Part shown: positions 1-64,000 of the stretch, piece by piece
How positions within the stretch are numbered: position 1 is the stretch's first letter
Layout: every line of letters starts with the position of its first letter
Origin: Flavobacterium ammonificans
GTDB lineage: Bacteria > Bacteroidota > Bacteroidia > Flavobacteriales > Flavobacteriaceae
NCBI RefSeq assembly: GCF_020885975.1
Contig: NZ_AP025183.1
Location: 806,001 to 870,000, forward strand
Direction: 5' to 3'
Length of the DNA: 64,000 bases
Translations under genes and position numbers: made by a program
The notes under the pieces: model-generated
What the model saw: the letters and a program-made list of their open reading frames with translations, nothing else
What the model was told of the DNA's origin: nothing
Database searches by the model: none

Positions 1-1616
1 CAATGCAACGCGAAAGCGATTTAATTGACGTTTGGTTTGATTCGGGAGCTATGCCGTATGCACAATGGCATTATCCATTTGAAAACAAAGAGTTGATTGA
101 CCAAAACAAATCATTCCCTGCAGACTTTATCGCTGAAGGAGTGGATCAAACCCGTGGTTGGTTCTATACCTTACACGCTATTGGAACTTTGGTTTTTGAC
201 AAAATTGCCTATAAAAATGTAGTTTCAAACGGATTGGTATTGGACAAAAACGGACAGAAAATGTCGAAACGTTTAGGGAATGCCGTTGATCCTTTTGAAA
301 CTTTGAAAGAATATGGCCCAGATGCAACGCGTTGGTACATGATATCTAATGCGAACCCTTGGGATAACTTGAAATTTGACTTGGAAGGAATTGCTGAGGT
401 GCGTCGTAAATTCTTTGGCACTTTATATAACACTTATTCATTCTTTAGTTTGTATGCTAATATCGATGGATTTACTTATTCAGAAGCTGAAATTCCGTTG
501 GCAGATCGCCCAGAAATTGATCGTTGGATTATATCCGAATTGAATACGTTAATTAAAGATGTAGATGGTTTCTATGCTGATTATGAACCAACAAGAGCTG
601 CTCGTGCGATTTCTGATTTTGTTCAAGAAAACTTGAGTAACTGGTACGTTCGTTTGTGTAGAAGACGTTTTTGGAAAGGTGAATATGCGCAAGATAAAAT
701 CGCGGCCTATCAAACTTTATATACCTGTTTGTTAAGCATAAGTAAATTGGCTGCTCCAATTGCGCCATTTTATATGGACAAATTATACAGAGATTTAACA
801 CAAGCGACACATTCAGAAGGTTTTGAGAGTGTACATTTGGCAAAATTTCCAGAATTCGTTGAAAACTTTGTTGATAAATCGTTGGAAAGCAAAATGCAAA
901 AAGCACAAACGATTTCATCATTGGTATTATCGCTTCGTAAAAAAGAGATGATTAAAGTACGCCAACCTTTGCAAAAGGTAATGATTCCAGTACTTGACAG
1001 TAATCAAAGAGCTGAAATTGAAGCAGTATCCGATTTAATTAAAGCGGAGGTTAACGTAAAAGAAATAGTGCTTTTGGATGATGCCTCGGGTGTTTTGGTG
1101 AAGCAAATCAAACCTAATTTCAAGGCATTAGGACCTCGTTTTGGCAAAGACATGGGCTTGATTTCTAAGGAAATTCAAGGGTTTTCTCCAGATCAAATCA
1201 ACGAACTGGAACAGCAAGGAACTTTAGCTATTGTTATTGCAGGGAATACTGTATCTTTAACTTTAGAAGATGTAGAAATTACGTCTCAAGATATTGAAGG
1301 ATGGTTGGTAGCTAATTCTAACGGAATTACGGTAGCTTTAGATATTACAATTTCGACAGAATTGAAACAAGAAGGAATTGCCAGAGAATTGGTTAACCGA
1401 ATCCAAAATATCCGTAAAGATTCAGGATTTGAAGTAACAGATAAAATTAAAGTAACCTTACAACAAAATGCGGAATTAAAAACCGCAGTTGAAGCGAATT
1501 TAGATTATATCATGTCGGAAACGCTAACTGAAAGTTTGGTTTTTGAAGACGAGGTAACCAATGGATTAGAAATAGAATTTGACGATATAAAAACAAGAAT
1601 ACTAATTACTAAATAA
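1..1616 (+). CDS. ileS: Isoleucyl-tRNA synthetase, C-terminal half (5' end outside window)
   Basis: Charges tRNA-Ile with isoleucine in the cytoplasm. About 537 residues are visible and the reading frame is open at the left edge, so the HIGH-motif half lies upstream. The visible part begins in the class Ia catalytic core (WFDSGAMPYAQWHYP) and has the KMSKS-type loop as KMSKR about 75 residues later, then the anticodon-binding helical domain and a long C-terminal region ending about 260 residues beyond it. That tail resembles the large eukaryote-like IleRS type (ileS2) usual in Bacteroidota; this is family knowledge, not proven here. The stop lies 6 nt before the DksA-like gene, so the two are probably co-transcribed. 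Confidence 0.96.
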   Translation, partial: MQRESDLIDVWFDSGAMPYAQWHYPFENKELIDQNKSFPADFIAEGVDQTRGWFYTLHAIGTLVFDKIAYKNVVSNGLVLDKNGQKMSKRLGNAVDPFETLKEYGPDATRWYMISNANPWDNLKFDLEGIAEVRRKFFGTLYNTYSFFSLYANIDGFTYSEAEIPLADRPEIDRWIISELNTLIKDVDGFYADYEPTRAARAISDFVQENLSNWYVRLCRRRFWKGEYAQDKIAAYQTLYTCLLSISKLAAPIAPFYMDKLYRDLTQATHSEGFESVHLAKFPEFVENFVDKSLESKMQKAQTISSLVLSLRKKEMIKVRQPLQKVMIPVLDSNQRAEIEAVSDLIKAEVNVKEIVLLDDASGVLVKQIKPNFKALGPRFGKDMGLISKEIQGFSPDQINELEQQGTLAIVIAGNTVSLTLEDVEITSQDIEGWLVANSNGITVALDITISTELKQEGIARELVNRIQNIRKDSGFEVTDKIKVTLQQNAELKTAVEANLDYIMSETLTESLVFEDEVTNGLEIEFDDIKTRILITK

Positions 1617-1622
1617 GGGATT

Positions 1623-2003
1623 ATGATAGATGAAATTGCAAGATATTCAGAAGCTGATTTAGCAGAATTCAAAGAATTAATTTTAAAGAAAATACAAAAA
1701 GCTCAAGAAGATTTAGACTTGATTAAAAGTGCTTATATGAATGATTTGAATAATGGAACAGACGATACGTCTCCAACATTCAAAGCGTTTGAAGAAGGTA
1801 GTGAAACCATGTCTAAAGAAGCCAACTCACAATTAGCCATTCGTCAAGAAAAGTTCATTCGTGATTTGAAAAATGCGCTTTTCCGTGTTGAAAATAAAAC
1901 CTACGGAGTGTGTAAAGTGACAGGAAAATTAATTAGCAAAGAACGTTTGTTAATTGTGCCTCACGCTACAATGAGTATCGAAGCTAAAAATATGCAACGA
2001 TAA
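1623..2003 (+). CDS. TraR/DksA-family protein with degenerate zinc finger
   Basis: This 126-residue protein resembles DksA, which binds the RNA polymerase secondary channel and works with ppGpp. The N-terminal two thirds is helical and charged and carries the acidic patch expected at a coiled-coil tip (DLNNGTDDTS). The C-terminal region matches the DksA finger (YGVC then TGKLI), but only one cysteine is present where classical DksA has four (CxxC...CxxC). It therefore probably does not bind zinc in the usual way. Cysteine-poor DksA-like proteins are known in other bacteria. It sits 6 nt after ileS and is followed by a terminator. Confidence 0.85.
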   Translation: MIDEIARYSEADLAEFKELILKKIQKAQEDLDLIKSAYMNDLNNGTDDTSPTFKAFEEGSETMSKEANSQLAIRQEKFIRDLKNALFRVENKTYGVCKVTGKLISKERLLIVPHATMSIEAKNMQR

Positions 2004-2028
2004 GAAATCGCTGTAAAAGCATACCTTT

Positions 2029-2081
2029 CCAAATTTCAAGAATTTCTGATTAGAAATCTTGGGATTTGGAATTTTTATTTT
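2029..2081 (+). terminator. Rho-independent terminator after the DksA-like gene
   Basis: A long imperfect hairpin has its left arm starting CCAAATTTCAAGA at 2029 and its right arm ending TTGGGATTTGG at 2069. It uses two G-T wobbles and one bulge, and is followed by ATTTTTATTTTT. It separates the ileS transcript from lspA. Confidence 0.75.
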
Positions 2082-2092
2082 TGGAATTTATT

Positions 2093-2100
2093 TACTTTTG
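2093..2100 (+). promoter_or_regulatory. lspA promoter -7 element (TACTTTTG)
   Basis: An exact match to the Bacteroidota -7 consensus TAnnTTTG lies 4 nt before the ATG at 2105. Transcription would start at or next to the A of the start codon, giving a leaderless or nearly leaderless mRNA. It also rules out the upstream ATG at 2066 as the start. The -33 element is weak (a TTTG at 2065-2068, 24 nt upstream). Confidence 0.65.
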
Positions 2101-2104
2101 CCGC

Positions 2105-2722
2105 ATGAAACAGAATTTTATCTCATTACGTCTAGCTTATCTTTTAGTTATTTTGATTTTAATAATAGATCAATTGTCTAAAATTTACATAAAAACTAAC
2201 TTCGTTTTAGGGGAAGAAGTGGAAGTGTTTTCTTGGTTTAAAATTTATTTTATTGAAAACGAAGGAATGGCTTGGGGTACTAAAATACCTGGCGAATATG
2301 GGAAGTTGTTTTTAACTTTATTTAGATTAGTTGCTGTTGCAGGCATAGGGTATTGGTTATGGGATTCTATTACAAGAAAGAACAGTTCTAACTACCTTAT
2401 AGTTGCGATAATATTAATTATGGCAGGAGCTTTTGGGAACATAATTGACTCTGTTTTTTACGGAATATTTTTTGATGATAGTCAACAAAATGTAGCTACT
2501 ATGTTTTCCAATCAACCCTACGGAACCTGGTTTCATGGTAAAGTAGTGGATATGTTCTATTTTCCCATCTGGCAAGGTAATTTACCTTCTTGGATTCCTT
2601 TTTGGGGCGGTAAAGAATTTACTTTTTTCAATGCTATTTTCAATGTTGCTGACGTAGCCATTTCTACCGGCGTGGGGATTTTACTTTTTTTTAACGCAAA
2701 AGCATTTCCAACACAAAATTAA
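2105..2722 (+). CDS. lspA: Lipoprotein signal peptidase (signal peptidase II)
   Basis: Inner-membrane aspartyl protease that cleaves prolipoprotein signal peptides before the lipidated cysteine. At 205 residues it is longer than the roughly 165 of E. coli LspA because of an insertion between the catalytic motifs, a common pattern in Bacteroidota. Four hydrophobic segments are visible. The catalytic aspartates are Asp115 (GNIIDS) and Asp183 (FNVADVAIS). The open frame extends upstream to 2066, but the promoter element and normal N-terminus favour the ATG at 2105. It converges on radA with 2 nt between the stops. Several lipoproteins in this window would be its substrates. Confidence 0.95.
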   Translation: MKQNFISLRLAYLLVILILIIDQLSKIYIKTNFVLGEEVEVFSWFKIYFIENEGMAWGTKIPGEYGKLFLTLFRLVAVAGIGYWLWDSITRKNSSNYLIVAIILIMAGAFGNIIDSVFYGIFFDDSQQNVATMFSNQPYGTWFHGKVVDMFYFPIWQGNLPSWIPFWGGKEFTFFNAIFNVADVAISTGVGILLFFNAKAFPTQN

Positions 2723-2724
2723 AA

Positions 2725-4086
2725 TTATCCAAATAATTCGCCAGCCACATCTTCAATTTTGGCGACCAAACGGATTTTAATCCCTGTATTTTTCAAGGCA
2801 ATTTTGTTGTATTTGGACACAAAAATCGTTGAAAAACCTAATTTTTCAGCTTCTTGGATGCGTTGATCCACACGGTTTACAGGTCTAATTTCGCCTGAAA
2901 GGCCTACTTCGCCTGCAAAACAAAAATCTTTGTTCACAGGAATGTCTTCATTGGAAGACAAAATAGCGGCCACCACTGCCAAATCAATAGCTGGATCATC
3001 TACGGAAATGCCTCCGGTGATATTCAAGAAAACATCTTTAGCACCCAAACGGAAACCAGCACGTTTTTCTAAAACCGCCAAAATCATGTTCAGTCTTTTG
3101 GCATTGTATCCAGTTGTACTACGTTGCGGTGTTCCGTATACTGCCGTGCTGACTAAAGCTTGTATTTCGAGCATCAAAGGACGCATACCTTCCAAAGTAG
3201 TAGCAATAGCAGTTCCTGACAATTCTTCGTCTTTGTGTGAAATCAAAATTTCAGAAGGATTGGATACTTCGCGTAAGCCGCTGCCTAACATTTCGTATAT
3301 TCCGATTTCGGCAGTGGAGCCAAAACGATTTTTCAGCGAACGTAAAATACGGTACACATGATTTCGGTCGCCTTCAAATTGTAAAACCGTATCGACCATG
3401 TGTTCCAAAATTTTTGGCCCAGCTATGGTTCCGTCTTTAGTGATGTGACCAATTAAAATAACAGGTGTATTGGTTTCTTTGGCAAATTTAATTAGTTCAG
3501 CCGTTGTTTCTCTAATTTGAGAAATACTACCTGGTGTAGATTCAATATAATCGGTATGCAGCGTTTGAATCGAATCTATAATGACGATTTCAGGTTGGAT
3601 GGCTTCAATTTGTTTGAAGATATTCTGTGTTTTGGTTTCGGTCAGAATATAGCAATTATCACCGTTTGGGGTAATGCGTTCTGCACGCATTTTGATTTGT
3701 TTCTGACTCTCTTCCCCAGAAACATATAATGTTTTATAGGGTAAGCTAAGCGAAATTTGTAATAAAAGCGTACTTTTTCCAATACCTGGTTCGCCTCCCA
3801 AAAGAATTAAGGAACCCGGGACAATTCCGCCTCCTAAAACGCGATTCAATTCGTTGTCTGTTGTGTCTAGACGAATTTCTTGCGCAGAGTCGATTTCATT
3901 TATTCGCAAGGGTTTTGGTGCTTTTCCAGCGCTTGTCGGTTCGCTTTTCCACGCTACTTTTTCTTGTTTTTGGACAATTTCTTCGGCAATGGTATTCCAT
4001 TCTTTACAGGCATTGCATTGCCCTTGCCATTTGGCATATTGTGTCCCGCAGTTTTGACAGAAAAAAGTAGTTTTCACTTTCGACAT
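2725..4086 (-). CDS. radA: DNA repair protein RadA/Sms
   Basis: RecA-related ATPase/helicase that processes recombination intermediates and branch migration. The 453-residue protein has the full architecture: an N-terminal four-cysteine zinc finger (Cys10, Cys13, Cys24, Cys27), a RecA-like ATPase core with Walker A GGEPGIGKST near residue 100, the RadA-specific KNRFG motif near residue 250, and a C-terminal Lon-protease-like domain. It is a single gene with its own promoter just upstream, separated from panD by a terminator. Confidence 0.97.
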   Translation of the reverse strand: MSKVKTTFFCQNCGTQYAKWQGQCNACKEWNTIAEEIVQKQEKVAWKSEPTSAGKAPKPLRINEIDSAQEIRLDTTDNELNRVLGGGIVPGSLILLGGEPGIGKSTLLLQISLSLPYKTLYVSGEESQKQIKMRAERITPNGDNCYILTETKTQNIFKQIEAIQPEIVIIDSIQTLHTDYIESTPGSISQIRETTAELIKFAKETNTPVILIGHITKDGTIAGPKILEHMVDTVLQFEGDRNHVYRILRSLKNRFGSTAEIGIYEMLGSGLREVSNPSEILISHKDEELSGTAIATTLEGMRPLMLEIQALVSTAVYGTPQRSTTGYNAKRLNMILAVLEKRAGFRLGAKDVFLNITGGISVDDPAIDLAVVAAILSSNEDIPVNKDFCFAGEVGLSGEIRPVNRVDQRIQEAEKLGFSTIFVSKYNKIALKNTGIKIRLVAKIEDVAGELFG

Positions 4087-4108
4087 AATTCTTGAAATAA
4101 ATTGAATT

Positions 4109-4116
4109 CAAATTTA
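4109..4116 (-). promoter_or_regulatory. radA promoter -7 element (TAAATTTG)
   Basis: Reading on the minus strand, TAAATTTG matches TAnnTTTG and lies 22 nt before the radA ATG, giving a short 5' leader of roughly 15 nt. No good -33 element is visible. Confidence 0.5.
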
Positions 4117-4163
4117 CAGTAAAGAATCGTTTAAAAAAATTATTGGAAATAGATTGTTGATAA

Positions 4164-4194
4164 AACAAAAAACCACTCCTTTTGAGAGTGGTTT
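4164..4194 (-). terminator. Terminator after panD
   Basis: The perfect 9-bp stem AAACCACTC/GAGTGGTTT (4170-4178 and 4186-4194) is followed on the minus strand by a T-rich tract. It ends the panC-panD transcript before radA. Confidence 0.85.
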
Positions 4195-4213
4195 GTAATG
4201 TATATATTCTTGA

Positions 4214-4564
4214 CTAAGTCAAAGAATTGTCGTTTTCATTTGGAAAAATAATCCAAGGTTTAAAGGTTTTTGCTTCTTCAAATTCAAGTGTTGCATACGA
4301 AATAATGATGATAATATCATCTTTTTGTACTTTTCTTGCAGCAGGTCCGTTTAATGTGATAGTCCCTGAATTTTTCTCTCCTTTAATAGCATAGGTTTCA
4401 AAACGTTCGCCATTATTTACGTTCACAATGGCTACTTTTTCGCCTTCAATTATATTAGAAGCCTCTAATAAAGCTTCGTCAATAGTAATACTGCCGATGT
4501 AATTTAAATCAGCTCCAGTTACCTTAACGCGGTGTATTTTTGATTTTACAACTTGAATTTGCAT
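4214..4564 (-). CDS. panD: Aspartate 1-decarboxylase precursor
   Basis: Makes beta-alanine from L-aspartate for pantothenate and CoA synthesis. It is a pyruvoyl enzyme made as a proenzyme that cleaves itself between Gly24 and Ser25 (NYIGSITID), and both residues are present. The length of 116 residues is normal. Conserved downstream pieces such as NNGERFETYAIKGE and NGPAARKVQKDD are also present. It follows panC by 14 nt on the same strand, so the enzymes giving beta-alanine and joining it to pantoate are made together. Confidence 0.97.
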   Translation of the reverse strand: MQIQVVKSKIHRVKVTGADLNYIGSITIDEALLEASNIIEGEKVAIVNVNNGERFETYAIKGEKNSGTITLNGPAARKVQKDDIIIIISYATLEFEEAKTFKPWIIFPNENDNSLT

Positions 4565-4578
4565 AGTACAAAAGTAAA

Positions 4579-5427
4579 TTAATTTAATGAAATGGTATCA
4601 ATCAAACGAATATTGTTGACAAAAACCGCTATAAAAGCACGATAGTTTTTGTTTTTATCTTTATTATGGCATGTGATTAACTTTTCTTCATCGGCTATGA
4701 CAAAGTATTCTAATTCAAAAAGTGGATGATTTTCAAATGTCTGTTGGACAAATTGATTCACTTTTTCAATATCTTCATTTTGGAATTTAATTTTAGCCTG
4801 AGCCAATGTTTGATAGATGAGACCTGCTTGTTTCCTTTCTTCTTCAGATAAGCGTTCGTTTCTTGAACTCATCGCTAGTTGATTGGTCTCTCTGAATATT
4901 GGACAGCCAATAATTGTTACAGGAAGATTGTATTTAACAGCTAGTTTTTTTACAATTTGTAATTGTTGAAAATCTTTTTCTCCAAAATAAGCCCTAGTAG
5001 GATTCACTATTTCAAATAAACGCTTAACGATTGTTCCTACGCCATTAAAATGACCGGGTCTAAATTGACCTTCCATCTGATTTTCTAATCCATCAAAATC
5101 AAAAGATTGTGAGACGGGATTTCCACTGTAAATATCTTCTACTGTGGGAGCATAAACAATTATATTGGTACTTAATGCGGTAATTTTTGTTAGATCAGCT
5201 TCAAGATTGCGGGGGTATTTTGCTAAATCTTCTGGATTATTAAATTGAGTCGGATTGACAAAAATACTAACTATAGTATGTGTGTTTTCTGTAAGCGATT
5301 GTTGCATTAAAGCAAGATGACCACTATGTAACGCGCCCATCGTAGGAACAAAACCAATTGAAGAATCAGCAGTACTGATAAGCTCTAAGTGTGCTATTAA
5401 TTGTTCTTTCGCGTAGAAAATTGGCAT
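4579..5427 (-). CDS. panC: Pantothenate synthetase
   Basis: ATP-dependent condensation of pantoate with beta-alanine to give pantothenate, in the cytoplasm. The 282-residue protein begins with the nucleotide-binding segment FVPTMGALHSGHLALM, whose HxGH signature is His34-His37. It has GEKDFQQLQIV in the middle and the MSSRNERLS loop near residue 190. Length and motifs are complete. It heads the panC-panD operon and is divergent from a glycogen-synthase-like gene; the two -7 elements lie within 50 bp of each other. Confidence 0.97.
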   Translation of the reverse strand: MPIFYAKEQLIAHLELISTADSSIGFVPTMGALHSGHLALMQQSLTENTHTIVSIFVNPTQFNNPEDLAKYPRNLEADLTKITALSTNIIVYAPTVEDIYSGNPVSQSFDFDGLENQMEGQFRPGHFNGVGTIVKRLFEIVNPTRAYFGEKDFQQLQIVKKLAVKYNLPVTIIGCPIFRETNQLAMSSRNERLSEEERKQAGLIYQTLAQAKIKFQNEDIEKVNQFVQQTFENHPLFELEYFVIADEEKLITCHNKDKNKNYRAFIAVFVNNIRLIDTISLN

Positions 5428-5449
5428 ACCAGTTGTTTTAAATGGAGTG

Positions 5450-5457
5450 CAAACTTA
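5450..5457 (-). promoter_or_regulatory. panC promoter -7 element (TAAGTTTG)
   Basis: The minus-strand TAAGTTTG fits TAnnTTTG and lies 22 nt before the panC ATG. It is back to back with the plus-strand element at 5489. Confidence 0.5.
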
Positions 5458-5462
5458 ACATA

Positions 5463-5496
5463 TTTGTTATAAAGTGCATAAATTTTTGTAATTTTG
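5463..5496 (+). promoter_or_regulatory. Promoter of the GlgA-like/DUF4270/glmS operon
   Basis: TAATTTTG at 5489-5496 matches the -7 consensus, and TTTG at 5463-5466 is a possible -33 element with a 22-nt spacer. Transcription from about 5502 gives a roughly 30-nt leader to the ATG at 5535 and excludes the upstream start at 5442. Confidence 0.6.
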
Positions 5497-5534
5497 CTCG
5501 GTTTTTATTGCCAAAAAATTTAGTTAATTATAAT

Positions 5535-6347
5535 ATGAAAGACAAGAAGATATTATATGTATCATCTGAAGTAGTTCCTTATCTTGCTGAAAATGAGGTT
5601 TCTTTGATGTCCTATGACGTTCCTAAAATGATAAATGATCAAGGAGGGCAAATCAGAATTTTCATGCCTAGATATGGTAATATTAATGAAAGACGACATC
5701 AGTTGCATGAAGTAATTCGACTTTCAGGGATGAATTTGGTAGTAAATGATTTAGATATGCCACTTATTATAAAAGTTGCATCTATTCCAAAAGAAAGAAT
5801 TCAGGTTTATTTCATCGATAATGATGACTACTTTAAGAGGAAAGCTACTTTCGCCGATGAGAATGATGTGTTGTATCCAGACAATGACGAACGCGCAATA
5901 TTTTTTGCTAAAGGAGTTGTAGAAACAGTCAAAAAGCTAAATTGGGTACCAGATATTATTCATGTTCATGGTTGGTTAGCTGCAATGTTACCGGTTTATA
6001 TGAAGCATTTTTATAAAAACGAAGCTTTATTTTCTGATACAAAAATAGTTACGTCTGTTTACAGTCAATCTTTTGATGGTGCTTTAGACACTCAAATGAT
6101 GCAAAAAGTGAAGTTTGACAATGTTCCTTTAGAATCTATTTTGGATCTTGAAGTGCCAAATTATGAGAACATTATCATGACAAGTCTCAAGCATTCGGAT
6201 GCAATTATTGTTGCTAGTGAAAATGTTTCACCAAGTTTAACAAAATATATTGAATCTTCGGGAAAACCTTTTTTACCTTTCCAGTCAAAAGAAGTATTTG
6301 CTGATGCGTATACTAATTTTTACAAAAACGAAGTGCTTAAAGTTTAA
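5535..6347 (+). CDS. Short glycogen/starch synthase-like protein (N-terminal GT5 domain only)
   Basis: The 270-residue protein resembles only the N-terminal half of bacterial glycogen synthase (GT5): it opens KILYVSSEVVPYLAENEVS and has PDIIHVHGWLAAMLPVY. Full-length GlgA has about 470-490 residues, and its C-terminal Rossmann half with the ADP-glucose site is absent, so catalysis is doubtful. The equivalent of the KTGGL donor loop near the N-terminus also looks altered (AENEVS). The start at 5535 was chosen because the open frame to 5442 runs through the promoter. It begins an operon with a DUF4270 lipoprotein and glmS, suggesting a link to cell-envelope sugar metabolism. The role is unproven. 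Confidence 0.8.
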   Translation: MKDKKILYVSSEVVPYLAENEVSLMSYDVPKMINDQGGQIRIFMPRYGNINERRHQLHEVIRLSGMNLVVNDLDMPLIIKVASIPKERIQVYFIDNDDYFKRKATFADENDVLYPDNDERAIFFAKGVVETVKKLNWVPDIIHVHGWLAAMLPVYMKHFYKNEALFSDTKIVTSVYSQSFDGALDTQMMQKVKFDNVPLESILDLEVPNYENIIMTSLKHSDAIIVASENVSPSLTKYIESSGKPFLPFQSKEVFADAYTNFYKNEVLKV

Positions 6348-6363
6348 AATTCAACCCAATATT

Positions 6364-7935
6364 ATGTACAATAATTCTTTTGCAAAGAGAACGCTGCTGT
6401 TTTTTATCTCAATCTTTTTTCTATACTCTTGCGATAAAGAATATAATTCAATAGGAGCTGATTTACTTGGTCAAAACAATTTTGATTTTTTGCAATATAC
6501 TTCTGATGTTGTCGCCTATAATCAGAAAGTTGGACCAGTAGATGCAATTAATTTACCTGTAAATTCGTTAGGGATTGCCACTAATTCTTCATTTGGTAAA
6601 ACAATATCTCATTTTGCAACACAAGTGAATTTGTCAACTGTTTCCCCTTCCATAGGTGCTAATGCTGTAATCGATAGCGTTTATTTATCTGTACCCTATT
6701 TTAGCACTCTAAAAACAACCAATGCAGACGGCAGTAAAACCTATGAGTTAGATTCAATATATGGAGGTCAAGCGCCTATAAAGTTGAGTGTTTTCGAATC
6801 GGGCTTTTTTATGAGAGATCTAGATCCATCGACTAATTTTCAGACTTCACAGCCTTTTTTTACTGATCAAAACAATACTTTTGATAATGCAAAAATCGGT
6901 TCTCGATTGAATAATTCTTCGGATGCTTCTCAGAATGATGCCTTTGTATTTAGCCCAAAAGAAATAGTTCAAAAATCTATAGCATCGACTGGAAATGTAG
7001 TGTTGAACAGATCAGTTCCTGCAATGCGTTTGCGATTAAATAGCAATTTTTTCACTTCTAAAATTTTGAATGCACCAGCAGGTAAATTAGCAGCAAATGA
7101 TGTTTTTAAAGAGTATTTTAGGGGCCTTTATTTTAAAGTAGAAACAGTTCCAGGAAGCACTGGAAGTTTAGCTATGATGAATTTCAAAGCAGGACGAATT
7201 ACTATTAATTATACCGAAGATTTGGTCACCAATGGAGTAACAACAAGAGTTTCTAAATCTCTAGATTTAAATTTAACAGGTAATTCGGTTAACTTATTTG
7301 AAGATACAAATACAGTTGCGTCCTATTTAAATACGGTAAATAATCCAAACACTACCGAGGGAGATGATAATCTTTATATTAAAGGCGGGCAAGGGTCAAT
7401 GGCAGTAATTAACTTATTCAATTCAGCAGCTGAGTTGAACAGAATAAGAACTAGCGGTTGGTTAATTAACGAAGCGAATTTAATTTTTCATATTGATGCA
7501 AATAAAATGAATGGTTCTGACGAGCCTAACCGTTTGTATCTTTATGATCTTACTCATAATATACCAATAGCTGATTTCAATTTAGATCCAACTAGTTCGC
7601 CAAACCCTAAAAATTCTAAATTTATTTTTGGAGGACTACTTACAAAACAAGAAGGAGCGAATGGTCGTGGTCTATCCTATAAAGTTAGAGTTACTAATCA
7701 GATTAGAAATTTAATCAAGCATTCTGATTCTACAAATGTAAAGTTAGGATTAGTTGTTACTGAGAATATCGCAGAGCCTACTTTTTCGAAATTAAGAAGC
7801 GCAAATGCATTTACATCAAAGTTTCCTAAAGCAGCAGTTATGAATCCTCTTGGAACAGTACTTTACGGAACCAGCTCCAGAGTACCTGCCGATAAAAGGT
7901 TAAAACTTCAAATTTATTATACAAAACCAAATTAG
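6364..7935 (+). CDS. DUF4270 family lipoprotein
   Basis: A predicted envelope lipoprotein of 523 residues. The N-terminus has a positive cluster (AKR), a hydrophobic stretch and the lipobox LYSC with the lipidated cysteine at residue 23. The mature protein starts DKEYNSIGADLLG, and the body is rich in beta-strand patterns and Asn/Ser/Thr. This matches DUF4270, a Bacteroidota family of unknown function. The ATG at 6364 sits directly before the signal peptide; the frame is open to 6250 but there it overlaps the preceding gene. It lies 16 nt after the GlgA-like gene and 9 nt before glmS, so the three are one operon. Confidence 0.85.
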   Translation: MYNNSFAKRTLLFFISIFFLYSCDKEYNSIGADLLGQNNFDFLQYTSDVVAYNQKVGPVDAINLPVNSLGIATNSSFGKTISHFATQVNLSTVSPSIGANAVIDSVYLSVPYFSTLKTTNADGSKTYELDSIYGGQAPIKLSVFESGFFMRDLDPSTNFQTSQPFFTDQNNTFDNAKIGSRLNNSSDASQNDAFVFSPKEIVQKSIASTGNVVLNRSVPAMRLRLNSNFFTSKILNAPAGKLAANDVFKEYFRGLYFKVETVPGSTGSLAMMNFKAGRITINYTEDLVTNGVTTRVSKSLDLNLTGNSVNLFEDTNTVASYLNTVNNPNTTEGDDNLYIKGGQGSMAVINLFNSAAELNRIRTSGWLINEANLIFHIDANKMNGSDEPNRLYLYDLTHNIPIADFNLDPTSSPNPKNSKFIFGGLLTKQEGANGRGLSYKVRVTNQIRNLIKHSDSTNVKLGLVVTENIAEPTFSKLRSANAFTSKFPKAAVMNPLGTVLYGTSSRVPADKRLKLQIYYTKPN

Positions 7936-7944
7936 ACTAAATAT

Positions 7945-9792
7945 ATGTGTGGAATAGTTGGATATATTGGATATAGAGAGGCCTATCCTATAGTAATTAA
8001 AGGATTGAAAAGATTAGAATACCGTGGCTATGATAGTGCAGGTGTTATGTTATATGACGGAGTAAACTTGAAGTTGTCTAAGACAAAAGGTAAAGTTTCT
8101 GATCTTGAAGCTAAAGCTGCTTCTGAAATCACAACTAATGGAACAATTGGAATGGGTCATACACGTTGGGCTACACATGGTGTTCCAAACGATGTAAATT
8201 CGCACCCTCATCTTTCAAATTCAGGAAATTTAGCCATTATTCATAATGGGATTATTGAAAACTATGCTCCTCTTAAAGAAGAATTGATAAAAAGAGGATA
8301 TGTTTTTCATTCTGATACGGATTCAGAGGTCTTAGTAAATTTGATTGAAGATGTTCAGATTAAAGAAAATTTAAAATTAGGAAAAGCAATACAAGTAGCA
8401 TTAAACCAAGTGATAGGTGCTTATGCAATTGCAGTTTTTGATGTTAAAAATCCTAATGAAATTGTTGCGGCTCGTTTAGGTAGCCCTCTAGCAATAGGGG
8501 TAGGCGAGGGAGAATATTTTATAGCTTCAGACGCTTCACCATTTATAGAGTACACTTCAAATGCTATTTATTTAGAGGATGGAGAAATGGCAAATATCAG
8601 GTTGCATAAACCTATGAAAGTTCGTAAAATCAAGGATGATTCGCTTGTAGATCCTTATATTCAAGAACTTCAAATGAATTTGGAGCAAATTGAAAAAGGA
8701 GGTTATGATCATTTCATGCTAAAAGAAATTTACGAACAGCCGAGTGTGATTAAAGATACTTACAGAGGAAGACTTCATGCTAATGAAGGAATTATCAAAA
8801 TGGCAGGTATTGAAGATAATTTAGAAAAATTCTTAAATGCTGATCGAATTATCATTGTGGCTTGCGGAACTTCTTGGCACGCAGGACTTGTAGCTGAATA
8901 TGTTATTGAAGAATTTGCAAGAATTCCAGTTGAAGTGGAATATGCTTCCGAATTTAGATACCGAAACCCAATTATAAGCAGTAAAGACGTTGTTATAGCT
9001 ATTTCACAATCTGGTGAAACAGCTGATACAATGGCCGCTATTAAGTTGGCAAAAGAAAACGGAGCATTTGTTTTTGGTGTTTGTAATGTAGTGGGATCTT
9101 CTATTTCTAGAGAATCGCATGCAGGTGCTTATACCCATGCTGGTCCTGAAATTGGTGTTGCTTCTACAAAGGCATTTACCACACAAATTACAGTTTTAAC
9201 GATGATTGCGTTGCGTTTGGCTAAAGCCAAAGGTACCTTGTCAAAATCTGATTTCCATCAGTATTTACAAGAATTAGAGATTATTCCAGAGAAGGTTAAA
9301 GAAGCTTTAGATACGAATGAAAGAGCAAAAGAAATTGCAGCTACTTTCAAAGATGCAACGAATTGTTTGTATTTAGGAAGAGGTTATAATTTTCCTGTTG
9401 CTTTAGAAGGGGCGTTAAAATTAAAAGAAATATCATACATTCATGCTGAAGGATATCCTGCAGCAGAAATGAAACATGGCCCAATTGCTTTAATTGATGA
9501 GCAAATGCCTGTTATTGTTATTGCTCCTAAGCAAGGACATTATGATAAAATAGTTAGTAATATTCAAGAAATAAAATCAAGAAGTGGGCGTATTATTGCG
9601 GTGGTAACTAAAGGTGATACTCAAGTTCGCGATTTAGCTGATTTTGTGATAGAAATACCTGAAACTTCAGATGCTTTATCGCCACTTATTACAACAATTC
9701 CTTTGCAATTATTGTCCTATCATATAGCAGTAATGAGAGATTGTAATGTAGATCAGCCTAGAAATTTAGCAAAATCGGTTACAGTGGAGTAA
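7945..9792 (+). CDS. glmS: Glutamine-fructose-6-phosphate aminotransferase (isomerizing)
   Basis: Makes glucosamine-6-phosphate from fructose-6-phosphate and glutamine, the first step to UDP-GlcNAc for peptidoglycan and LPS. The 615-residue protein has the N-terminal glutaminase domain starting MCGIVGYIG with the nucleophile Cys2, followed by TRWATHG and HNGIIENY. Two SIS sugar-isomerase domains follow (VACGTSWHAG, then LGRGYNFPVALEGALKLKE). It ends with the conserved DQPRNLAKSVTVE. It is last in the operon with the GlgA-like and DUF4270 genes and is followed by a terminator. I see no glmS ribozyme, and the 9-nt upstream gap has no room for one. Confidence 0.98.
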   Translation: MCGIVGYIGYREAYPIVIKGLKRLEYRGYDSAGVMLYDGVNLKLSKTKGKVSDLEAKAASEITTNGTIGMGHTRWATHGVPNDVNSHPHLSNSGNLAIIHNGIIENYAPLKEELIKRGYVFHSDTDSEVLVNLIEDVQIKENLKLGKAIQVALNQVIGAYAIAVFDVKNPNEIVAARLGSPLAIGVGEGEYFIASDASPFIEYTSNAIYLEDGEMANIRLHKPMKVRKIKDDSLVDPYIQELQMNLEQIEKGGYDHFMLKEIYEQPSVIKDTYRGRLHANEGIIKMAGIEDNLEKFLNADRIIIVACGTSWHAGLVAEYVIEEFARIPVEVEYASEFRYRNPIISSKDVVIAISQSGETADTMAAIKLAKENGAFVFGVCNVVGSSISRESHAGAYTHAGPEIGVASTKAFTTQITVLTMIALRLAKAKGTLSKSDFHQYLQELEIIPEKVKEALDTNERAKEIAATFKDATNCLYLGRGYNFPVALEGALKLKEISYIHAEGYPAAEMKHGPIALIDEQMPVIVIAPKQGHYDKIVSNIQEIKSRSGRIIAVVTKGDTQVRDLADFVIEIPETSDALSPLITTIPLQLLSYHIAVMRDCNVDQPRNLAKSVTVE

Positions 9793-9813
9793 AAATTAGC
9801 ACATATAGTTAGT

Positions 9814-9844
9814 AAAAAAGCAAGATTTATCTTGCTTTTTTTAT
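9814..9844 (+). terminator. Terminator after glmS
   Basis: The stem AAAAAAGCAAGA/TCTTGCTTTTTT with a 4-nt loop runs straight into a T-rich tract. Confidence 0.88.
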
Positions 9845-9889
9845 TTTTTACCCAACGCTATTTTTTTATGATTTTTTCAATAACGTTCC

Positions 9890-9925
9890 GTTTTTTGAAA
9901 AAATACATTCTTTTTTTTCAAAAAC
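9890..9925. repeat. AT-rich inverted repeat upstream of the TonB receptor gene
   Basis: The arms GTTTTTTGAAAAAA and TTTTTTTTCAAAAAC pair almost perfectly around a 7-nt loop. It sits in the 287-bp gap between glmS and the receptor gene, about 160 nt before the receptor start. It could be a second, weak terminator or a protein-binding site. The rest of the gap shows only a near-match to a promoter (TATTTTG at 10045-10051, one base short of TAnnTTTG). Confidence 0.45.
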
Positions 9926-10079
9926 CACATCAAATACTGACAATTATTTAACGAAGGCAAATGCTAAATAGCTAGAATTTTGGGTATTAGTTGTTAAAAA
10001 TGAAATTTTCATACGATTTTTCTATTAAAAGCAAAAAATATTTGTATTTTGGCTGCATAAACCAACAAAATTTAAACCA

Positions 10080-12926
10080 ATGAGAGTATACTTACTTTTT
10101 TTGACCTTGTTTTTTTGCAGCATTTCTTTTGCTCAAAACACAATTTCAGGTACTGTTTTAGACAGTAATAAACAATCTGTTCCCGGAGCCAACATTAAGG
10201 TTGTTGGAGACAAATCAGGTGCAATAACTGATTTTGACGGAAAATTCATTTTGAATACAACTAAAAAATTACCGTTCCAAATTGAAATTACCGCTTTAGG
10301 TTTTGGATCTATGAAGGTGTCAATTACTACTGCCAATCAAAAAGTAGCAGTTACACTTATGGATGAAGAAACAAAGTTAAATGAAATAGTAGTTTCTGCC
10401 TCAAGAACACCTGAGCGTGTATTGGAATCTCCAGTAACTATTGAAAGAATGGGTATTGCAGAGATTAAGAAAACTGCATCGCCTTCTTTCTACGACGGAC
10501 TAGAGAATCTTAAAGAGGTTCAAATGAATACGAGTAGTATGTCATTCAAGTCCATTAATACTAGAGGTTTTGCTACGGTAGCAAATACACGTTTCATGCA
10601 ACTAGTAGATGGTATGGACAACTCTTCTCCATTGTTGAACTTTGTTTTAGGAAACCTGATAGGTGTTTCAGAAATAGATACACAAAGTGTAGAGTTACTT
10701 CCAGGAGCGTCTTCTGCTTTGTATGGAGCAAATGCCTTCAACGGGATTTTATTTATGAATAGTAAAAATCCATTCACAAGTGAAGGAATCACGGCGTATG
10801 CAAAGTTTGGTCAAACGAGTCAACAAGCAGCTGGAACAAATGATTATTTGGATTATGGTGTAAGAATGGCTAAAGCATTTAGTCCTTATTTAGCAGCTAA
10901 AGCTAATTTTACTTATATGAGAGCAACCGATTGGTTTGCTACCAATACTAATGGTATAAATTCAGCTAATGGTGATGAAATTATTGGAGATAATAGATTA
11001 AACCCAAATTATAATGGTATAAATGTTTACGGGGACGAAGTTTCAACCAATATTAAAAATGTCGCTTCAGGACTTTTAAGTGCGGGTAGAATTACTGCTG
11101 CACAATTTTCTGCTTTTAATGCTATTTTACCAAATACAAATGTTAGTAGAACGGGTTATAATGAGACAGATTTGACAGATAACAAAGCTTCTAATACTAA
11201 GATTGATTTCTCAGTTCATTTGAGACCTTTTGGTAATGAAAAGTTAGAAGTGATCTGGCAAAGTAAATTTGGTTTTGGTAATGCTGTTTATCAAGGAGCC
11301 AACAGGTATTATTTGAATAATTTTTCTATGCAACAGCATAAGTTGGAATTCAAAGGTAAAAACTTCTTCCTTAGAGGGTATACTACTACAGAAGATGGAG
11401 GACAATCGTATGATATGTTGTTTACAGGTATTAATGTTAACCGTAAATGGAAAGGTGACAGCCAATGGTTTGGGGAATATGCTGGAGCATACGTTTCCTC
11501 CACCTTGGCAGGAATGACTCCAGAGAACGCTCATAAAGCAGCTCGTGCAACAGCAGATACTGGAAGATTATTGCCAGGAACTCCGGGATTCGTTAATGCT
11601 TTCAATCAAGTAATTGCTGATCCAAATGTATTATCAGGATCAAGATTAGTAGATAATTCAAGAATTAATCATTCGGATGTGAATTATAATTTTAAAGATC
11701 AAATCAAATTTGCAGAAATTCAAGTGGGGGGATCTTTCAGAGAATACGTATTGAATTCATTTGGTCGTATTTATACGGATGCTGATGGTCCAATTCGTTA
11801 TAATGAATATGGAGCATACACTCAAGTAATGAAAAAGGTAATGGATGATCGTTTAAAATTTACAGGATCTATTCGTTATGACAAAGCTCAAAATTTTGAA
11901 GGCAACTTCTCTCCTAGAGTTTCTATGGTATACACAGGAGGAGAAAGCAGAAGACATAATTTTAGAGCGTCTTTTCAAACAGGATTTAGAAACCCAACTA
12001 CACAAGATCAATATATTGGGTTTAACGTAGGTAGTGCTATTTTATTAGGATCTGCTCCTGATAACTTGACTAGATATAGAGAAACTTTGCAGATTCAAAC
12101 ACCGATAGGGCAATTGTTTGCGGGTGGTTCATCAGTAAATATTACAGGTCTAAATGCTTATAACAACTCCTATACTGCGGCTTCTGTAGCTCAGTTGAGT
12201 GCTACTGGAAATCCTGCTGTATTAAGAAAAACAAATTTACAGTTCGTAAAACCAGAAGAAGTGAAAGCTTTTGAATTAGGATACCGTTCGTTTATTAAAG
12301 ATATGTCAATAGATCTTAATGGTTATTATAATGTGTACAACAACTTTATTGGAAACTTAAATGTAGTTGCGCCTTTATATGGTAAAGCACAAGACGCTCC
12401 AAATCCTGGTGCTGGAGCTGCTGATCCAGGAGTGCAGTCGCTTCATGCATTGCAGAATGGGAACATCAGAGCTTTCCAATTGTATACTAATACGGATGTT
12501 GAAATCCAATCACTTGGTTTTGGTGTTGGATTATCTAGAAAAGTATACAAGGATTTTGAAGTAGGAATGAATTATAACTTTGCTGAATTTGATTTTGATC
12601 GCACAGCAAATCCAAGTTTTGAAGCAGGATTTAACACACCAAAACACAGAGTTAAAGCTTCTTTTGGAAACGAAAAACTATTCAAAAACTTTGGGTTCAA
12701 TATTAGTGGAAGATGGAATAGTGAATACATATGGGAATCTACAATGGTGGATGGGGTAATTCCTTCAGCTACAGTTATTGATGCTCAAATTAACTATTTG
12801 ATACCAAAATTGAAGTCTACGCTTAAAATTGGAGCGGCTAACTTAGGAGGTAGAGAGTATATCCAAGTTTTAGGTGCAGGTGCAATTGGGCAACAGTATT
12901 TTGCTTCATGGACAATTAATCCATAA
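10080..12926 (+). CDS. TonB-dependent outer-membrane receptor with carboxypeptidase-regulatory-like domain
   Basis: Outer-membrane gated channel for active uptake, substrate unknown. It has 948 residues. A Sec signal peptide ends at FAQ, followed by a carboxypeptidase-D regulatory-like domain (NTISGTVLDSNKQSVPGANI) at about residues 20-105. A plug domain follows (SASRTPERVLESPVTIERM, then LLPGASSALYGANAFNGIL), then a C-terminal beta-barrel. The end differs from the usual aromatic-terminated barrel, finishing ASWTINP. It is followed after 28 nt by a GDSL lipoprotein rather than a SusD-like binding protein, so this is not a standard SusCD polysaccharide pair. Lipid or ester-linked substrates are a guess. 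Confidence 0.93.
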   Translation: MRVYLLFLTLFFCSISFAQNTISGTVLDSNKQSVPGANIKVVGDKSGAITDFDGKFILNTTKKLPFQIEITALGFGSMKVSITTANQKVAVTLMDEETKLNEIVVSASRTPERVLESPVTIERMGIAEIKKTASPSFYDGLENLKEVQMNTSSMSFKSINTRGFATVANTRFMQLVDGMDNSSPLLNFVLGNLIGVSEIDTQSVELLPGASSALYGANAFNGILFMNSKNPFTSEGITAYAKFGQTSQQAAGTNDYLDYGVRMAKAFSPYLAAKANFTYMRATDWFATNTNGINSANGDEIIGDNRLNPNYNGINVYGDEVSTNIKNVASGLLSAGRITAAQFSAFNAILPNTNVSRTGYNETDLTDNKASNTKIDFSVHLRPFGNEKLEVIWQSKFGFGNAVYQGANRYYLNNFSMQQHKLEFKGKNFFLRGYTTTEDGGQSYDMLFTGINVNRKWKGDSQWFGEYAGAYVSSTLAGMTPENAHKAARATADTGRLLPGTPGFVNAFNQVIADPNVLSGSRLVDNSRINHSDVNYNFKDQIKFAEIQVGGSFREYVLNSFGRIYTDADGPIRYNEYGAYTQVMKKVMDDRLKFTGSIRYDKAQNFEGNFSPRVSMVYTGGESRRHNFRASFQTGFRNPTTQDQYIGFNVGSAILLGSAPDNLTRYRETLQIQTPIGQLFAGGSSVNITGLNAYNNSYTAASVAQLSATGNPAVLRKTNLQFVKPEEVKAFELGYRSFIKDMSIDLNGYYNVYNNFIGNLNVVAPLYGKAQDAPNPGAGAADPGVQSLHALQNGNIRAFQLYTNTDVEIQSLGFGVGLSRKVYKDFEVGMNYNFAEFDFDRTANPSFEAGFNTPKHRVKASFGNEKLFKNFGFNISGRWNSEYIWESTMVDGVIPSATVIDAQINYLIPKLKSTLKIGAANLGGREYIQVLGAGAIGQQYFASWTINP

Positions 12927-12954
12927 TTGATTTAATAATATAAAAAATACAATC

Positions 12955-14487
12955 ATGATAAAAAATTTCAAATGGCTATTATTAGTTTCGTTAACTTTTG
13001 TAGCTTGTAATGATGATGAAGATATTATTGTTGAAGAGCCAGTATCTGCTGGTTCTGCAGTATTCTCAAAATATGTTGCTTTAGGAGATTCTTTTGCGGC
13101 AGGTTTTAGCGATGGCGCTTTATTTATTGAAGCTCAAAAAGGAGCTTATCCTAACATATTAGCTCAGCAATTTTCGGAAGCTGGTGGAGGTGCTTTTACA
13201 ACTCCTTTTACAGCTGATAACACTGGAGGCTTACTATTAGGAGGAAATGTTATTGCAAATCAACGTTTGTTTTTTAACGGAGCTGCTCCAACTCCTGTTT
13301 CAGGAACGCCTACAACTAATGTTGCTACTAAAGTAACTGGTCCGTTTGGAAACTTAGGAGTGCCTGGAGCTAAAAGTTACCACTTAGTTGCTGCTGGTTA
13401 TGGTAATGTTGCTGGAGTTGCTGCTGGTTTAGCTAATCCTTACTATGCTCGTTTTTCAACTTCTGCTACATCAACTGTTTTAGGAGATGCCGTGGCGCAA
13501 ACACCAACTTTCTTTTCATTATGGATTGGAGGAAATGATGTTTTAGGATTTGCAACATCTGGAGGAGTAGGAACTAACCAAACTGGAAATATGAACCCAG
13601 CTACATACGGTTCAAATGATATAACTGACCCTACTGTTTTTGCTAGTGTTTACAATACTTTAGTAAACGGTATGACAGCTAATGGAGCAAAAGGAGTGGT
13701 GGCTAATTTACCGTATGTTAATACCTTGCCATTCTTTACTACAGTACCTTCAAGTCCTTTGTCTCCAGCTGCATTAGGGGCTAACCTTGCTACACTAAAT
13801 GCACAGCTATACGGACCTTTAAAACAAGCGTTAACTGTTTTTGGAGCTGGGGATAGAATTAATTTACTTTCTGCCACAGCTGCAAATCCTCTTTTAATTA
13901 GAGATGAATCATTACCTAATTTGTCAGCTCAATTAACCGCTGCTTTTACTCCTACATTAGGGGCTACAACCGCTGCTTTTTACGGGGCTGTTTTTGGTCA
14001 AGCGCGTCAAACAACTTCGGCTGATTTGGTTTTATTGACTACACAATCTGCTATTAGTGCTGCGCCTACAGCTGCAAATTCAGGACTTGGATTTGCTCCT
14101 CCAGCACCTTTAAATAGTTTTGGTATCTCATATCCATTACAAGATATGCATGTTTTGATTCCTTCAGAGATTGAAGCTATTAGAGTTGCTACAGATGCTT
14201 ACAACACAAGTATTAAGGCGATAGCTGATTCTAAAGGGTTGGCTTTTGTTGATGCTAAAGCGATAATGAACCAATTGTCAAGTACTGGGATTGTTTCAAA
14301 TAATTTCACAATGACATCTCAATTTGTATTTGGAGGTTCTTTCTCATTAGACGGAGTTCATCCAAGTCCAAGAGGATATGCTTTAATTTCAAATGCTTTT
14401 ATTGATGCAATTAATGCTAAATACGCTTCAACTTTGAAAAAAGTTGATTTAGGTAAGTATAGAATTTTATTTCCAGCTAGTTTATAA
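12955..14487 (+). CDS. SGNH/GDSL-hydrolase-family lipoprotein
   Basis: A predicted surface or periplasmic esterase/lipase-like lipoprotein of 510 residues. The lipobox FVAC gives Cys18 as the lipidation site, and an acidic stretch follows (NDDEDIIVEE), which in Bacteroidota can act as a surface-export signal. GDSL motifs are in order: block I YVALGDSFAAG (nucleophile Ser46), block III WIGGNDVLG near residue 190, and block V DGVHPSPRGY near residue 465 with the catalytic Asp/His. An Ala/Gly/Thr-rich insertion separates them, making it larger than typical members. It forms a two-gene operon with the preceding TonB receptor, suggesting hydrolysis outside the cell coupled to uptake. Confidence 0.88.
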   Translation: MIKNFKWLLLVSLTFVACNDDEDIIVEEPVSAGSAVFSKYVALGDSFAAGFSDGALFIEAQKGAYPNILAQQFSEAGGGAFTTPFTADNTGGLLLGGNVIANQRLFFNGAAPTPVSGTPTTNVATKVTGPFGNLGVPGAKSYHLVAAGYGNVAGVAAGLANPYYARFSTSATSTVLGDAVAQTPTFFSLWIGGNDVLGFATSGGVGTNQTGNMNPATYGSNDITDPTVFASVYNTLVNGMTANGAKGVVANLPYVNTLPFFTTVPSSPLSPAALGANLATLNAQLYGPLKQALTVFGAGDRINLLSATAANPLLIRDESLPNLSAQLTAAFTPTLGATTAAFYGAVFGQARQTTSADLVLLTTQSAISAAPTAANSGLGFAPPAPLNSFGISYPLQDMHVLIPSEIEAIRVATDAYNTSIKAIADSKGLAFVDAKAIMNQLSSTGIVSNNFTMTSQFVFGGSFSLDGVHPSPRGYALISNAFIDAINAKYASTLKKVDLGKYRILFPASL

Positions 14488-14507
14488 ATAAACAGCTTTA
14501 AATTATT

Positions 14508-14537
14508 AACCACTGCTCAAAAGGCGGTGGTTTTTTT
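14508..14537 (+). terminator. Terminator after the GDSL lipoprotein gene
   Basis: The stem AACCACTGC/GCGGTGGTT (one G-T wobble) is followed by TTTTTTT. Confidence 0.85.
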
Positions 14538-14576
14538 ATGGGTTAATATTTATGTAGTTTTTTTAACAAAAAATTA

Positions 14577-14605
14577 TTGATTTTATATTTTAAAAATTAT
14601 CTTTG
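14577..14605 (+). promoter_or_regulatory. atpD promoter (-33 TTG, -7 TATCTTTG)
   Basis: TATCTTTG at 14598-14605 matches TAnnTTTG exactly. TTG at 14577-14579 lies 18 nt upstream, a normal -33 spacing for this phylum. The leader to the atpD ATG is about 80 nt. Confidence 0.7.
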
Positions 14606-14686
14606 CAGTCTGAAAAAAGGATTTATTTGATAACTTTCAATTAAGTCAATTTCATAAACCTAAATAGCTATTTAATAAATACATAA

Positions 14687-16201
<1,515 letters not shown>

Positions 16202-16242
16202 TTCAATTAACAATGGATAATTTACAATTGACAATGTAAAAA

Positions 16243-16284
16243 ATTATCAATTATCAATTATCAATTATCAATTATCAATTATCA
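16243..16284. repeat. Six tandem copies of the heptamer ATTATCA before atpC
   Basis: Six perfect head-to-tail copies of ATTATCA run from 16243 to 16284 and end 2 nt before the atpC start codon. The preceding 40 nt carry diverged relatives (CAATTAACAATGGATAATT and CAATTGACAATG), so the whole atpD-atpC gap is built of this type of repeat. Copy number could vary by slippage and would change the atpC translation-initiation region. The two genes are probably co-transcribed across it. Confidence 0.9.
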
Positions 16285-16286
16285 AA

Positions 16287-16568
16287 ATGATTTTAGAAAT
16301 AGTATCACCAGAGGCAAAGTTATTTTCAGGAGAAATTACTTCATTATACCTTCCAGGAGTTGATGGAGATTTTCAAATCTTGAATAATCACGCGCCAATT
16401 GTTTCTTTGCTTAAAAAAGGAACTGTAAAAATTGCAGCGCCAAGTTTTACGCTTTCTAAAGAAGCAGCAGCTAAATTAACGAAAGTAAATGACCAATTGT
16501 ATACCTTATCAGTGGAGTCAGGAACAATCGAAATGAAAGACAATAAAGTAATTCTATTAGCTGACTAA
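16287..16568 (+). CDS. atpC: ATP synthase F1 epsilon subunit (short form)
   Basis: Part of the rotating central stalk of the F1 ATPase. At 93 residues it contains only the N-terminal beta-sandwich domain (MILEIVSPEAKLFSGEITSL, LPGVDGDFQILNNHAPIVS). The C-terminal helical hairpin that inhibits ATP hydrolysis in E. coli epsilon (about 139 residues) is missing. Short epsilon subunits are usual in flavobacteria. The start follows a tandem heptamer repeat, and a strong terminator comes 18 nt after the stop. Confidence 0.95.
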   Translation: MILEIVSPEAKLFSGEITSLYLPGVDGDFQILNNHAPIVSLLKKGTVKIAAPSFTLSKEAAAKLTKVNDQLYTLSVESGTIEMKDNKVILLAD

Positions 16569-16586
16569 TACGAATTAAGATTCATT

Positions 16587-16616
16587 AAAAAAGCCTAACA
16601 TTCGTTAGGCTTTTTT
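16587..16616 (+). terminator. Terminator after atpC
   Basis: The perfect 13-bp stem AAAAAAGCCTAAC/GTTAGGCTTTTTT has a 4-nt loop. It is nearly symmetrical, with T tracts on both strands, so it can also stop the convergent DoxX-like transcript. Confidence 0.93.
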
Positions 16617-16627
16617 GTTTTATACCA

Positions 16628-17074
16628 TTACTGTTGAGAACAATAATTATTATTGTGTTTTCCCGCAATAACCAAGACGCCAGCTACCAAAACTAGATTT
16701 TTGATAATGTATTGACCCACAAGAGTTGGACGGTATGGAAAATTATCAAAACAAGCGTTTGTTAGAAGAAAAAGTGGAAAAATAGTAGCTATCATATGCA
16801 GTAACAACAAGAGTGTCGTAAGCGGCACTAATCGTTTGATCAATAGTCCTAACCCAATGAATACTTCGCATAGTCCTAACACTGGAATGAAAATCTCAGG
16901 CTTGAACCAAAAAACCGTTTCCTCTACTAGGTCACCTGCAGGGCTGATTCCGATTATTTTTAATCCACCAAACCAAATGTAAACAATAGCTAAAGCGATT
17001 CGCATAATTATAATGCTATGTCGTTCAATTTTTATACTAAACGAACAATAGAAGGAGTTGAAATGTTGTGTCAT
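16628..17074 (-). CDS. DoxX-like (YkgB/DUF417-type) small membrane protein
   Basis: A four-helix inner-membrane protein of up to 148 residues; function uncertain. The first membrane segment reads MRIALAIVYIWFGGLKIIG and is followed by SPAGDLV, the pattern of the DoxX/YkgB group. Three more hydrophobic segments follow, each about 20 residues. The start could be the ATG at 17074 or an internal ATG at 17005, directly before the first helix; the extra 23 residues are not typical of the family. It stands alone, convergent with atpC. Some relatives are linked to oxidative or sulfur stress, but nothing here shows that. Confidence 0.75.
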   Translation of the reverse strand: MTQHFNSFYCSFSIKIERHSIIIMRIALAIVYIWFGGLKIIGISPAGDLVEETVFWFKPEIFIPVLGLCEVFIGLGLLIKRLVPLTTLLLLLHMIATIFPLFLLTNACFDNFPYRPTLVGQYIIKNLVLVAGVLVIAGKHNNNYCSQQ

Positions 17075-17183
17075 GGGAACCTAATTTAGAATTAAATTAA
17101 TCCGAAGCAAATAGTAACTATTTGCTTCAGATTAGTTGATAATAAAACAAACCACTTATTTTTATTTTCAACATATTTGTAAT

Positions 17184-18728
17184 TTATTCAGCGCCATCAA
17201 TACGGGCTCTTGCTATTGCGAATTTTCCAACCGTTTCTCCCAAAAGCAATCCTTTTTCGCAATCACTTCTATAATGGATTGCACCAAATAATCGGGAATT
17301 GGACGCGTCTTTTGCCATAGCGTTAAATTGGGTAGCCTTTTCAGGCACAATATGAGACAAAACAGTAGCGGCTGCACCACTAAATGTAGAATGTCCAGAT
17401 ACATAGGCAGGGAAGTTTGGAATCCCTGTCAATGTTTTTATTGACGGGTCTATCTGTGTTGGTCTAGGGTTAAAATAATAATATTTGGCATCCCAACAAC
17501 TAATTGCGGCATCCATAAGTGAAAGATTCAATAAGGCCATATTTCTAGCCCAACGTACCTCGCTGTAATTTTTTGTTACAAAGGCATCTGCTGCGATTGC
17601 GTTCCAATGTCCTGGTGGCGTATAAGTTCCTACGCCATCTGCCCAAAATGTTACTATATCCATTTCTTTGCGACTAGCATTTTGACTGAATTTTTTTACT
17701 TCGGCTAGTTCTTTTGCAAACTGTACCGATTTAGTTGATGGTGGCGGGACAGGGCGACTAGCAATAACGTCAGCTGTAGACATCAAGAACGAACGTACAT
17801 TCCCAAACAGAGGCAACATAGGTGGTCGAGCAGGCAAATCTAATGATAACCAAGGAATTTCGCCTTTTGCTTTTGTTTGGGCTTCGAGTTGCGTCCAAAT
17901 AGTTTGATTTCCAACAGCTGCTCCCATTCCGTCAGTTGATGCTCTAGTGATGTATTTTGTCGCAATTTTTCTTCCCAATGAAATACCGGCTTCTACATCA
18001 CTACGGACGTTAGCGCCACTAATAATTCGATATAATTTTTCTTCCTCTGCTTTTCCATTGATATAAGCAATCTCAGTTGGAAATAATAATTTTAATAATT
18101 CTACAGTTACACCAGCTAATACTCCGTCTTCTGAAGGATATGAAGGCATCCCGTTTTTAGGAATGAGCACTTTTATAGTATTGTCTACAACATAGGGAGC
18201 TGCACGGTTGTATAGCTTTTTATAATGCCAAGTTGCGACCAATGCATCATATTGGGCAGCACTTACATAAGCATAGGCACGAGCTGCATAAGGTGGATTT
18301 GAAAAAGGAAAAGGAGTATTGGCAAACGGATTAGTAGCTGAGGGAGTTGGATAGGTTCCGTCTGCATTTTGGTAAGGAGGGCGATTATACTTAGCCACTA
18401 AGCTGCGCATAATTTCGTTCCAACGTAAAACACTACCTGCACTCCAGTATTGGATTATGGATTTTTGTTCTTTACTAATATTGGCTTGATAGCTTTTAAT
18501 TTCATTTAATTCTCTAGTAAATGCTGCATTTGAAGTAGTCATTGGAGCATCTAAACTAAATTCATCAGGAGCAGAAAGTAAAATAGGTTTCCAATTTCCA
18601 GCCAAATCATCATTATTGGAAGGATTTAACATTGGATAACTTTCTGAACGATCATCAATTTCATTACTACAAGATGAAATAGAGATAAAAGAAACAAATC
18701 CTAAAAGAGTGATAATTATATTTTTCAT
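17184..18728 (-). CDS. PAP2/vanadium-haloperoxidase-like phosphatase lipoprotein
   Basis: A predicted envelope phosphatase or haloperoxidase-fold enzyme of 514 residues. The signal peptide ends in the lipobox ISSC (Cys20), so it is a lipoprotein. The C-terminal third carries the superfamily active-site motifs: FNPRPTQIDP, SGHSTFSGAA, and LFGAIHYRSDCEKG, where the His-x-x-Ser-Asp segment matches the third motif. It overlaps the upstream outer-membrane protein gene by 4 nt (ATGA), so translation is coupled. Whether it dephosphorylates lipids or oxidises halides cannot be told from the sequence; related Bacteroidota proteins are annotated simply as PAP2 phosphatases. Confidence 0.87.
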   Translation of the reverse strand: MKNIIITLLGFVSFISISSCSNEIDDRSESYPMLNPSNNDDLAGNWKPILLSAPDEFSLDAPMTTSNAAFTRELNEIKSYQANISKEQKSIIQYWSAGSVLRWNEIMRSLVAKYNRPPYQNADGTYPTPSATNPFANTPFPFSNPPYAARAYAYVSAAQYDALVATWHYKKLYNRAAPYVVDNTIKVLIPKNGMPSYPSEDGVLAGVTVELLKLLFPTEIAYINGKAEEEKLYRIISGANVRSDVEAGISLGRKIATKYITRASTDGMGAAVGNQTIWTQLEAQTKAKGEIPWLSLDLPARPPMLPLFGNVRSFLMSTADVIASRPVPPPSTKSVQFAKELAEVKKFSQNASRKEMDIVTFWADGVGTYTPPGHWNAIAADAFVTKNYSEVRWARNMALLNLSLMDAAISCWDAKYYYFNPRPTQIDPSIKTLTGIPNFPAYVSGHSTFSGAAATVLSHIVPEKATQFNAMAKDASNSRLFGAIHYRSDCEKGLLLGETVGKFAIARARIDGAE

Positions 18729-19633
18729 TGTGTTTTTTTATTGAAATTGATGATGTAAAAGAAGCCTGCATAGATGGCATTTGTTTGACCCACATTTCGT
18801 CCGTCTACAACGTGATTGAAACCACCAACAAGCGAAAGTGCTTCTTTACCAGGGAAAGTATATTTTGTATGCATTCCAATTCTAAGAGAATTCATTGTAT
18901 TACTTGGAAAAGGCATATTGTTTTTAGTAATGTCAAAACCGCCTTGCGTTACTTGGTTATCCAAAATAGCTTCAGCAATTAAACGACCAGAACGGTAGCC
19001 CGTGCGTAAGTTTATATTAATTACATCAGGCATCACTACTTCATTAGAGTAGACCATTTCTGTTGTAAAATAGGTATTTCGGTCTATTGTAATTGCAGCT
19101 CTTTTTTGATACGCTGCGGAAACTGTGGTAAAAAAGTTACCTCTTTGATAGTCACCCATTAAACGGAAAGTAGCTGTTCTACTTTGTAGACCAATACTTA
19201 AGGGTAAATAATCGGCAACATAGTTGGTCGTTGGAATTGAGATACCTGCTATCGTGTACACTGAATAAATACCTTGCCCAATCGTTTTTTCAATAGGCAT
19301 GTATTTTATCGTAGCGGATAAATCTTGCAATCCATTTTGTCCTTTCAAAGTGCCTGCCGAAGCTTTGGTAGCGATATAAGGCAAACTCACAATCACGTTC
19401 AATTTGTCAGTAACTCCATAGTTTCCGTTGATGCTGATAGTGTTGTTAGAAACCGTTCCTAAATTTTGATTGTCTCTTTTGAAGGTTCCTTCCCAATAAT
19501 TACTCCAGGCACCGTATTGAAAAATCGCTCCTGTACAGAGTTGGTTTTTACTCATCATGATGCCGTCAATTTCAGTTTGCGCATTTGCAATAAACTGGCA
19601 AAGTAATAGACAGCAGAAATATATTTTTTTCAT
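18725..19633 (-). CDS. Predicted outer-membrane beta-barrel (phenol_MetA_deg/transporter-like)
   Basis: The 302-residue protein has a signal peptide (cut after IANAQ) and alternating polar/hydrophobic strands through its length. Features such as ISINGNYGVTDKLNVIVSLP and a GLQDLSATIKY segment are typical of the MetA-pathway outer-membrane family (PF13557-like), whose members are often labelled transporters without proof. Its stop overlaps the start of the PAP2-like lipoprotein gene (ATGA), indicating a two-gene operon in which a porin-like protein and a periplasmic phosphatase work together. Assignment rests on the overall pattern rather than a catalytic motif. Confidence 0.72.
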   Translation of the reverse strand: MKKIYFCCLLLCQFIANAQTEIDGIMMSKNQLCTGAIFQYGAWSNYWEGTFKRDNQNLGTVSNNTISINGNYGVTDKLNVIVSLPYIATKASAGTLKGQNGLQDLSATIKYMPIEKTIGQGIYSVYTIAGISIPTTNYVADYLPLSIGLQSRTATFRLMGDYQRGNFFTTVSAAYQKRAAITIDRNTYFTTEMVYSNEVVMPDVININLRTGYRSGRLIAEAILDNQVTQGGFDITKNNMPFPSNTMNSLRIGMHTKYTFPGKEALSLVGGFNHVVDGRNVGQTNAIYAGFFYIINFNKKTQ

Positions 19634-19927
19634 TTTAGATAATTAATAGCATCTTACAAATGAATAGCCTCAACTCAATAGCGTTGATGAAATGAGTGAT
19701 AACAAGACACCATTACTTTTAAGTAACGGGATGGAATATTCATTCTAAGAAAAATAAATAGTAAATAAGATAGAATACTGTATTTGACGTGTGGCATTAT
19801 ACCCTAAGTGGGTTTTACGTCACGAGTGTAGCCAATAATTTTGCAGAATTAAATAATACCTTGTTGTAAAATACGGTGTATTAAACAGACAATTCAATGG
19901 AGTACATAATAATTGGTTAACCCGAAA
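19634..19927. other. 294-bp gap with no clear gene
   Basis: This gap lies between the unknown 179-codon gene and the outer-membrane protein gene, both on the minus strand. It is low in coding signal in all frames. A small inverted repeat (TTACTT/AAGTAA near 19733) and a short ACCC/GGGT hairpin near 19800 are visible. No exact TAnnTTTG match was found on the minus strand, so the operon promoter is unplaced. Confidence 0.5.
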
Positions 19928-20467
19928 TTAAATACAATCCGGAGGAGAATAGGGTAATGAAAGATGACCTGGATTAGTAAATTCAGTGTCATCTGCAGCA
20001 AATGCTTCAGTTAAAGCAACTGCTTGAGCTGGCATAGGAATGCTAACTTCAGGATTATCGATATAATCTTTGATAAATGATTTCAATAATTTTTTTGTAG
20101 GCGATTCTTTCGAAGATCCTGTATTAAATAATTGACTATGAACAAGTTCGTTTAAGTCTTTGCTTACGGTATTTTCATTAGTATTAGGCAGGTAATACAA
20201 ACTTAAAACATTGTCTTTTATTTGCTTTTTAAAGATATGATAGCTTTTATTATTGATGACTACATCTTCGTTTACATCTTCAAATTCTGTGTCATCGACA
20301 AAGGAATACAAAGAGGCATTTAATCGTAAAACTCGAAAATCAGAAGGGCTTGTATTTTCCATACGCGCAACCCATGCTTGCTGCTCTTTGAACGCAAACA
20401 TTAAATAATAACCTATCATGTTGTAGAATAAGGTTACTACTAAAAAAAGGGTGGCTATTCTCTTCAT
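19928..20467 (-). CDS. Hypothetical protein with N-terminal membrane anchor
   Basis: About 179 residues from the preferred ATG (MKRIATLFLVV); the frame is open to an ATG at 20494, which adds nine residues before the hydrophobic segment. One membrane-spanning or signal segment occupies about residues 4-25, and no clean signal-peptidase site is visible. The rest is acidic and mixed, with a central part ENVNEDV-like region, and it ends in SPPDCI with a lone C-terminal cysteine. I do not recognise the family. It lies upstream of, and on the same strand as, the outer-membrane/PAP2 pair, but 294 bp apart, so it may be separately transcribed. It is divergent from bioF. Confidence 0.65.
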   Translation of the reverse strand: MKRIATLFLVVTLFYNMIGYYLMFAFKEQQAWVARMENTSPSDFRVLRLNASLYSFVDDTEFEDVNEDVVINNKSYHIFKKQIKDNVLSLYYLPNTNENTVSKDLNELVHSQLFNTGSSKESPTKKLLKSFIKDYIDNPEVSIPMPAQAVALTEAFAADDTEFTNPGHLSLPYSPPDCI

Positions 20468-20619
20468 CGGTAACGAAAATAGAAAACTATTCAATCGCCA
20501 AATCTTCTAACTAGATTATTTTAACATTTTTTTAACAAAAGTTGAACTGTTGCTACAACGAAAACCTTTTCGATTTTGCCTCAAAAATTTGAAGAAACCA
20601 AAAGATCAAAAAATTGCCT

Positions 20620-20627
20620 TATTTTTG
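20620..20627 (+). promoter_or_regulatory. bioF promoter -7 element (TATTTTTG)
   Basis: An exact TAnnTTTG match ends 6 nt before the bioF ATG at 20634, predicting a leaderless or nearly leaderless transcript. No -33 element at normal spacing is visible. Confidence 0.6.
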
Positions 20628-20633
20628 TAGCGT

Positions 20634-21773
20634 ATGAAAAAGCTGCCAGAAATACTTTTTAATAAATTAAATGTTCGTTTGCAAAACAACGCATTACGTA
20701 AGTTGCCACAAGAAACTGACTTGGTTGATTTTTCATCGAACGATTATTTGGGTTTTTCTAATTCTAAATTAATTTTTGATACTACACATCAGTATTTGTT
20801 AGAACATAATCAAATACAAAATGGCGCTACAGGATCTCGTTTGCTTTCTGGCAACCATTCTATTTACAAAACTGCGGAGGATTATATCACTCAATTTCAT
20901 CAAGCACAATCAGCTTTGATTTTCAATTCTGGTTATGACGCTAATGTCGGTTTTTTCAGTGCTGTTCCTCAAAAAGGAGATTTGATTTTGTATGATGAAT
21001 TATGTCATGCCTCTATTCGGGATGGGATTCAGCTATCCAATGCGAAAGCCTATAAGTTCCAACATAATGATTTAGAGGATTTAGAACGATTATTAGTTCG
21101 GAATTCAGAAAAGACAATTTATATCGTTACTGAATCCGTTTTTTCAATGGATGGTGATACGCCTAATTTGGAAGAATTGGTTCAGTTGGCTGAAAAACAC
21201 GATGCGTATATGGTAGTTGACGAAGCACATGCTTTAGGTGTTTTAGGTGACAAAGGGGAAGGTCTAGTTCAAAGTTTACATCTACAAGATTCAGTTTTTG
21301 CCCGAATCATGACTTTTGGCAAAGGATTGGGCTGTCATGGTGCTGCAATTTTGGGAAGCGAAGAATTGAAAAGTTATCTAGTCAATTTTGCTCGAAGTTT
21401 TATTTATACCACGGGTTTATCGCCTCATTCGGTGGCTACTATTTTGATGGCTTATCAGCAGTTGGAAAAAGCAACATATAGTCAACAACAATTAAAAAAT
21501 AACATTGCTCATTTCAATCAGGAAAAGAATCGATTGAGCTTAAAGCCGTTGTTTGTATTTAGTAAATCAGCCATTCAATCAGCTATTATTCCTGGGAATG
21601 AAAAAGTCAAAAGCATAGCCCATCAATTACAAAGCAAAGGATTTGATGTTAAGCCTATTTTGTCTCCAACGGTTCCTGAAGGCCAAGAGCGCTTGCGTTT
21701 TTGTTTGCACAGTTACAATTCAGAAAATGAAATTACTCAATTAGTACAATTATTATCTAATTGTATAATTTAA
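20634..21773 (+). CDS. bioF: 8-amino-7-oxononanoate synthase
   Basis: PLP enzyme that condenses pimeloyl thioester with L-alanine to give KAPA, the first ring-forming step of biotin synthesis. The 379-residue protein belongs to the alpha-oxoamine synthase family. It has GATGSRLLSGNH near residue 65, the cofactor aspartate in DEAHALGVLG (Asp196), and the Schiff-base lysine in TFGKGLGCHGA (Lys230). It heads the run bioF-bioD-bioA-ketoacyl synthase. Close relatives (KBL, serine palmitoyltransferase) are excluded mainly by context. Confidence 0.95.
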   Translation: MKKLPEILFNKLNVRLQNNALRKLPQETDLVDFSSNDYLGFSNSKLIFDTTHQYLLEHNQIQNGATGSRLLSGNHSIYKTAEDYITQFHQAQSALIFNSGYDANVGFFSAVPQKGDLILYDELCHASIRDGIQLSNAKAYKFQHNDLEDLERLLVRNSEKTIYIVTESVFSMDGDTPNLEELVQLAEKHDAYMVVDEAHALGVLGDKGEGLVQSLHLQDSVFARIMTFGKGLGCHGAAILGSEELKSYLVNFARSFIYTTGLSPHSVATILMAYQQLEKATYSQQQLKNNIAHFNQEKNRLSLKPLFVFSKSAIQSAIIPGNEKVKSIAHQLQSKGFDVKPILSPTVPEGQERLRFCLHSYNSENEITQLVQLLSNCII

Positions 21774-21834
21774 CTTTTTTCTATCATTTATTTCCTGATA
21801 ACTTATCGATATTTGTACTCAAATTGTATAAAAA

Positions 21835-22452
21835 ATGAAACTATTTATTACAGGAATTGGAACCGATGTGGGTAAAACTATTGCTTCATCAATTATTGTA
21901 GAATCACTTCAAGCTGATTACTGGAAACCGGTTCAAGCGGGGGATTTAGATAACTCAGACAGTCATAAAATTCAATCTTATATTTCTAATTCTTCAACTG
22001 TTATACACGAAAACAGTTATAAATTAACTACGCCAGCTAGTCCACATTTAGCTGCTAAATTGGATCAAATTATAATCGATATACAACTAATTGTTGAGCC
22101 AAAAACAGCCAATCATCTTGTTATTGAAGGAGCGGGCGGACTCTTAGTTCCCTTAAATAATTCGGATTACATCATTGATTTGATTAAAGATGATTACAAA
22201 GTGATTGTAGTTTCTAGACACTATTTGGGCAGTATTAATCATACATTATTAACTTTAGAAGCCTTGCGCTCCCGCAATATTCCTGTTGCGGGTATTGTAT
22301 TTTCAGGTGATGAATACCCTTCTTCTGAAGAAATTATTTTAAGCAAGTCAAATGCTAAATTTATTGGAAGAATAGAAAACGAACCTTATTTTGATCAGAA
22401 TGTAATTCAGTATTACGCGGATAAATTTAGAGAGCCATTGCAAAGTTTATAA
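21835..22452 (+). CDS. bioD: Dethiobiotin synthetase
   Basis: ATP-dependent carboxylation that closes the ureido ring of dethiobiotin from DAPA. The 205-residue protein has the P-loop GIGTDVGKT at 7-15, WKPVQAGD near residue 36, and the EGAGGLLVPL motif near residue 100. Length is slightly short but domain content is complete. It lies 61 nt after bioF and 57 nt before bioA, on the same strand. Confidence 0.97.
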   Translation: MKLFITGIGTDVGKTIASSIIVESLQADYWKPVQAGDLDNSDSHKIQSYISNSSTVIHENSYKLTTPASPHLAAKLDQIIIDIQLIVEPKTANHLVIEGAGGLLVPLNNSDYIIDLIKDDYKVIVVSRHYLGSINHTLLTLEALRSRNIPVAGIVFSGDEYPSSEEIILSKSNAKFIGRIENEPYFDQNVIQYYADKFREPLQSL

Positions 22453-22484
22453 TTCATTTGTCAATCTGCTAATTTTTCTCGGTG

Positions 22485-22492
22485 TATCTTTG
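22485..22492 (+). promoter_or_regulatory. Possible internal promoter before bioA (TATCTTTG)
   Basis: An exact TAnnTTTG match lies 17 nt before the bioA ATG. TTTG at 22457-22460 could be the -33 element but is 24 nt away. It may allow bioA and the ketoacyl synthase to be transcribed apart from bioF and bioD. Confidence 0.5.
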
Positions 22493-22509
22493 TTCTTTAA
22501 AATGTAAAT

Positions 22510-23781
22510 ATGAGTTTTTCATTAAGAGATAAAAAACACAATTGGCATCCCTATACCCAACACAAAACTGCACCAGACTTCCCCGCAATTGTTAAAGGGA
22601 ATGGAGCTTTACTTTGGGATGAAAATGGGAAAGAATACATTGACGCAATTGCTTCTTGGTGGGTCAATCCGTATGGGCATTCAAACCAAGTTATGGCAGA
22701 TGCTATTTACAAGCAATTGACAACTTTAGAGCATGTCTTGTTTGGCGGATTTACACATAATGTAGCGGTTGAACTCTCAGAAAAGCTCACTCAAATTTTA
22801 CCAAAAAACCAACAAAAATTATTTTATTCCGATAACGGTTCTACTGCAGTTGAAGTTGCTATTAAAGTGGCCTTGCAATACCATTACAATAAGGGAGTTA
22901 AAAAAACTAAAATCATTGCTTTTGAAGACGCCTTTCATGGAGATACTTTTGGTGCCATGGCTGCAAGTGGGATTTCTTTTTTCACAGAGGCTTTTGAAGG
23001 ATCGCTTTTAGAAGTTGTTCGAATTCCTATTCCAGTCGAAGGAAAAGAAAATGAAACCAAACAGCTGTTAGAGGAATTGCTTACAACCAATGAATTTGCA
23101 GCATTTATCTTTGAACCCTTGGTGCTTGGTGCGGCGGGAATGATTATGTATTCTCCACAAATTTTAGACGAGCTGATTGCTTTGTGCAAAAGCCATAATG
23201 TCTTTACCATAGCCGATGAAGTGATGACCGGTTTTGGTAAAACAGGAAAAACATTTGCTTGTGACTATCTGTCGCTGCAACCGGATATGATGTGTTTGTC
23301 CAAAGCACTTACAGGAGGTACAATTCCTATGGCAATTACGACCTTTACTCAGGAAATTTTTGATGGATTTTATGACGATGACACTTCAAAAGCACTATTT
23401 CATGGTCATACTTTTACTGCGAATCCAACAGGTTGTGCTGCAGCTTTAGCCAGTATTTCTATTTTACAAACAGAGGCAATTCAAAAAAATATTCAAGAGG
23501 TAAATCAATCTCATTTGCAATTTGAACAACATATAAAAAAGCATCCAAAAGTACTTGCCACTCGAGTGTTGGGAGTAATTTTTGCATTAGAAATAAAGTC
23601 AGAGGTGAAAGAGAGCTATTATGGGACTATGCGCAATACATTGTATAATCATTTCATTGAAAATGGAGTAATATTACGTCCAGTTGGGAATGTTGTTTAC
23701 ATTTTACCTCCTTACATTATCTCTAAAGAGCAATTACAAAAAGTATATCAAGTCATCGAAAATGCTCTTGAAATAGTTTAA
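22510..23781 (+). CDS. bioA: Adenosylmethionine-8-amino-7-oxononanoate aminotransferase
   Basis: PLP aminotransferase that converts KAPA to DAPA, usually with S-adenosylmethionine as amino donor. The 423-residue protein begins HNWHPYTQHKT, the BioA-specific N-terminus, and has ASWWVNPYGH near residue 48. The class III aminotransferase motif is IADEVMTGFGKTG, and the PLP lysine is Lys265 in CLSKALTGG. The HGHTFTANP segment also fits. The stop is 2 nt before the ketoacyl synthase start, so the two are translated together. Confidence 0.97.
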   Translation: MSFSLRDKKHNWHPYTQHKTAPDFPAIVKGNGALLWDENGKEYIDAIASWWVNPYGHSNQVMADAIYKQLTTLEHVLFGGFTHNVAVELSEKLTQILPKNQQKLFYSDNGSTAVEVAIKVALQYHYNKGVKKTKIIAFEDAFHGDTFGAMAASGISFFTEAFEGSLLEVVRIPIPVEGKENETKQLLEELLTTNEFAAFIFEPLVLGAAGMIMYSPQILDELIALCKSHNVFTIADEVMTGFGKTGKTFACDYLSLQPDMMCLSKALTGGTIPMAITTFTQEIFDGFYDDDTSKALFHGHTFTANPTGCAAALASISILQTEAIQKNIQEVNQSHLQFEQHIKKHPKVLATRVLGVIFALEIKSEVKESYYGTMRNTLYNHFIENGVILRPVGNVVYILPPYIISKEQLQKVYQVIENALEIV

Positions 23782-23783
23782 TT

Positions 23784-24956
23784 TTGCATAAAATAAATTC
23801 TTTGTCACAAACCATCTCCATAACGGCCATTGCTTCTGTTTCTCCTTTGGGAAATGATTCCGAAACTATTTGGAAGAATTACCAAAACCCTGAACCTAGT
23901 TTTCATATTCAATTATTAGATCGAAAGAATACTTGTGTAGGGGCATTAGATGAGGAATCAAAAGCAGAAGTTTCCGCTTTAAGACATTCCGATACTAAAT
24001 ACAATTCACTGGATAATTCTGTTTTATTTGCAATGCTGGCTTCTCGTCAAGCCATTGCCAAAGCAGGGTGGTCAAAGCAGGATGTTTTCGGAATAAATAT
24101 TGGATCGTCTCGTGGCGCAACGGATCTGTTTGAAAACCATTTTAAAGAATATATTGCAACGGGTAGTGCGCCAACCTTAACCTCTCCTACTACAACCTTA
24201 GGTAATATTTCCTCTTGGGTAGCACACGATTTACAAAGTTCGGGACCAGAAATTTCTCATTCAATCACCTGTTCGACCGCTTTACACGCAGTGTTGAATG
24301 GCGTTGCTTGGTTACGATCTGGAATGGCAGACAAGTTTTTAGTTGGGGGTAGCGAAGCTCCTTTGACTGATTTCACTATTGCTCAAATGCGCGCCTTAAA
24401 AATTTACTCTCGAAGTCAAGATGAATATCCTAATCGCGCATTGGATTTAGAAAAAAAACAAAACACATTAATTTTAGGTGAAGGTGCTGGCGTTTGTTGT
24501 TTGGAAATTGGAAAAAAAGAAAACGCTTTAGCTTATATTGAAGGTATCGGCTATGCTACAGAAATTTTAGAACACAATATTTCCATTTCGGCTGAAGCAG
24601 ACTGTTTCCAAAAATCAATGAGAATGGCATTAGCAAATACGGATTTGTCCGAAGTAGGCGCCATAGTAATGCACGCTCCTGGAACTATCAAAGGCGATTT
24701 GACAGAATACAAAGCCATTGAAAAAGTATTTGGCAGCAAACTTCCTTTATTGACTTCCAACAAATGGAAAATAGGACATACTTTTGGTGCTTCTGGGATT
24801 TTGAGTATGGAGTTGGCTATTTTGATGTTGCAACACAATCAATTTGTGGGCGTTCCTTTTGCGAAAAAGCAAGAACAGACGCAATCCATTAGAAAGGTTT
24901 TGGTCAATGCAGTTGGTTTTGGCGGCAATGCAGTGAGTATTTTATTGTCCTTGTAG
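23784..24956 (+). CDS. Beta-ketoacyl synthase in the biotin cluster
   Basis: A condensing enzyme of the KAS I/II fold, 390 residues. The full catalytic triad is present: Cys163 (SITCSTALH), His297 (MHAPGTIKGD, replacing the usual AHGTGT) and His332 (KIGHTFGASG). The only usable starts are TTG codons at 23784 or 23802; there is no ATG before residue 85. The first TTG is 2 nt after the bioA stop, which argues for coupling. Because it is fused to the biotin operon and not to a fatty-acid cluster, a role in making the pimeloyl chain is attractive. A role in general fatty-acid or polyene synthesis is the alternative. Confidence 0.85.
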   Translation: MHKINSLSQTISITAIASVSPLGNDSETIWKNYQNPEPSFHIQLLDRKNTCVGALDEESKAEVSALRHSDTKYNSLDNSVLFAMLASRQAIAKAGWSKQDVFGINIGSSRGATDLFENHFKEYIATGSAPTLTSPTTTLGNISSWVAHDLQSSGPEISHSITCSTALHAVLNGVAWLRSGMADKFLVGGSEAPLTDFTIAQMRALKIYSRSQDEYPNRALDLEKKQNTLILGEGAGVCCLEIGKKENALAYIEGIGYATEILEHNISISAEADCFQKSMRMALANTDLSEVGAIVMHAPGTIKGDLTEYKAIEKVFGSKLPLLTSNKWKIGHTFGASGILSMELAILMLQHNQFVGVPFAKKQEQTQSIRKVLVNAVGFGGNAVSILLSL

Positions 24957-24960
24957 TTGG

Positions 24961-24982
24961 AGCTTGTCATAGCTTGTCGAAG
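24961..24982. repeat. AGCTTGTC direct repeat between convergent genes
   Basis: AGCTTGTC occurs at 24961-24968 and 24971-24978 and continues CGAAG. It resembles a remnant of the CTTCGACAAGCTC-type repeat found between genes in many bacteria. It fills the gap between the ketoacyl synthase and recX. Confidence 0.5.
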
Positions 24983-24983
24983 A

Positions 24984-25460
24984 CTAATTTTTTCTAGCTT
25001 CTAATTCCTTCACTTTTTCGTACACTAAATTACTTTCGTAACCTTTACGCAATAAAAAATCACAACATTTTTTACGTTTTTTTAGCCCGTTGGATTCTTT
25101 TATGGAATGCCAATTTCGTTCGGCTAGTGCATTGAAATTAGTATCGTATTCTTCGGGTGTAATTTCTTTGAGTGCCAAATTGATGTTGTAAGTAGAGATA
25201 TTTCTAAATTTCAATTCGTTGACGATGCGCACTTTGCCCCAAAATTTAATGCGGTGTTTTCCGCGGGCAAAGCTACAAGCAAACCGACTTTCGTTGAGGT
25301 AGTTTTCTTTAATTAAATGAGCTACTATTTCGTCAATTTCATTCGCATCCATTTTCATAGCGCGGAGTTTTTGCATCACTTCATCGTGGCAACGCTCCTG
25401 ATAGGCACAAAAATGTTCTATTTTATGAATCGCTTCTTTAACAGAATTGACTTCGCTCAT
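24984..25460 (-). CDS. recX: Regulatory protein RecX
   Basis: A small RecA-binding modulator of recombination, 158 residues. It is almost wholly alpha-helical, with the repeated three-helix RecX pattern: EIDEIVAHLIKENYLNESRF near residue 40, then FARGKHRIKFWGKVRIVNEL, and a final CCDFLLRKGYESNLVYEKVKEL unit split here by Lys/Arg-rich residues. Length is normal. It is a single gene, convergent with the ketoacyl synthase and divergent from the delta-60 repeat gene. recA is not in the window. Confidence 0.9.
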   Translation of the reverse strand: MSEVNSVKEAIHKIEHFCAYQERCHDEVMQKLRAMKMDANEIDEIVAHLIKENYLNESRFACSFARGKHRIKFWGKVRIVNELKFRNISTYNINLALKEITPEEYDTNFNALAERNWHSIKESNGLKKRKKCCDFLLRKGYESNLVYEKVKELEARKN

Positions 25461-25566
25461 TGGGTTAGCTTTTAAAGTTGAAAAGTAAGTATTTTAATTG
25501 GATTGAAAACTTACAATTTGGCAAAAATCACTAAATATAGGTATTTTAAAATATTCCTTTTTTAGT

Positions 25567-25574
25567 TAAATTTG
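25567..25574 (+). promoter_or_regulatory. Promoter -7 element (TAAATTTG) for the delta-60 repeat gene
   Basis: An exact TAnnTTTG match about 50 nt before the ATG. It is embedded in a small inverted repeat (GTTAAA/TTTAAC, 25566-25582). No -33 element at normal spacing was found. Confidence 0.45.
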
Positions 25575-25625
25575 TTTTAACTAGTTGAAATCAATAACGT
25601 TAACTATAATAATTGTGCCCCCTTT

Positions 25626-28600
25626 ATGTATTCTTTTTTCCAAATCAAGCACGGAAAAGCGATAGCTTTTTGGCTTATTCATTTTACTTTATTCATTGGC
25701 TATAGCCAAGAAGTTCAAGTCGATTCCAATTTTAATAAACAAGATGATGGTCTCTCAGGAGATGGCTTTGACGGCACCGTTAGATCTGTCGCGATTCAAA
25801 CTGATGGAAAACTACTCGTTGGAGGAGAGTTTCTTAATTTCAACGGAAATGTCACCCCTTATTTTTGCAGATTATTGACAGATGGGTCCAAAGACCCTAC
25901 GTTTATTTTGGGATCAGGGTTCAATGGCAGAATAAACGCATCAGTTATCGAATCCGATGGGAAAATTATCGTTGGAGGTAGTTTTACTTCATTTAATGGA
26001 GCTCCCGTAGGGCGTTTAATCCGATTGAATGTTGATGGATCAAGAGATAGTAGTTTTGACACTTCTGTTGCGGTCGGAAGCGGAATTATTTATGGATTAG
26101 CATTACAAGCTGATGGGAAATTGCTTGTGGTTGGAAGTTTTACCAAATACAATGAGACTTCCGTTAACAGAATAGCAAGACTTTTACCAAATGGTACTTT
26201 GGACAGTTCTTTTGTCACCGGAACAGCAGCTACGAGTACTATTGATGATGTAGTGATTGGTGCCGATGGTAAAATAGTCCTTTCGGGAACCTTTACTTCT
26301 TTTAATGGAAACTCGAGTTATTCCAAATTAGTTCGGTTACACTCCAATGGAAGTATTGACACTTCGTTTTCAATAGGTGCCGGATTTGACGACTCTATTG
26401 AAGCTATAGCGATTCAACCCGATGGTAAAATAATAGTAGGCGGTAGTTTTCTAAACTACAACGGATCGACCCAAAATAGAATTGTTCGTTTGAATTCAAA
26501 TGGAGTTGTTGATTCAAGTTTTCTTTCAGGTACAGGTTTTAATAATGGAACAGTCCATACCATTCTTGTAGCATCAAGTGGTATTTTGATTGGGGGTAAT
26601 TTTTCTGATCAATACAAAACAACTGATGTGAATCGTTTGGTTCTTTTAAAAAGTAACGGAACTATTGCTTCTGATTTTACTATTGGCGAAGGCCCTGCAA
26701 CAGCAACTGTTTATGCTTTAGCTGCATCATCCGATAGTTTTTTTGTAGGAGGTTCATTTTCTGTTTTTGATGAGTTAAAACAAGGCAGATTAGCTAAGAT
26801 TAGTTTTAAGGGAGAACTAGATAATGAATTTCTAACTTCTGGTGTTGGGTTTGATAAATCGGTTAATAAATTGATTCCATTGGCTGATGGGAGTTGTATA
26901 GCTTTTGGAAGTTTTACTCAATTCAATGGGAAATTAGTGAGTCGAATAGCGAAGATTAATTCAAAAGGAGAGTTGGACACTACCTTTAATTTCAATCAAA
27001 TAGGAGCCAATAATACAGTAAAAGAAGTGTTAGTGCTCCCCGATGGTAAATTATTAGTTGCTGGAAATTTTACAAATTACAATGACTCTTCTATTAGGCG
27101 TATGGTTCGGTTACATGCCAATGGCACGGTGGATTCTTCATTCAATATAGGATCTGGGTTTAATTCAATGGTTCATTCTATTATATTACAAAATGACGGT
27201 AAAATTATTGCTGCGGGAAGTTTTTCTAGCTACAAAGGAGTATCGGTAAATAAAGTCATTCGCTTGTTAGCGAATGGTGATTTGGATAGTAGTTTTAATA
27301 TAGGTACAAATCCAAACGACAATCCTACTTTAGTAGTACTACAAGCTGATGGGAAGGTTTTAGTAAGTGGAGAGTTTAGTACTTTTAATGGGGTAGCTTC
27401 GAATAGATTAATTCGGCTCAATGTTGATGGCTCTATTGACACGAGTTTTAATGTTGGGACTGGATTTGTAGGGTTTGTATATGCAATTACTTTGCAAAAT
27501 GACGGAAAAATTCTTGTTGGTGGTTCTTTCACAAGTTTTAATGGTCAGTCAAACAGGCGAATTGTTCGTTTAAATCCAGATGGAAGCCAAGATACTTCTT
27601 TTAATTCTGGGTCAGGATTTAGTAATGGAATTGTGAGAACAATAGCAGTACAATCCAATGGTAGTATTCTTTTAGGGGGTTCGTTTTCGAGCAAGTATAA
27701 TGGAATAAATGTAAAGAGAATGCTTCGTCTTTTTTCGAATGGAACCTTTGATTCCTCTTTTCCAATTTCAATAAATGGGGAAGTTTTAGCTATTGCATTA
27801 GTCAAAGGGGGTGCTATTATTGGGGGTAATTTTAATTCAATTTCAGGAGTATCTAAGCATCGAATTGCTAAGCTACTCTTTTGTCAAGAAGGTACAATTT
27901 GGGACGGTACAAATTGGAGTAATGGATTGCCAACTATAGATAAGACCGTTATTTTTAATTCCAATTATAATATTGAAACAGATTTAAAAATCTGTTCTTG
28001 CGTTGTTAATTCAGGAATAAGAGTTGGAGTAAGAAATTCGGCAACCCTGGAGCTGACTCTACATCTTTCTGGTCAAGGAAAGTTAATTTTTGAAAACAAT
28101 TCGTCACTCTATCAATTTGATGACGCTATCGTCAACTCCGGTTCTATTGAATACATTCGCAAATCTACACCTATGCGGAAAACGGATTATACTTATTGGT
28201 CTTCACCTGTGGCGGCTCAGCAATTGAAATTCCTTTCTCCTAACTCGCCCAGTGCTACATTTTATTCTTTTAATTCACAATCCAATAATTGGCAAAATGA
28301 ATCCACTAATGCAAAGATGATTCCGGGTAAAGGGTATATTTTTCAAGCGCCACAAAATTTTTCAGAGACTACTCCTTCGGTTTTTGATGCTGTTTTTTCA
28401 GGAATCCCAAATAATGGTTTACTAATTATTCCTAATGTAAAAACAGACAATCCCATTTTAATTGGGAATCCCTATCCATCTGCACTAAATGCTGATGCGT
28501 TTATTTTGGAGAATCAAAATGTCCTTCAAGGAAGTCTATATTTTTGGACACATAATACACCAATTACAAATGGTCAATATACTTCAAATGATTATGCAGT

Positions 28601-29483
28601 TTATAACATTTTCGGCGGAATAGGAACAGCAGCTAAAAATAGTGGAGTAAATAATAAAATTCCTAATGGTAAAATTGCATCAGGTCAAGCGTTTTTTGTT
28701 GTAGGAACCAACCAATTAGGTGCGATTACGTTTAAGAATTCTATGCGACTAAAAACAGATAATAACTTATTCTTTAAAATTGGAAATTCACAAAAAGCGA
28801 TCATAAATTCTAATTTTGAGAAACATCGAATTTGGCTTAATTTGTCCAATAAACAAGGACTTTTTAAACAAATTTTATTGGGATATGCCACTGGAGCCAC
28901 CAATGAAAGAGACGTATTGTTTGATGGGCTTTCATTGGACGGAAATGAATGGTTGGATTTCTATAGCTTAAATAATGGCGATAAAAATTCGATTCAGGCG
29001 AGAGCATTGCCTTTTGATACAAACGACGTTATCAATATTGGTTATAGAGCAAAACAGGAGGGTAGTTTTGCAATTGGCTTGGACGATTTTGATGGCTTAT
29101 TTGTAAATCAATCCATTTATTTAGAAGACCTTCAAGAATCAAAAATTCAAGATTTGAAGAAAGGACAGTATTCTTTCTTTACAACTAAAGGAACTTTTGA
29201 TAACCGCTTTAAATTACTTTTTCAAGACAAAAATGCAGTTCTTGAAAATACAGATATTGAGGTGCAAGTTGTAGCACAAAACAATCAAATCCAGATAAGT
29301 TCTTCAAAAGAAACGATAAATAAAGTAGTGTTATATTCACTAGATGGGAAACAATTATACAAAGCTTCAGAATTAAAAACAAAAACGCATTTAATTGAAG
29401 CAGCGATTTGGAAATCTAAAATACTTATTGTTCAAATTACTCTGGAAACTGGAGAAGTAGTCCGTCGTAAAGTTTTGTTTTAA
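25626..29483 (+). CDS. Secreted delta-60 repeat protein with T9SS sorting domain
   Basis: A large exported protein of 1285 residues. It has a signal peptide (cut near GYSQ), then 14 consecutive copies of a repeat of about 48-55 residues to about residue 755. The consensus is roughly ADGKILVGGSFTSFNG, then RIVRLNxDGS and DxSFNxGxGF, the delta-60 pattern expected to fold as beta-propeller blades. A non-repeat region of about 450 residues follows, and the C-terminal 80 residues look like a type A T9SS sorting domain (KVVLYSLDGKQLYKA, ending VRRKVLF). Probable cell-surface or secreted binding protein; the ligand is unknown. It is a single gene with its own promoter and terminator. Confidence 0.9.
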   Translation: MYSFFQIKHGKAIAFWLIHFTLFIGYSQEVQVDSNFNKQDDGLSGDGFDGTVRSVAIQTDGKLLVGGEFLNFNGNVTPYFCRLLTDGSKDPTFILGSGFNGRINASVIESDGKIIVGGSFTSFNGAPVGRLIRLNVDGSRDSSFDTSVAVGSGIIYGLALQADGKLLVVGSFTKYNETSVNRIARLLPNGTLDSSFVTGTAATSTIDDVVIGADGKIVLSGTFTSFNGNSSYSKLVRLHSNGSIDTSFSIGAGFDDSIEAIAIQPDGKIIVGGSFLNYNGSTQNRIVRLNSNGVVDSSFLSGTGFNNGTVHTILVASSGILIGGNFSDQYKTTDVNRLVLLKSNGTIASDFTIGEGPATATVYALAASSDSFFVGGSFSVFDELKQGRLAKISFKGELDNEFLTSGVGFDKSVNKLIPLADGSCIAFGSFTQFNGKLVSRIAKINSKGELDTTFNFNQIGANNTVKEVLVLPDGKLLVAGNFTNYNDSSIRRMVRLHANGTVDSSFNIGSGFNSMVHSIILQNDGKIIAAGSFSSYKGVSVNKVIRLLANGDLDSSFNIGTNPNDNPTLVVLQADGKVLVSGEFSTFNGVASNRLIRLNVDGSIDTSFNVGTGFVGFVYAITLQNDGKILVGGSFTSFNGQSNRRIVRLNPDGSQDTSFNSGSGFSNGIVRTIAVQSNGSILLGGSFSSKYNGINVKRMLRLFSNGTFDSSFPISINGEVLAIALVKGGAIIGGNFNSISGVSKHRIAKLLFCQEGTIWDGTNWSNGLPTIDKTVIFNSNYNIETDLKICSCVVNSGIRVGVRNSATLELTLHLSGQGKLIFENNSSLYQFDDAIVNSGSIEYIRKSTPMRKTDYTYWSSPVAAQQLKFLSPNSPSATFYSFNSQSNNWQNESTNAKMIPGKGYIFQAPQNFSETTPSVFDAVFSGIPNNGLLIIPNVKTDNPILIGNPYPSALNADAFILENQNVLQGSLYFWTHNTPITNGQYTSNDYAVYNIFGGIGTAAKNSGVNNKIPNGKIASGQAFFVVGTNQLGAITFKNSMRLKTDNNLFFKIGNSQKAIINSNFEKHRIWLNLSNKQGLFKQILLGYATGATNERDVLFDGLSLDGNEWLDFYSLNNGDKNSIQARALPFDTNDVINIGYRAKQEGSFAIGLDDFDGLFVNQSIYLEDLQESKIQDLKKGQYSFFTTKGTFDNRFKLLFQDKNAVLENTDIEVQVVAQNNQIQISSSKETINKVVLYSLDGKQLYKASELKTKTHLIEAAIWKSKILIVQITLETGEVVRRKVLF

Positions 29484-29488
29484 AATGA

Positions 29489-29524
29489 AAAAGTTTCCAG
29501 TCTTTTCAGGCTGGAAGCTTTTAT
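29489..29524 (+). terminator. Terminator after the delta-60 repeat gene
   Basis: The hairpin arms AAAAGTTTCCAGTC and GGCTGGAAGCTTTT pair with G-T wobbles and run into a T-rich tract. It lies between the convergent delta-60 and bioB genes. Confidence 0.75.
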
Positions 29525-29541
29525 ATAGTTGCAATTCATTT

Positions 29542-30627
29542 TTATTTTCCTTTTATAGAGGCCTCTAAATTTCTTTCGATTTTGTGTCCTGGACGAGACC
29601 ATTTTGGTTTTTCGCCTAAGGCAACAAATTGAGAATCTTCGGCTTCTACCGTTGGCGGTTGTACCATTTTTGTAAATGGTTTTTGTGGTTTCAATCCTAG
29701 TAATTCAAACATTTTCATGTCTTCATTCACATCTGGATTAGGCGTAGTCAATAATTTATTTCCTGCAAAGATGGAATTGGCACCAGCAAAGAAACACATC
29801 GCCTGGCCTTCGCGACTCATATTCGTTCTTCCTGCTGATAAACGCACTTGAGTTTCAGGCATTACAATTCGAGTTGTGGCTACCATTCGAATCATTTCCC
29901 AAATTTCAACCGGTTCTTCATCTTCCAAAGGAGTTCCATCTACAGCAACCAAAGCATTAATTGGCACTGATTCGGGTTGAGGATTCAATGTGGAAAGAGC
30001 TACCAGCATTCCGGCTCTGTCTTCAATACTTTCTCCCATTCCGATAATTCCCCCGCTACAAACGGTAACGTTAGTTTTACGAACATTCTCTATCGTTTGT
30101 AAACGGTCTTCAAAACCACGTGTCGAAATAACTTCTTTATAATATTCTTCAGAGGTATCTAAATTGTGGTTGTAAGCATATAAACCCGCTTCGGCTAAAC
30201 GTTGTGCTTGGTTTTCGGTAATCATACCCAAAGTACAACATACTTCCATGTCTAATTTGTTGATGGTACGTACCATTTCTAACACTTGGTCAAATTCTGG
30301 TCCGTCTTTTACATTACGCCAAGCGGCTCCCATACAAACGCGAGATGATCCAGCAGATTTAGCATTTAATGCTTGCGCTTTTACTTGGTTAACAGTCATT
30401 AAATCATTCCCTTCAACGTTGGTATTGTAGCGTGCTGCTTGAGGGCAATATCCGCAATCTTCAGAACAACCACCCGTTTTGATGGATAATAGTGTAGAAA
30501 CTTGAACTACATTAGGATCGTGATTTTCTCTATGTATAGTGGCTGCGTCATACAATAAATCCATTAACGGTCTATTGTAAATCGCTATAATTTCTTCTTT
30601 AGTCCAATCGTGTTTTGTAATGCTCAT
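29542..30627 (-). CDS. bioB: Biotin synthase
   Basis: Radical-SAM enzyme that inserts sulfur into dethiobiotin to make biotin. From the preferred ATG (MSITKHDWTKEEI) it has 361 residues. The [4Fe-4S] motif is CSEDCGYCPQ (Cys54, Cys58, Cys61), and the conserved YNHNLDTSEEYY and SAGRTNMSREGQ segments are present. The frame is open to an ATG at 30648, but that codon overlaps the -7 element, so it cannot lie in the mRNA from this promoter. It is about 4.6 kb from the ketoacyl synthase end of the bioF-D-A cluster and on the opposite strand. Confidence 0.97.
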   Translation of the reverse strand: MSITKHDWTKEEIIAIYNRPLMDLLYDAATIHRENHDPNVVQVSTLLSIKTGGCSEDCGYCPQAARYNTNVEGNDLMTVNQVKAQALNAKSAGSSRVCMGAAWRNVKDGPEFDQVLEMVRTINKLDMEVCCTLGMITENQAQRLAEAGLYAYNHNLDTSEEYYKEVISTRGFEDRLQTIENVRKTNVTVCSGGIIGMGESIEDRAGMLVALSTLNPQPESVPINALVAVDGTPLEDEEPVEIWEMIRMVATTRIVMPETQVRLSAGRTNMSREGQAMCFFAGANSIFAGNKLLTTPNPDVNEDMKMFELLGLKPQKPFTKMVQPPTVEAEDSQFVALGEKPKWSRPGHKIERNLEASIKGK

Positions 30628-30645
30628 GGGTATAATTTTATGTAT

Positions 30646-30677
30646 CAAAAGTAATCAAATAGTTTCAAACAAGCAAT
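30646..30677 (-). promoter_or_regulatory. bioB promoter (-33 TTG, -7 TACTTTTG)
   Basis: On the minus strand TACTTTTG (30646-30653) matches TAnnTTTG exactly, with TTG (30675-30677) 21 nt upstream. It fixes the bioB start at 30627 and gives a short leader of about 12 nt. Confidence 0.62.
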
Positions 30678-30703
30678 GGTATTATCTCACACCAATCCAC
30701 CAT

Positions 30704-31633
30704 TTATAATCCGCTAAGATAGCGTAACGAATACTCTTTGTCTTTTTGAAGTTGCTGGATTAGTAATGTTACCGACTCAAATTTTTGTTCTGACCGAATA
30801 GGATGAATAATAGATACGGTAATTTTTTGGTCGTAGATGGTTGATTCAAAATCAAATAGATGTACTTCAATCGTTTTCTCTTTGCCCTCAACGGTTGGAT
30901 TAAATCCAATGTTCATCATCCCAAAAACTGCCTTTTCCTCAATAAGTGCTTGCACAATATAAACGCCGTTTTTAGGAATTAGTTTATAATCTTCACTTAA
31001 TTGAATATTGGCTGTTGGAAACCCAATGGTTCTCCCTAATTGTTTTCCTTTTACAACGGTTCCGCTAAAAACATAATCATAACCTAAATAATCGTTAGCG
31101 AGATGAATTTCTCCTTCTTCGAGTGCAGTTCTGATTTTGGTTGAGCTAATCGAAATTGCATTAATTTCTTGTGCTGATATTTGTTCGACTTCGAAACCAT
31201 ATTTTTTACCAAACGCTTCTAAATCTTCAAAATTAGCGGTTCTGTTTTTTCCAAAACGATGATCATAGCCAATAATTATTTTCTGAATATGCAATTGGTC
31301 AACCAAAATAGTTTTGACAAATTCTTCAGCAGTCAATTGAGAAAAAACCTCATCAAAAGGATGGATGATTAAATTTTCAATCCCTATTTTCTCAAATAAC
31401 CCTATTTTTTCATCAATGGTATTTAATAATTTCAAATCTGTTTTTCCTTGTAATACCATTCTAGGGTGAGGGAAAAAAGTGAGAACGGTACTTTCAAACT
31501 CTCCATTATGAGTGTTTTGAATCAATTTTTTTAGAATTGCAGTATGTCCAATATGCACACCATCAAAAGTGCCCAATGTAAGAATGGTTTTCTTATCTGA
31601 TTCAAAATCGTGTATGGAATGAAAAATTTTCAA
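30704..31633 (-). CDS. ribF: Bifunctional riboflavin kinase/FAD synthetase
   Basis: Converts riboflavin to FMN and then FAD in the cytoplasm. The 309-residue protein has the N-terminal FAD-synthetase nucleotidyltransferase domain with GTFDGVHIGHTAIL near residue 22 (HxGH) and the YDHRFGKNR segment near residue 123. The C-terminal riboflavin kinase domain has GKQLGRTIGFPTANI near residue 195. Both activities therefore look intact. It is a single gene with a -7 element just upstream. FAD from this enzyme would supply the photolyases nearby, though no co-regulation is shown. Confidence 0.97.
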   Translation of the reverse strand: MKIFHSIHDFESDKKTILTLGTFDGVHIGHTAILKKLIQNTHNGEFESTVLTFFPHPRMVLQGKTDLKLLNTIDEKIGLFEKIGIENLIIHPFDEVFSQLTAEEFVKTILVDQLHIQKIIIGYDHRFGKNRTANFEDLEAFGKKYGFEVEQISAQEINAISISSTKIRTALEEGEIHLANDYLGYDYVFSGTVVKGKQLGRTIGFPTANIQLSEDYKLIPKNGVYIVQALIEEKAVFGMMNIGFNPTVEGKEKTIEVHLFDFESTIYDQKITVSIIHPIRSEQKFESVTLLIQQLQKDKEYSLRYLSGL

Positions 31634-31656
31634 TATTTTTTCGTTTATTTTGATTG

Positions 31657-31664
31657 CAAATTTA
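31657..31664 (-). promoter_or_regulatory. ribF promoter -7 element (TAAATTTG)
   Basis: The minus-strand TAAATTTG lies 23 nt before the ribF ATG. There is no FMN-riboswitch-sized leader, so such control is excluded at this promoter. Confidence 0.5.
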
Positions 31665-31801
31665 CGTTAATCTATTTGAAATTTTGAAGCAATGCGTGTT
31701 GGTTTTGTCTGAAATTTTAAACTATCAATCAAAAGTTTAAAAAAAATAGTTATTATGTGAAAAATTATATAGCTCCCTAATTTAATTCCGTTAAAATAAG
31801 C

Positions 31802-31809
31802 TAATTTTG
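31802..31809 (+). promoter_or_regulatory. Promoter -7 element (TAATTTTG) for the secreted metalloprotease gene
   Basis: An exact TAnnTTTG match lies 22 nt before the ATG at 31832. No -33 element was found. Confidence 0.5.
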
Positions 31810-31831
31810 GTCATCCAAAGCTTCCAAATCC

Positions 31832-34501
31832 ATGAAAAGAAATTGTATTGTATTCTTTTTATTTACTTTTTATACACTTGTAAATGCTCAAGTTGTTTCT
31901 CCATGGAAACGAGTCCCTAGTTCCGATTTTACGCTAAAAAACGATGCTGGAGCTACTCCGTCAGGGAAGAGTAAGTTGCTGTTTTATTTAGATCAAGAGC
32001 AACTTAAGACCTCATTAGAAGTTTTGTCTCATAAAAGGAAAGGTGATTTCGTACTAATTGAGTTTCCTAATTCCAATGGAGACCTAGAACAATTTGTAGT
32101 GAAAGAATTATCTAATTTTGCTCCTGAATTACAAGAAAAATATCCAGAAATCAGAGCTTTTTCGGGTAAAAGTAGTGGTGATAAAACAGCTGTTATTCAT
32201 TTTAGTTTTTCACCCTATGGATTTCAGTCTATGATACTTCGCGCTAATTCTGGCTCCGAGTTTATAGAAGGGTATTCCATTCCGCAATCCATTTATACTA
32301 TTTTTTCAAGTCGTGATAATGAATCGGAGGCACGTTTAATTTGCACTTCTTTTGAATCAATGGCTAAACCGATACGGTCTCTATCATCAAAGACTGTTTC
32401 TTCTAACGGTATGTTCAAAACACTTCGTTTGGCACTCGCATGTACAGGAGAGTACACTGCTCATTTTGGAGGAGTGCCACAAGCTTTGGCGGCTATGAAT
32501 GCAACCATGACAAGAGTAAATGGAGTTTTTAATAAAGATTTAGCATTGCATTTAAATTTAATTCCCAATACAGAAATTTTAATTTATCCCAATGCCGCGA
32601 CTGATCCTTTTTCGCCTGCAAATATTGGCGCTCAAGGCGCTTGGAATATGCAGCTTCAAAGAGATCTTTCTGAAAAAATCGGAAATTCAAATTACGATAT
32701 TGGACATTTACTAGGCGCTTCAGGTGGCGGTGGAAATGCTGGCTGTATAGGATGTGTTTGTCAAAATCCACAATCACAGAATGATTTAGCTAAAGGCAGT
32801 GGCTATTCCTCGCCTTCAGATGGTAAACCCGAGGGAGATAGCTTTGATATAGATTTTGTAGCGCATGAAATCGGTCATCAATTAGGTGCTAATCATACTT
32901 TTTCTCATGAAATAGAAGGTACTGGGGTTAGTGTTGAACCAGGTAGCGGTTCCACTATAATGGGTTATGCTGGGTTAACAGATTACAACGTTCAATTGAA
33001 TTCGGACGATTATTTTTCTAAAGTTAGCATCGAACAAATTTTAACTAATCTTTCCGCTAAAAGTTGTCCCGTAGTTACCACTTTGTCTAGTCAGACTCCA
33101 ACAGTAAATGCTGGTCCTGATTATGTAATTCCAAAAAGCACCCCATTTTATTTAAAAGGAACCTCTACAGATCCAAATGGAGATAGCATTAGCTATTGTT
33201 GGGAACAAATAGATTCTGCTATCAATACTTCTGGAAGTTCTAGCGTTGCATTTCCAACAAAAGAAAACGGACCCCTTTTTAGATCCGTTTATCCCTCTTC
33301 ATCTCCAATTCGTTTTTTTCCTTCATTTTCGAATGTTTTAAATTCAGTTTTAACATCAAAGTGGGAATCTGTTGTAGACATTTCAAGAGAATTAAATTTA
33401 GCATTAACAGTTAGAGATAATGCTTTAGGTAATGTAGCACAGACTAATTCAGACACTATGAAAGTTCAGGTTGATGCGACTACAGGTCCTTTTGAATTTT
33501 TATCGCAAAGCGAAGCTGATTTGTCATGGCCTGCTTCTAGTTTTCAAACCATAACATGGGCTGTAAATAACACTATGAAGTTGCCAGGAGCTTCTCATGT
33601 CAATATAAAATTATCAATAGATGGTGGTCAAACATTTCCGATTGTTTTAAAATCAAATACTCCAAACGATGGTTCAGAATTAATAGTAGTTCCTAAAGGA
33701 ATTGTTGGTAAAAATTGCAGACTCTTAATTGAACCGGTATCCTCAATTTTTTACGCCGTAAATAAAGAGTCTTTTGCAATAGGATACTCTTCTGTTACCA
33801 CATGTAGCACCTACGATTTTCCTACGCCATTCGAGATACCAGAGTCTATTACTCCGTTAACTAGAACAATTTCAGTTCCAGTTAACTCGTCAATGGTTTC
33901 TGATGTTAATGTAAAAGTAGAATTGAGTCATGAATATATTTCAGACGTTCATATTGAATTAATAAGTCCGCAAAGGAGAGTAATAAAACTGTTAGAAAAC
34001 AAATGTGGAGATACTAATTCTAGTTTGAAACTTAATTTTGATGACCAAGGAACAGAACTTAATTGCACCTCTTCGCTGCTGCAAAATGTAGTTCCAATAG
34101 ATCCTTTAAATGTATTAAATGATAGTAATCCTTCCGGAAATTGGTCCATCAGAGCCAGAGATTTGTTTAGTGGAGATAGTGGGTCTATTCAGTCAGCTTC
34201 TGTAACCATTTGCACCAAAGCATTTACTCCGATCGCTCCATTTGAAATAGATTTAAGCTCAGTTTTAGTGTATCCAAATCCAAATCAAGGAGAATTTAAT
34301 GTTATTTTTACAAGCGATCAAGTCGCAGAAAAAACAATTATGGTACATGATTTACTAGGAAGAAAAATTTACGAAAAACAATTCCTTAGTACTACCATTT
34401 TTTATGAAACAATCCAACTAGTCAATGTTCAAACGGGAGTCTATATTGTAACAGTAAAAGATGGTCCAAGACAATTAACCAAGAAAATAGTAATCGAGTA
34501 A
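31832..34501 (+). CDS. Secreted reprolysin-like zinc metalloprotease with P-domain and T9SS sorting domain
   Basis: A predicted exported metalloprotease of 889 residues. It has a signal peptide (cut after VNAQ) and a propeptide-like region to about residue 190. The metzincin catalytic domain has the zinc site HEIGHQLGANH (His345, His349, His355, general base Glu346) and the Met-turn STIMGYAG. An Ig/PKD-like segment follows (TPTVNAGPDYVIP, GTSTDPNGDSISY). Next comes a proprotein-convertase P-domain near residues 680-800 (SDVNVKVELSHEYISDVHIELISP). A type A T9SS sorting domain ends the protein (VYPNPNQGEFNV, ending TKKIVIE). It probably digests extracellular protein. It is a single gene, convergent with pth. 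Confidence 0.93.
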   Translation: MKRNCIVFFLFTFYTLVNAQVVSPWKRVPSSDFTLKNDAGATPSGKSKLLFYLDQEQLKTSLEVLSHKRKGDFVLIEFPNSNGDLEQFVVKELSNFAPELQEKYPEIRAFSGKSSGDKTAVIHFSFSPYGFQSMILRANSGSEFIEGYSIPQSIYTIFSSRDNESEARLICTSFESMAKPIRSLSSKTVSSNGMFKTLRLALACTGEYTAHFGGVPQALAAMNATMTRVNGVFNKDLALHLNLIPNTEILIYPNAATDPFSPANIGAQGAWNMQLQRDLSEKIGNSNYDIGHLLGASGGGGNAGCIGCVCQNPQSQNDLAKGSGYSSPSDGKPEGDSFDIDFVAHEIGHQLGANHTFSHEIEGTGVSVEPGSGSTIMGYAGLTDYNVQLNSDDYFSKVSIEQILTNLSAKSCPVVTTLSSQTPTVNAGPDYVIPKSTPFYLKGTSTDPNGDSISYCWEQIDSAINTSGSSSVAFPTKENGPLFRSVYPSSSPIRFFPSFSNVLNSVLTSKWESVVDISRELNLALTVRDNALGNVAQTNSDTMKVQVDATTGPFEFLSQSEADLSWPASSFQTITWAVNNTMKLPGASHVNIKLSIDGGQTFPIVLKSNTPNDGSELIVVPKGIVGKNCRLLIEPVSSIFYAVNKESFAIGYSSVTTCSTYDFPTPFEIPESITPLTRTISVPVNSSMVSDVNVKVELSHEYISDVHIELISPQRRVIKLLENKCGDTNSSLKLNFDDQGTELNCTSSLLQNVVPIDPLNVLNDSNPSGNWSIRARDLFSGDSGSIQSASVTICTKAFTPIAPFEIDLSSVLVYPNPNQGEFNVIFTSDQVAEKTIMVHDLLGRKIYEKQFLSTTIFYETIQLVNVQTGVYIVTVKDGPRQLTKKIVIE

Positions 34502-34511
34502 TTAGTGGTTC

Positions 34512-35186
34512 TTATTTTCCATTGAAGCTAGTCATAGTGTTTTCTAGACCAGCAGTTCCAAAAGATTGTATAATTGCGGCTGCTAATTCAAGTCGTTCAG
34601 GGAGTTTAGCTTTTTCTTCTTCATCCCATTCGCCTAATACATAGTCCACCTGTTGTCCTTTTTTGAATTGGTCACTAATTCCGAAACGGAAACGAGTATA
34701 GTTTTGAGTATTTAAGATTAAATTGATGTTTTTGAGTCCGTTATGCCCGCCATCACTTCCTTTGGGTTTGATGCGAATGGTACCAAAAGACAAGTTCAAG
34801 TCATCGGTAATTACCAATATATTTTCTAAAGGAATATTTTCTTTATCCATCCAGTATTTAACCGCTTTCCCGCTTAAATTCATGTAAGTGTTGGGTTTTA
34901 ACAAAAAGAAAGTACGCCCTTTAAATTTGTACTCGGCAAGAGTGCCTAATTTTACCGTTTCAAAAGAAAGATTTTCCTTTTTAGCCAAAAAGTCCAAGAC
35001 TTTAAATCCAATATTATGACGTGTATTGACATATTCGGCTCCGATATTTCCTAGCCCAACAATTAAAAATTTATTACTCACGCTTTTCATATTGTTATTT
35101 GTGTGTTCGTGAACCTCCGGTTTCTTACTATCTGTATCACTTACTGTTTTACTAGAGGCAAACAGTTGTTTTATCCATTGAATCAT
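34512..35186 (-). CDS. pth: Peptidyl-tRNA hydrolase
   Basis: Releases peptides from peptidyl-tRNA to recycle tRNA. It has 224 residues from the first ATG. The core is typical: FLIVGLGNIGAEYVNTRHNIGF with catalytic His57, KPNTYMNLSG, and GSDGGHNGLKNI. The first 32 residues are a charged extension not found in the E. coli enzyme, and a second ATG at 35090 (Met33) would give the ordinary length. The promoter 4 nt before the first ATG supports an mRNA that includes that ATG at its very 5' end, so either start is possible. It follows a terminator after rplY and is separately expressed. Confidence 0.95.
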   Translation of the reverse strand: MIQWIKQLFASSKTVSDTDSKKPEVHEHTNNNMKSVSNKFLIVGLGNIGAEYVNTRHNIGFKVLDFLAKKENLSFETVKLGTLAEYKFKGRTFFLLKPNTYMNLSGKAVKYWMDKENIPLENILVITDDLNLSFGTIRIKPKGSDGGHNGLKNINLILNTQNYTRFRFGISDQFKKGQQVDYVLGEWDEEEKAKLPERLELAAAIIQSFGTAGLENTMTSFNGK

Positions 35187-35190
35187 ACTG

Positions 35191-35218
35191 CAAAAATAAA
35201 CTTATTTAAAAGAATCAA
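35191..35218 (-). promoter_or_regulatory. pth promoter (-33 TTG, -7 TATTTTTG)
   Basis: On the minus strand TATTTTTG (35191-35198) ends 4 nt before the first ATG, and TTG (35216-35218) is 17 nt upstream. The predicted mRNA is leaderless for the long pth form. Confidence 0.65.
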
Positions 35219-35220
35219 CC

Positions 35221-35252
35221 AAAAAAAAAGCACCAGTTGTAGAACTGATGCT
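35221..35252 (-). terminator. Terminator after rplY
   Basis: A 10-bp stem, AGCACCAGTT/AACTGATGCT, with one C-A mismatch. On the minus strand it is followed by nine T residues. It ends the prs-rplY transcript before pth. Confidence 0.88.
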
Positions 35253-35274
35253 TTTTCATATGATTGAAAAAAAA

Positions 35275-35880
35275 TTATTTTTTCCCTTTTGGTGCTTTTG
35301 CAGCCTTTGCAGCTTCTTGAGCCGCTTTCATAGCCGCACGAGAAATTCTTACTTGACAAACTACAGTATTGTCTGGGTGCATTAATTTGTATTTGTCAGA
35401 AACTAATTTCGTAACATACAATTTGTTACCCATTTCAAGTGGAGTGATGTCAGCCTCAACAAAATCTGGAAGATTTTTAGGTAAAGCTTTCACTTTTAAT
35501 TTACGAGTGTTCAAACGTAAAACACCACCTGCAAGAACACCTTTAGAGGTACCAACAATTTTCACAGGAACTTCCATAGTGATTTCTTTATTGTCAAACA
35601 ATTGGAAGAAGTCAATGTGTAAAATTCTGTCAGTTACTGGGTGAACTTGAATGTCTTGCAAAATTGCATTGAATGATTTTCCTTTACCCAAATCAATCAC
35701 AACTGTGTGTGCGTTTGGAGTGTAAACCAAGTTTTTAAATGCTTTTTCTTCTGCTGAAAAATGAACTGGTTGATCTCCTCCGTATAAAACGCAAGGAATC
35801 GCTCCAGCATTACGTAAGGCTTTAGTAGCTACTTTGCCCACGCTTTCTCTTTCTGATCCTTTGATTGTAATTGATTTCAT
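35275..35880 (-). CDS. rplY: 50S ribosomal protein L25/general stress protein Ctc
   Basis: A 5S rRNA-binding ribosomal protein of 201 residues. The N-terminal L25 beta-barrel is recognised by [31 protein letters not shown] and the conserved ILHIDFFQL. The C-terminal TL5/Ctc domain follows ([16 protein letters not shown]). The last 25 residues form an Ala/Lys-rich tail ([12 protein letters not shown]) that probably contacts RNA. It is 27 nt after prs on the same strand, the same pairing seen widely in bacteria. Confidence 0.97.
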
Positions 35881-35907
35881 TGTAAAAAAATATAGTTATT
35901 AAAAATA

Positions 35908-36849
35908 TTACATAATAAACTTTCCACTAATGGAATTGTTGTGGTGCACCATGTGCATTACTTCTGCGAAAAGAGGTGCACAACTCAACACTCTGATCTT
36001 GTCCGATTTTTTCTTCAACGGAATAGAATCGGTAACTATTAACTCACTTAATTTTGAGTTTTCTATTTTTTCGTAGGCTTCTCCAGATAAGATTGGGTGA
36101 GTACAAATCGCTCTTACGCTCAAGGCTCCTTTTTCAATCATTAAATCTGCGGCTTTCGCCAAAGTTCCTCCAGTATCGATCATGTCGTCTACTAGAATTA
36201 CGTTTCTGCCTTTCACCTCTCCAATCAACTCCATAGTGTCAATTACATTGGCTACTTTTCTTTGTTTGTAACAAACTACTACGTCAGATTCTAAAAATTT
36301 AGAGTAGGCGTAGGCTCTTTTTGAACCTCCCATATCAGGAGACGCAATCGTTAAATTTTCCAAACCTAAACTTTTCACATACGGTAAAAAGATGGTTGAA
36401 GCAAAAAGATGATCTACTGGTTTTTCGAAAAAACCTTGGATTTGATCTGCGTGTAAATCCATAGTCATTACTCTAGTTGCTCCAGCGGCATCCAATAAGT
36501 TGGCTACTAATTTAGCTCCAATTGGCACCCTTGGTTTGTCTTTTCTATCCTGCCTTGCCCAACCGAAGTAAGGAATGACAGCAGTAATATGTCTAGCTGA
36601 TGCACGTTTAGCCGCATCAATCATTAATAACAATTCCATCAAGTTGTCCGCACTTGGAAAAGTCGAACAAACTATAAATACACGTAATCCTCTTATAGAC
36701 TCTTCATAAGAAGGCTGGAATTCACCATCGCTATAGGTTGAGGTAATTACTTTTCCTAGTGGCACTCCATATGCTTGCGCAATTTGTTCTGCTAGGTATA
36801 CACTTTTTGAACATGCAAAAATTTTAGCTTCTGGTTCGTGGTGCGACAT
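35908..36849 (-). CDS. prs: Ribose-phosphate pyrophosphokinase
   Basis: Makes PRPP from ribose-5-phosphate and ATP for purine, pyrimidine, His, Trp and NAD synthesis. The 313-residue protein has the flexible loop region GWARQDRKDKPRVPIGAK, the divalent-cation motif MTMDLHADQIQGFF, and the PRPP-binding loop VILVDDMIDTGGTL. All are intact. It is followed at 27 nt by rplY. The leader is long, about 110 nt from the nearest good -7 element, and contains four tandem TAGT-type tetramers (near 36937-36952). Confidence 0.97.
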   Translation of the reverse strand: MSHHEPEAKIFACSKSVYLAEQIAQAYGVPLGKVITSTYSDGEFQPSYEESIRGLRVFIVCSTFPSADNLMELLLMIDAAKRASARHITAVIPYFGWARQDRKDKPRVPIGAKLVANLLDAAGATRVMTMDLHADQIQGFFEKPVDHLFASTIFLPYVKSLGLENLTIASPDMGGSKRAYAYSKFLESDVVVCYKQRKVANVIDTMELIGEVKGRNVILVDDMIDTGGTLAKAADLMIEKGALSVRAICTHPILSGEAYEKIENSKLSELIVTDSIPLKKKSDKIRVLSCAPLFAEVMHMVHHNNSISGKFIM

Positions 36850-36966
36850 TCGTATTGTTTATTAGTCCGTGACCCTTTTATAGTTAGACTATTAATTTTA
36901 TAATAGTTGTAGCTACTTTATACGCCTCGGTTGTAGTTAGTTAGTTAGCTGTGTTTTAACGAGCTG

Positions 36967-36974
36967 CAAATTTA
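36967..36974 (-). promoter_or_regulatory. prs promoter -7 element (TAAATTTG)
   Basis: The minus-strand TAAATTTG matches TAnnTTTG. Transcription from about 36960 gives an untranslated leader of about 110 nt before prs. Confidence 0.5.
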
Positions 36975-37014
36975 TAAAATTTATCCAACTCTGAAAGGAA
37001 AAATTTAAGTATTT

Positions 37015-37048
37015 TTTGTAGCACGTTTAATTTTATTTTTTACATTTG
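37015..37048 (+). promoter_or_regulatory. Promoter upstream of tRNA-Leu (-33 TTTG, -7 TACATTTG)
   Basis: TACATTTG at 37041-37048 matches TAnnTTTG, with TTTG at 37015-37018 and a 22-nt spacer. The near-match TATAATTTG immediately before the tRNA overlaps its first base and cannot be its promoter, so the tRNA is probably processed from a transcript starting near 37054. Confidence 0.55.
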
Positions 37049-37105
37049 CACCGTGTTAAAGGAATCGAGGCTTGATTTTGTATTAAACTCTTCTTTTATT
37101 GCGTT

Positions 37106-37125
37106 AAAATAACTGTTGTTATTTT
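37106..37125 (+). other. Perfect hairpin in the tRNA-Leu leader
   Basis: The 8-bp stem AAAATAAC/GTTATTTT has loop TGTT and is followed by ATG and mixed sequence rather than a T run. It is not a typical terminator. It may be part of a small RNA or a processing signal. Confidence 0.5.
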
Positions 37126-37200
37126 ATGTCTGCTAAGCCCGGATGACTGTTTTGCTTTTATTTTTTTAAAAATAAATCAGAAATTTCGAAGCTATAATTT

Positions 37201-37280
37201 GCCCGGGTGGCGGAATTGGTAGACGCGCTGGTCTCAAACACCTGTGGGAAACCGTGCCGGTTCGACTCCGGCTCCGGGTA
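37201..37280 (+). tRNA. tRNA-Leu (anticodon CAA)
   Basis: A class II tRNA that reads the UUG codon. The acceptor stem GCCCGGG pairs with TCCGGGT, the D-loop contains ATTGGTAG, and the anticodon loop CTCAAAC carries CAA at 34-36 after T33. There is a long variable arm, and the T-arm is GCCGG TTCGACT CCGGC. The anticodon stem appears to contain one T-T mismatch at pair 28-42. The discriminator is A at 37280, and CCA is not encoded. A strong terminator follows at once. Confidence 0.95.
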
Positions 37281-37281
37281 C

Positions 37282-37313
37282 AAAAGCCTCTTCGAAAGAA
37301 GAGGCTTTTTTGT
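37282..37313 (+). terminator. Terminator after tRNA-Leu
   Basis: The perfect 12-bp stem AAAAGCCTCTTC/GAAGAGGCTTTT closes on a GAAA tetraloop and runs into T residues. Confidence 0.94.
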
Positions 37314-37370
37314 TTTGCTAACTTCTCTAATTGATATTCACTTTTTACTTTTTTGTGAGACGAAAAACAG

Positions 37371-37378
37371 TACATTTG
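37371..37378 (+). promoter_or_regulatory. Promoter -7 element (TACATTTG) for the photolyase cluster
   Basis: An exact TAnnTTTG match about 52 nt before the TTG start of the first photolyase gene. A TTTG at 37352-37355 is only 15 nt upstream, closer than normal, so the -33 element is uncertain. Confidence 0.5.
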
Positions 37379-37429
37379 TTTATTATTTTTAAAGAATAAT
37401 TAAACAAAAAATCAATCTATTTTTCTTTC

Positions 37430-38938
37430 TTGAAAAAACAGTCCCTACATATTGTTTGGTTCAAACGCGACTTTCGTTTGGTGGATAATGAAGCCTTGTT
37501 TCATGCGCATCAATCGGGTGTGCCGCTGTTATTCATTTGTTTTTTTGAACCTAGCGTTATGAGTTATCCCGATTCGGATGTACGCCATTGGCGATTCATT
37601 TACGAATCTATTCAGGATTTGAATAAAAAATTAGCGCCGTCGAAAGCAAAAATCTATTTTTTTCATGACGAAGTCAAAACTGTTTTTTCCAAATTAATTC
37701 AGGAATATGAGGTAAAAAGTGTTTTCTCCCATCAAGAAATCGGAAATAAGTTAACCTACGACCGCGATTTGGAAATGAAAGCGTTTTTTGATTCCAATGA
37801 CATCATTTGGAGAGAATTTCAAATGCACGGTGTCATTCGCAGATTAAAATCAAGACAAGATTGGGACAAACGCTGGGAACAAGTCATGCGAGATACTCCA
37901 AAAATCATACAAGAATCTGATTTAAAAACGGTTGAATTAGATCCTGATTTTTACAACCAAATAAAAGGAGCCGATTTATCAACTGAAATTACTACTCCTA
38001 ACAAAAATTTTCAACGAGGTGGCGAATATTGGGCCTGGCGTTATTTGGATAGTTTTGTTAAAGAACGTTATGTCAATTACAGCAAACACATTTCCAAACC
38101 GGCCTTGAGTAGAAAAGGCTGCAGTCGCTTGTCGCCTTACTTGACTTATGGAAACATTAGTATGCGGATGATTTATCAATATACCAATCAGCATTATGAA
38201 GCATCCAAAAACAAACGCGCCATTCTCAATTTTGTTTCGCGCTTGCATTGGCATTGCCATTTCATTCAAAAATTTGAAGACGAATGCGAAATGGAATTTG
38301 AAAACGCCAACCGTGCCTATGATTCTTTGGTAAAACCAAAAAATGAGACCTACATCAAAGCTTGGCAAGAAGGAAAAACGGGTGTGCCAATTGTCGATGC
38401 TTGTATGCGATGTTTGGTAGCAACGGGCTATATCAATTTTAGAATGCGTGCGATGGTGGTGTCATTTTTCACTTTTAATTTATGGCAAGATTGGCGTGAA
38501 TTGCATTTTTTGGCAAGGCAATTTTTAGATTATGAACCTGGAATTCATTATCCTCAAATTCAAATGCAATCTGGGACCACGGGAATTAATACGATACGAA
38601 TTTACAGTCCGATTAAAAATTCAGAAGAGCATGATCCTGATGGAATTTTCATTAAACAATGGCTCCCCGAATTAGCAGAAGTGCCCGTGCATTTGTTACA
38701 TGAACCTTGGAAAATGAATGAAATGGAACAGCAATTTTACAATTGTACCATTGGGAAAGACTATCCAGCTCCTATTGTTGATATTGAAGCAACTCGTAAG
38801 TATGCTAGCGACATCGTTTGGAGCTTTCGAAAAAAAGACGAAGTCAAACAAGAAGGAAAACGTATTTTGCAAAAACACGTGAGTAACCCCAATAAACCTA
38901 AAAATGCGAGGAGTAAAAAAACAAAACCTACCGACTAA
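37430..38938 (+). CDS. Cryptochrome/deoxyribodipyrimidine photolyase family protein
   Basis: Flavin enzyme that uses blue light to repair UV pyrimidine dimers, or a related photoreceptor. The 502-residue protein starts with [17 protein letters not shown], the antenna-binding Rossmann domain. The helical FAD domain follows, with [18 protein letters not shown] near residue 235 and [26 protein letters not shown] near residue 315, the best-conserved part. The start is a TTG, because the conserved domain begins four codons later and there is no ATG in range. It differs clearly from the two other family members downstream. The tail is Lys/Asn/Pro-rich. Substrate (CPD or other) is not settled by sequence alone. 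Confidence 0.92.
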
Positions 38939-39041
38939 AACCTGTATTGTTTGCCAAAAACCATTCGCTTGGCGTAAAAAATGGGAAAAAGTGTGGGACG
39001 AAGTAAAATACTGTAGTGATAAATGCAGAGGAAAAAAATAA
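38904..39041 (+). CDS. DUF2256 family small cysteine-rich protein
   Basis: A 45-codon gene in a frame different from both neighbours. It contains [16 protein letters not shown] and then [13 protein letters not shown], so four cysteines form CxxC...CxxxC, with the Trp/Lys/Arg-rich centre of DUF2256. The function is unknown, but a small zinc-binding protein is expected. The ATG lies inside the last 35 nt of the preceding photolyase gene, and the stop is 6 nt before the next one, so the three are almost certainly translated from one mRNA. DUF2256 genes have been noted beside photolyase genes in other bacteria, from memory. Confidence 0.88.
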
Positions 39042-39047
39042 ATTAAG

Positions 39048-40583
39048 ATGTCAAAAACGTTACGATTAGTTCTCGGAGATCAATTGAACAGCAATCATTC
39101 TTGGTTCAAAACCATTGATGATTCGGTGACTTATGTCATGATGGAAATTCGAACAGAAACGGATTATGCCACGCATCATATTCAGAAAATAGTTGGTTTT
39201 TTCTCGGCGATGCAAGAATTTGCTGCCGAAATACAATCGCAACAACATCGAGTAATTTATATTCGTTTGAATGATGGCAATAATTTACAATCGTTTGAGA
39301 AAAACATCAAATCATTAATAGAGAAAGAACAGTTTACCCATTTTGAATACCAATTCCCAGACGAATACCGATTGGACGAACAGCTGAAAAATTTGTGTCA
39401 GTCGCTTTCCATTACAAGTTCAGTTTGCGATTCGGAGCATTTTATGAGTTCAAGAAACGAATTAGGTGATTTTTTCGAAGGTAAAAAAACCTTTTTAATG
39501 GAGAGTTTTTACCATATGATGCGTAAAAAGCACCACATTTTGATGGAAGGTGACAAGCCTTTAACGGGCAAATGGAATTATGACGGCGAAAATCGAAAAA
39601 AATTACCCAAAGATCACAAACCCACTCCGCCTTTGGTTTTCCAAAATGATGTAACCAAAATCGTTTCAGAAATTCAAAAAACAGATATCAAAAGCATTGG
39701 AAACATCGATGCAGAAAATTTTGTTTGGCCTATTAACAGAAAGCAATCACTAGAATTACTCGATTTTTTTGCAACCGAATGTTTGGCACTTTTTGGGAGT
39801 TACCAAGATGCAATGACACCTAACGAATGGTCGTTGTATCACGCCCGACTTTCGTTTTCGATGAATGTGAAACTAATTTCTCCTTTGGAAGTGATTCAGC
39901 GAGCCATATTGGAATGGGAAAATCGTCCTGAAGCAATTGCCTACCATCAATTGGAAGGATTTGTGCGCCAAATTATTGGCTGGCGTGAATACATGCGAGG
40001 CATTTATTGGAACAAAATGCCCGAATATGCCACGATGAATTATTTCAATAACGAAAACTCACTTCCGGAATGGTTTTGGACAGGAAAAACCAAAATGAAT
40101 TGTTTGAAAGATGCAATCAATCAATCTTTAAATTACGCTTACGCGCACCACATTCAGCGATTGATGGTAACCGGGAATTTTGCGCTTTTAGCAGGTATTC
40201 ATCCTGATGAAGTAGATGCTTGGTATTTGGGCATTTATATCGATGCGATTGAATGGGTAGAAATTACAAACACGCGCGGTATGAGTCAGTTTGCCGATGG
40301 CGGAATTGTAGGCACCAAACCCTATGTAAGTTCGGCTGCTTACATCGATAAAATGAGTCATTACTGTGGAAGTTGCTTTTATAAAAAGGCTGTGAAAACC
40401 GGAGACAAAGCCTGTCCTTTCAATAGTTTGTATTGGAATTTTTATGATAAAAATGAAGACAAATTAGGTAAAAATCCACGAATTGGTATGATGTATAATG
40501 TGTGGCGCAAAATGAAACCTGATGATAAAGCCGCTTTGTTAGAACAAGCCGCTTTTTATTTGAAGAATATTAACAACTTATAA
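39048..40583 (+). CDS. Iron-sulfur bacterial cryptochrome/(6-4) photolyase (FeS-BCP, PhrB-like)
   Basis: A member of the prokaryotic (6-4) photolyase class that carries a [4Fe-4S] cluster. The 511-residue protein begins TLRLVLGDQLNSNHSWF, typical of this class and unlike ordinary photolyases. The four cluster ligands are present: Cys352 (KMNCLKDAI), Cys440 and Cys443 (YCGSC) and Cys456 (ACPFNSLYWNF). The spacing is identical to that of Agrobacterium PhrB (350, 438, 441, 454, from memory). It also has GWREYMRGIYW and MVTGNFALLAGIHPDEV. Likely repairs (6-4) photoproducts. It follows DUF2256 by 6 nt. Confidence 0.95.
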   Translation: MSKTLRLVLGDQLNSNHSWFKTIDDSVTYVMMEIRTETDYATHHIQKIVGFFSAMQEFAAEIQSQQHRVIYIRLNDGNNLQSFEKNIKSLIEKEQFTHFEYQFPDEYRLDEQLKNLCQSLSITSSVCDSEHFMSSRNELGDFFEGKKTFLMESFYHMMRKKHHILMEGDKPLTGKWNYDGENRKKLPKDHKPTPPLVFQNDVTKIVSEIQKTDIKSIGNIDAENFVWPINRKQSLELLDFFATECLALFGSYQDAMTPNEWSLYHARLSFSMNVKLISPLEVIQRAILEWENRPEAIAYHQLEGFVRQIIGWREYMRGIYWNKMPEYATMNYFNNENSLPEWFWTGKTKMNCLKDAINQSLNYAYAHHIQRLMVTGNFALLAGIHPDEVDAWYLGIYIDAIEWVEITNTRGMSQFADGGIVGTKPYVSSAAYIDKMSHYCGSCFYKKAVKTGDKACPFNSLYWNFYDKNEDKLGKNPRIGMMYNVWRKMKPDDKAALLEQAAFYLKNINNL

Positions 40584-40754
40584 ATTCGAGTTAAAGTAGC
40601 TAAAGTTAACAAAATAAAACGTTAATTTTTAATCTCTTAACTAGCAATAAATCTTTCATTTTGTACTTTGCGCATCCTATTCTGAACCATTAAATTTCAA
40701 TAACTAGGAGGAGTTGTTCATTCAGCTTGGCAAATCAAAGACAAATATAATTAT

Positions 40755-42050
40755 ATGATAAAGACAGCATTAGTTTGGTTTAAAACGGATTTACGAATTG
40801 AAGATAATGAAACCTTAGTCAAAGCGATTGCTCAAAGCGAGAAGGTAATTCCTGTGTATTGTTTTGATGAAGCTCATTTTGAAACTTCGGTTTACGGATT
40901 TAAAAAAACGGGGAGTTTTAGAGCGCAGTTTTTATTGGAATCGCTTGAAGATTTAGATGCCAAATTGCGAACTTTAGGTTCAGGTTTGCGCATAGTAATG
41001 GGTAAGCCTGAAGTTGAAATTCCCAAATTAGTTCAAGAATATAAAGCGCAAAAAGTCTTCGCCAAGCGCGAGGTAGCTTTTGAAGAAAAACAAACTGAGA
41101 AAAAAGTGCAAACGGAATTGTTCAAATTGCGTTGCGAATTGGACACTTATAGTACCAGTACATTATACCATGCCGAAGATTTGCCTTTTTCTATCAAAAA
41201 TATTCCGGATGTATTTACTAATTTCAGAAAAAAAACAGAAAAGGATGCTGAAATTAGGCCACCATTTACAGCTCCAAAACAAATTAATTCGCCTGAAATC
41301 CCTGCTATAGAATTACCAACATTAGAGGACTTAGGCGTTTCGAAAACTACTATCGATTCTCGTGCTGTTTTAGCATTTAAAGGTGGAGAGAGTGAGGCCA
41401 TTCAGCGGTTACAGCATTATTTTTATAATACACAATCTTTGTCAACTTACAAAGAAACCCGCAACGGAATGGTAGGTGCGGACTATTCGTCTAAATTTTC
41501 GCCATGGTTGGCTATGGGTTGTATTTCGGCTCGATACATTTATGCCGAAGTTAAAAAATACGAAATGCAATTTGGCGCTAATGATTCGACTTATTGGTTG
41601 GTTTTTGAATTGCTATGGCGTGATTTTTTCCGATTTATGTTTAAGAAATACCAAACCAAATTTTTCTTGTATGAGGGAATCAAATTAAAAAAAGGCAACT
41701 CCAAATCTTTAAACGAAAAACTACTTTCTCAGTGGGTCAATGGAACTACGGCTTCTGATTTTATCAATGCCAATATGCTCGAATTGCAACAAACAGGATT
41801 TATGAGTAATAGAGGACGACAAAACGTAGCGAGTTATTTTTGTAACGAATTGAATATGGATTGGCGACTTGGAGCAGCCTATTTTGAAGAGCAATTAATC
41901 GATTATGATGTGTGCAGCAATTGGGGCAATTGGGCCTATTTAGCTGGAGTTGGTAATGACCCAAGGGGACACCGTTACTTTAATATTGAGAAACAAGCAA
42001 CTGATTATGACAAAAACAAAGCGTTCAGAAAACTTTGGTTAACCGAGTAA
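40755..42050 (+). CDS. DASH-family cryptochrome
   Basis: A flavin- and folate-binding photolyase-type protein, 431 residues. The N-terminus LVWFKTDLRIEDNETL and the signature region STYWLVFELLWRDFFRFM and FMSNRGRQNVASYFCNELNMDWR are characteristic of cry-DASH, as is GNWAYLAGVGNDPRGHRYFNIEKQA near the C-terminus (split here by context). DASH proteins repair CPD lesions in single-stranded DNA and may also sense light. It is separated from the FeS gene by 171 nt, so it may have its own promoter; a near-match TACTTTG (one base short) lies around 40662-40668. A possible 14-codon leader overlaps its start. Confidence 0.94.
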   Translation: MIKTALVWFKTDLRIEDNETLVKAIAQSEKVIPVYCFDEAHFETSVYGFKKTGSFRAQFLLESLEDLDAKLRTLGSGLRIVMGKPEVEIPKLVQEYKAQKVFAKREVAFEEKQTEKKVQTELFKLRCELDTYSTSTLYHAEDLPFSIKNIPDVFTNFRKKTEKDAEIRPPFTAPKQINSPEIPAIELPTLEDLGVSKTTIDSRAVLAFKGGESEAIQRLQHYFYNTQSLSTYKETRNGMVGADYSSKFSPWLAMGCISARYIYAEVKKYEMQFGANDSTYWLVFELLWRDFFRFMFKKYQTKFFLYEGIKLKKGNSKSLNEKLLSQWVNGTTASDFINANMLELQQTGFMSNRGRQNVASYFCNELNMDWRLGAAYFEEQLIDYDVCSNWGNWAYLAGVGNDPRGHRYFNIEKQATDYDKNKAFRKLWLTE

Positions 42051-42052
42051 GT

Positions 42053-42463
42053 TTAGTCGGTTTTTGTTTCTAAAACCACCCATTTTTTATCACTATTGAG
42101 TTTGAATGAAGCAATGAATTCTTTGTTCCATTCATTGGGTGCAATCAATGATAAAAATTCAATACCATCATCACCCAAATACATATGATAGGTTTCGCCA
42201 ATGACTGGTTCGAAGGAAAATTTAGCGTTGTAGACTAATTCATTCCATTTGTAATCGTCCATTAATTTTTGGTATGCCGATTGTAACTCTTGAAATTTGT
42301 TTTCAAATTCCTTGTTGACACTATGAATTCCACGGGATTTCCAAGCAACAACATCATCCGTTGTAATAACGGGTGCGCCCACACTCGTAGCATACGGAAG
42401 TAAACTTGCGTTGTATCCTTGCTCTTCAGAATATACAATATTGTCAGGTTTTTTATTGTCCAT
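42053..42463 (-). CDS. DUF2452 domain protein
   Basis: A 136-residue cytoplasmic protein of unknown function. It matches DUF2452 by KPDNIVYSEEQGYNASLLPY, DDVVAWKSRGI, and WNELVYNAKFSFEPVIGETY, then EFLSLIAPNEWNKEFI. There is no signal peptide or membrane segment. It is convergent with the DASH gene, with 2 nt between the stops, and divergent from the symporter. Family members are common in flavobacteria and some eukaryotes; no activity is established. Confidence 0.9.
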   Translation of the reverse strand: MDNKKPDNIVYSEEQGYNASLLPYATSVGAPVITTDDVVAWKSRGIHSVNKEFENKFQELQSAYQKLMDDYKWNELVYNAKFSFEPVIGETYHMYLGDDGIEFLSLIAPNEWNKEFIASFKLNSDKKWVVLETKTD

Positions 42464-42661
42464 ACTTTGTTGTTCGTGTTTTTAATGTGGGAATCGCTAA
42501 AGAGTTCAAAATTACACTATTTCAAATTTTATATTGGTTAAACAAAACAAAAAATTAGGATAAAATAAGATAATTTGAAGCAATGAAAGAATTTGATAGG
42601 TATTCAACATCATTTAAACCAAAACCACTATATTTATTTCCGCTATTTAACCAAAAAAACT

Positions 42662-44350
42662 ATGAACCAAAACAGCCTTGAATTAACCGATTATATTGTA
42701 TTTATTACCTACTTTTTAGTAGTATCCATTTATGGATATGTTATTTATCGCAAACGCGAAAAGAACGAAAACGATGCCAAGGCTTATTTCTTAGCCGAAG
42801 GTAAATTAACTTGGTGGGCTATCGGGGCTTCTTTAATTGCTTCTAATATTTCGGCAGAACAATTTATCGGAATGAGTGGCGAAGGCTTCTTTTTGGGTAT
42901 TGCTGTTGCCGCTTACGAATGGATTGCGGCCATCTCTTTATTGATAGTTGCCATTTGGTTTATACCAGTGTATTTGAAAAATAAGATTTACACGATGCCC
43001 CAATTTCTGAAGACACGATACAACGAATCGACGGCTTTGATTATGGCGGTGTTTTGGTTGTTTTTGTATGTTTTTGTGAATTTGACTTCGATTTTATACT
43101 TAGGAGCTGTTGCTATTAATGGTTTGGCTGGTGGCCAATACTTGCATATTATCATGATTGGATTAGCTTCCTTTGCCTTAGTAATTTCACTTGGCGGAAT
43201 GAAAGTAGTAGCTTATACCGACGTGATTCAGGTGGCGGTTTTGCTGATTGGCGGATTGGTAACTTCTTATATTGCTTTGACTACGGTAAGTCATTATTTT
43301 GGTTTTGGACACGATGCTATTGCTGGTTTTCAGGTATTGATGGAACAGGCGCCAGAACATTTCAAAATGATTATGCCTGAACCAACAGCCACTTCGACTC
43401 AAGAAGAAATTAATAAATACCTAACTATTCCAGGAGTAATGGCCTATTTGGCTGGGATTTGGATTATTAATCTGAATTATTGGGGTTGTAACCAATACAT
43501 TACCCAACGTGCTTTGGGTGCCGATTTAGACACCGCGCGTTCGGGAATTTTGTTTGCGGGTTTTATTAAATTATTTATGCCTTTAATTGTGATTTTGCCT
43601 GGAATTGCGGCTTATGTGTTGCATCAGGGAGGTCATTTACCACAATTAGTGGGAGGGAAAGACGGTGCATATTCGGCAATTTTAACTTTCTTGCCTACGG
43701 GTTTGAAAGGACTTTCAGTAGCGGCTTTAACCGCAGCGATTGTAGCTTCGTTGGCTGGAAAAGTCAATAGTATTTCTACAATTTACACCTTAGACATTCA
43801 TAAAAAATACATTCAAAAGGAAGCAACAGATACGAAACAAGTGAACGTTGGGAAATACGCTGTTTTTGTAGCCTTGTTATTGGCAGTACTTTTTACTTGG
43901 AACGATACTTTAGGCATTGGAGGTGTGGGCGGATTTACCTACATCCAAAAATACACTGGTTTTATTAGCCCGGGAGTTTTTGCGATGTTCATTTTAGGAA
44001 TGTTTTGGAAACGAACTACAGGTGCTGCAGCTGTTGTAGGTGTATTGGCAGGATTTGCCTTGTCTGTGGTATTTAACGAACTGGCACCGGCTTGGTTTGG
44101 CAACGATACTTGGTTGTACACAGCTTACCCTAACGGCAAAGGCGGTTACGAAATACCCTTCTTAATTTGCATGGGCTTGTCTTTTATCTTCACGATGCTG
44201 TTAATGATTCTGGTGAGTTTGGCTGGACCTAAAGTCAACGAAAAAGCCTTTGAATTGGACAAAGTGATGTTCAGAATGAAACCACAAACAACTGTTTTGA
44301 TAGTGGCATTAGTCTTGACAATTTTTGCTTTGTATGTGAAGTTTTGGTAG
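42662..44350 (+). CDS. Sodium:solute symporter (SGLT-like SSS family)
   Basis: An inner-membrane sodium-coupled transporter with about 14 hydrophobic segments and 563 residues from the preferred ATG. It has WWAIGASLIASNISAEQFIG near residue 50, WGCNQYITQRALGA near residue 275, and GLSVAALTAAIVASLAGKVN near residue 355, as in the vSGLT sugar carriers. A sugar is the likeliest substrate, but iodide, lactate and sialic acid carriers share the fold. The frame is open to a TTG at 42593, but those residues are not membrane-like and the ATG fits the family. It is a single gene followed by a weak terminator. Confidence 0.92.
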   Translation: MNQNSLELTDYIVFITYFLVVSIYGYVIYRKREKNENDAKAYFLAEGKLTWWAIGASLIASNISAEQFIGMSGEGFFLGIAVAAYEWIAAISLLIVAIWFIPVYLKNKIYTMPQFLKTRYNESTALIMAVFWLFLYVFVNLTSILYLGAVAINGLAGGQYLHIIMIGLASFALVISLGGMKVVAYTDVIQVAVLLIGGLVTSYIALTTVSHYFGFGHDAIAGFQVLMEQAPEHFKMIMPEPTATSTQEEINKYLTIPGVMAYLAGIWIINLNYWGCNQYITQRALGADLDTARSGILFAGFIKLFMPLIVILPGIAAYVLHQGGHLPQLVGGKDGAYSAILTFLPTGLKGLSVAALTAAIVASLAGKVNSISTIYTLDIHKKYIQKEATDTKQVNVGKYAVFVALLLAVLFTWNDTLGIGGVGGFTYIQKYTGFISPGVFAMFILGMFWKRTTGAAAVVGVLAGFALSVVFNELAPAWFGNDTWLYTAYPNGKGGYEIPFLICMGLSFIFTMLLMILVSLAGPKVNEKAFELDKVMFRMKPQTTVLIVALVLTIFALYVKFW

Positions 44351-44374
44351 ACAATAACTCTTAATACTATAAAT

Positions 44375-44401
44375 CCCTTCTGGAGACAGAGGGGCTTTTT
44401 T
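44375..44401 (+). terminator. Terminator after the symporter gene
   Basis: The stem CCCTTCT/AGAGGGG (one G-T wobble) has a 6-nt loop and is followed by CTTTTTTT. Confidence 0.65.
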
Positions 44402-44402
44402 A

Positions 44403-45326
44403 TTAATAGCTATAGCAACTGCAAGGTCGGTTATTTCTACCATCGATATTAAAGTTCAAGAATAAAGAGTGAGTCCCATTATTTTGAGAATTGAATTTTG
44501 TAATTGATTTGTCAAATGCATATCCAATTAAATATTTTTCGTACAATCGAATTCCTGCAAAAACTCCAATTGATGATTTGAATTCAAAATTAGCACTTGC
44601 ATATATTTCATCTTTCATATTTAAGTTTAGAGCTATTAAGGTGCTAACGGGTGCGCCTTTTACTAATCGAGTAAGAACAGTGGGCTGAATGTAGAAATCT
44701 TTATGTGAGTAAATTTTGTATCCTGAACTAAAATAATAATTTAATGCTTGTTGTGAAATGGTAGAATTATTAGTATCTAATAAAGATGGAGCTAGCAAAT
44801 TAGGGATAGCTGCTCCGATAAAGAAATTTTCATTATGAAGATAGAAACCTGTGCCAAAAATGTAATTAAAGGTTTTTTGTTGACCAATACCAGCAATGAA
44901 TTCAGAAGGATTCTCAATTGATAAAAGACTATAATCTACCTGATAATTTTGAATCCCCGCCTTTATTCCCATAGAAAAACGCCAAAAATCATCTAGGCCC
45001 AAGTGATACGCAAAGTTAGCTACTAGTTTTGTTTCTTCTTCAGCACCTCTTTTGTCGAGTTCAGCATTGATGCCTAATCCCATTAATCCATCAGAAATTG
45101 CCTGATGACCATTGAAAAGAATGGTTTTTGGCGCGCCTGGAAATCCAATCCATTGCGAGCTATATACGCTAGTTAAGCTGATTCCACCATTACTTCCTGC
45201 ATAAGCTGGGTTGTAAGCTAAAGGGGTTAAGCTAAAATTAGATAACTTAAAATCAGCCTGAGCAGATAAGCGCATAAAACAAAATGCTATAAATAAAAAA
45301 AGAAATTTTGATTTAATTTTCTGCAT
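44403..45326 (-). CDS. PorP/SprF family type IX secretion membrane protein
   Basis: An outer-membrane protein of 307 residues from the ATG at 45326 (MQKIKSKFLFLF); an ATG at 45344 is also possible but sits inside the preceding gene. It has a signal peptide (cut after RLSAQ). The family signature is YNPAYAGSNGGISL with QWIGFPGAPKT and FNGHQAIS, and GIKAGIQNYQVDY follows. PorP/SprF proteins are needed to export and attach partner adhesins through T9SS. It lies directly after a CHU_C adhesin gene, the classic partner arrangement (SprF with SprB). Confidence 0.93.
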   Translation of the reverse strand: MQKIKSKFLFLFIAFCFMRLSAQADFKLSNFSLTPLAYNPAYAGSNGGISLTSVYSSQWIGFPGAPKTILFNGHQAISDGLMGLGINAELDKRGAEEETKLVANFAYHLGLDDFWRFSMGIKAGIQNYQVDYSLLSIENPSEFIAGIGQQKTFNYIFGTGFYLHNENFFIGAAIPNLLAPSLLDTNNSTISQQALNYYFSSGYKIYSHKDFYIQPTVLTRLVKGAPVSTLIALNLNMKDEIYASANFEFKSSIGVFAGIRLYEKYLIGYAFDKSITKFNSQNNGTHSLFLNFNIDGRNNRPCSCYSY

Positions 45327-45327
45327 C

Positions 45328-48111
45328 TTAATTGGCATTGTCAATTTGTAAATAACCGGTTAATTCGGTTTGTTTATCTACAAATGTATTATTGTAAACT
45401 AAAATGAAAAAATAGGTTCCAGAGGGTAAAAAGCTGTCTTTCATATACACCCCCGAAACATTAGCTTTGCCTTTAAAAGCGTTACTCATATTGTCATATC
45501 CTGAAGTTTCCCAAACTAATTTTCCATATCGATTGTAAATTTTCACCGAATTATCTTGAAAATAGGAGATGTCATCAAAGGTTAATTGGTCGTTTAATGA
45601 ATTTCCATTAATGGTAATTAAGTTGTATGCAGTTATATTACATTTAAAAAGATCTACTTTAACAGCTAATCGTTGTAAACTTTCACAACCAGTTGCTGCA
45701 TCTATAGTTGTTGCATAATAGGTTGTATTGTCTTGTAAAAGTGTTGCATTGTCAATAGTCATACCATTAGTAAGGGCATCAAACCATAGGATGGAGTTGC
45801 CTGTTACTATTAAATTTGAAATTACAAGATTTTCTTCTAAACAGAATTTTTGAATTTCATCTCCTTTGGGTGTTGGGACCTTTACTATTGAAACAGTAGT
45901 TTGAAAACGATTAGTACTTTCACAACCATCAATAGTTTGGGTAGCAAAATAGTTAGTTTCATTAACTAAAGCGGTAGTATTATTTAAAGCTGTAGTTCCT
46001 GTTGCGGATGCAAACCACTTAACATCTGTTCCATTGACTGCCAAGGCAGCAATTGTAGAATCATTGCAAAACTGTTGTTTAGCAGCACCCGTTGGAGCTG
46101 GAGTGTTTTTTACTGTAATTGTGATGCTTTTTCTACAGGTACTTTCATTTGTGGTTACATCTACCCAATAGGTAGTTGTTACTAAAGGTTTTGGATTTAT
46201 GGATGAGGTAGTTTCTCCAGTTGACCATAAGTAGGAATAAGTTGCTAAATTTTCAATTTCATAAATAGGAAAAGCTGTTGTACAACCACAAGAATTGTTA
46301 CTAGGATCTCCGGCATCATTCCACTTCATTCCAAATACATTCCATTCTATTTGACCAAAATTTTCTGAATTTTCTGTATTGTTAGGCTCTCCTGTATACC
46401 AGTTTGTGTATTGTAAAGGGGAATTATCAACCCACTTCCACCCTCCAGAAGGTTCGGAATAATTAGATGAAGATAAATCTTGGTACAGCCCAATCCAGTA
46501 TTGAATACCGTCATTTCCTCTTGAAGGGAGTGCATTATAAACTGATAATTCTTCGTTGGCATCATTTATTATATACATTGAAGCACCTATTTGATCTCCA
46601 TGTATTTTGGCTCCTGGCCAAGTAGTTGCTTGATTTTTATAAAAATAAGAATGACTTCCAATTGTTTTAAAAAGTATCAAATCAGGGTTTGCAAGTTGAA
46701 ATTGACTTAAAGATTGTGAACTGTTGTTTATTTTCAAATTTACCTGATCGCCAATACACACTTCAGTTGCACTAGCCGTAATTTCTGGAATATTTTCAAT
46801 CGTAGTAGTAACTGCTAAACGAGTTAAACTTTCGCAAGAAGACGAGCTAGCCGAAGCATAATAAGTATTTCCATTTACAAGTGAAGTTGTACTTGGTATT
46901 AAATTACCTCCTGTCGCTGCATCATACCATTTGATTGAATTTCCTGTTACAACTAAATCTGAAATAGTAGTTGATGAGCAAAAAAATTGGGTAGATGATC
47001 CTGTAGGGGCTACAACAGCAGGAAGTATTGAAATAGTCATAGTTGCAGTGGAGCCACACTGTCCATTATTTGGGGTAAAAGTATAGGTTGTTGTAGCTGT
47101 ATTATTTAAAGCTGGAGACCATGTTCCTGTTATCCCATTGTTGGAAGTTAATGGCAAACTGATTGTGCCACCTGAACAAATAGGCGCTATTTGATTAAAA
47201 GCAGGCGTTGTAAGTGATATAGGGGGTAAATTTAAAACGCTTTGAATCACACATCCTTCAGGACTTCGTATCCAAATATTTTGATTTCCTGGACTAATTG
47301 TAAGTGAATTAGAAGTTGAGTAATTGGTGCCATTAAGCGAATATTGAGCAGTATTTACATTGGACAATAATTCAACAGTATATTGACTGCAGGTTGAACT
47401 TAGTATAGTATAACCAGTATAATTAAAAGTGTTAATTGAGGTTGCTTCATTATCATATTGAATTGAACCTACAGCAGCTCCATGATTTATATTAGCTATC
47501 TCATTTAATAAATTAGAATTGAATTTATAATACCCTTTTAGTCCAACTTGAGTAGATGGATTTGGTAAAGTATTCATATTGTTTTTAATATCGTTTTCAC
47601 TTCTGCAAACGTTCCATATTCGCACTTCATCAATGGAGCCAAAAAATTGTTCAAACTCTTGAAAGTTTGAAGTTCTATTTCCAATTCCAGTGTTTATATT
47701 ATTTTGCAATAAATTCCCGGTGGCAGGATTTTTAATTACCAAGCATCCATTCACATAATACCTTACAAATTGACCGTCATAAGTGCCTGCAACATGATAC
47801 CATTTATTTAATTCCAAAGCATAGGGATTGTTCATTAAATAAAATCCATTGCTAGTACTAATTTCAAAAGTTTTAGGACGTAATAAATAATTTAGATTGG
47901 AGGAGTCAGTATGCTTTGAAACAATATTCATAGCATAGGCTGAAGTTGAAGACATGAAAATTTTAGCTTCAACAGTAAGTTGATTCCCCGTAATGTCTAA
48001 ATCACCAATATTGACGTATTGATTCGTATTGGTAAGTTTAAGACTTTGTCCAAAAACTAACTGTGTAAAAAGGAAGCTAATGCATAGTAGTGTTTTTAGT
48101 TTCAACTTCAT
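45328..48111 (-). CDS. T9SS adhesin with LamG-like, Ig-like, C-type lectin and gliding-motility C-terminal domains
   Basis: A large surface protein of 927 residues. It has a signal peptide (cut near FGQS) and a LamG/concanavalin-like domain at about residues 20-190. Several Ig-like (Ig_7-type) repeats follow with SSTTISDLVVTGNSIKWYDA and related copies. A C-type lectin domain sits at about residues 475-620 (YWIGLYQDLSS, WKWVDNSPLQYTNWYTGEPN, NSCGCTTAFPIYEIE). Two more Ig-like repeats follow. The CHU_C gliding-motility domain ends the protein (VKIYNRYGKLVWETSGYDN), a type B sorting signal that depends on the adjacent PorP/SprF. Probable role: binding glycans or particles at the cell surface. 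Confidence 0.92.
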   Translation of the reverse strand: MKLKLKTLLCISFLFTQLVFGQSLKLTNTNQYVNIGDLDITGNQLTVEAKIFMSSTSAYAMNIVSKHTDSSNLNYLLRPKTFEISTSNGFYLMNNPYALELNKWYHVAGTYDGQFVRYYVNGCLVIKNPATGNLLQNNINTGIGNRTSNFQEFEQFFGSIDEVRIWNVCRSENDIKNNMNTLPNPSTQVGLKGYYKFNSNLLNEIANINHGAAVGSIQYDNEATSINTFNYTGYTILSSTCSQYTVELLSNVNTAQYSLNGTNYSTSNSLTISPGNQNIWIRSPEGCVIQSVLNLPPISLTTPAFNQIAPICSGGTISLPLTSNNGITGTWSPALNNTATTTYTFTPNNGQCGSTATMTISILPAVVAPTGSSTQFFCSSTTISDLVVTGNSIKWYDAATGGNLIPSTTSLVNGNTYYASASSSSCESLTRLAVTTTIENIPEITASATEVCIGDQVNLKINNSSQSLSQFQLANPDLILFKTIGSHSYFYKNQATTWPGAKIHGDQIGASMYIINDANEELSVYNALPSRGNDGIQYWIGLYQDLSSSNYSEPSGGWKWVDNSPLQYTNWYTGEPNNTENSENFGQIEWNVFGMKWNDAGDPSNNSCGCTTAFPIYEIENLATYSYLWSTGETTSSINPKPLVTTTYWVDVTTNESTCRKSITITVKNTPAPTGAAKQQFCNDSTIAALAVNGTDVKWFASATGTTALNNTTALVNETNYFATQTIDGCESTNRFQTTVSIVKVPTPKGDEIQKFCLEENLVISNLIVTGNSILWFDALTNGMTIDNATLLQDNTTYYATTIDAATGCESLQRLAVKVDLFKCNITAYNLITINGNSLNDQLTFDDISYFQDNSVKIYNRYGKLVWETSGYDNMSNAFKGKANVSGVYMKDSFLPSGTYFFILVYNNTFVDKQTELTGYLQIDNAN

Positions 48112-48127
48112 ATTTGTAGAGAGTATT

Positions 48128-48436
48128 TTAAATTTTATGATGTATCAGTAAACAAGCTACATATACTGAGATTTTATTGTTAGGACATTCTTGCCATTTG
48201 GGTTGGTTGTACAATGAAGTTCGAAAAGTGTATATTTCTTTATCTGTTTTATTGACTTGATTAATTCGTTCTTTAACACTTTCAACAATTTCGTTTTTAA
48301 CAGCTAAGAAATAATTCATTTTTCCAAAACGAAGTAGTAATACACCATTCTCAATTGCATAATCAAATGAAGATCTTTTGCCTAAGGTTAAATGGTTAAA
48401 AATGGGAGCGGATATAGTATCTTTTGTTCTTTTCAT
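48128..48436 (-). CDS. Small hypothetical protein in the T9SS surface locus
   Basis: A 102-residue protein with no signal peptide or membrane segment that I can see; the family is unrecognised. Its middle (NGVLLLRFGKMNYFLAVKNEIVESVKERI) looks like a compact strand-helix fold. It lies 16 nt before the adhesin gene and 67 nt after the collagen-like gene, on the same strand, so it is probably co-transcribed. As a cytoplasmic protein between secreted ones it could be regulatory or a chaperone, but nothing in the sequence proves this. Confidence 0.6.
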   Translation of the reverse strand: MKRTKDTISAPIFNHLTLGKRSSFDYAIENGVLLLRFGKMNYFLAVKNEIVESVKERINQVNKTDKEIYTFRTSLYNQPKWQECPNNKISVYVACLLIHHKI

Positions 48437-48503
48437 TTTTTAATTAGGGTATAATTTTAATTTGCAATTCAATTGTTTGTTTTGATTAATTTTTGAAATA
48501 GAG

Positions 48504-50324
48504 TTAATATTCAATTACACTTATGCCATAAAGATTAGTGCTTGGCTCAATTACTGTCCCTTCTGGCAACCAAATATTTCCTTTCATCAAATCAAAAGTC
48601 ATTGCTCCCCATGCATTGGCATTATAAAAATCTTCTGAATTCCCAACATATATCGAATTCCCATTTATCTTTATAATAAATTCTTTTCTACCGATAAAAT
48701 TTTGTGACGGTAAGACCGATGATAATTTCCATTTCTTGCCAATTGGAACAGTAGTAGATGTTGTAATTAAGTGACATTTTAAATTTGTATTATCAATTTC
48801 TTGAATTGATAAAAATCCTATATTTTCAACGGAAGTTATGTTTATAGTAGTTCCGCTCGGGAACCAAAAATCACCTTCAACTAAAAATGAGGTCCACATA
48901 ATAATATCATCATTCTGATTTACAGTTCTTTTATTTGTAGTGCCTATGTATACATTATTACCATTTATACTTATAATTTTATCCATATTATTAAACCAAG
49001 AAGCATTTGCTAATATATTTGATATCCTTGCACTTTTACCCACAGGAACTGTATAAATAGATGTATTGTTTAAAAGAAAAACATTAGATAATTGATTATC
49101 GATGTTACCATTATTTATGTTGCTTAAACTATTACAAATGTAGCTAACGTTTGATATTTCGGATAAATCTAGATTACCATTGTTATTAGTGTCTAGTCCA
49201 ACTTCAATTTTGGTTCCGCCATCAGCACAATTAGCGCCTGCAGCTTCTGTAGTGGTATTGACCAAAGTATTCTTCCCATTCGTTCCCGCAGCACCTTGTG
49301 GTCCCACTACAGCAATACCGCTCCCCCAAGCCCCACTAGTTTTAGGGCCAAACAACGTATTAGTAGTAGTGTTAATGTAAAAATCACCATTGTTTCCCGT
49401 GCTATTTGTTGGGTCTTGATTTCCGTTTAGGATAGTTTTTCCATCTAATCCATTGGCTCCGTTAGTCCCTGTTATTCCTTGTGGTCCTGTATTACCAGCA
49501 GGTCCAGCTATTCCAGCTACTCCTTGTGGACCTTGAGCTCCAGTAGCTCCCTGTAAAGCGGTTAGAAATTGTGATTCGGTTCCGGTATTACCTGCATTGA
49601 GCCAAATTTGATAAGCAGACAAACCATCTTGTCCATTGCTGCCATTAATCCCTGCTATTCCTTGTGGTCCTGTACTACCAGTTGGACCGGCAATTCCTTG
49701 GATCCCCTGCGGACCAACTAGTGGTACACCATTTCCCCAAACGTCATTTGTTTTAGGTCCAAAAAGGTTACTTGTAGCGGTATTAATGTAAAAATCACCA
49801 TTGGTCCCAATACTAGCGTTTGGAATAGTTGTTCCATTTAAGACTGTTTTCCCGTCAAGTCCATTGTTGCCTGCAGGACCTTGTGTTCCAGTCACTCCTG
49901 TATGCGCAGCATAGAGTGCAAAAGGGACATAGGTAAAAGGCTGGTTGCTAATTTCAATAAAATGAGTTGACTGACCACTTGGATCTAGGGATACAATTAA
50001 ATTTTTAGCAGAACCATCCCAATTGATGGTGCTAAATTGAGTTGCTATTCCAGCTTTTCGAGTACCGGTACCAATGACAACATTTACCATTCCAAATTCA
50101 TCAGTTTGTGTATTGATGATTTCTTGGTAGTCTAATGAAGAAGAGGCATTAAGAATTTTAAATTCTAAAGTAATATCTTGATTTACCAAAGGCAAACGGG
50201 AGTTGTCTGCACCAGGCAATTCTTCTGTATTTGGATTTAAGATAACCGCTTGATAGGTAATGCCATTTTGAGCTTGAGACCAAAATGTGCACAAAATTAT
50301 AAGTAGAGTATAAAAATTCTTCAT
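48504..50324 (-). CDS. Secreted collagen-like repeat protein
   Basis: About 606 residues from the ATG at 50324, which precedes a clean signal peptide (KNFYTLLIILCTFWSQAQ). The frame is open 12 codons further upstream to 50360, into the neighbour. Gly-X-Y tracts cover two regions (GPQGIQGIAGPTGSTGPQG and GPQGVAGIAGPAGNTGPQG among them), split by near-identical NGDFYINT-NLFGPKT segments. A DUF7151-like stretch follows (ANCADGGTKIEVGLD) and then a duplicated beta-rich head (INGNNVYIG, INGNSIYVG). There is no obvious T9SS domain. It probably forms a trimeric stalk-like surface fibre. Its start overlaps the beta-barrel gene's end by about 1 codon to 26 nt, depending on start. Confidence 0.86.
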   Translation of the reverse strand: MKNFYTLLIILCTFWSQAQNGITYQAVILNPNTEELPGADNSRLPLVNQDITLEFKILNASSSLDYQEIINTQTDEFGMVNVVIGTGTRKAGIATQFSTINWDGSAKNLIVSLDPSGQSTHFIEISNQPFTYVPFALYAAHTGVTGTQGPAGNNGLDGKTVLNGTTIPNASIGTNGDFYINTATSNLFGPKTNDVWGNGVPLVGPQGIQGIAGPTGSTGPQGIAGINGSNGQDGLSAYQIWLNAGNTGTESQFLTALQGATGAQGPQGVAGIAGPAGNTGPQGITGTNGANGLDGKTILNGNQDPTNSTGNNGDFYINTTTNTLFGPKTSGAWGSGIAVVGPQGAAGTNGKNTLVNTTTEAAGANCADGGTKIEVGLDTNNNGNLDLSEISNVSYICNSLSNINNGNIDNQLSNVFLLNNTSIYTVPVGKSARISNILANASWFNNMDKIISINGNNVYIGTTNKRTVNQNDDIIMWTSFLVEGDFWFPSGTTINITSVENIGFLSIQEIDNTNLKCHLITTSTTVPIGKKWKLSSVLPSQNFIGRKEFIIKINGNSIYVGNSEDFYNANAWGAMTFDLMKGNIWLPEGTVIEPSTNLYGISVIEY

Positions 50325-50334
50325 TTTTTGAGGT

Positions 50335-50952
50335 TTAATTAATGGCGTAGTGAATACCAAATTCTAATTGATGAGAACTAAATCCTAATTTTTGATCGGT
50401 CGAGTTAGACAAATTGATTCCTTTACAATAATTATATCCTAAACTAATATAGCCAGCAGCGGCAAGATTATATTTTACTTGTAAACCAAGGCTTGGAGTT
50501 ACTAATAAACCACTAAACTCTTTTTCTTTAGTTAAGTCAAAATAAGTGCCGTTGATGGTTTGTTTTCCTCTAATGATTGTACCAAGATTGAATCCAAAAA
50601 CAGGTAGAATGTCGAAATTATTTCTGTTATTTAGAATTGAATAGGATATTCGAGATTGAATGCTCAGATAATTAGTATCCCAATAATAACTATTTGTTAA
50701 ATTTCCCCCTGCACTATTGTACTCATTTAATGCTAAACCAATATTTAAATTAATTTTTTCATTAGAAAGAGGTTTAGTATAACCTAATTCATAAAAATTC
50801 CCTGATCCATTTTTTAAATTAGGGTTAGAAGCCCCACTAGAATTTTTAAAATAATAAGTGGTGAAATTTTTTCCTGTATAGAAATAGACTTCTTGTGCGA
50901 AACTATTTTGATAAATTATATAAAAGCTGATAATTAGAAATAGTTTTTTCAT
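50335..50952 (-). CDS. Predicted outer-membrane beta-barrel protein
   Basis: A 205-residue protein with a signal peptide (cut after NSFAQ) and a series of alternating strands separated by Asn/Ser/Gly turns, for example NLNIGLALNEYNSAGG and VTPSLGLQVKYNLAAAGYISLGYNY. It ends HQLEFGIHYAIN. This fits the small OmpA/OmpX-like barrels of Bacteroidota. It overlaps the upstream sorting-domain gene by 4 nt (ATGA) and runs into the collagen-like gene, so all are one operon. It may anchor the collagen-like protein, but that is inference. Confidence 0.75.
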   Translation of the reverse strand: MKKLFLIISFYIIYQNSFAQEVYFYTGKNFTTYYFKNSSGASNPNLKNGSGNFYELGYTKPLSNEKINLNIGLALNEYNSAGGNLTNSYYWDTNYLSIQSRISYSILNNRNNFDILPVFGFNLGTIIRGKQTINGTYFDLTKEKEFSGLLVTPSLGLQVKYNLAAAGYISLGYNYCKGINLSNSTDQKLGFSSHQLEFGIHYAIN

Positions 50953-51437
50953 TTTGATTGTATGATTTGAGTGTAATAATTCAATTTATCTGCAGTTAAA
51001 CGAACTAGATAAGTTGCGGATGGTAGTTGTAGGTTTGCAATAGAAAGTATTTTTTCGTTTGGTTTTTTCGTTTCTTGATATACTATTTTACCTGTTATGT
51101 CAAATAGTGTAATCTGAATGCTTGTATTTATTAGTTGTGAAAATTGAAAATAGACTGTGTCAAAGAAAGGATTGGGATAAGTTTTTGTACTTATAATCGA
51201 AGCGTCATTGGTTTTAATATAATTGCTCCATAGACTTTGTTGGTATCCTTGCGAAATAGTAAGATTGTTTTTTTGAGAAGTACCAGTTAAACTCTGCTGC
51301 CCTATAGACTGAGATATGTACATTCCATTAGCAATGGTAAAACTATTACCTTGAGCAGTTACCATTTGGCGTTGTAAGTTTTGACTATAAAGAGTGCTAC
51401 TAATTGCTAGAAATACTACTAGTATTGTTTTTTTCAT
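50949..51437 (-). CDS. Small secreted protein with T9SS type A sorting domain
   Basis: A 162-residue protein, nearly half of it the sorting domain. The signal peptide is cut after TLYSQ. A short mature region follows (GNSFTIANGMYISQSIGQQSL, reading GQQSLTGTS as seen in other Bacteroidota). The C-terminal domain TKTYPNPFFDTVYFQF, then ITLFDITGKIVYQE and ATYLVRLTADK is type A. This layout, a tiny cargo plus sorting domain, is common at the head of such surface operons. It is first in the minus-strand operon that runs on to the PorP/SprF gene. Confidence 0.85.
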   Translation of the reverse strand: MKKTILVVFLAISSTLYSQNLQRQMVTAQGNSFTIANGMYISQSIGQQSLTGTSQKNNLTISQGYQQSLWSNYIKTNDASIISTKTYPNPFFDTVYFQFSQLINTSIQITLFDITGKIVYQETKKPNEKILSIANLQLPSATYLVRLTADKLNYYTQIIQSK

Positions 51438-51583
51438 TCGTGTTTTTAGTAAAATTGAAAATGCGGGGACAGTTCGAATTAAAAATAGCCTAACTCATTT
51501 AAGCATTTCAAAATATCGTTGGAAATCATATTTTCTACTATTTTTACAGGAACAACTAATTGATAATCAAAACAATATAAAAA

Positions 51584-51611
51584 TAAGAAAAACGCCTTGT
51601 TGAAGGCGTTT
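51584..51611 (-). terminator. Terminator after the kelch regulator gene
   Basis: The stem AAACGCCTT/AAGGCGTTT (51590-51598, 51603-51611) has loop GTTG. Minus-strand sequence after it is T-rich. It separates the kelch gene from the surface-protein operon downstream. Confidence 0.8.
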
Positions 51612-51633
51612 CTTGATGCATTTCTACTATAGG

Positions 51634-52992
51634 TTATACTTTTTTAAGTAGTTTTGGGAGTAAAAGAAGGTCTTTGAGTCGTTTGTCCTCCATGTTTTTT
51701 TGTTCCAACTGTAGTTTGTTCTCCGGTATACCTGTTAATTTAGAGACTTTATTGAGCAACCCATTAATGGCTTGTTCTCTTCGTTTAATGATAGCCGAAG
51801 CAGTTTGAGGCTGAGCTGGGTTTTCAAACAGGCCATTCAATTGGTTTAAGGAAACAAATTGGTTGCTATTAGCCAATAAAAAGTGCAGTATCTTTTTCTC
51901 ATTTTCTTCAAAATGAATAATGACTTTTCTTTTGTATAAAAACTGGTCTTTATTGCTGTCATAAACAATTCCTTTGAAAGGTTTTTGGAATGAAAGAATT
52001 CTTTTTTTATAGCCAATAATAACCAAACCCAAAAATAGTATTCCAATGAATCCAATTATAAGATAATTATTAAAAGTTGTATTATCCTCAACAAAAAAAG
52101 GAACTGTTCCAATGTATTTTCCTTTCAAGTCATCAATTGTAGTTTTTTTGAAATAGTATTTATTTTCAGTGGTAGAAAAAATTCCATTAATAGTATCGCC
52201 AACTATGAAATGTTGTTTGAGCAACTCGTAATTTTTAAATTGATATTTCTTTGCGATCTTATTAGTAAAATCTATTTCAATAATATAAGCATCAATTAAA
52301 TACAGTTTATTTTTAATTTGAACTTTCTTTTCTGAAGCCGTTAACAAATCAGCATTGTACGAACCAATACTCGACCAAGTCATAGTGTGTAAATTCAATT
52401 CCCAGAGTTGGGACTGTACAGGCTTGCTTATCAAAATGTCGCTATCATCACCTGTGAACCCCCCAAATAGGTAAAGATTGTTATTATCTCTATAGTTGTA
52501 GGCATCTGTTCTTGATTCTGGCTTGGCTAGCCCATTTGTTTGTATTTGATTCCATTCTCCGCTTTTAAAGTCATATTTAGTAATAATATTTTTATGAGTA
52601 AACATACCATAGCCACCAAAGAGGTAGATCTCATTGTTGTAAACAAAAGGAATACATCGGTATTGATTTTTGTGTAAAAAGGAACGATCTATACGAACTA
52701 TGGAATCGTTTCTAAACTCTAAAACGGGTCCACAGCCTTTATGTACAAGATAGGTTTTTGTGCCTATTTCAAAGGGAAGGTATTCGCTTATTTTATCCGG
52801 ATATTCGGTATGCTTAAATGGAATGAGCTGTTTCCCTTTGTATACAAGAGAATCGTTAATAATAATGATGGGTTGTTTTGATTTGGCCTCTTTGAACAAT
52901 AGCAAATCATCATAGCGTTTCAATTTTTGCCCCTGACTTGTGGTAGCAATCAGCAGGGAAAATAGCAGCAGTAGTATATTTTTTTTGACCAT
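51634..52992 (-). CDS. Kelch-repeat protein with one membrane segment and a C-terminal winged-helix-like region
   Basis: 452 residues in a layout suggesting a one-piece membrane regulator. A signal peptide (residues 1-22) precedes a beta-propeller-like part with kelch motifs (NEIYLFGGYGMF near 120, NLYLFGGFTGDD near 172). One strong membrane helix follows at 310-328 and a basic stop (YKKR), then about 120 cytoplasmic residues. These include ENEKKILHFLLANSNQFVSL and LNGLFENPAQPQTASAIIKR, which look like the helices of an OmpR/ToxR-type winged helix, though I cannot prove DNA binding. No kinase or receiver motifs are present. It lies just upstream of the T9SS surface operon, its most likely target. 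Confidence 0.72.
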   Translation of the reverse strand: MVKKNILLLLFSLLIATTSQGQKLKRYDDLLLFKEAKSKQPIIIINDSLVYKGKQLIPFKHTEYPDKISEYLPFEIGTKTYLVHKGCGPVLEFRNDSIVRIDRSFLHKNQYRCIPFVYNNEIYLFGGYGMFTHKNIITKYDFKSGEWNQIQTNGLAKPESRTDAYNYRDNNNLYLFGGFTGDDSDILISKPVQSQLWELNLHTMTWSSIGSYNADLLTASEKKVQIKNKLYLIDAYIIEIDFTNKIAKKYQFKNYELLKQHFIVGDTINGIFSTTENKYYFKKTTIDDLKGKYIGTVPFFVEDNTTFNNYLIIGFIGILFLGLVIIGYKKRILSFQKPFKGIVYDSNKDQFLYKRKVIIHFEENEKKILHFLLANSNQFVSLNQLNGLFENPAQPQTASAIIKRREQAINGLLNKVSKLTGIPENKLQLEQKNMEDKRLKDLLLLPKLLKKV

Positions 52993-53178
52993 GTTGTGAG
53001 GGAATCATAGATGTAAGAAATATAGTCAAATATCTAGTATAATCTGATAGAATGAAACAAAAATTAGTGGAAAATGTATTTTATTGTATTTTTATTATTG
53101 CTAAAATCCTGTTAATCAATTGAAATAGCAACTTTAGAAACCAATTACAATTTTCAATTTATCTGCGAATCATTGGCT

Positions 53179-53239
53179 GGATTGCTTCGTCGTTCCTTCT
53201 AGCAATCCACTTCCTACCTTGGTGCCTTCGTGGCAAAAC
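53179..53239. repeat. Intergenic inverted repeat with tail
   Basis: GGATTGCT (53179-53186) and AGCAATCC (53201-53208) form a perfect 8-bp inverted repeat around TCGTCGTTCCTTCT. It is followed by CTACCTTGGTGCCTTCGTGG. Both parts resemble repeats that recur between genes in flavobacterial genomes (from memory). It has no coding potential. Confidence 0.55.
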
Positions 53240-53242
53240 AAT

Positions 53243-53279
53243 AATATAAAAAACCCGCCAAAATTACTCTTGACGGGTT
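53243..53279 (-). terminator. Terminator after nuoN
   Basis: AACCCGCCA/TGACGGGTT pair with one mismatch, and the minus-strand flank is T-rich (TTTTTTATATT). It ends the complex I transcript. Confidence 0.78.
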
Positions 53280-53302
53280 AGGATAAATAATTTGTAATGG
53301 AA

Positions 53303-54673
53303 TTACCCCAATAAGTCTAATACCAATGATGGGAACATTCCAATGATAATATTCAAAGCGATTGCGGTAAAGGCAACAGCATAGATTAAGAATGGTTTTC
53401 CAGTGCGTTCTTCGTTCGATTCTTTGGTGTACATGGCTAAGATCAATTTGAAATAATAACCCACACTAATAATCGAGTTGATTACAGCCACAATTACTAA
53501 AGCAATAAATCCATTTTCGATGGTTTGAGAGAACAAAACCAATTTAGCAAAGAATCCCGCAAAAATTGGAATACCTGCCATAGAAAGCAAAGAAGCAGTC
53601 AAAATCGCTGCTAAAAAGGGATGTGTTTTTCCTAATCCGTGGAAGTTAGTAATGTCTTCGTTGTGTTGGTTTTTGCAAACGTATAAAATCACACTAAAAG
53701 CAGCAATTCCTGAAAGCGCATAGGCAGTGGTATAATACAATAAACTACTTGCCGAAGTCGATAAACTCAATAAGGTCATCAACATAAAACCAGCATGTGA
53801 GATTCCTGAGAAAGCCAACATACGTTTTACATTGGTTTGTTTCAATGCCATAATATTTCCTACCGTCATAGAAGCCATAGAAACGGCTACGATAACCATT
53901 TTATAGGCTTCAGATATATCAGCGTTCATAACAGACAATAATTTGTAAAGAGTAGCCATTGCCACCACTTTTGCTAAAGTACTCATCAAAGCCGTTGTTA
54001 ATGCTGGCGAACCTTCGTAAACATCTGGCGCCCAGAAATGGAATGGTACGGCAGCAATTTTGAAAAACATACCTACGGTTAACAACGCAATTCCAATTGG
54101 AAACCATATTGGCAATTCAGCTGATTGTGATAATTCACTGATTTCAGTTACGTCAAAACTTCCCATAGCTCCATACACTAAGCAAATTCCGAATAATAAA
54201 ATCCCTGAAGCGAAAGAACCCATTAAGAAATATTTCATTCCGGCTTCATTACTTTTTAATAGTAAACGGTCACTTGCTGCTAATATATATAAGGAAATAG
54301 AAAGCACTTCAATTCCTAAAAAGAACATCGCCAAGTTGCCAAAAGAAACCATGGCTACAGCTCCCGACAATAAAAACACCTTGATAGCAATGTAATCTGA
54401 GATTTTGTTTTGATGATTTTCATAAAAATTATGTCCTAATGCCACTAAGAAAATAGTCAGTACAATGAACAGAGAAGAAAATGTAGTAGAGAATTTACTT
54501 ACCACAATCATATTTCCATAGTAAGATTCTGTTGAACCAAATTCTGAGATATTCAATCCCAATACCGCTAACAAACCAATGATGGTAACCGGCACAATTG
54601 CTTTTCTTTGATTTAGAATTTCAAATATAAGGCATAAAACGCCTAATCCTATTATTGCTATTAATGTATTCAT
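53303..54673 (-). CDS. nuoN: NADH-quinone oxidoreductase subunit N
   Basis: Antiporter-like proton-pumping subunit in the membrane arm of complex I. The 456-residue protein has about 14 hydrophobic segments. The conserved core reads FFKIAAVPFHFWAPDVYEGSP near residue 205, followed by TNVKRMLAFSGISHAGFML, which carries the lysines of the pumping channel, then SMAGIPIFAGFFAKL. It is last in the nuo operon, 13 nt after nuoM and followed by a terminator. Confidence 0.96.
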   Translation of the reverse strand: MNTLIAIIGLGVLCLIFEILNQRKAIVPVTIIGLLAVLGLNISEFGSTESYYGNMIVVSKFSTTFSSLFIVLTIFLVALGHNFYENHQNKISDYIAIKVFLLSGAVAMVSFGNLAMFFLGIEVLSISLYILAASDRLLLKSNEAGMKYFLMGSFASGILLFGICLVYGAMGSFDVTEISELSQSAELPIWFPIGIALLTVGMFFKIAAVPFHFWAPDVYEGSPALTTALMSTLAKVVAMATLYKLLSVMNADISEAYKMVIVAVSMASMTVGNIMALKQTNVKRMLAFSGISHAGFMLMTLLSLSTSASSLLYYTTAYALSGIAAFSVILYVCKNQHNEDITNFHGLGKTHPFLAAILTASLLSMAGIPIFAGFFAKLVLFSQTIENGFIALVIVAVINSIISVGYYFKLILAMYTKESNEERTGKPFLIYAVAFTAIALNIIIGMFPSLVLDLLG

Positions 54674-54686
54674 TTTTGTAGTGGAC

Positions 54687-56129
54687 TTATTTGATTCTAT
54701 TAATTTGATTTACAATTTCTTCAATGCTTGGTGCAATTAACTCTACGATTGGTTTTGGATACAATCCAAAGAAGAACAATACTGAAATAATTACTACCAA
54801 AACAATTCCTTCATTTGCCGTAACATCTGCAAAGGGTTTAGCATTGGTTTCGCCTAACATAACCGATTGGAACATTTTAAGCATATAATAAGCTCCCAAA
54901 ATAATTGTTGTTCCACCTACAATGGCAAACCCCATATTAACTTGAGACAAACTATATAAAACGGTAAACTCTCCCACAAAGTTAAATGTTCCTGGCAAAG
55001 CTACTGAAGCCAACACAAGGATTAAAAATAAAGAAGTGAATTTTGGTGCTTGCGAACGAATTCCCCCCATATCTGCAATAGTTCTGGTGTCATAACGTCT
55101 AAAAATAATTTCAGCTGCAAAAAATAAACCCACTACTACGAATCCGTGAGCAATCATTTGTAATACGGCACCACTCATTCCGTCAGTGGTCAAAGTATAA
55201 GCTCCCGCAGCAATCAAACCAACGTGAGCCAAAGAAGAATAGGCCAATAATTTTTTTAGATCCTTTTGTTTTAATGCTACAATGGAACCATATACTACAC
55301 CTGCTATTCCTAAAACTAACATAATAGTAACGTGAGCTTTGGCAGCAAAAGGAACAATAGGCAACTGCCAACGAATTACGCTATACAATCCCATTTTCAA
55401 CATGATACCAGACAAAAGCATCGTTCCAACTGTTGGGGCTTTTTGGTACACACTAGCCTGCCAAGTATGGAAAGGAATGATTGGAATTTTAATGGCATAC
55501 GCCAAGAAGAAAGCTGCAAAAAGCCAAATTTGTTCTGTTCCGTTTAAATTTAATTGGTATAAATCTTCAATTAATAAACTTCCCGCTTTTTGATACAAAT
55601 ACACAAATCCTATTAGCATGAACAACGAACCTGCTAAAGTATAGATGAAGAATTTCACTACTGCTTTTTTACGTTCTTCGGCATCTCCATTCCCCCAAAC
55701 TAAGGCAATAAAATAAATTGGTAACAAAGCCAATTCCCAGAAGATATAGTACAACAATCCGTCAGCGGCTAAGAAAGTACCCGCCATAGCAAATGCCATA
55801 AATAGAATCAAGGCATAAAATGTTTTGGCATTTTTCACTTCGGTTCCAAATGATGAAAAGATAATTATCGGCGTTAAAGCTGTGGTTAACAAAAGCATAG
55901 CTAAAGCTAATCCGTCTGCTTGTAAAGCAAAAGAAATATTCGGTTTTGCAATCCATTGTGTGAACAAACCGATATTTTCACCTAGATTATAGTGATTCAA
56001 TAAAAGGATAGAAGCACCCAAGGAAACTAATCCAAAAAGCAAGGCGATTTTAGATGCAAATTTATCACCAACCATATAGGTTGCTAAAGCACCAATTAAA
56101 AGAATAATTAATATAAGAGATACGTTCAT
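54687..56129 (-). CDS. nuoM: NADH-quinone oxidoreductase subunit M
   Basis: Antiporter-like membrane-arm subunit. The 480-residue protein has FFIYTLAGSLFMLIGFVYLY, AIKIPIIPFHTWQASVYQKAPT and KDLKKLLAYSSLAHVGL, the standard proton-channel helices with their conserved lysines and glutamate (FWELALLPIYF). It lies 9 nt downstream of nuoL and 13 nt upstream of nuoN. Confidence 0.97.
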   Translation of the reverse strand: MNVSLILIILLIGALATYMVGDKFASKIALLFGLVSLGASILLLNHYNLGENIGLFTQWIAKPNISFALQADGLALAMLLLTTALTPIIIFSSFGTEVKNAKTFYALILFMAFAMAGTFLAADGLLYYIFWELALLPIYFIALVWGNGDAEERKKAVVKFFIYTLAGSLFMLIGFVYLYQKAGSLLIEDLYQLNLNGTEQIWLFAAFFLAYAIKIPIIPFHTWQASVYQKAPTVGTMLLSGIMLKMGLYSVIRWQLPIVPFAAKAHVTIMLVLGIAGVVYGSIVALKQKDLKKLLAYSSLAHVGLIAAGAYTLTTDGMSGAVLQMIAHGFVVVGLFFAAEIIFRRYDTRTIADMGGIRSQAPKFTSLFLILVLASVALPGTFNFVGEFTVLYSLSQVNMGFAIVGGTTIILGAYYMLKMFQSVMLGETNAKPFADVTANEGIVLVVIISVLFFFGLYPKPIVELIAPSIEEIVNQINRIK

Positions 56130-56138
56130 AGTAATGTA

Positions 56139-58028
56139 TTATTGAGCTAAAAATAAAAAGGAAATAATGGCACATAAACCTAAAACAAAAGCAAACAGGT
56201 ATAGACCAACACTTCCGTTTTGTACTTTTTTCCCTTGAACACTAATTTCATTGGTTACTTTTCCAAATCCAAATACGAATGAAGACAAGCTAGTTTCTAG
56301 TTGATCTCTAAAGAATTTAGACATTGCATTAATCGATTTAACAAACAAGAAATCGTAAATCTCGTCTAAGTAGTATTTGTTATACAATACTTTAGCAAAT
56401 CCTGTGATAGAAGCATCCTCTCCAGGAACCGTATTTTGTTTGTTGTATTTGGCATAAGCCAATCCAATTCCTACTAATCCACCTACAACAGCAATAGCCA
56501 TTAGTATATATTCAGTAGTTCCTAAATGGTGTTGTGCAGTTGCTAATTTTGGTAAAATTGGAATCAAGTAGTGATTCAACCAAGAATTTCCAGGCAAGCT
56601 AATTACTCCACCAACTGTTGCTAAAATAGCCAAAACAATTAATGGGAACGTAATCAAAGCAGGACTTTCGTGTAAGTGGTGTTTTTGTTCTTCTGTTCCT
56701 CTAAACTCGTTAAAGAAAGTTAAGAACATCAGACGGAACATATAAAAAGCGGTCATAATAGACGCCACCGAAGCGACAACCCATAACGGAATGTTATGAT
56801 GAAAAGCCGTTAACAAAATCTCGTCTTTAGAGAAGAATCCTGAAAATACCGGCACTCCTGAAATTGCTAATGAAGAAACTAGCATCGTGAGGAAAGTAAT
56901 TGGCATTACTTTTTTCAAACCACCCATGTTACGCATGTCCTGTTCACCATGTAAAGCGTGGATTACAGAACCTGAACCCAAGAACAAACAAGCTTTAAAG
57001 AAGGCATGAGTGATTACGTGGAAAACAGCAACTTCGTAAGCACCTAATCCCAATGCTAGAAACATCAATCCTAATTGCGAAACAGTAGAGTAGGCCAAGA
57101 CCTTTTTAATATCATTTTGTACCAAACCAATTGTTGCCGCTACTAAGGCTGTAATGGCTCCAATGACAGCAATAACGCTTTGTACGTCTGGTGTTAAATC
57201 AAAGATAAAATTCAAACGCGTAATCATAAAGATACCCGCTGTTACCATCGTAGCTGCGTGAATCAATGCCGAAACTGGAGTTGGTCCAGCCATCGCATCA
57301 GGTAACCAAGTGTATAAAGGAATTTGTGCTGATTTTCCCGTTGCACCAATAAACAAACACAAGGCAGCTGCAGATAACCAATATAAATCAAGGTTAGTTG
57401 CACCTGCAATTGCATTTTTTAATGTTGCATAATCCAATGTAGAGAACAAATGCCCTAAAATAAAGATTCCGATTAACAAACCTAAATCTCCAATTCTATT
57501 CATGATGAAGGCTTTTTTAGCGGCATCATTGTAGTCTTGGTTTTTGTACCAAAACCCAATTAATAAATACGAGCACAAACCAACTCCTTCCCATCCGATG
57601 AACATCACTAACAAGTTGCTACCTACTACCAAAGTAATCATAAAGAAAACGAATAAGTTGAGGTAAGCAAAGAATTTATGCATATTCTCGTCGTCGTGCA
57701 TGTAGCTGATCGAATACAAATGAATTAGTGAACCAATTCCAGTGACAAATAGTAACCATAAAATTGACAATTGGTCTAACAAGAAGCCAAATTCAACTTT
57801 GAAATTGCTAATTTGAATCCAATCAAAAAGACTTATTTGAAATCCATTAGGGTTCGCAGCTAGTGCACCAAAGAAATATATTGAAGTAGCAAAAGAAATC
57901 GCTACCGAAAGTGTCCCGATAATTCCTGAAACGGTTTTTCCTAAACTTTTTCCAAAGAAAACATTGATTAAAAATCCCGCAAAAGGAGCAAGAACTAAAA
58001 GTAAAGCTATATTGGTATTCATTTCCAT
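56139..58028 (-). CDS. nuoL: NADH-quinone oxidoreductase subunit L
   Basis: The largest antiporter-like subunit, carrying the long lateral helix along the membrane arm. The 629-residue protein includes VGWEGVGLCSYLLIGFWY (seen as IGWEGVGLCSYLL), KSAQIPLYTWLPDAMAGPTP, and VQNDIKKVLAYSTVSQLGLMF. The extended C-terminal part (about residues 500-629) supplies the lateral helix, ending in a final hydrophobic anchor (LFAFVLGLCAIISFLFLA). It starts directly after the nuoK stop. Confidence 0.98.
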   Translation of the reverse strand: MEMNTNIALLLVLAPFAGFLINVFFGKSLGKTVSGIIGTLSVAISFATSIYFFGALAANPNGFQISLFDWIQISNFKVEFGFLLDQLSILWLLFVTGIGSLIHLYSISYMHDDENMHKFFAYLNLFVFFMITLVVGSNLLVMFIGWEGVGLCSYLLIGFWYKNQDYNDAAKKAFIMNRIGDLGLLIGIFILGHLFSTLDYATLKNAIAGATNLDLYWLSAAALCLFIGATGKSAQIPLYTWLPDAMAGPTPVSALIHAATMVTAGIFMITRLNFIFDLTPDVQSVIAVIGAITALVAATIGLVQNDIKKVLAYSTVSQLGLMFLALGLGAYEVAVFHVITHAFFKACLFLGSGSVIHALHGEQDMRNMGGLKKVMPITFLTMLVSSLAISGVPVFSGFFSKDEILLTAFHHNIPLWVVASVASIMTAFYMFRLMFLTFFNEFRGTEEQKHHLHESPALITFPLIVLAILATVGGVISLPGNSWLNHYLIPILPKLATAQHHLGTTEYILMAIAVVGGLVGIGLAYAKYNKQNTVPGEDASITGFAKVLYNKYYLDEIYDFLFVKSINAMSKFFRDQLETSLSSFVFGFGKVTNEISVQGKKVQNGSVGLYLFAFVLGLCAIISFLFLAQ

Positions 58029-58349
58029 TTATCCTTTTAAGTTTTTTAGGGCATCGATACTAATCGAACCAGAATTTTTAAATATCGATACTAAAATCGC
58101 TAGTCCCACCGCTACTTCTGCAGCAGCAACAGCCATAGAGAAAAACACGAAAACCTGTCCTTGAGCATCTTGATGGTAGGTTGAAAAAGCAACAAACAAT
58201 AAGTTTACGGCATTCAACATAATTTCGATGGACATAAAAACGATAATGGCATTTCGTCTGTACAATACTCCGAATATTCCAATACAAAAAAGGATAACAC
58301 TCAGGAAGATATAGTTTTCTATACCAATTTGATTTAAAATATTATTCAT
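58029..58349 (-). CDS. nuoK: NADH-quinone oxidoreductase subunit K
   Basis: A small membrane subunit of 106 residues with three hydrophobic helices. It carries the conserved membrane glutamates ([13 protein letters not shown], then [16 protein letters not shown]) needed for proton movement. Length is normal. It abuts nuoL with no gap and is 1 nt from nuoJ. Confidence 0.97.
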
Positions 58350-58350
58350 T

Positions 58351-58863
58351 TTATTTCTCTAGTTTTTCTTTCTTAGACAATAGAACTGTACCAATCATAG
58401 CTACCAAAAGCAAGATGGAGGCAAACTCAAAAGGAACCATATATTCGTTCAACAAGATTTTACCTAATACATTTATTGATTGGTAATCTTCGCCTGTAGC
58501 AATATAATCTCCAGCAATTGGTTTTGAGTTGATGAAAATTGCAATCAAAATCAAACAAACCAAACAGAAAGAAACAATAGCGCCTAAACGAGTAATTCTC
58601 GGTTTATGCACTTCGTTTTCTTTGTTTAAATTCATCAACATAATGGTAAATAAGAACAAAATCATGATTGCGCCTGAATATACAATGATGTGTACAATGG
58701 CTAAAAATTGCGCGTTCAATACTAAATAATGACCTGCTACTGAGAAGAAACAGATTACTAAGTATATAGCACTGTGAATTGGATTTCGACTAAAAACGGT
58801 TAAAAATGCCGTTGCTAAAGTGATTGCGGCTAAAACGCAAAAAATAATTAATAATACTGACAT
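58351..58863 (-). CDS. nuoJ: NADH-quinone oxidoreductase subunit J
   Basis: A five-helix membrane subunit of 170 residues. It has [24 protein letters not shown] near residue 26 and the conserved [20 protein letters not shown]. It overlaps the nuoI stop by 1 nt, so the two are translated together. Confidence 0.96.
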
Positions 58864-59408
58864 TAGTTAGCGTTTTTAAGTTGAGCATTTTGAATTGCCA
58901 TTTCTAGAGGCATGACCAATTTGTCTTTTCCAAAAATAAAATCTTCTCTATCATAATTAGAAGGCACTAATTCTTTAGACATAGTCAAATAAATAGCATC
59001 TTTTGGACAAGCTTCTTCGCACAATCCACAGAAAATACAACGCAACATGTTGATTTCGTAGATTTCTGCATATTTTTCTTCTCTGTATAAATGTTTTTCG
59101 TCTGGTCTGCGTTCTGCTGCTTTCATTGTGATAGCTTCTGCTGGACAAGACAAGGCGCATAAACCACATGCCGTACAGTTTTCACGTCCTTGTTCATCAC
59201 GTTTTAGCATGTGACGACCACGGTACACCGGACTCATTTCACGCACTTGCTCCGGATAATGGATAGTTGCTTTTTTAGTAAAAAAGTGTTGAATAGTAAT
59301 CCACAATCCTTTAATAATTGCGATCAGATACATTTTTTCCAAAAAAGTCATCTCTTTGTTGGAGACTACTTTTTTTCTTCCCGATAAGGATATTGTTTCT
59401 ATTGACAT
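58863..59408 (-). CDS. nuoI: NADH-quinone oxidoreductase subunit I
   Basis: A peripheral-arm ferredoxin-like subunit holding two [4Fe-4S] clusters (N6a and N6b). The 181-residue protein has both motifs: CTACGLCALSCP near residue 80 and CIFCGLCEEACP near residue 125. Its N-terminus carries the amphipathic stretch that binds the membrane. A 57-nt gap separates it from nuoH. Confidence 0.98.
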   Translation of the reverse strand: MSIETISLSGRKKVVSNKEMTFLEKMYLIAIIKGLWITIQHFFTKKATIHYPEQVREMSPVYRGRHMLKRDEQGRENCTACGLCALSCPAEAITMKAAERRPDEKHLYREEKYAEIYEINMLRCIFCGLCEEACPKDAIYLTMSKELVPSNYDREDFIFGKDKLVMPLEMAIQNAQLKNAN

Positions 59409-59465
59409 TTTTTATTTTTTTATTTCTTAAGGTGATTTTAATTGCACCTCTAAAATTGATATTGT

Positions 59466-60518
59466 TTAGAATCCTAAATAAGCTGCGATATCCGCTCTTA
59501 AAATTACAATCCCTGTAATCATGATATTAATAATAGATAGTGGGATTAATATTCTCCATCCCAAATGCATCAATTGATCGTATCTAAATCTTGGAATGGT
59601 CCAACGAACCCACATATAGAAAAAGATAAATCCACATATTTTGATGAATAATACGCCAATTCCTATTAGGTTTGCAATATTTACTCCTGCATTTTCTAGT
59701 ACCCAACTCATTCCAGGATAGTTGTATCCTCCAAAGAATAAAATGGCTAAAATGGTAGAAGAAATGAACATATTAGCATATTCAGCAAATAGATAGAATC
59801 CCATTTTCATCGAAGAATATTCGGTGTGGTATCCTCCAATTAATTCACTTTCACATTCGGCTAAGTCAAAAGGAGTACGGTTGGTTTCTGCAAAAGCACA
59901 AATCAAGAAAATCAAGAAAGAAACCGGTTGGTAAAAAACATTCCAGTTCATTCCTTCTTGTTGTGCCGAAATTTCGCGTAAGCTTAAAGTTCCAGTCATC
60001 ATTAATAAAGCAATCATTGACAATCCCATAGCTATTTCATACGATACCATTTGCGAAGCAGCACGAACCGCTCCCATCAAAGAGAACTTATTATTCGATG
60101 CCCAACCACCAATCATGATTCCGTACACTCCAACAGAAACTACTCCGAAGAAGTACAACAAACCAATATTTAAGTCGGTAGCTTGTAGTAAAATATCACG
60201 TCCAAATAAGTGTAATTTATCTCCCCAAGGAATAACGGCACTGGTCATTAAAGCCGTACTCATTGCAATAGCTGGTCCAACGAAGAATAAAAAACGGTTT
60301 GGGGTATTCGGTTCAAATTCTTCTTTTGAGAATAATTTTAAACCGTCCGCAAGCGGTTGAAGTAAACCTCCAAAACCGGCACGGTTAGGACCTACACGGT
60401 CTTGTAAAAATGCTGCTACTTTACGTTCTGCCCAAGTGGAATACATGGCCATAATCATTGTTACAGCAAAAACCACTACAATAACAACACTTTTCTCTAT
60501 AATAAAGGTACTATCCAT
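59466..60518 (-). CDS. nuoH: NADH-quinone oxidoreductase subunit H
   Basis: Membrane subunit lining the quinone chamber. The 350-residue protein has STWAERKVAAFLQDRVGPNR near residue 27, LLQPLADGLKLFSKE, and the acidic loop ETNRTPFDLAECESELIGGY, all diagnostic of NuoH. Eight hydrophobic segments fit. It is 3 nt after nuoG. Confidence 0.98.
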   Translation of the reverse strand: MDSTFIIEKSVVIVVVFAVTMIMAMYSTWAERKVAAFLQDRVGPNRAGFGGLLQPLADGLKLFSKEEFEPNTPNRFLFFVGPAIAMSTALMTSAVIPWGDKLHLFGRDILLQATDLNIGLLYFFGVVSVGVYGIMIGGWASNNKFSLMGAVRAASQMVSYEIAMGLSMIALLMMTGTLSLREISAQQEGMNWNVFYQPVSFLIFLICAFAETNRTPFDLAECESELIGGYHTEYSSMKMGFYLFAEYANMFISSTILAILFFGGYNYPGMSWVLENAGVNIANLIGIGVLFIKICGFIFFYMWVRWTIPRFRYDQLMHLGWRILIPLSIINIMITGIVILRADIAAYLGF

Positions 60519-60521
60519 TGC

Positions 60522-61547
60522 TTACGATTTTTGGTTGTTAGTATCCAATGGGAATTCAGCCATACTGATTTTTTTACGGTCTTCTTCTCTACCTAAAAGG
60601 ATTTTCTCTTCGGTATTGATAACCACTTTTTCTAATTTGTGGTTGTATTTGTTTTGATTGATAACCGAATCTTTTTCAAATGCTCTTGGACCTTCAATAG
60701 TCCAATCTTTTACATCTTTATGGTCAAAACGACATCCGTTGCAAATGAATTCTTCCACTTCATGGTATTCGTCTTTTCTTCCTGTAACTCTTTGAATTTC
60801 GTCACCAAACATCCAAACAGTTGTTTTACCACAACATTTGTCGCAATCTCTGTGCGCGTTGTAAGGTTTGCTGAACCAAACTCTCGATTTGAATCGGAAT
60901 GTTTTGTCAGTCAATGCACCTACTGGACATACGTCAATCATATTTCCAGAGAATTCATTGTCAATAGCTTTTGAGATACAAGTAGAAATATTAGCGTGAT
61001 CACCACGATCCATTACTCCATGAACTCTATCGTCAGTCAATTGATCAGCCACTTGAACACAACGCTGACATAAAATACAACGGTTCATGTGCAATTGAAT
61101 GTTTGGCCCAATATCTTCTGGCTCAAATGTTCTTTTCTCTTCAATATAACGGGTTTGTGATTTTCCGTGTTCAAAACTTAAGTTTTGTAAATCACATTCA
61201 CCAGCTTGGTCACATACTGGGCAATCCAAAGGGTGATTGATCAATAAGAATTCAGTAACTGATTTTCTAGCCTCAGTAACTCGCTCCGAAGATTTTGAGT
61301 TCACTTCCATGCCGTCCATACATCCCGTTACACAAGACGCCATTAATTTCGGCATAGGTCTTGGGTCGGCTTCACTTCCTTTCGAAACTTCGACTAAACA
61401 GCAACGGCATTTTCCACCGCTCCCTTTTAGTTTAGAATAATAGCACATCGCTGGCGGAACTACATCTCCACCAATCATACGAGCTGCTTGCAGGATCGTT
61501 GTTCCTGGTTCTACTTCTATTGACTGACCGTCTATTGTTACTTTCAT
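60522..61547 (-). CDS. nuoG: NADH-quinone oxidoreductase subunit G, short form
   Basis: Peripheral-arm iron-sulfur subunit reduced to 341 residues. It has the N-terminal [2Fe-2S] domain (Cys35, Cys47, Cys50 and a fourth near Cys72), the His-Cys3 cluster (His105, Cys109, Cys112, Cys118), and a [4Fe-4S] motif (Cys157, Cys160, Cys163 with CPVGAL near 205). After residue 230 two more cysteine pairs appear (CDKCCG, ICNGC), then the protein stops. The large molybdopterin-fold domain of E. coli NuoG (about 900 residues in all) is missing. This short form is seen across flavobacteria. It follows nuoF across an 82-nt repeat-rich gap. Confidence 0.93.
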   Translation of the reverse strand: MKVTIDGQSIEVEPGTTILQAARMIGGDVVPPAMCYYSKLKGSGGKCRCCLVEVSKGSEADPRPMPKLMASCVTGCMDGMEVNSKSSERVTEARKSVTEFLLINHPLDCPVCDQAGECDLQNLSFEHGKSQTRYIEEKRTFEPEDIGPNIQLHMNRCILCQRCVQVADQLTDDRVHGVMDRGDHANISTCISKAIDNEFSGNMIDVCPVGALTDKTFRFKSRVWFSKPYNAHRDCDKCCGKTTVWMFGDEIQRVTGRKDEYHEVEEFICNGCRFDHKDVKDWTIEGPRAFEKDSVINQNKYNHKLEKVVINTEEKILLGREEDRKKISMAEFPLDTNNQKS

Positions 61548-61561
61548 TTTGTTCTTTGTTA

Positions 61562-61625
61562 TTTTTGTTTCAAGTTTCGCGTTTCAGTTGTAATCAACTT
61601 TCAACATTTAACTTGAAGCTGAAAC
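61562..61625. repeat. Degenerate TTTCAAG/TGAAAC oligomers between nuoF and nuoG
   Basis: The 82-nt gap, unusually wide for this tight operon, contains TTTCAAG, GTTTCAG, TTTCAAC and, in the other orientation, CTTGAAG and CTGAAAC. They look like decayed copies of one heptamer-type repeat in both orientations. A clean hairpin is not obvious. Confidence 0.5.
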
Positions 61626-61629
61626 TATT

Positions 61630-62997
61630 TTATACTATTTGTTTTGCTACTAAATGTCTCACTTTTTCAAATGGTTCATTGACAAAATGGTCTCTATTTT
61701 TTATTTTTTCTGGGAAACGAATGTGGTATTCAAATTCTTCTCTAAAGTGACGAATTGCTGCGGCAACCGGCCAAGAAGCAGCATCACCTAAAGGACAAAT
61801 GGTATTTCCTTCAATCTTACTTTGAATACTCAAAAGCAATTCAATATCTTCTTCACGACCGTGACCGTTTTCAATTCGGTGTAATACTTTTTCTAACCAA
61901 CCGGTTCCTTCTCTACAAGGGGTACATTGACCACAACTTTCGTGGTGGTAAAAGCGAGAGAAATTCCAAGTGTTTCGAACAACACAAGCAGTGTCATCAT
62001 ACACAATAAATCCTCCTGAACCCAACATTGATCCAGTTGCAAAACCTCCGTCCGACAAACTTTCGTAAGTCATCAATCGGTCTTCACCATTAGCAGTTTT
62101 GTAAATCAGATTAGCTGGTAAAATTGGCACTGAACTTCCTCCTGGAACAAAGGCTTTCAAAGGTCGGTCAGAGCTCATTCCTCCTAAATATTCATCAGAA
62201 TTCATGAATTCATAGACGCTTAATCCCAATTCAATTTCGTAAACCCCTGGATTTTTAATATTTCCTGAAGCTGAAATTAATTTAGTCCCGGTAGAACGAC
62301 CTACTCCAATAGCGGCATAATCAGCTCCTGAATTGTTGACAACCCAAGGCACAGCAGCAATAGTTTCCACATTGTTTACAACCGTTGGGTTTGCCCAAAG
62401 TCCTGATACCGCAGGGAAAGGCGGCTTAATACGTGGATTACCACGTTTTCCTTCTAATGATTCAATTAATGCGGTCTCTTCACCACAGATGTAAGCACCT
62501 GCACCACAATGAACGTAAAGTTCTAAGTCGTAACCTGTATCTAATATATTTTTACCCAACCAACCAGCAGCTTTTGCTTCGGCGATGGCTCTTTCTAAAA
62601 TTTTATACACCCACATGTACTCTCCACGAATGTATATGTACGAGCGGTTGGCACCCAAGGCATAGCTTGAAGTAATCATTCCTTCAATCAACAAGTGCGG
62701 AATGTATTCCATCAAGAAACGGTCTTTGAAAGTTCCCGGTTCTGATTCGTCAGCATTACATACTAAATGTCTTGGTTTTCCTGATTTTTTATCAATAAAA
62801 CTCCATTTCATTCCTGCAGGGAAACCGGCACCACCACGACCACGTAATCCTGAAGTTTTTACTTCTTCAACTACTTCGTCAGGAGTTAATGTTTTTAGGG
62901 CTTTCTCCACTGATGCATACCCACCATTTTGACGGTATACTTCGTAGGTTTTAATCCCTGGAATATTGATTTTGTCTAATAATATTTTTTGTGACAT
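61630..62997 (-). CDS. nuoF: NADH-quinone oxidoreductase subunit F
   Basis: NADH- and FMN-binding subunit where electrons enter complex I. The 455-residue protein has the NADH/FMN motifs GLRGRGGAGFPAGMKW near residue 50, CNADESEPGTFKDR, and GAGAYICGEETALIESLEG. The N3 [4Fe-4S] cluster motif SCGQCTPCREGTGW is near residue 358 with the fourth ligand in CPLGD. It is 1 nt after nuoE. Confidence 0.98.
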   Translation of the reverse strand: MSQKILLDKINIPGIKTYEVYRQNGGYASVEKALKTLTPDEVVEEVKTSGLRGRGGAGFPAGMKWSFIDKKSGKPRHLVCNADESEPGTFKDRFLMEYIPHLLIEGMITSSYALGANRSYIYIRGEYMWVYKILERAIAEAKAAGWLGKNILDTGYDLELYVHCGAGAYICGEETALIESLEGKRGNPRIKPPFPAVSGLWANPTVVNNVETIAAVPWVVNNSGADYAAIGVGRSTGTKLISASGNIKNPGVYEIELGLSVYEFMNSDEYLGGMSSDRPLKAFVPGGSSVPILPANLIYKTANGEDRLMTYESLSDGGFATGSMLGSGGFIVYDDTACVVRNTWNFSRFYHHESCGQCTPCREGTGWLEKVLHRIENGHGREEDIELLLSIQSKIEGNTICPLGDAASWPVAAAIRHFREEFEYHIRFPEKIKNRDHFVNEPFEKVRHLVAKQIV

Positions 62998-62998
62998 C

Positions 62999-63529
62999 TT
63001 ATTTATCGTGTAAGATTATTTTACCCGCTCTTGCCTCTTCAATAATTTGATCGATCTTTTGTTCGTTCAAATGTTCTTTATAGAAATCGCCTAATTGCAT
63101 CATTGGGGCATACCCACAAGCGCCTAAGCATTCTACACCGCGAACTTCAAAAAGACCGTCAGAAGTGATTTCGCCCACTTTTACGCCTAATTTATTACAA
63201 GTGTAATCCATTAGATTTTCAACTCCATTCAAACAACAAGGAGACGTTTGACAAAACTCAAACATGTATTTACCAATAGGCTTTAAGTTGAACATGGTGT
63301 AAAAAGTAGCTACTTCGTATACTTCAACAGGTTTAATATGAAGTATTTCGGCTACTTTATCCATTAATTCAATACTCAACCAGTTTTGGTGTGCATCTTG
63401 TACTTCGTGCAAAACAGGAATCAAGGCTGATTTTCTGTTCTCTTCAGGATAATGACCAATCAATTCGTTGATGCGATTCATCAACGTTTCGGTCATATTT
63501 ATTTCTTGTTTGTGTATTGTACGTTCCAT
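62999..63529 (-). CDS. nuoE: NADH-quinone oxidoreductase subunit E
   Basis: Thioredoxin-fold [2Fe-2S] subunit next to NuoF. The 176-residue protein has the ligands in CQTSPC (followed by CLNG) and CLGACGYAPM. The upstream part VYEVATFYTMFNL is typical. The first ATG may be at 63529 or at the inner Met (MTETLMNRINELIG, 63496), which would drop 11 residues. It lies 3 nt from nuoD and 1 nt from nuoF. Confidence 0.96.
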   Translation of the reverse strand: MERTIHKQEINMTETLMNRINELIGHYPEENRKSALIPVLHEVQDAHQNWLSIELMDKVAEILHIKPVEVYEVATFYTMFNLKPIGKYMFEFCQTSPCCLNGVENLMDYTCNKLGVKVGEITSDGLFEVRGVECLGACGYAPMMQLGDFYKEHLNEQKIDQIIEEARAGKIILHDK

Positions 63530-63532
63530 AAT

Positions 63533-64000
63533 TTATGCGTCTAATTCTCCGGCAATAACATTTAAACTTGATAAAATTACAATGGCATCCGAAAGCATGG
63601 CACCTTTTATCATTTCTGGATAAGCTTGGTAATAGATAAAACAAGGTCTGCGGAAATGCAATCTATAAGGAGTACGACTTCCATCAGTTACTAAATAGAA
63701 TCCAATTTCTCCATTTCCACCTTCCACAGGATGGTATATTTCAGCTACTGGAACTGGAACTTCACCCATTACAATTTTGAAGTGGTAAATCAAAGATTCC
63801 ATATTATGGTATACATCCTCTTTTGGAGGCAAGTAGTATTCTGGAACATCAGCGTGGTATGGTCCTTCAGGCAATTTCGCCAAAGCTTGACGAATAATGC
63901 TTAAACTTTCCCATACTTCGGCATTACGAACGCAAAAACGATCGTAGGTGTCTCCTGATTTCCCAACCGGAACAATAAAGTCAAAATCTTCGTAAGAACT
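63533..64000 (-). CDS. nuoD: NADH-quinone oxidoreductase subunit D, C-terminal part (5' end outside window)
   Basis: Peripheral-arm subunit forming the quinone site with NuoB. About 155 residues are visible, and the frame is open through the right edge, beginning SYEDFDFIVPVGKSGDTYDR and continuing FCVRNAEVWESLSIIRQAL. The remainder has PVAEIYHPVEGGNGEIGFYLVTDG (written here in part) and RLHFRRPCF, then SDAIVILSSLNVIAGELDA at the end. It is the most upstream nuo gene in view; nuoA, B and C should follow beyond position 64000. Confidence 0.96.
   Translation of the reverse strand, partial: SSYEDFDFIVPVGKSGDTYDRFCVRNAEVWESLSIIRQALAKLPEGPYHADVPEYYLPPKEDVYHNMESLIYHFKIVMGEVPVPVAEIYHPVEGGNGEIGFYLVTDGSRTPYRLHFRRPCFIYYQAYPEMIKGAMLSDAIVILSSLNVIAGELDA

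Follow-up and report, generated by a model that had tools for sequence, protein, structure and literature searches.

A putative membrane-spanning kelch regulator and its candidate palindromic operator beside a T9SS surface operon of Flavobacterium ammonificans

Organization of the locus

The window, i.e., the whole stretch of 64,000 nucleotides that was analysed, carries on its reverse strand a gene coding for a protein with kelch motifs that we have called kelch-A (Table 1). As the first-pass annotation had stated, this gene is located directly upstream of a T9SS operon on the same strand, the next gene coding for a protein with a Por_Secre_tail domain. The same annotation gave kelch-A a terminator of its own, and a terminator-like hairpin (51613-51588 on the minus strand) was indeed found between both genes, with an RNA fold z of -2.69 and 5/200 shuffles equally good. 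The five surface genes between 45328 and 51437 are presumed, from their strand and spacing, to form one operon. The collagen-like gene in it (region 45328-50360) varies in length, coding for 618 aa in the window, 513 in G756 (a genome of the same species) and 753 in Flavobacterium sp. UBA6721.

Table 1. Features discussed in the text. Positions are those of the window, except for the last four lines, which give locus and position.
Feature	Position	Strand	Basis
Kelch-TM-tail regulator gene (kelch-A)	51634..52992	-	452 aa, intact ORF
Probable signal peptide, N-terminal hydrophobic stretch, residues 1-22	52927..52992	-	By eye and hydropathy
Ectodomain, residues 23-305, kelch motifs at 117-213	52078..52926	-	Pfam
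Transmembrane helix, residues 310-328	52009..52065	-	Hydropathy; basic flank after helix
Cytoplasmic tail, residues 333-452, probable winged helix, DKR motif	51637..51996	-	Profiles; weak model
Terminator-like hairpin after kelch-A	51588..51613	-	RNA fold
Half-degenerate operator-like site ACAATAAAATACATTTTCCACT upstream of kelch-A	53066..53087	-	Alignment with orthologues; promoter geometry; not the best hit of the PWM
Proposed operator AGTAGAAAATATGATTTCCAAC of the T9SS operon	51518..51539	-	Alignment, matrix, genome and genus scans
-33-like element TTTG, 5 nt after operator	51509..51512	-	Promoter comparison
-7-like box TATTTTTA, 30 nt after operator	51480..51487	-	Promoter comparison
Surface operon gene 1, 162 aa, Por_Secre_tail (T9SS type A), E=3.9e-10	50949..51437	-	Pfam
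205-aa secreted or outer-membrane-like protein, no Pfam match	50335..50952	-	
618-aa collagen-like protein with DUF7151	48504..50360	-	Pfam
102-aa protein, no assigned function	48128..48436	-	
927-aa LamG / lectin / Ig-like protein, CHU_C T9SS domain	45328..48111	-	Pfam
Long kelch-membrane protein	L177 4796-7357		
Long kelch-membrane protein	L178 3107-5659		
Long kelch-membrane protein	L180 4959-7517		
Long kelch-membrane protein	L181 5345-7876		

The kelch-A gene is genuine and intact, and it evolves under purifying selection. Against the orthologue of UBA6721 the dN/dS was 0.15 overall and 0.07 in the tail, and the identity was 92% in the tail, 87% in the first half of the ectodomain and 57% in the second. 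Matches to Kelch_6, Kelch_3, Kelch_4, Kelch_1 and Kelch_2, all within residues 117-213, passed the curated Pfam cut-off and place kelch-A among the kelch proteins; beyond these residues Pfam recognized no further kelch blades by sequence. Apart from the kelch families there was no Pfam match at E ≤ 5 and no NCBIfam match, and with neither a kinase nor a receiver domain among the matches the earlier claim that the protein works with no phosphorelay stands. The best Kyte-Doolittle window past residue 200 was 310-328 (score 2.52), the very segment that had been annotated as a single helix. Its flank is basic on the C-terminal side (KKRILSFQKPFK) and not on the N-terminal side, so that, by the positive-inside rule, the tail would be cytoplasmic. 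The kelch motifs in Pfam and the flank charges agree with the periplasmic kelch part claimed at first, and the predicted order is periplasmic kelch domain, single membrane helix and cytoplasmic tail.

The C-terminal tail

The tail of kelch-A is probably a winged helix, similar to those of OmpR/PhoB and MarR; we call it only probable because the support consists of profiles, a partial hhalign match and a low-confidence model. By itself, this tail matched no Pfam model at E ≤ 1. When 46 tails of the family were compared with Pfam, the commonest match was SarA/Rot, in four members (best E 0.048), and Trans_reg_C was matched by 2/46 (best 0.0096). The top PDB match to the 46-row tail profile was the putative transcriptional regulator 2k4j (115 residues, E=0.0012), and the matches also included AdcR of the MarR family (0.0019), DrrD (0.038), the MarR-type 3bja (0.039), DrrB (0.051) and the ubiquitin ligase fragment 4m3l (0.037). 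In hhalign, the tail profile aligned with 15 OmpR-type domains from related genomes with 77.6% probability over 50 columns only, a match that spans the hairpin, the first helix and the start of the second and ends before the recognition helix and the wing; a thin control of three GerE domains gave 0.8%. The DKR motif in the wing region has two residues, D436 and R438, that are invariant in 46/46 aligned tails, and the same D-x-R ending was seen by eye in 14 more proteins from 13 phylum-level loci (L164-L176).

A fold prediction of the tail had been suggested in the first-pass annotation. AlphaFold, run on a two-sequence input, gave a pLDDT of 38.6 for the whole of kelch-A and 58.5 for the tail, too weak to decide the fold; the tail model had the order strand-strand-strand-helix-helix-helix, and next a low-confidence helix at the expected wing position. 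None of the 131 Foldseek matches to the tail model reached E ≤ 0.001, and the query-normalised TM-score was at most 0.29 among the matches listed. Ranks 1, 2, 4, 5, 6, 9 and 10 were CosR, DrrB, CosR, CosR, PhoB, PhoB and VbrR, which is suggestive, and rank 3 was a viral integrase domain. The winged-helix-like tail of the early description thus holds at the level of profile matches to OmpR/PhoB and MarR, but not as a confident fold model.

Other families of the phylum have long kelch-membrane proteins (843-853 aa) with a larger and different C-terminal part. In L177, L178, L180 and L181 this part had no Pfam match, and we take it to be SARP-like from its looks. The idea that the kelch-A tail is a short form of it was not supported (hhalign 0.16% against the four tails).

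Distribution and neighbors of the family

The genome of the window has one paralogue of kelch-A, 40% identical (G000:C1:1305155-1306516). Close relatives are rare, being found at E ≤ 0.001 in 8/150 related genomes, two of these matches being distant or partial, and the scan of genome contigs gave one relative, in Flavobacterium sp. UBA6721 (75% identical). None was found in the viral contigs searched. A profile search (E ≤ 1e-6) had matches in 28/397 genomes of the taxonomic family, 24/398 of the genus and 34/395 of the phylum, several of the phylum-level matches covering the kelch part alone or sitting in longer proteins. By the threshold used, a helix after residue 200 was present in 46/47 proteins within a narrow range of positions, and the tail length among the 47 was 80-128 residues, the shortest one ending at a contig end. 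G127 and G129 of the kelch motif are invariant in the 46 aligned proteins, and a KLHDC2-type kelch model matched 44/46 members at E ≤ 0.1.

A T9SS gene directly adjoins 10/32 members in the genus, in 8/32 immediately downstream and on the same strand. In terms of neighbor slots this amounts to 11/64, as against 3/288 among the other genes of the same loci (Fisher p=7.8e-7, some slots being contig ends and orthologous loci being repeated). The T9SS detection profile was seeded with ten domains, mostly from these same neighbors, and in each of the ten proteins given to it Pfam found the domain as well. TIGR04183 had 10 matches in all in the own genome and 7 to 68 in the other genomes tested. No T9SS neighbor was found for 22/32 genus members, the paralogue group included.

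In other genera (L070, L071, L074, L075 and others), pairs of family members flank a gene for a family 4 glycosyltransferase, with NusG-like, SLBB/export and Wzz genes alongside (Pfam, selected L075 neighbors). The members at L070, L071, L074 and L075 are possible capsule or exopolysaccharide regulators. Since some members outside the genus adjoin glycosyltransferase, export and Wzz genes, the family may have to do with surface structures of any kind.

Two genomes illustrate variation at these loci. G756 has two tandem kelch genes (L144 8150-11048) where the window has one (within 51634-53302). The DNA identity between G756 and the window was 83.0% for the kelch gene and 79.9% for the next-but-one barrel gene, versus 97.9% for nuoM, 95.0% for nuoN and 98.8% for the T9SS gene. 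As judged from the sequences, the kelch/surface locus is a mosaic that appears to change fast. In G782 (L182 2948-4606) a 79-aa remnant of a kelch-regulator tail adjoins a LamG T9SS gene and a gene coding for 110 aa; here the surface gene persists, whereas its regulator seems to be in decay.

A palindrome at a fixed distance from a -7-like box

The alignment of intergenic stretches brought out a 22-bp imperfect palindrome, AGTRGAAAATATNNTTTCYAAC, at 51518-51539, its sole exact match in the 2.27-Mb genome. This candidate operator falls inside 51438-51633, the interval that the first-pass annotation had singled out for DNA-binding tests. A near-identical palindrome precedes the downstream T9SS gene in the window, G756, UBA6721, G064, two G014 loci and G807. 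In the window, G756 and UBA6721 the gene behind it codes for a 162-aa T9SS protein and is followed by barrel and collagen-like genes; in G064, the G014 loci and G807 it codes for LamG T9SS proteins (Pfam).

A PWM was built from these seven T9SS-gene palindromes and scored against 300 shuffles per region. It found sites 66-92 nt before six kelch genes, the number of shuffles as good being 0/300 in UBA6721 and G807, 1/300 in G756A, 4 in G064a, 5 in G014a and 6 in G756B. A weaker site was found in the divergent gap of G707 (13/300), and another site upstream of the paralogue operon (1/300). There was no convincing site for G014b (192/300 shuffles as good), G064b (266), G026 (125), G591 (291), G800B (104) or G792B (54), nor in the G064b-LamG gap (48/300) or the G086 gap (24/300). 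Upstream of the window's own kelch gene the PWM gave nothing convincing, its best hit (24/300) being elsewhere than the half-degenerate site of Table 1. Outside the genus, the palindrome was unseen upstream of most family members.

In its operon (G000:C1:1305155-1307091) the paralogue comes second, behind a small membrane protein of ~130-160 aa (L023 7569-8045 and seven orthologues) that had no confident Pfam match (DUF6560, E 0.0088, below cut-off), and its candidate operator precedes the gene of this small protein. The element AGYRGAAAATATTGTTTCGTRC was found upstream of the operon in 7/8 orthologues and was absent in G728. Over six sequences, 19/22 columns of this element are invariant versus 51/412 elsewhere.

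Flavobacterial sigma-A promoters are described as having a -7 box TAnnTTTG at -12 to -5 (PMC9723704). In 24 promoters, chosen for having the palindrome (one was added by alignment), a box [TGC]AnnTTT[GA], defined after seeing the sequences, began 30 nt behind the palindrome in 18 promoters, 31 nt behind it in four and 32 nt in one, and all other offsets from 0 to 49 together gave 8 box matches, 4 of them at offset 0. The -33-like TTTG was equalled by 3/500 shuffles in the T9SS promoter of the window and was weaker elsewhere, down to 278/500 in G707. If the box corresponds to -12 to -5, the operator would span about -64 to -43, a usual position for an activator.

The T9SS-type site, allowing up to 3 mismatches, had three matches in the own genome, i.e., the exact one in the window, one with 2 and one with 3 mismatches, and the reversed control had 1; within the window alone the chance expectation was 0.09. 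The site with 2 mismatches falls in coding sequence and was attributed to chance. Without mismatch, AGNRGAAAATAYNNTTTC occurs twice in the own genome, at both kelch loci. It had 15 sites in 24 family-bearing genomes, 12 of them at family loci by tally (reversed control 0), and 12 sites in 28 genomes without the family (reversed control 4), these having been picked from those listed without a match and being mostly larger genomes. The looser GAAANNNNNNTTTCN{35,36}ANNTTTR gave 4 matches in the own genome, 2 of them at kelch loci, versus 3 for the reversed control. Throughout the 398 genomes of the genus, the composite GAAAATAYNNTTTCN{35,36}ANNTTTR had 72 sites (reversed control ~28 by count), 18 of which fall within 1 kb of a family member (36 members in all), and in 17 of these cases site and member share the strand. 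It was present in 15/24 genomes with the family versus 47/374 without (Fisher p=6.9e-8, close relatives not being independent). The composite was derived partly from the same loci, so this test shows the whereabouts of the site and is not an independent discovery. In family-bearing genomes four composite sites lie elsewhere than near members. Two sites in family-free genomes were rejected as operators, being in coding sequence or having no plausible promoter, and a paired palindrome found 1.6 kb away from the member in G630 is probably due to chance because its flanks differ.

Proposed mechanism

The reading that we favor, and consider probable, is that kelch-A is a membrane-integrated one-component regulator that activates the T9SS operon from the site at 51518-51539. 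The N-terminal kelch domain would face the periplasm and meet a signal there, presumably a ligand that controls the protein, one helix would cross the inner membrane, and the C-terminal tail would be a winged-helix-like DNA-binding domain. We infer that this tail, probably as a dimer, binds the palindrome just upstream of the -33 element, from where kelch-A would help the RNA polymerase to start the five-gene surface operon. Its relatives may act likewise on their own neighbors (genes for LamG T9SS proteins) and often on the genes that encode the relatives themselves. The domain layout, the conserved palindrome, its fixed distance to the -7-like box and its co-location with the family are the parts of this scheme that the sequences show.

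The same membrane DNA-binding protein and operator could instead keep the surface operon repressed until a signal in the periplasm lifts the repression, since a palindrome beside the -33 element could block the RNA polymerase and location alone leaves the sign unfixed. However, the site ends 3-6 nt before the proposed -33 element, keeps a near-constant distance to the -7-like box in several groups of promoters and overlaps neither. Such a placement is common for activators, although in several promoters the -33 element is poorly matched. We infer activation and regard repression as unlikely. It is also conceivable, but rather improbable, that the palindrome belongs to another transcription factor and that kelch-A is a membrane sensor acting on that factor or on something else, with the tail as a protein-protein domain. 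The low confidence of the tail models and the many family members without a site would fit, palindrome binding by the tail being predicted from sequence; against this, the sites accompany the family at different chromosomal positions and beside different neighbors, and the best PDB matches of the tail profile are mostly winged-helix regulators. Bacterial kelch propellers include mutarotases, and 13/46 members weakly match the YjhT mutarotase (best E 1.1e-05), but a membrane-anchored protein with an enzymatic or structural role by the surface operon, its tail and the palindrome being unrelated to each other, is very unlikely in view of the strict co-location of site and family and of a conservation that is highest in the tail and in the first half of the ectodomain.

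With activation by kelch-A as the preferred reading, a wider proposition can be made, for and against which we see the chances as balanced. Transmembrane kelch-sensor activators would be a so far unnamed family across much of the Bacteroidota. In the genus of the window, each site-bearing copy would switch a single surface gene or operon of its own, working through a composite promoter with the 22-bp palindrome 30-31 bp before the -7 box. Elsewhere in the phylum copies are found at polysaccharide-export loci, and the family might be a general surface-remodelling switch whose divergent ectodomains read different envelope or environmental cues. To our knowledge, little is known about what turns on individual T9SS surface proteins. 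The candidate regulator-operator pair is concrete and makes for a predicted regulon of two loci in a small genome. The kelch/helix/tail family, otherwise known to Pfam and NCBIfam as kelch only, would gain a name and a function.

Comparison with known systems

In the open-licence literature that was searched, with all terms required, we found no paper on kelch transmembrane regulators or on operators of T9SS genes in Flavobacterium. ToxR-like receptors are described as having a periplasmic sensor, a single transmembrane helix and a cytoplasmic OmpR-type DNA-binding domain, with no phosphorylation step, the DNA-binding domain of CadC corresponding to residues 1-107 (PMC5430869). Like ToxR and CadC, kelch-A has a predicted periplasmic sensor and a single transmembrane helix (hydropathy, flank charges). 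Unlike in CadC, its sensor is N-terminal and its predicted DNA-binding tail C-terminal, and unlike in both, the sensor is a kelch domain and the tail only distantly OmpR-like. The first-pass annotation had seen a plan similar to ToxR/CadC with a different sensing domain; the working principle and the kelch sensor agree with it, but the domain order is reversed, and because of this kelch-A falls outside the class, being ToxR/CadC-like in principle and not a member. Both the kelch sensor and the order of domains depart from this textbook case.

The tail profile resembles the winged-helix domains of OmpR/PhoB response regulators and of MarR; unlike these proteins, kelch-A has no receiver, is predicted to be membrane-anchored and carries the invariant DKR motif in the wing region. 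The histidine kinase, receiver and AraC domains of hybrid two-component systems (HTCS) are all absent from its matches (Pfam E ≤ 5, NCBIfam).

SusR-like regulators are described as membrane proteins restricted to Bacteroidetes, with a periplasmic sensor and a C-terminal cytoplasmic DNA-binding domain, that activate adjoining operons, and the SusR motifs as direct repeats 67 or 77 bp apart (PMC3878776). Compared by layout, kelch-A is like SusR in its N-terminal periplasmic sensor and its C-terminal cytoplasmic tail, the latter with a presumed role in DNA binding. The direct repeats of SusR contrast with the compact 22-bp palindrome of the kelch-A family, and SusR serves glycan use whereas kelch-A adjoins T9SS surface genes. 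In its layout SusR is closer to kelch-A than ToxR/CadC are, but it differs in the DNA motif.
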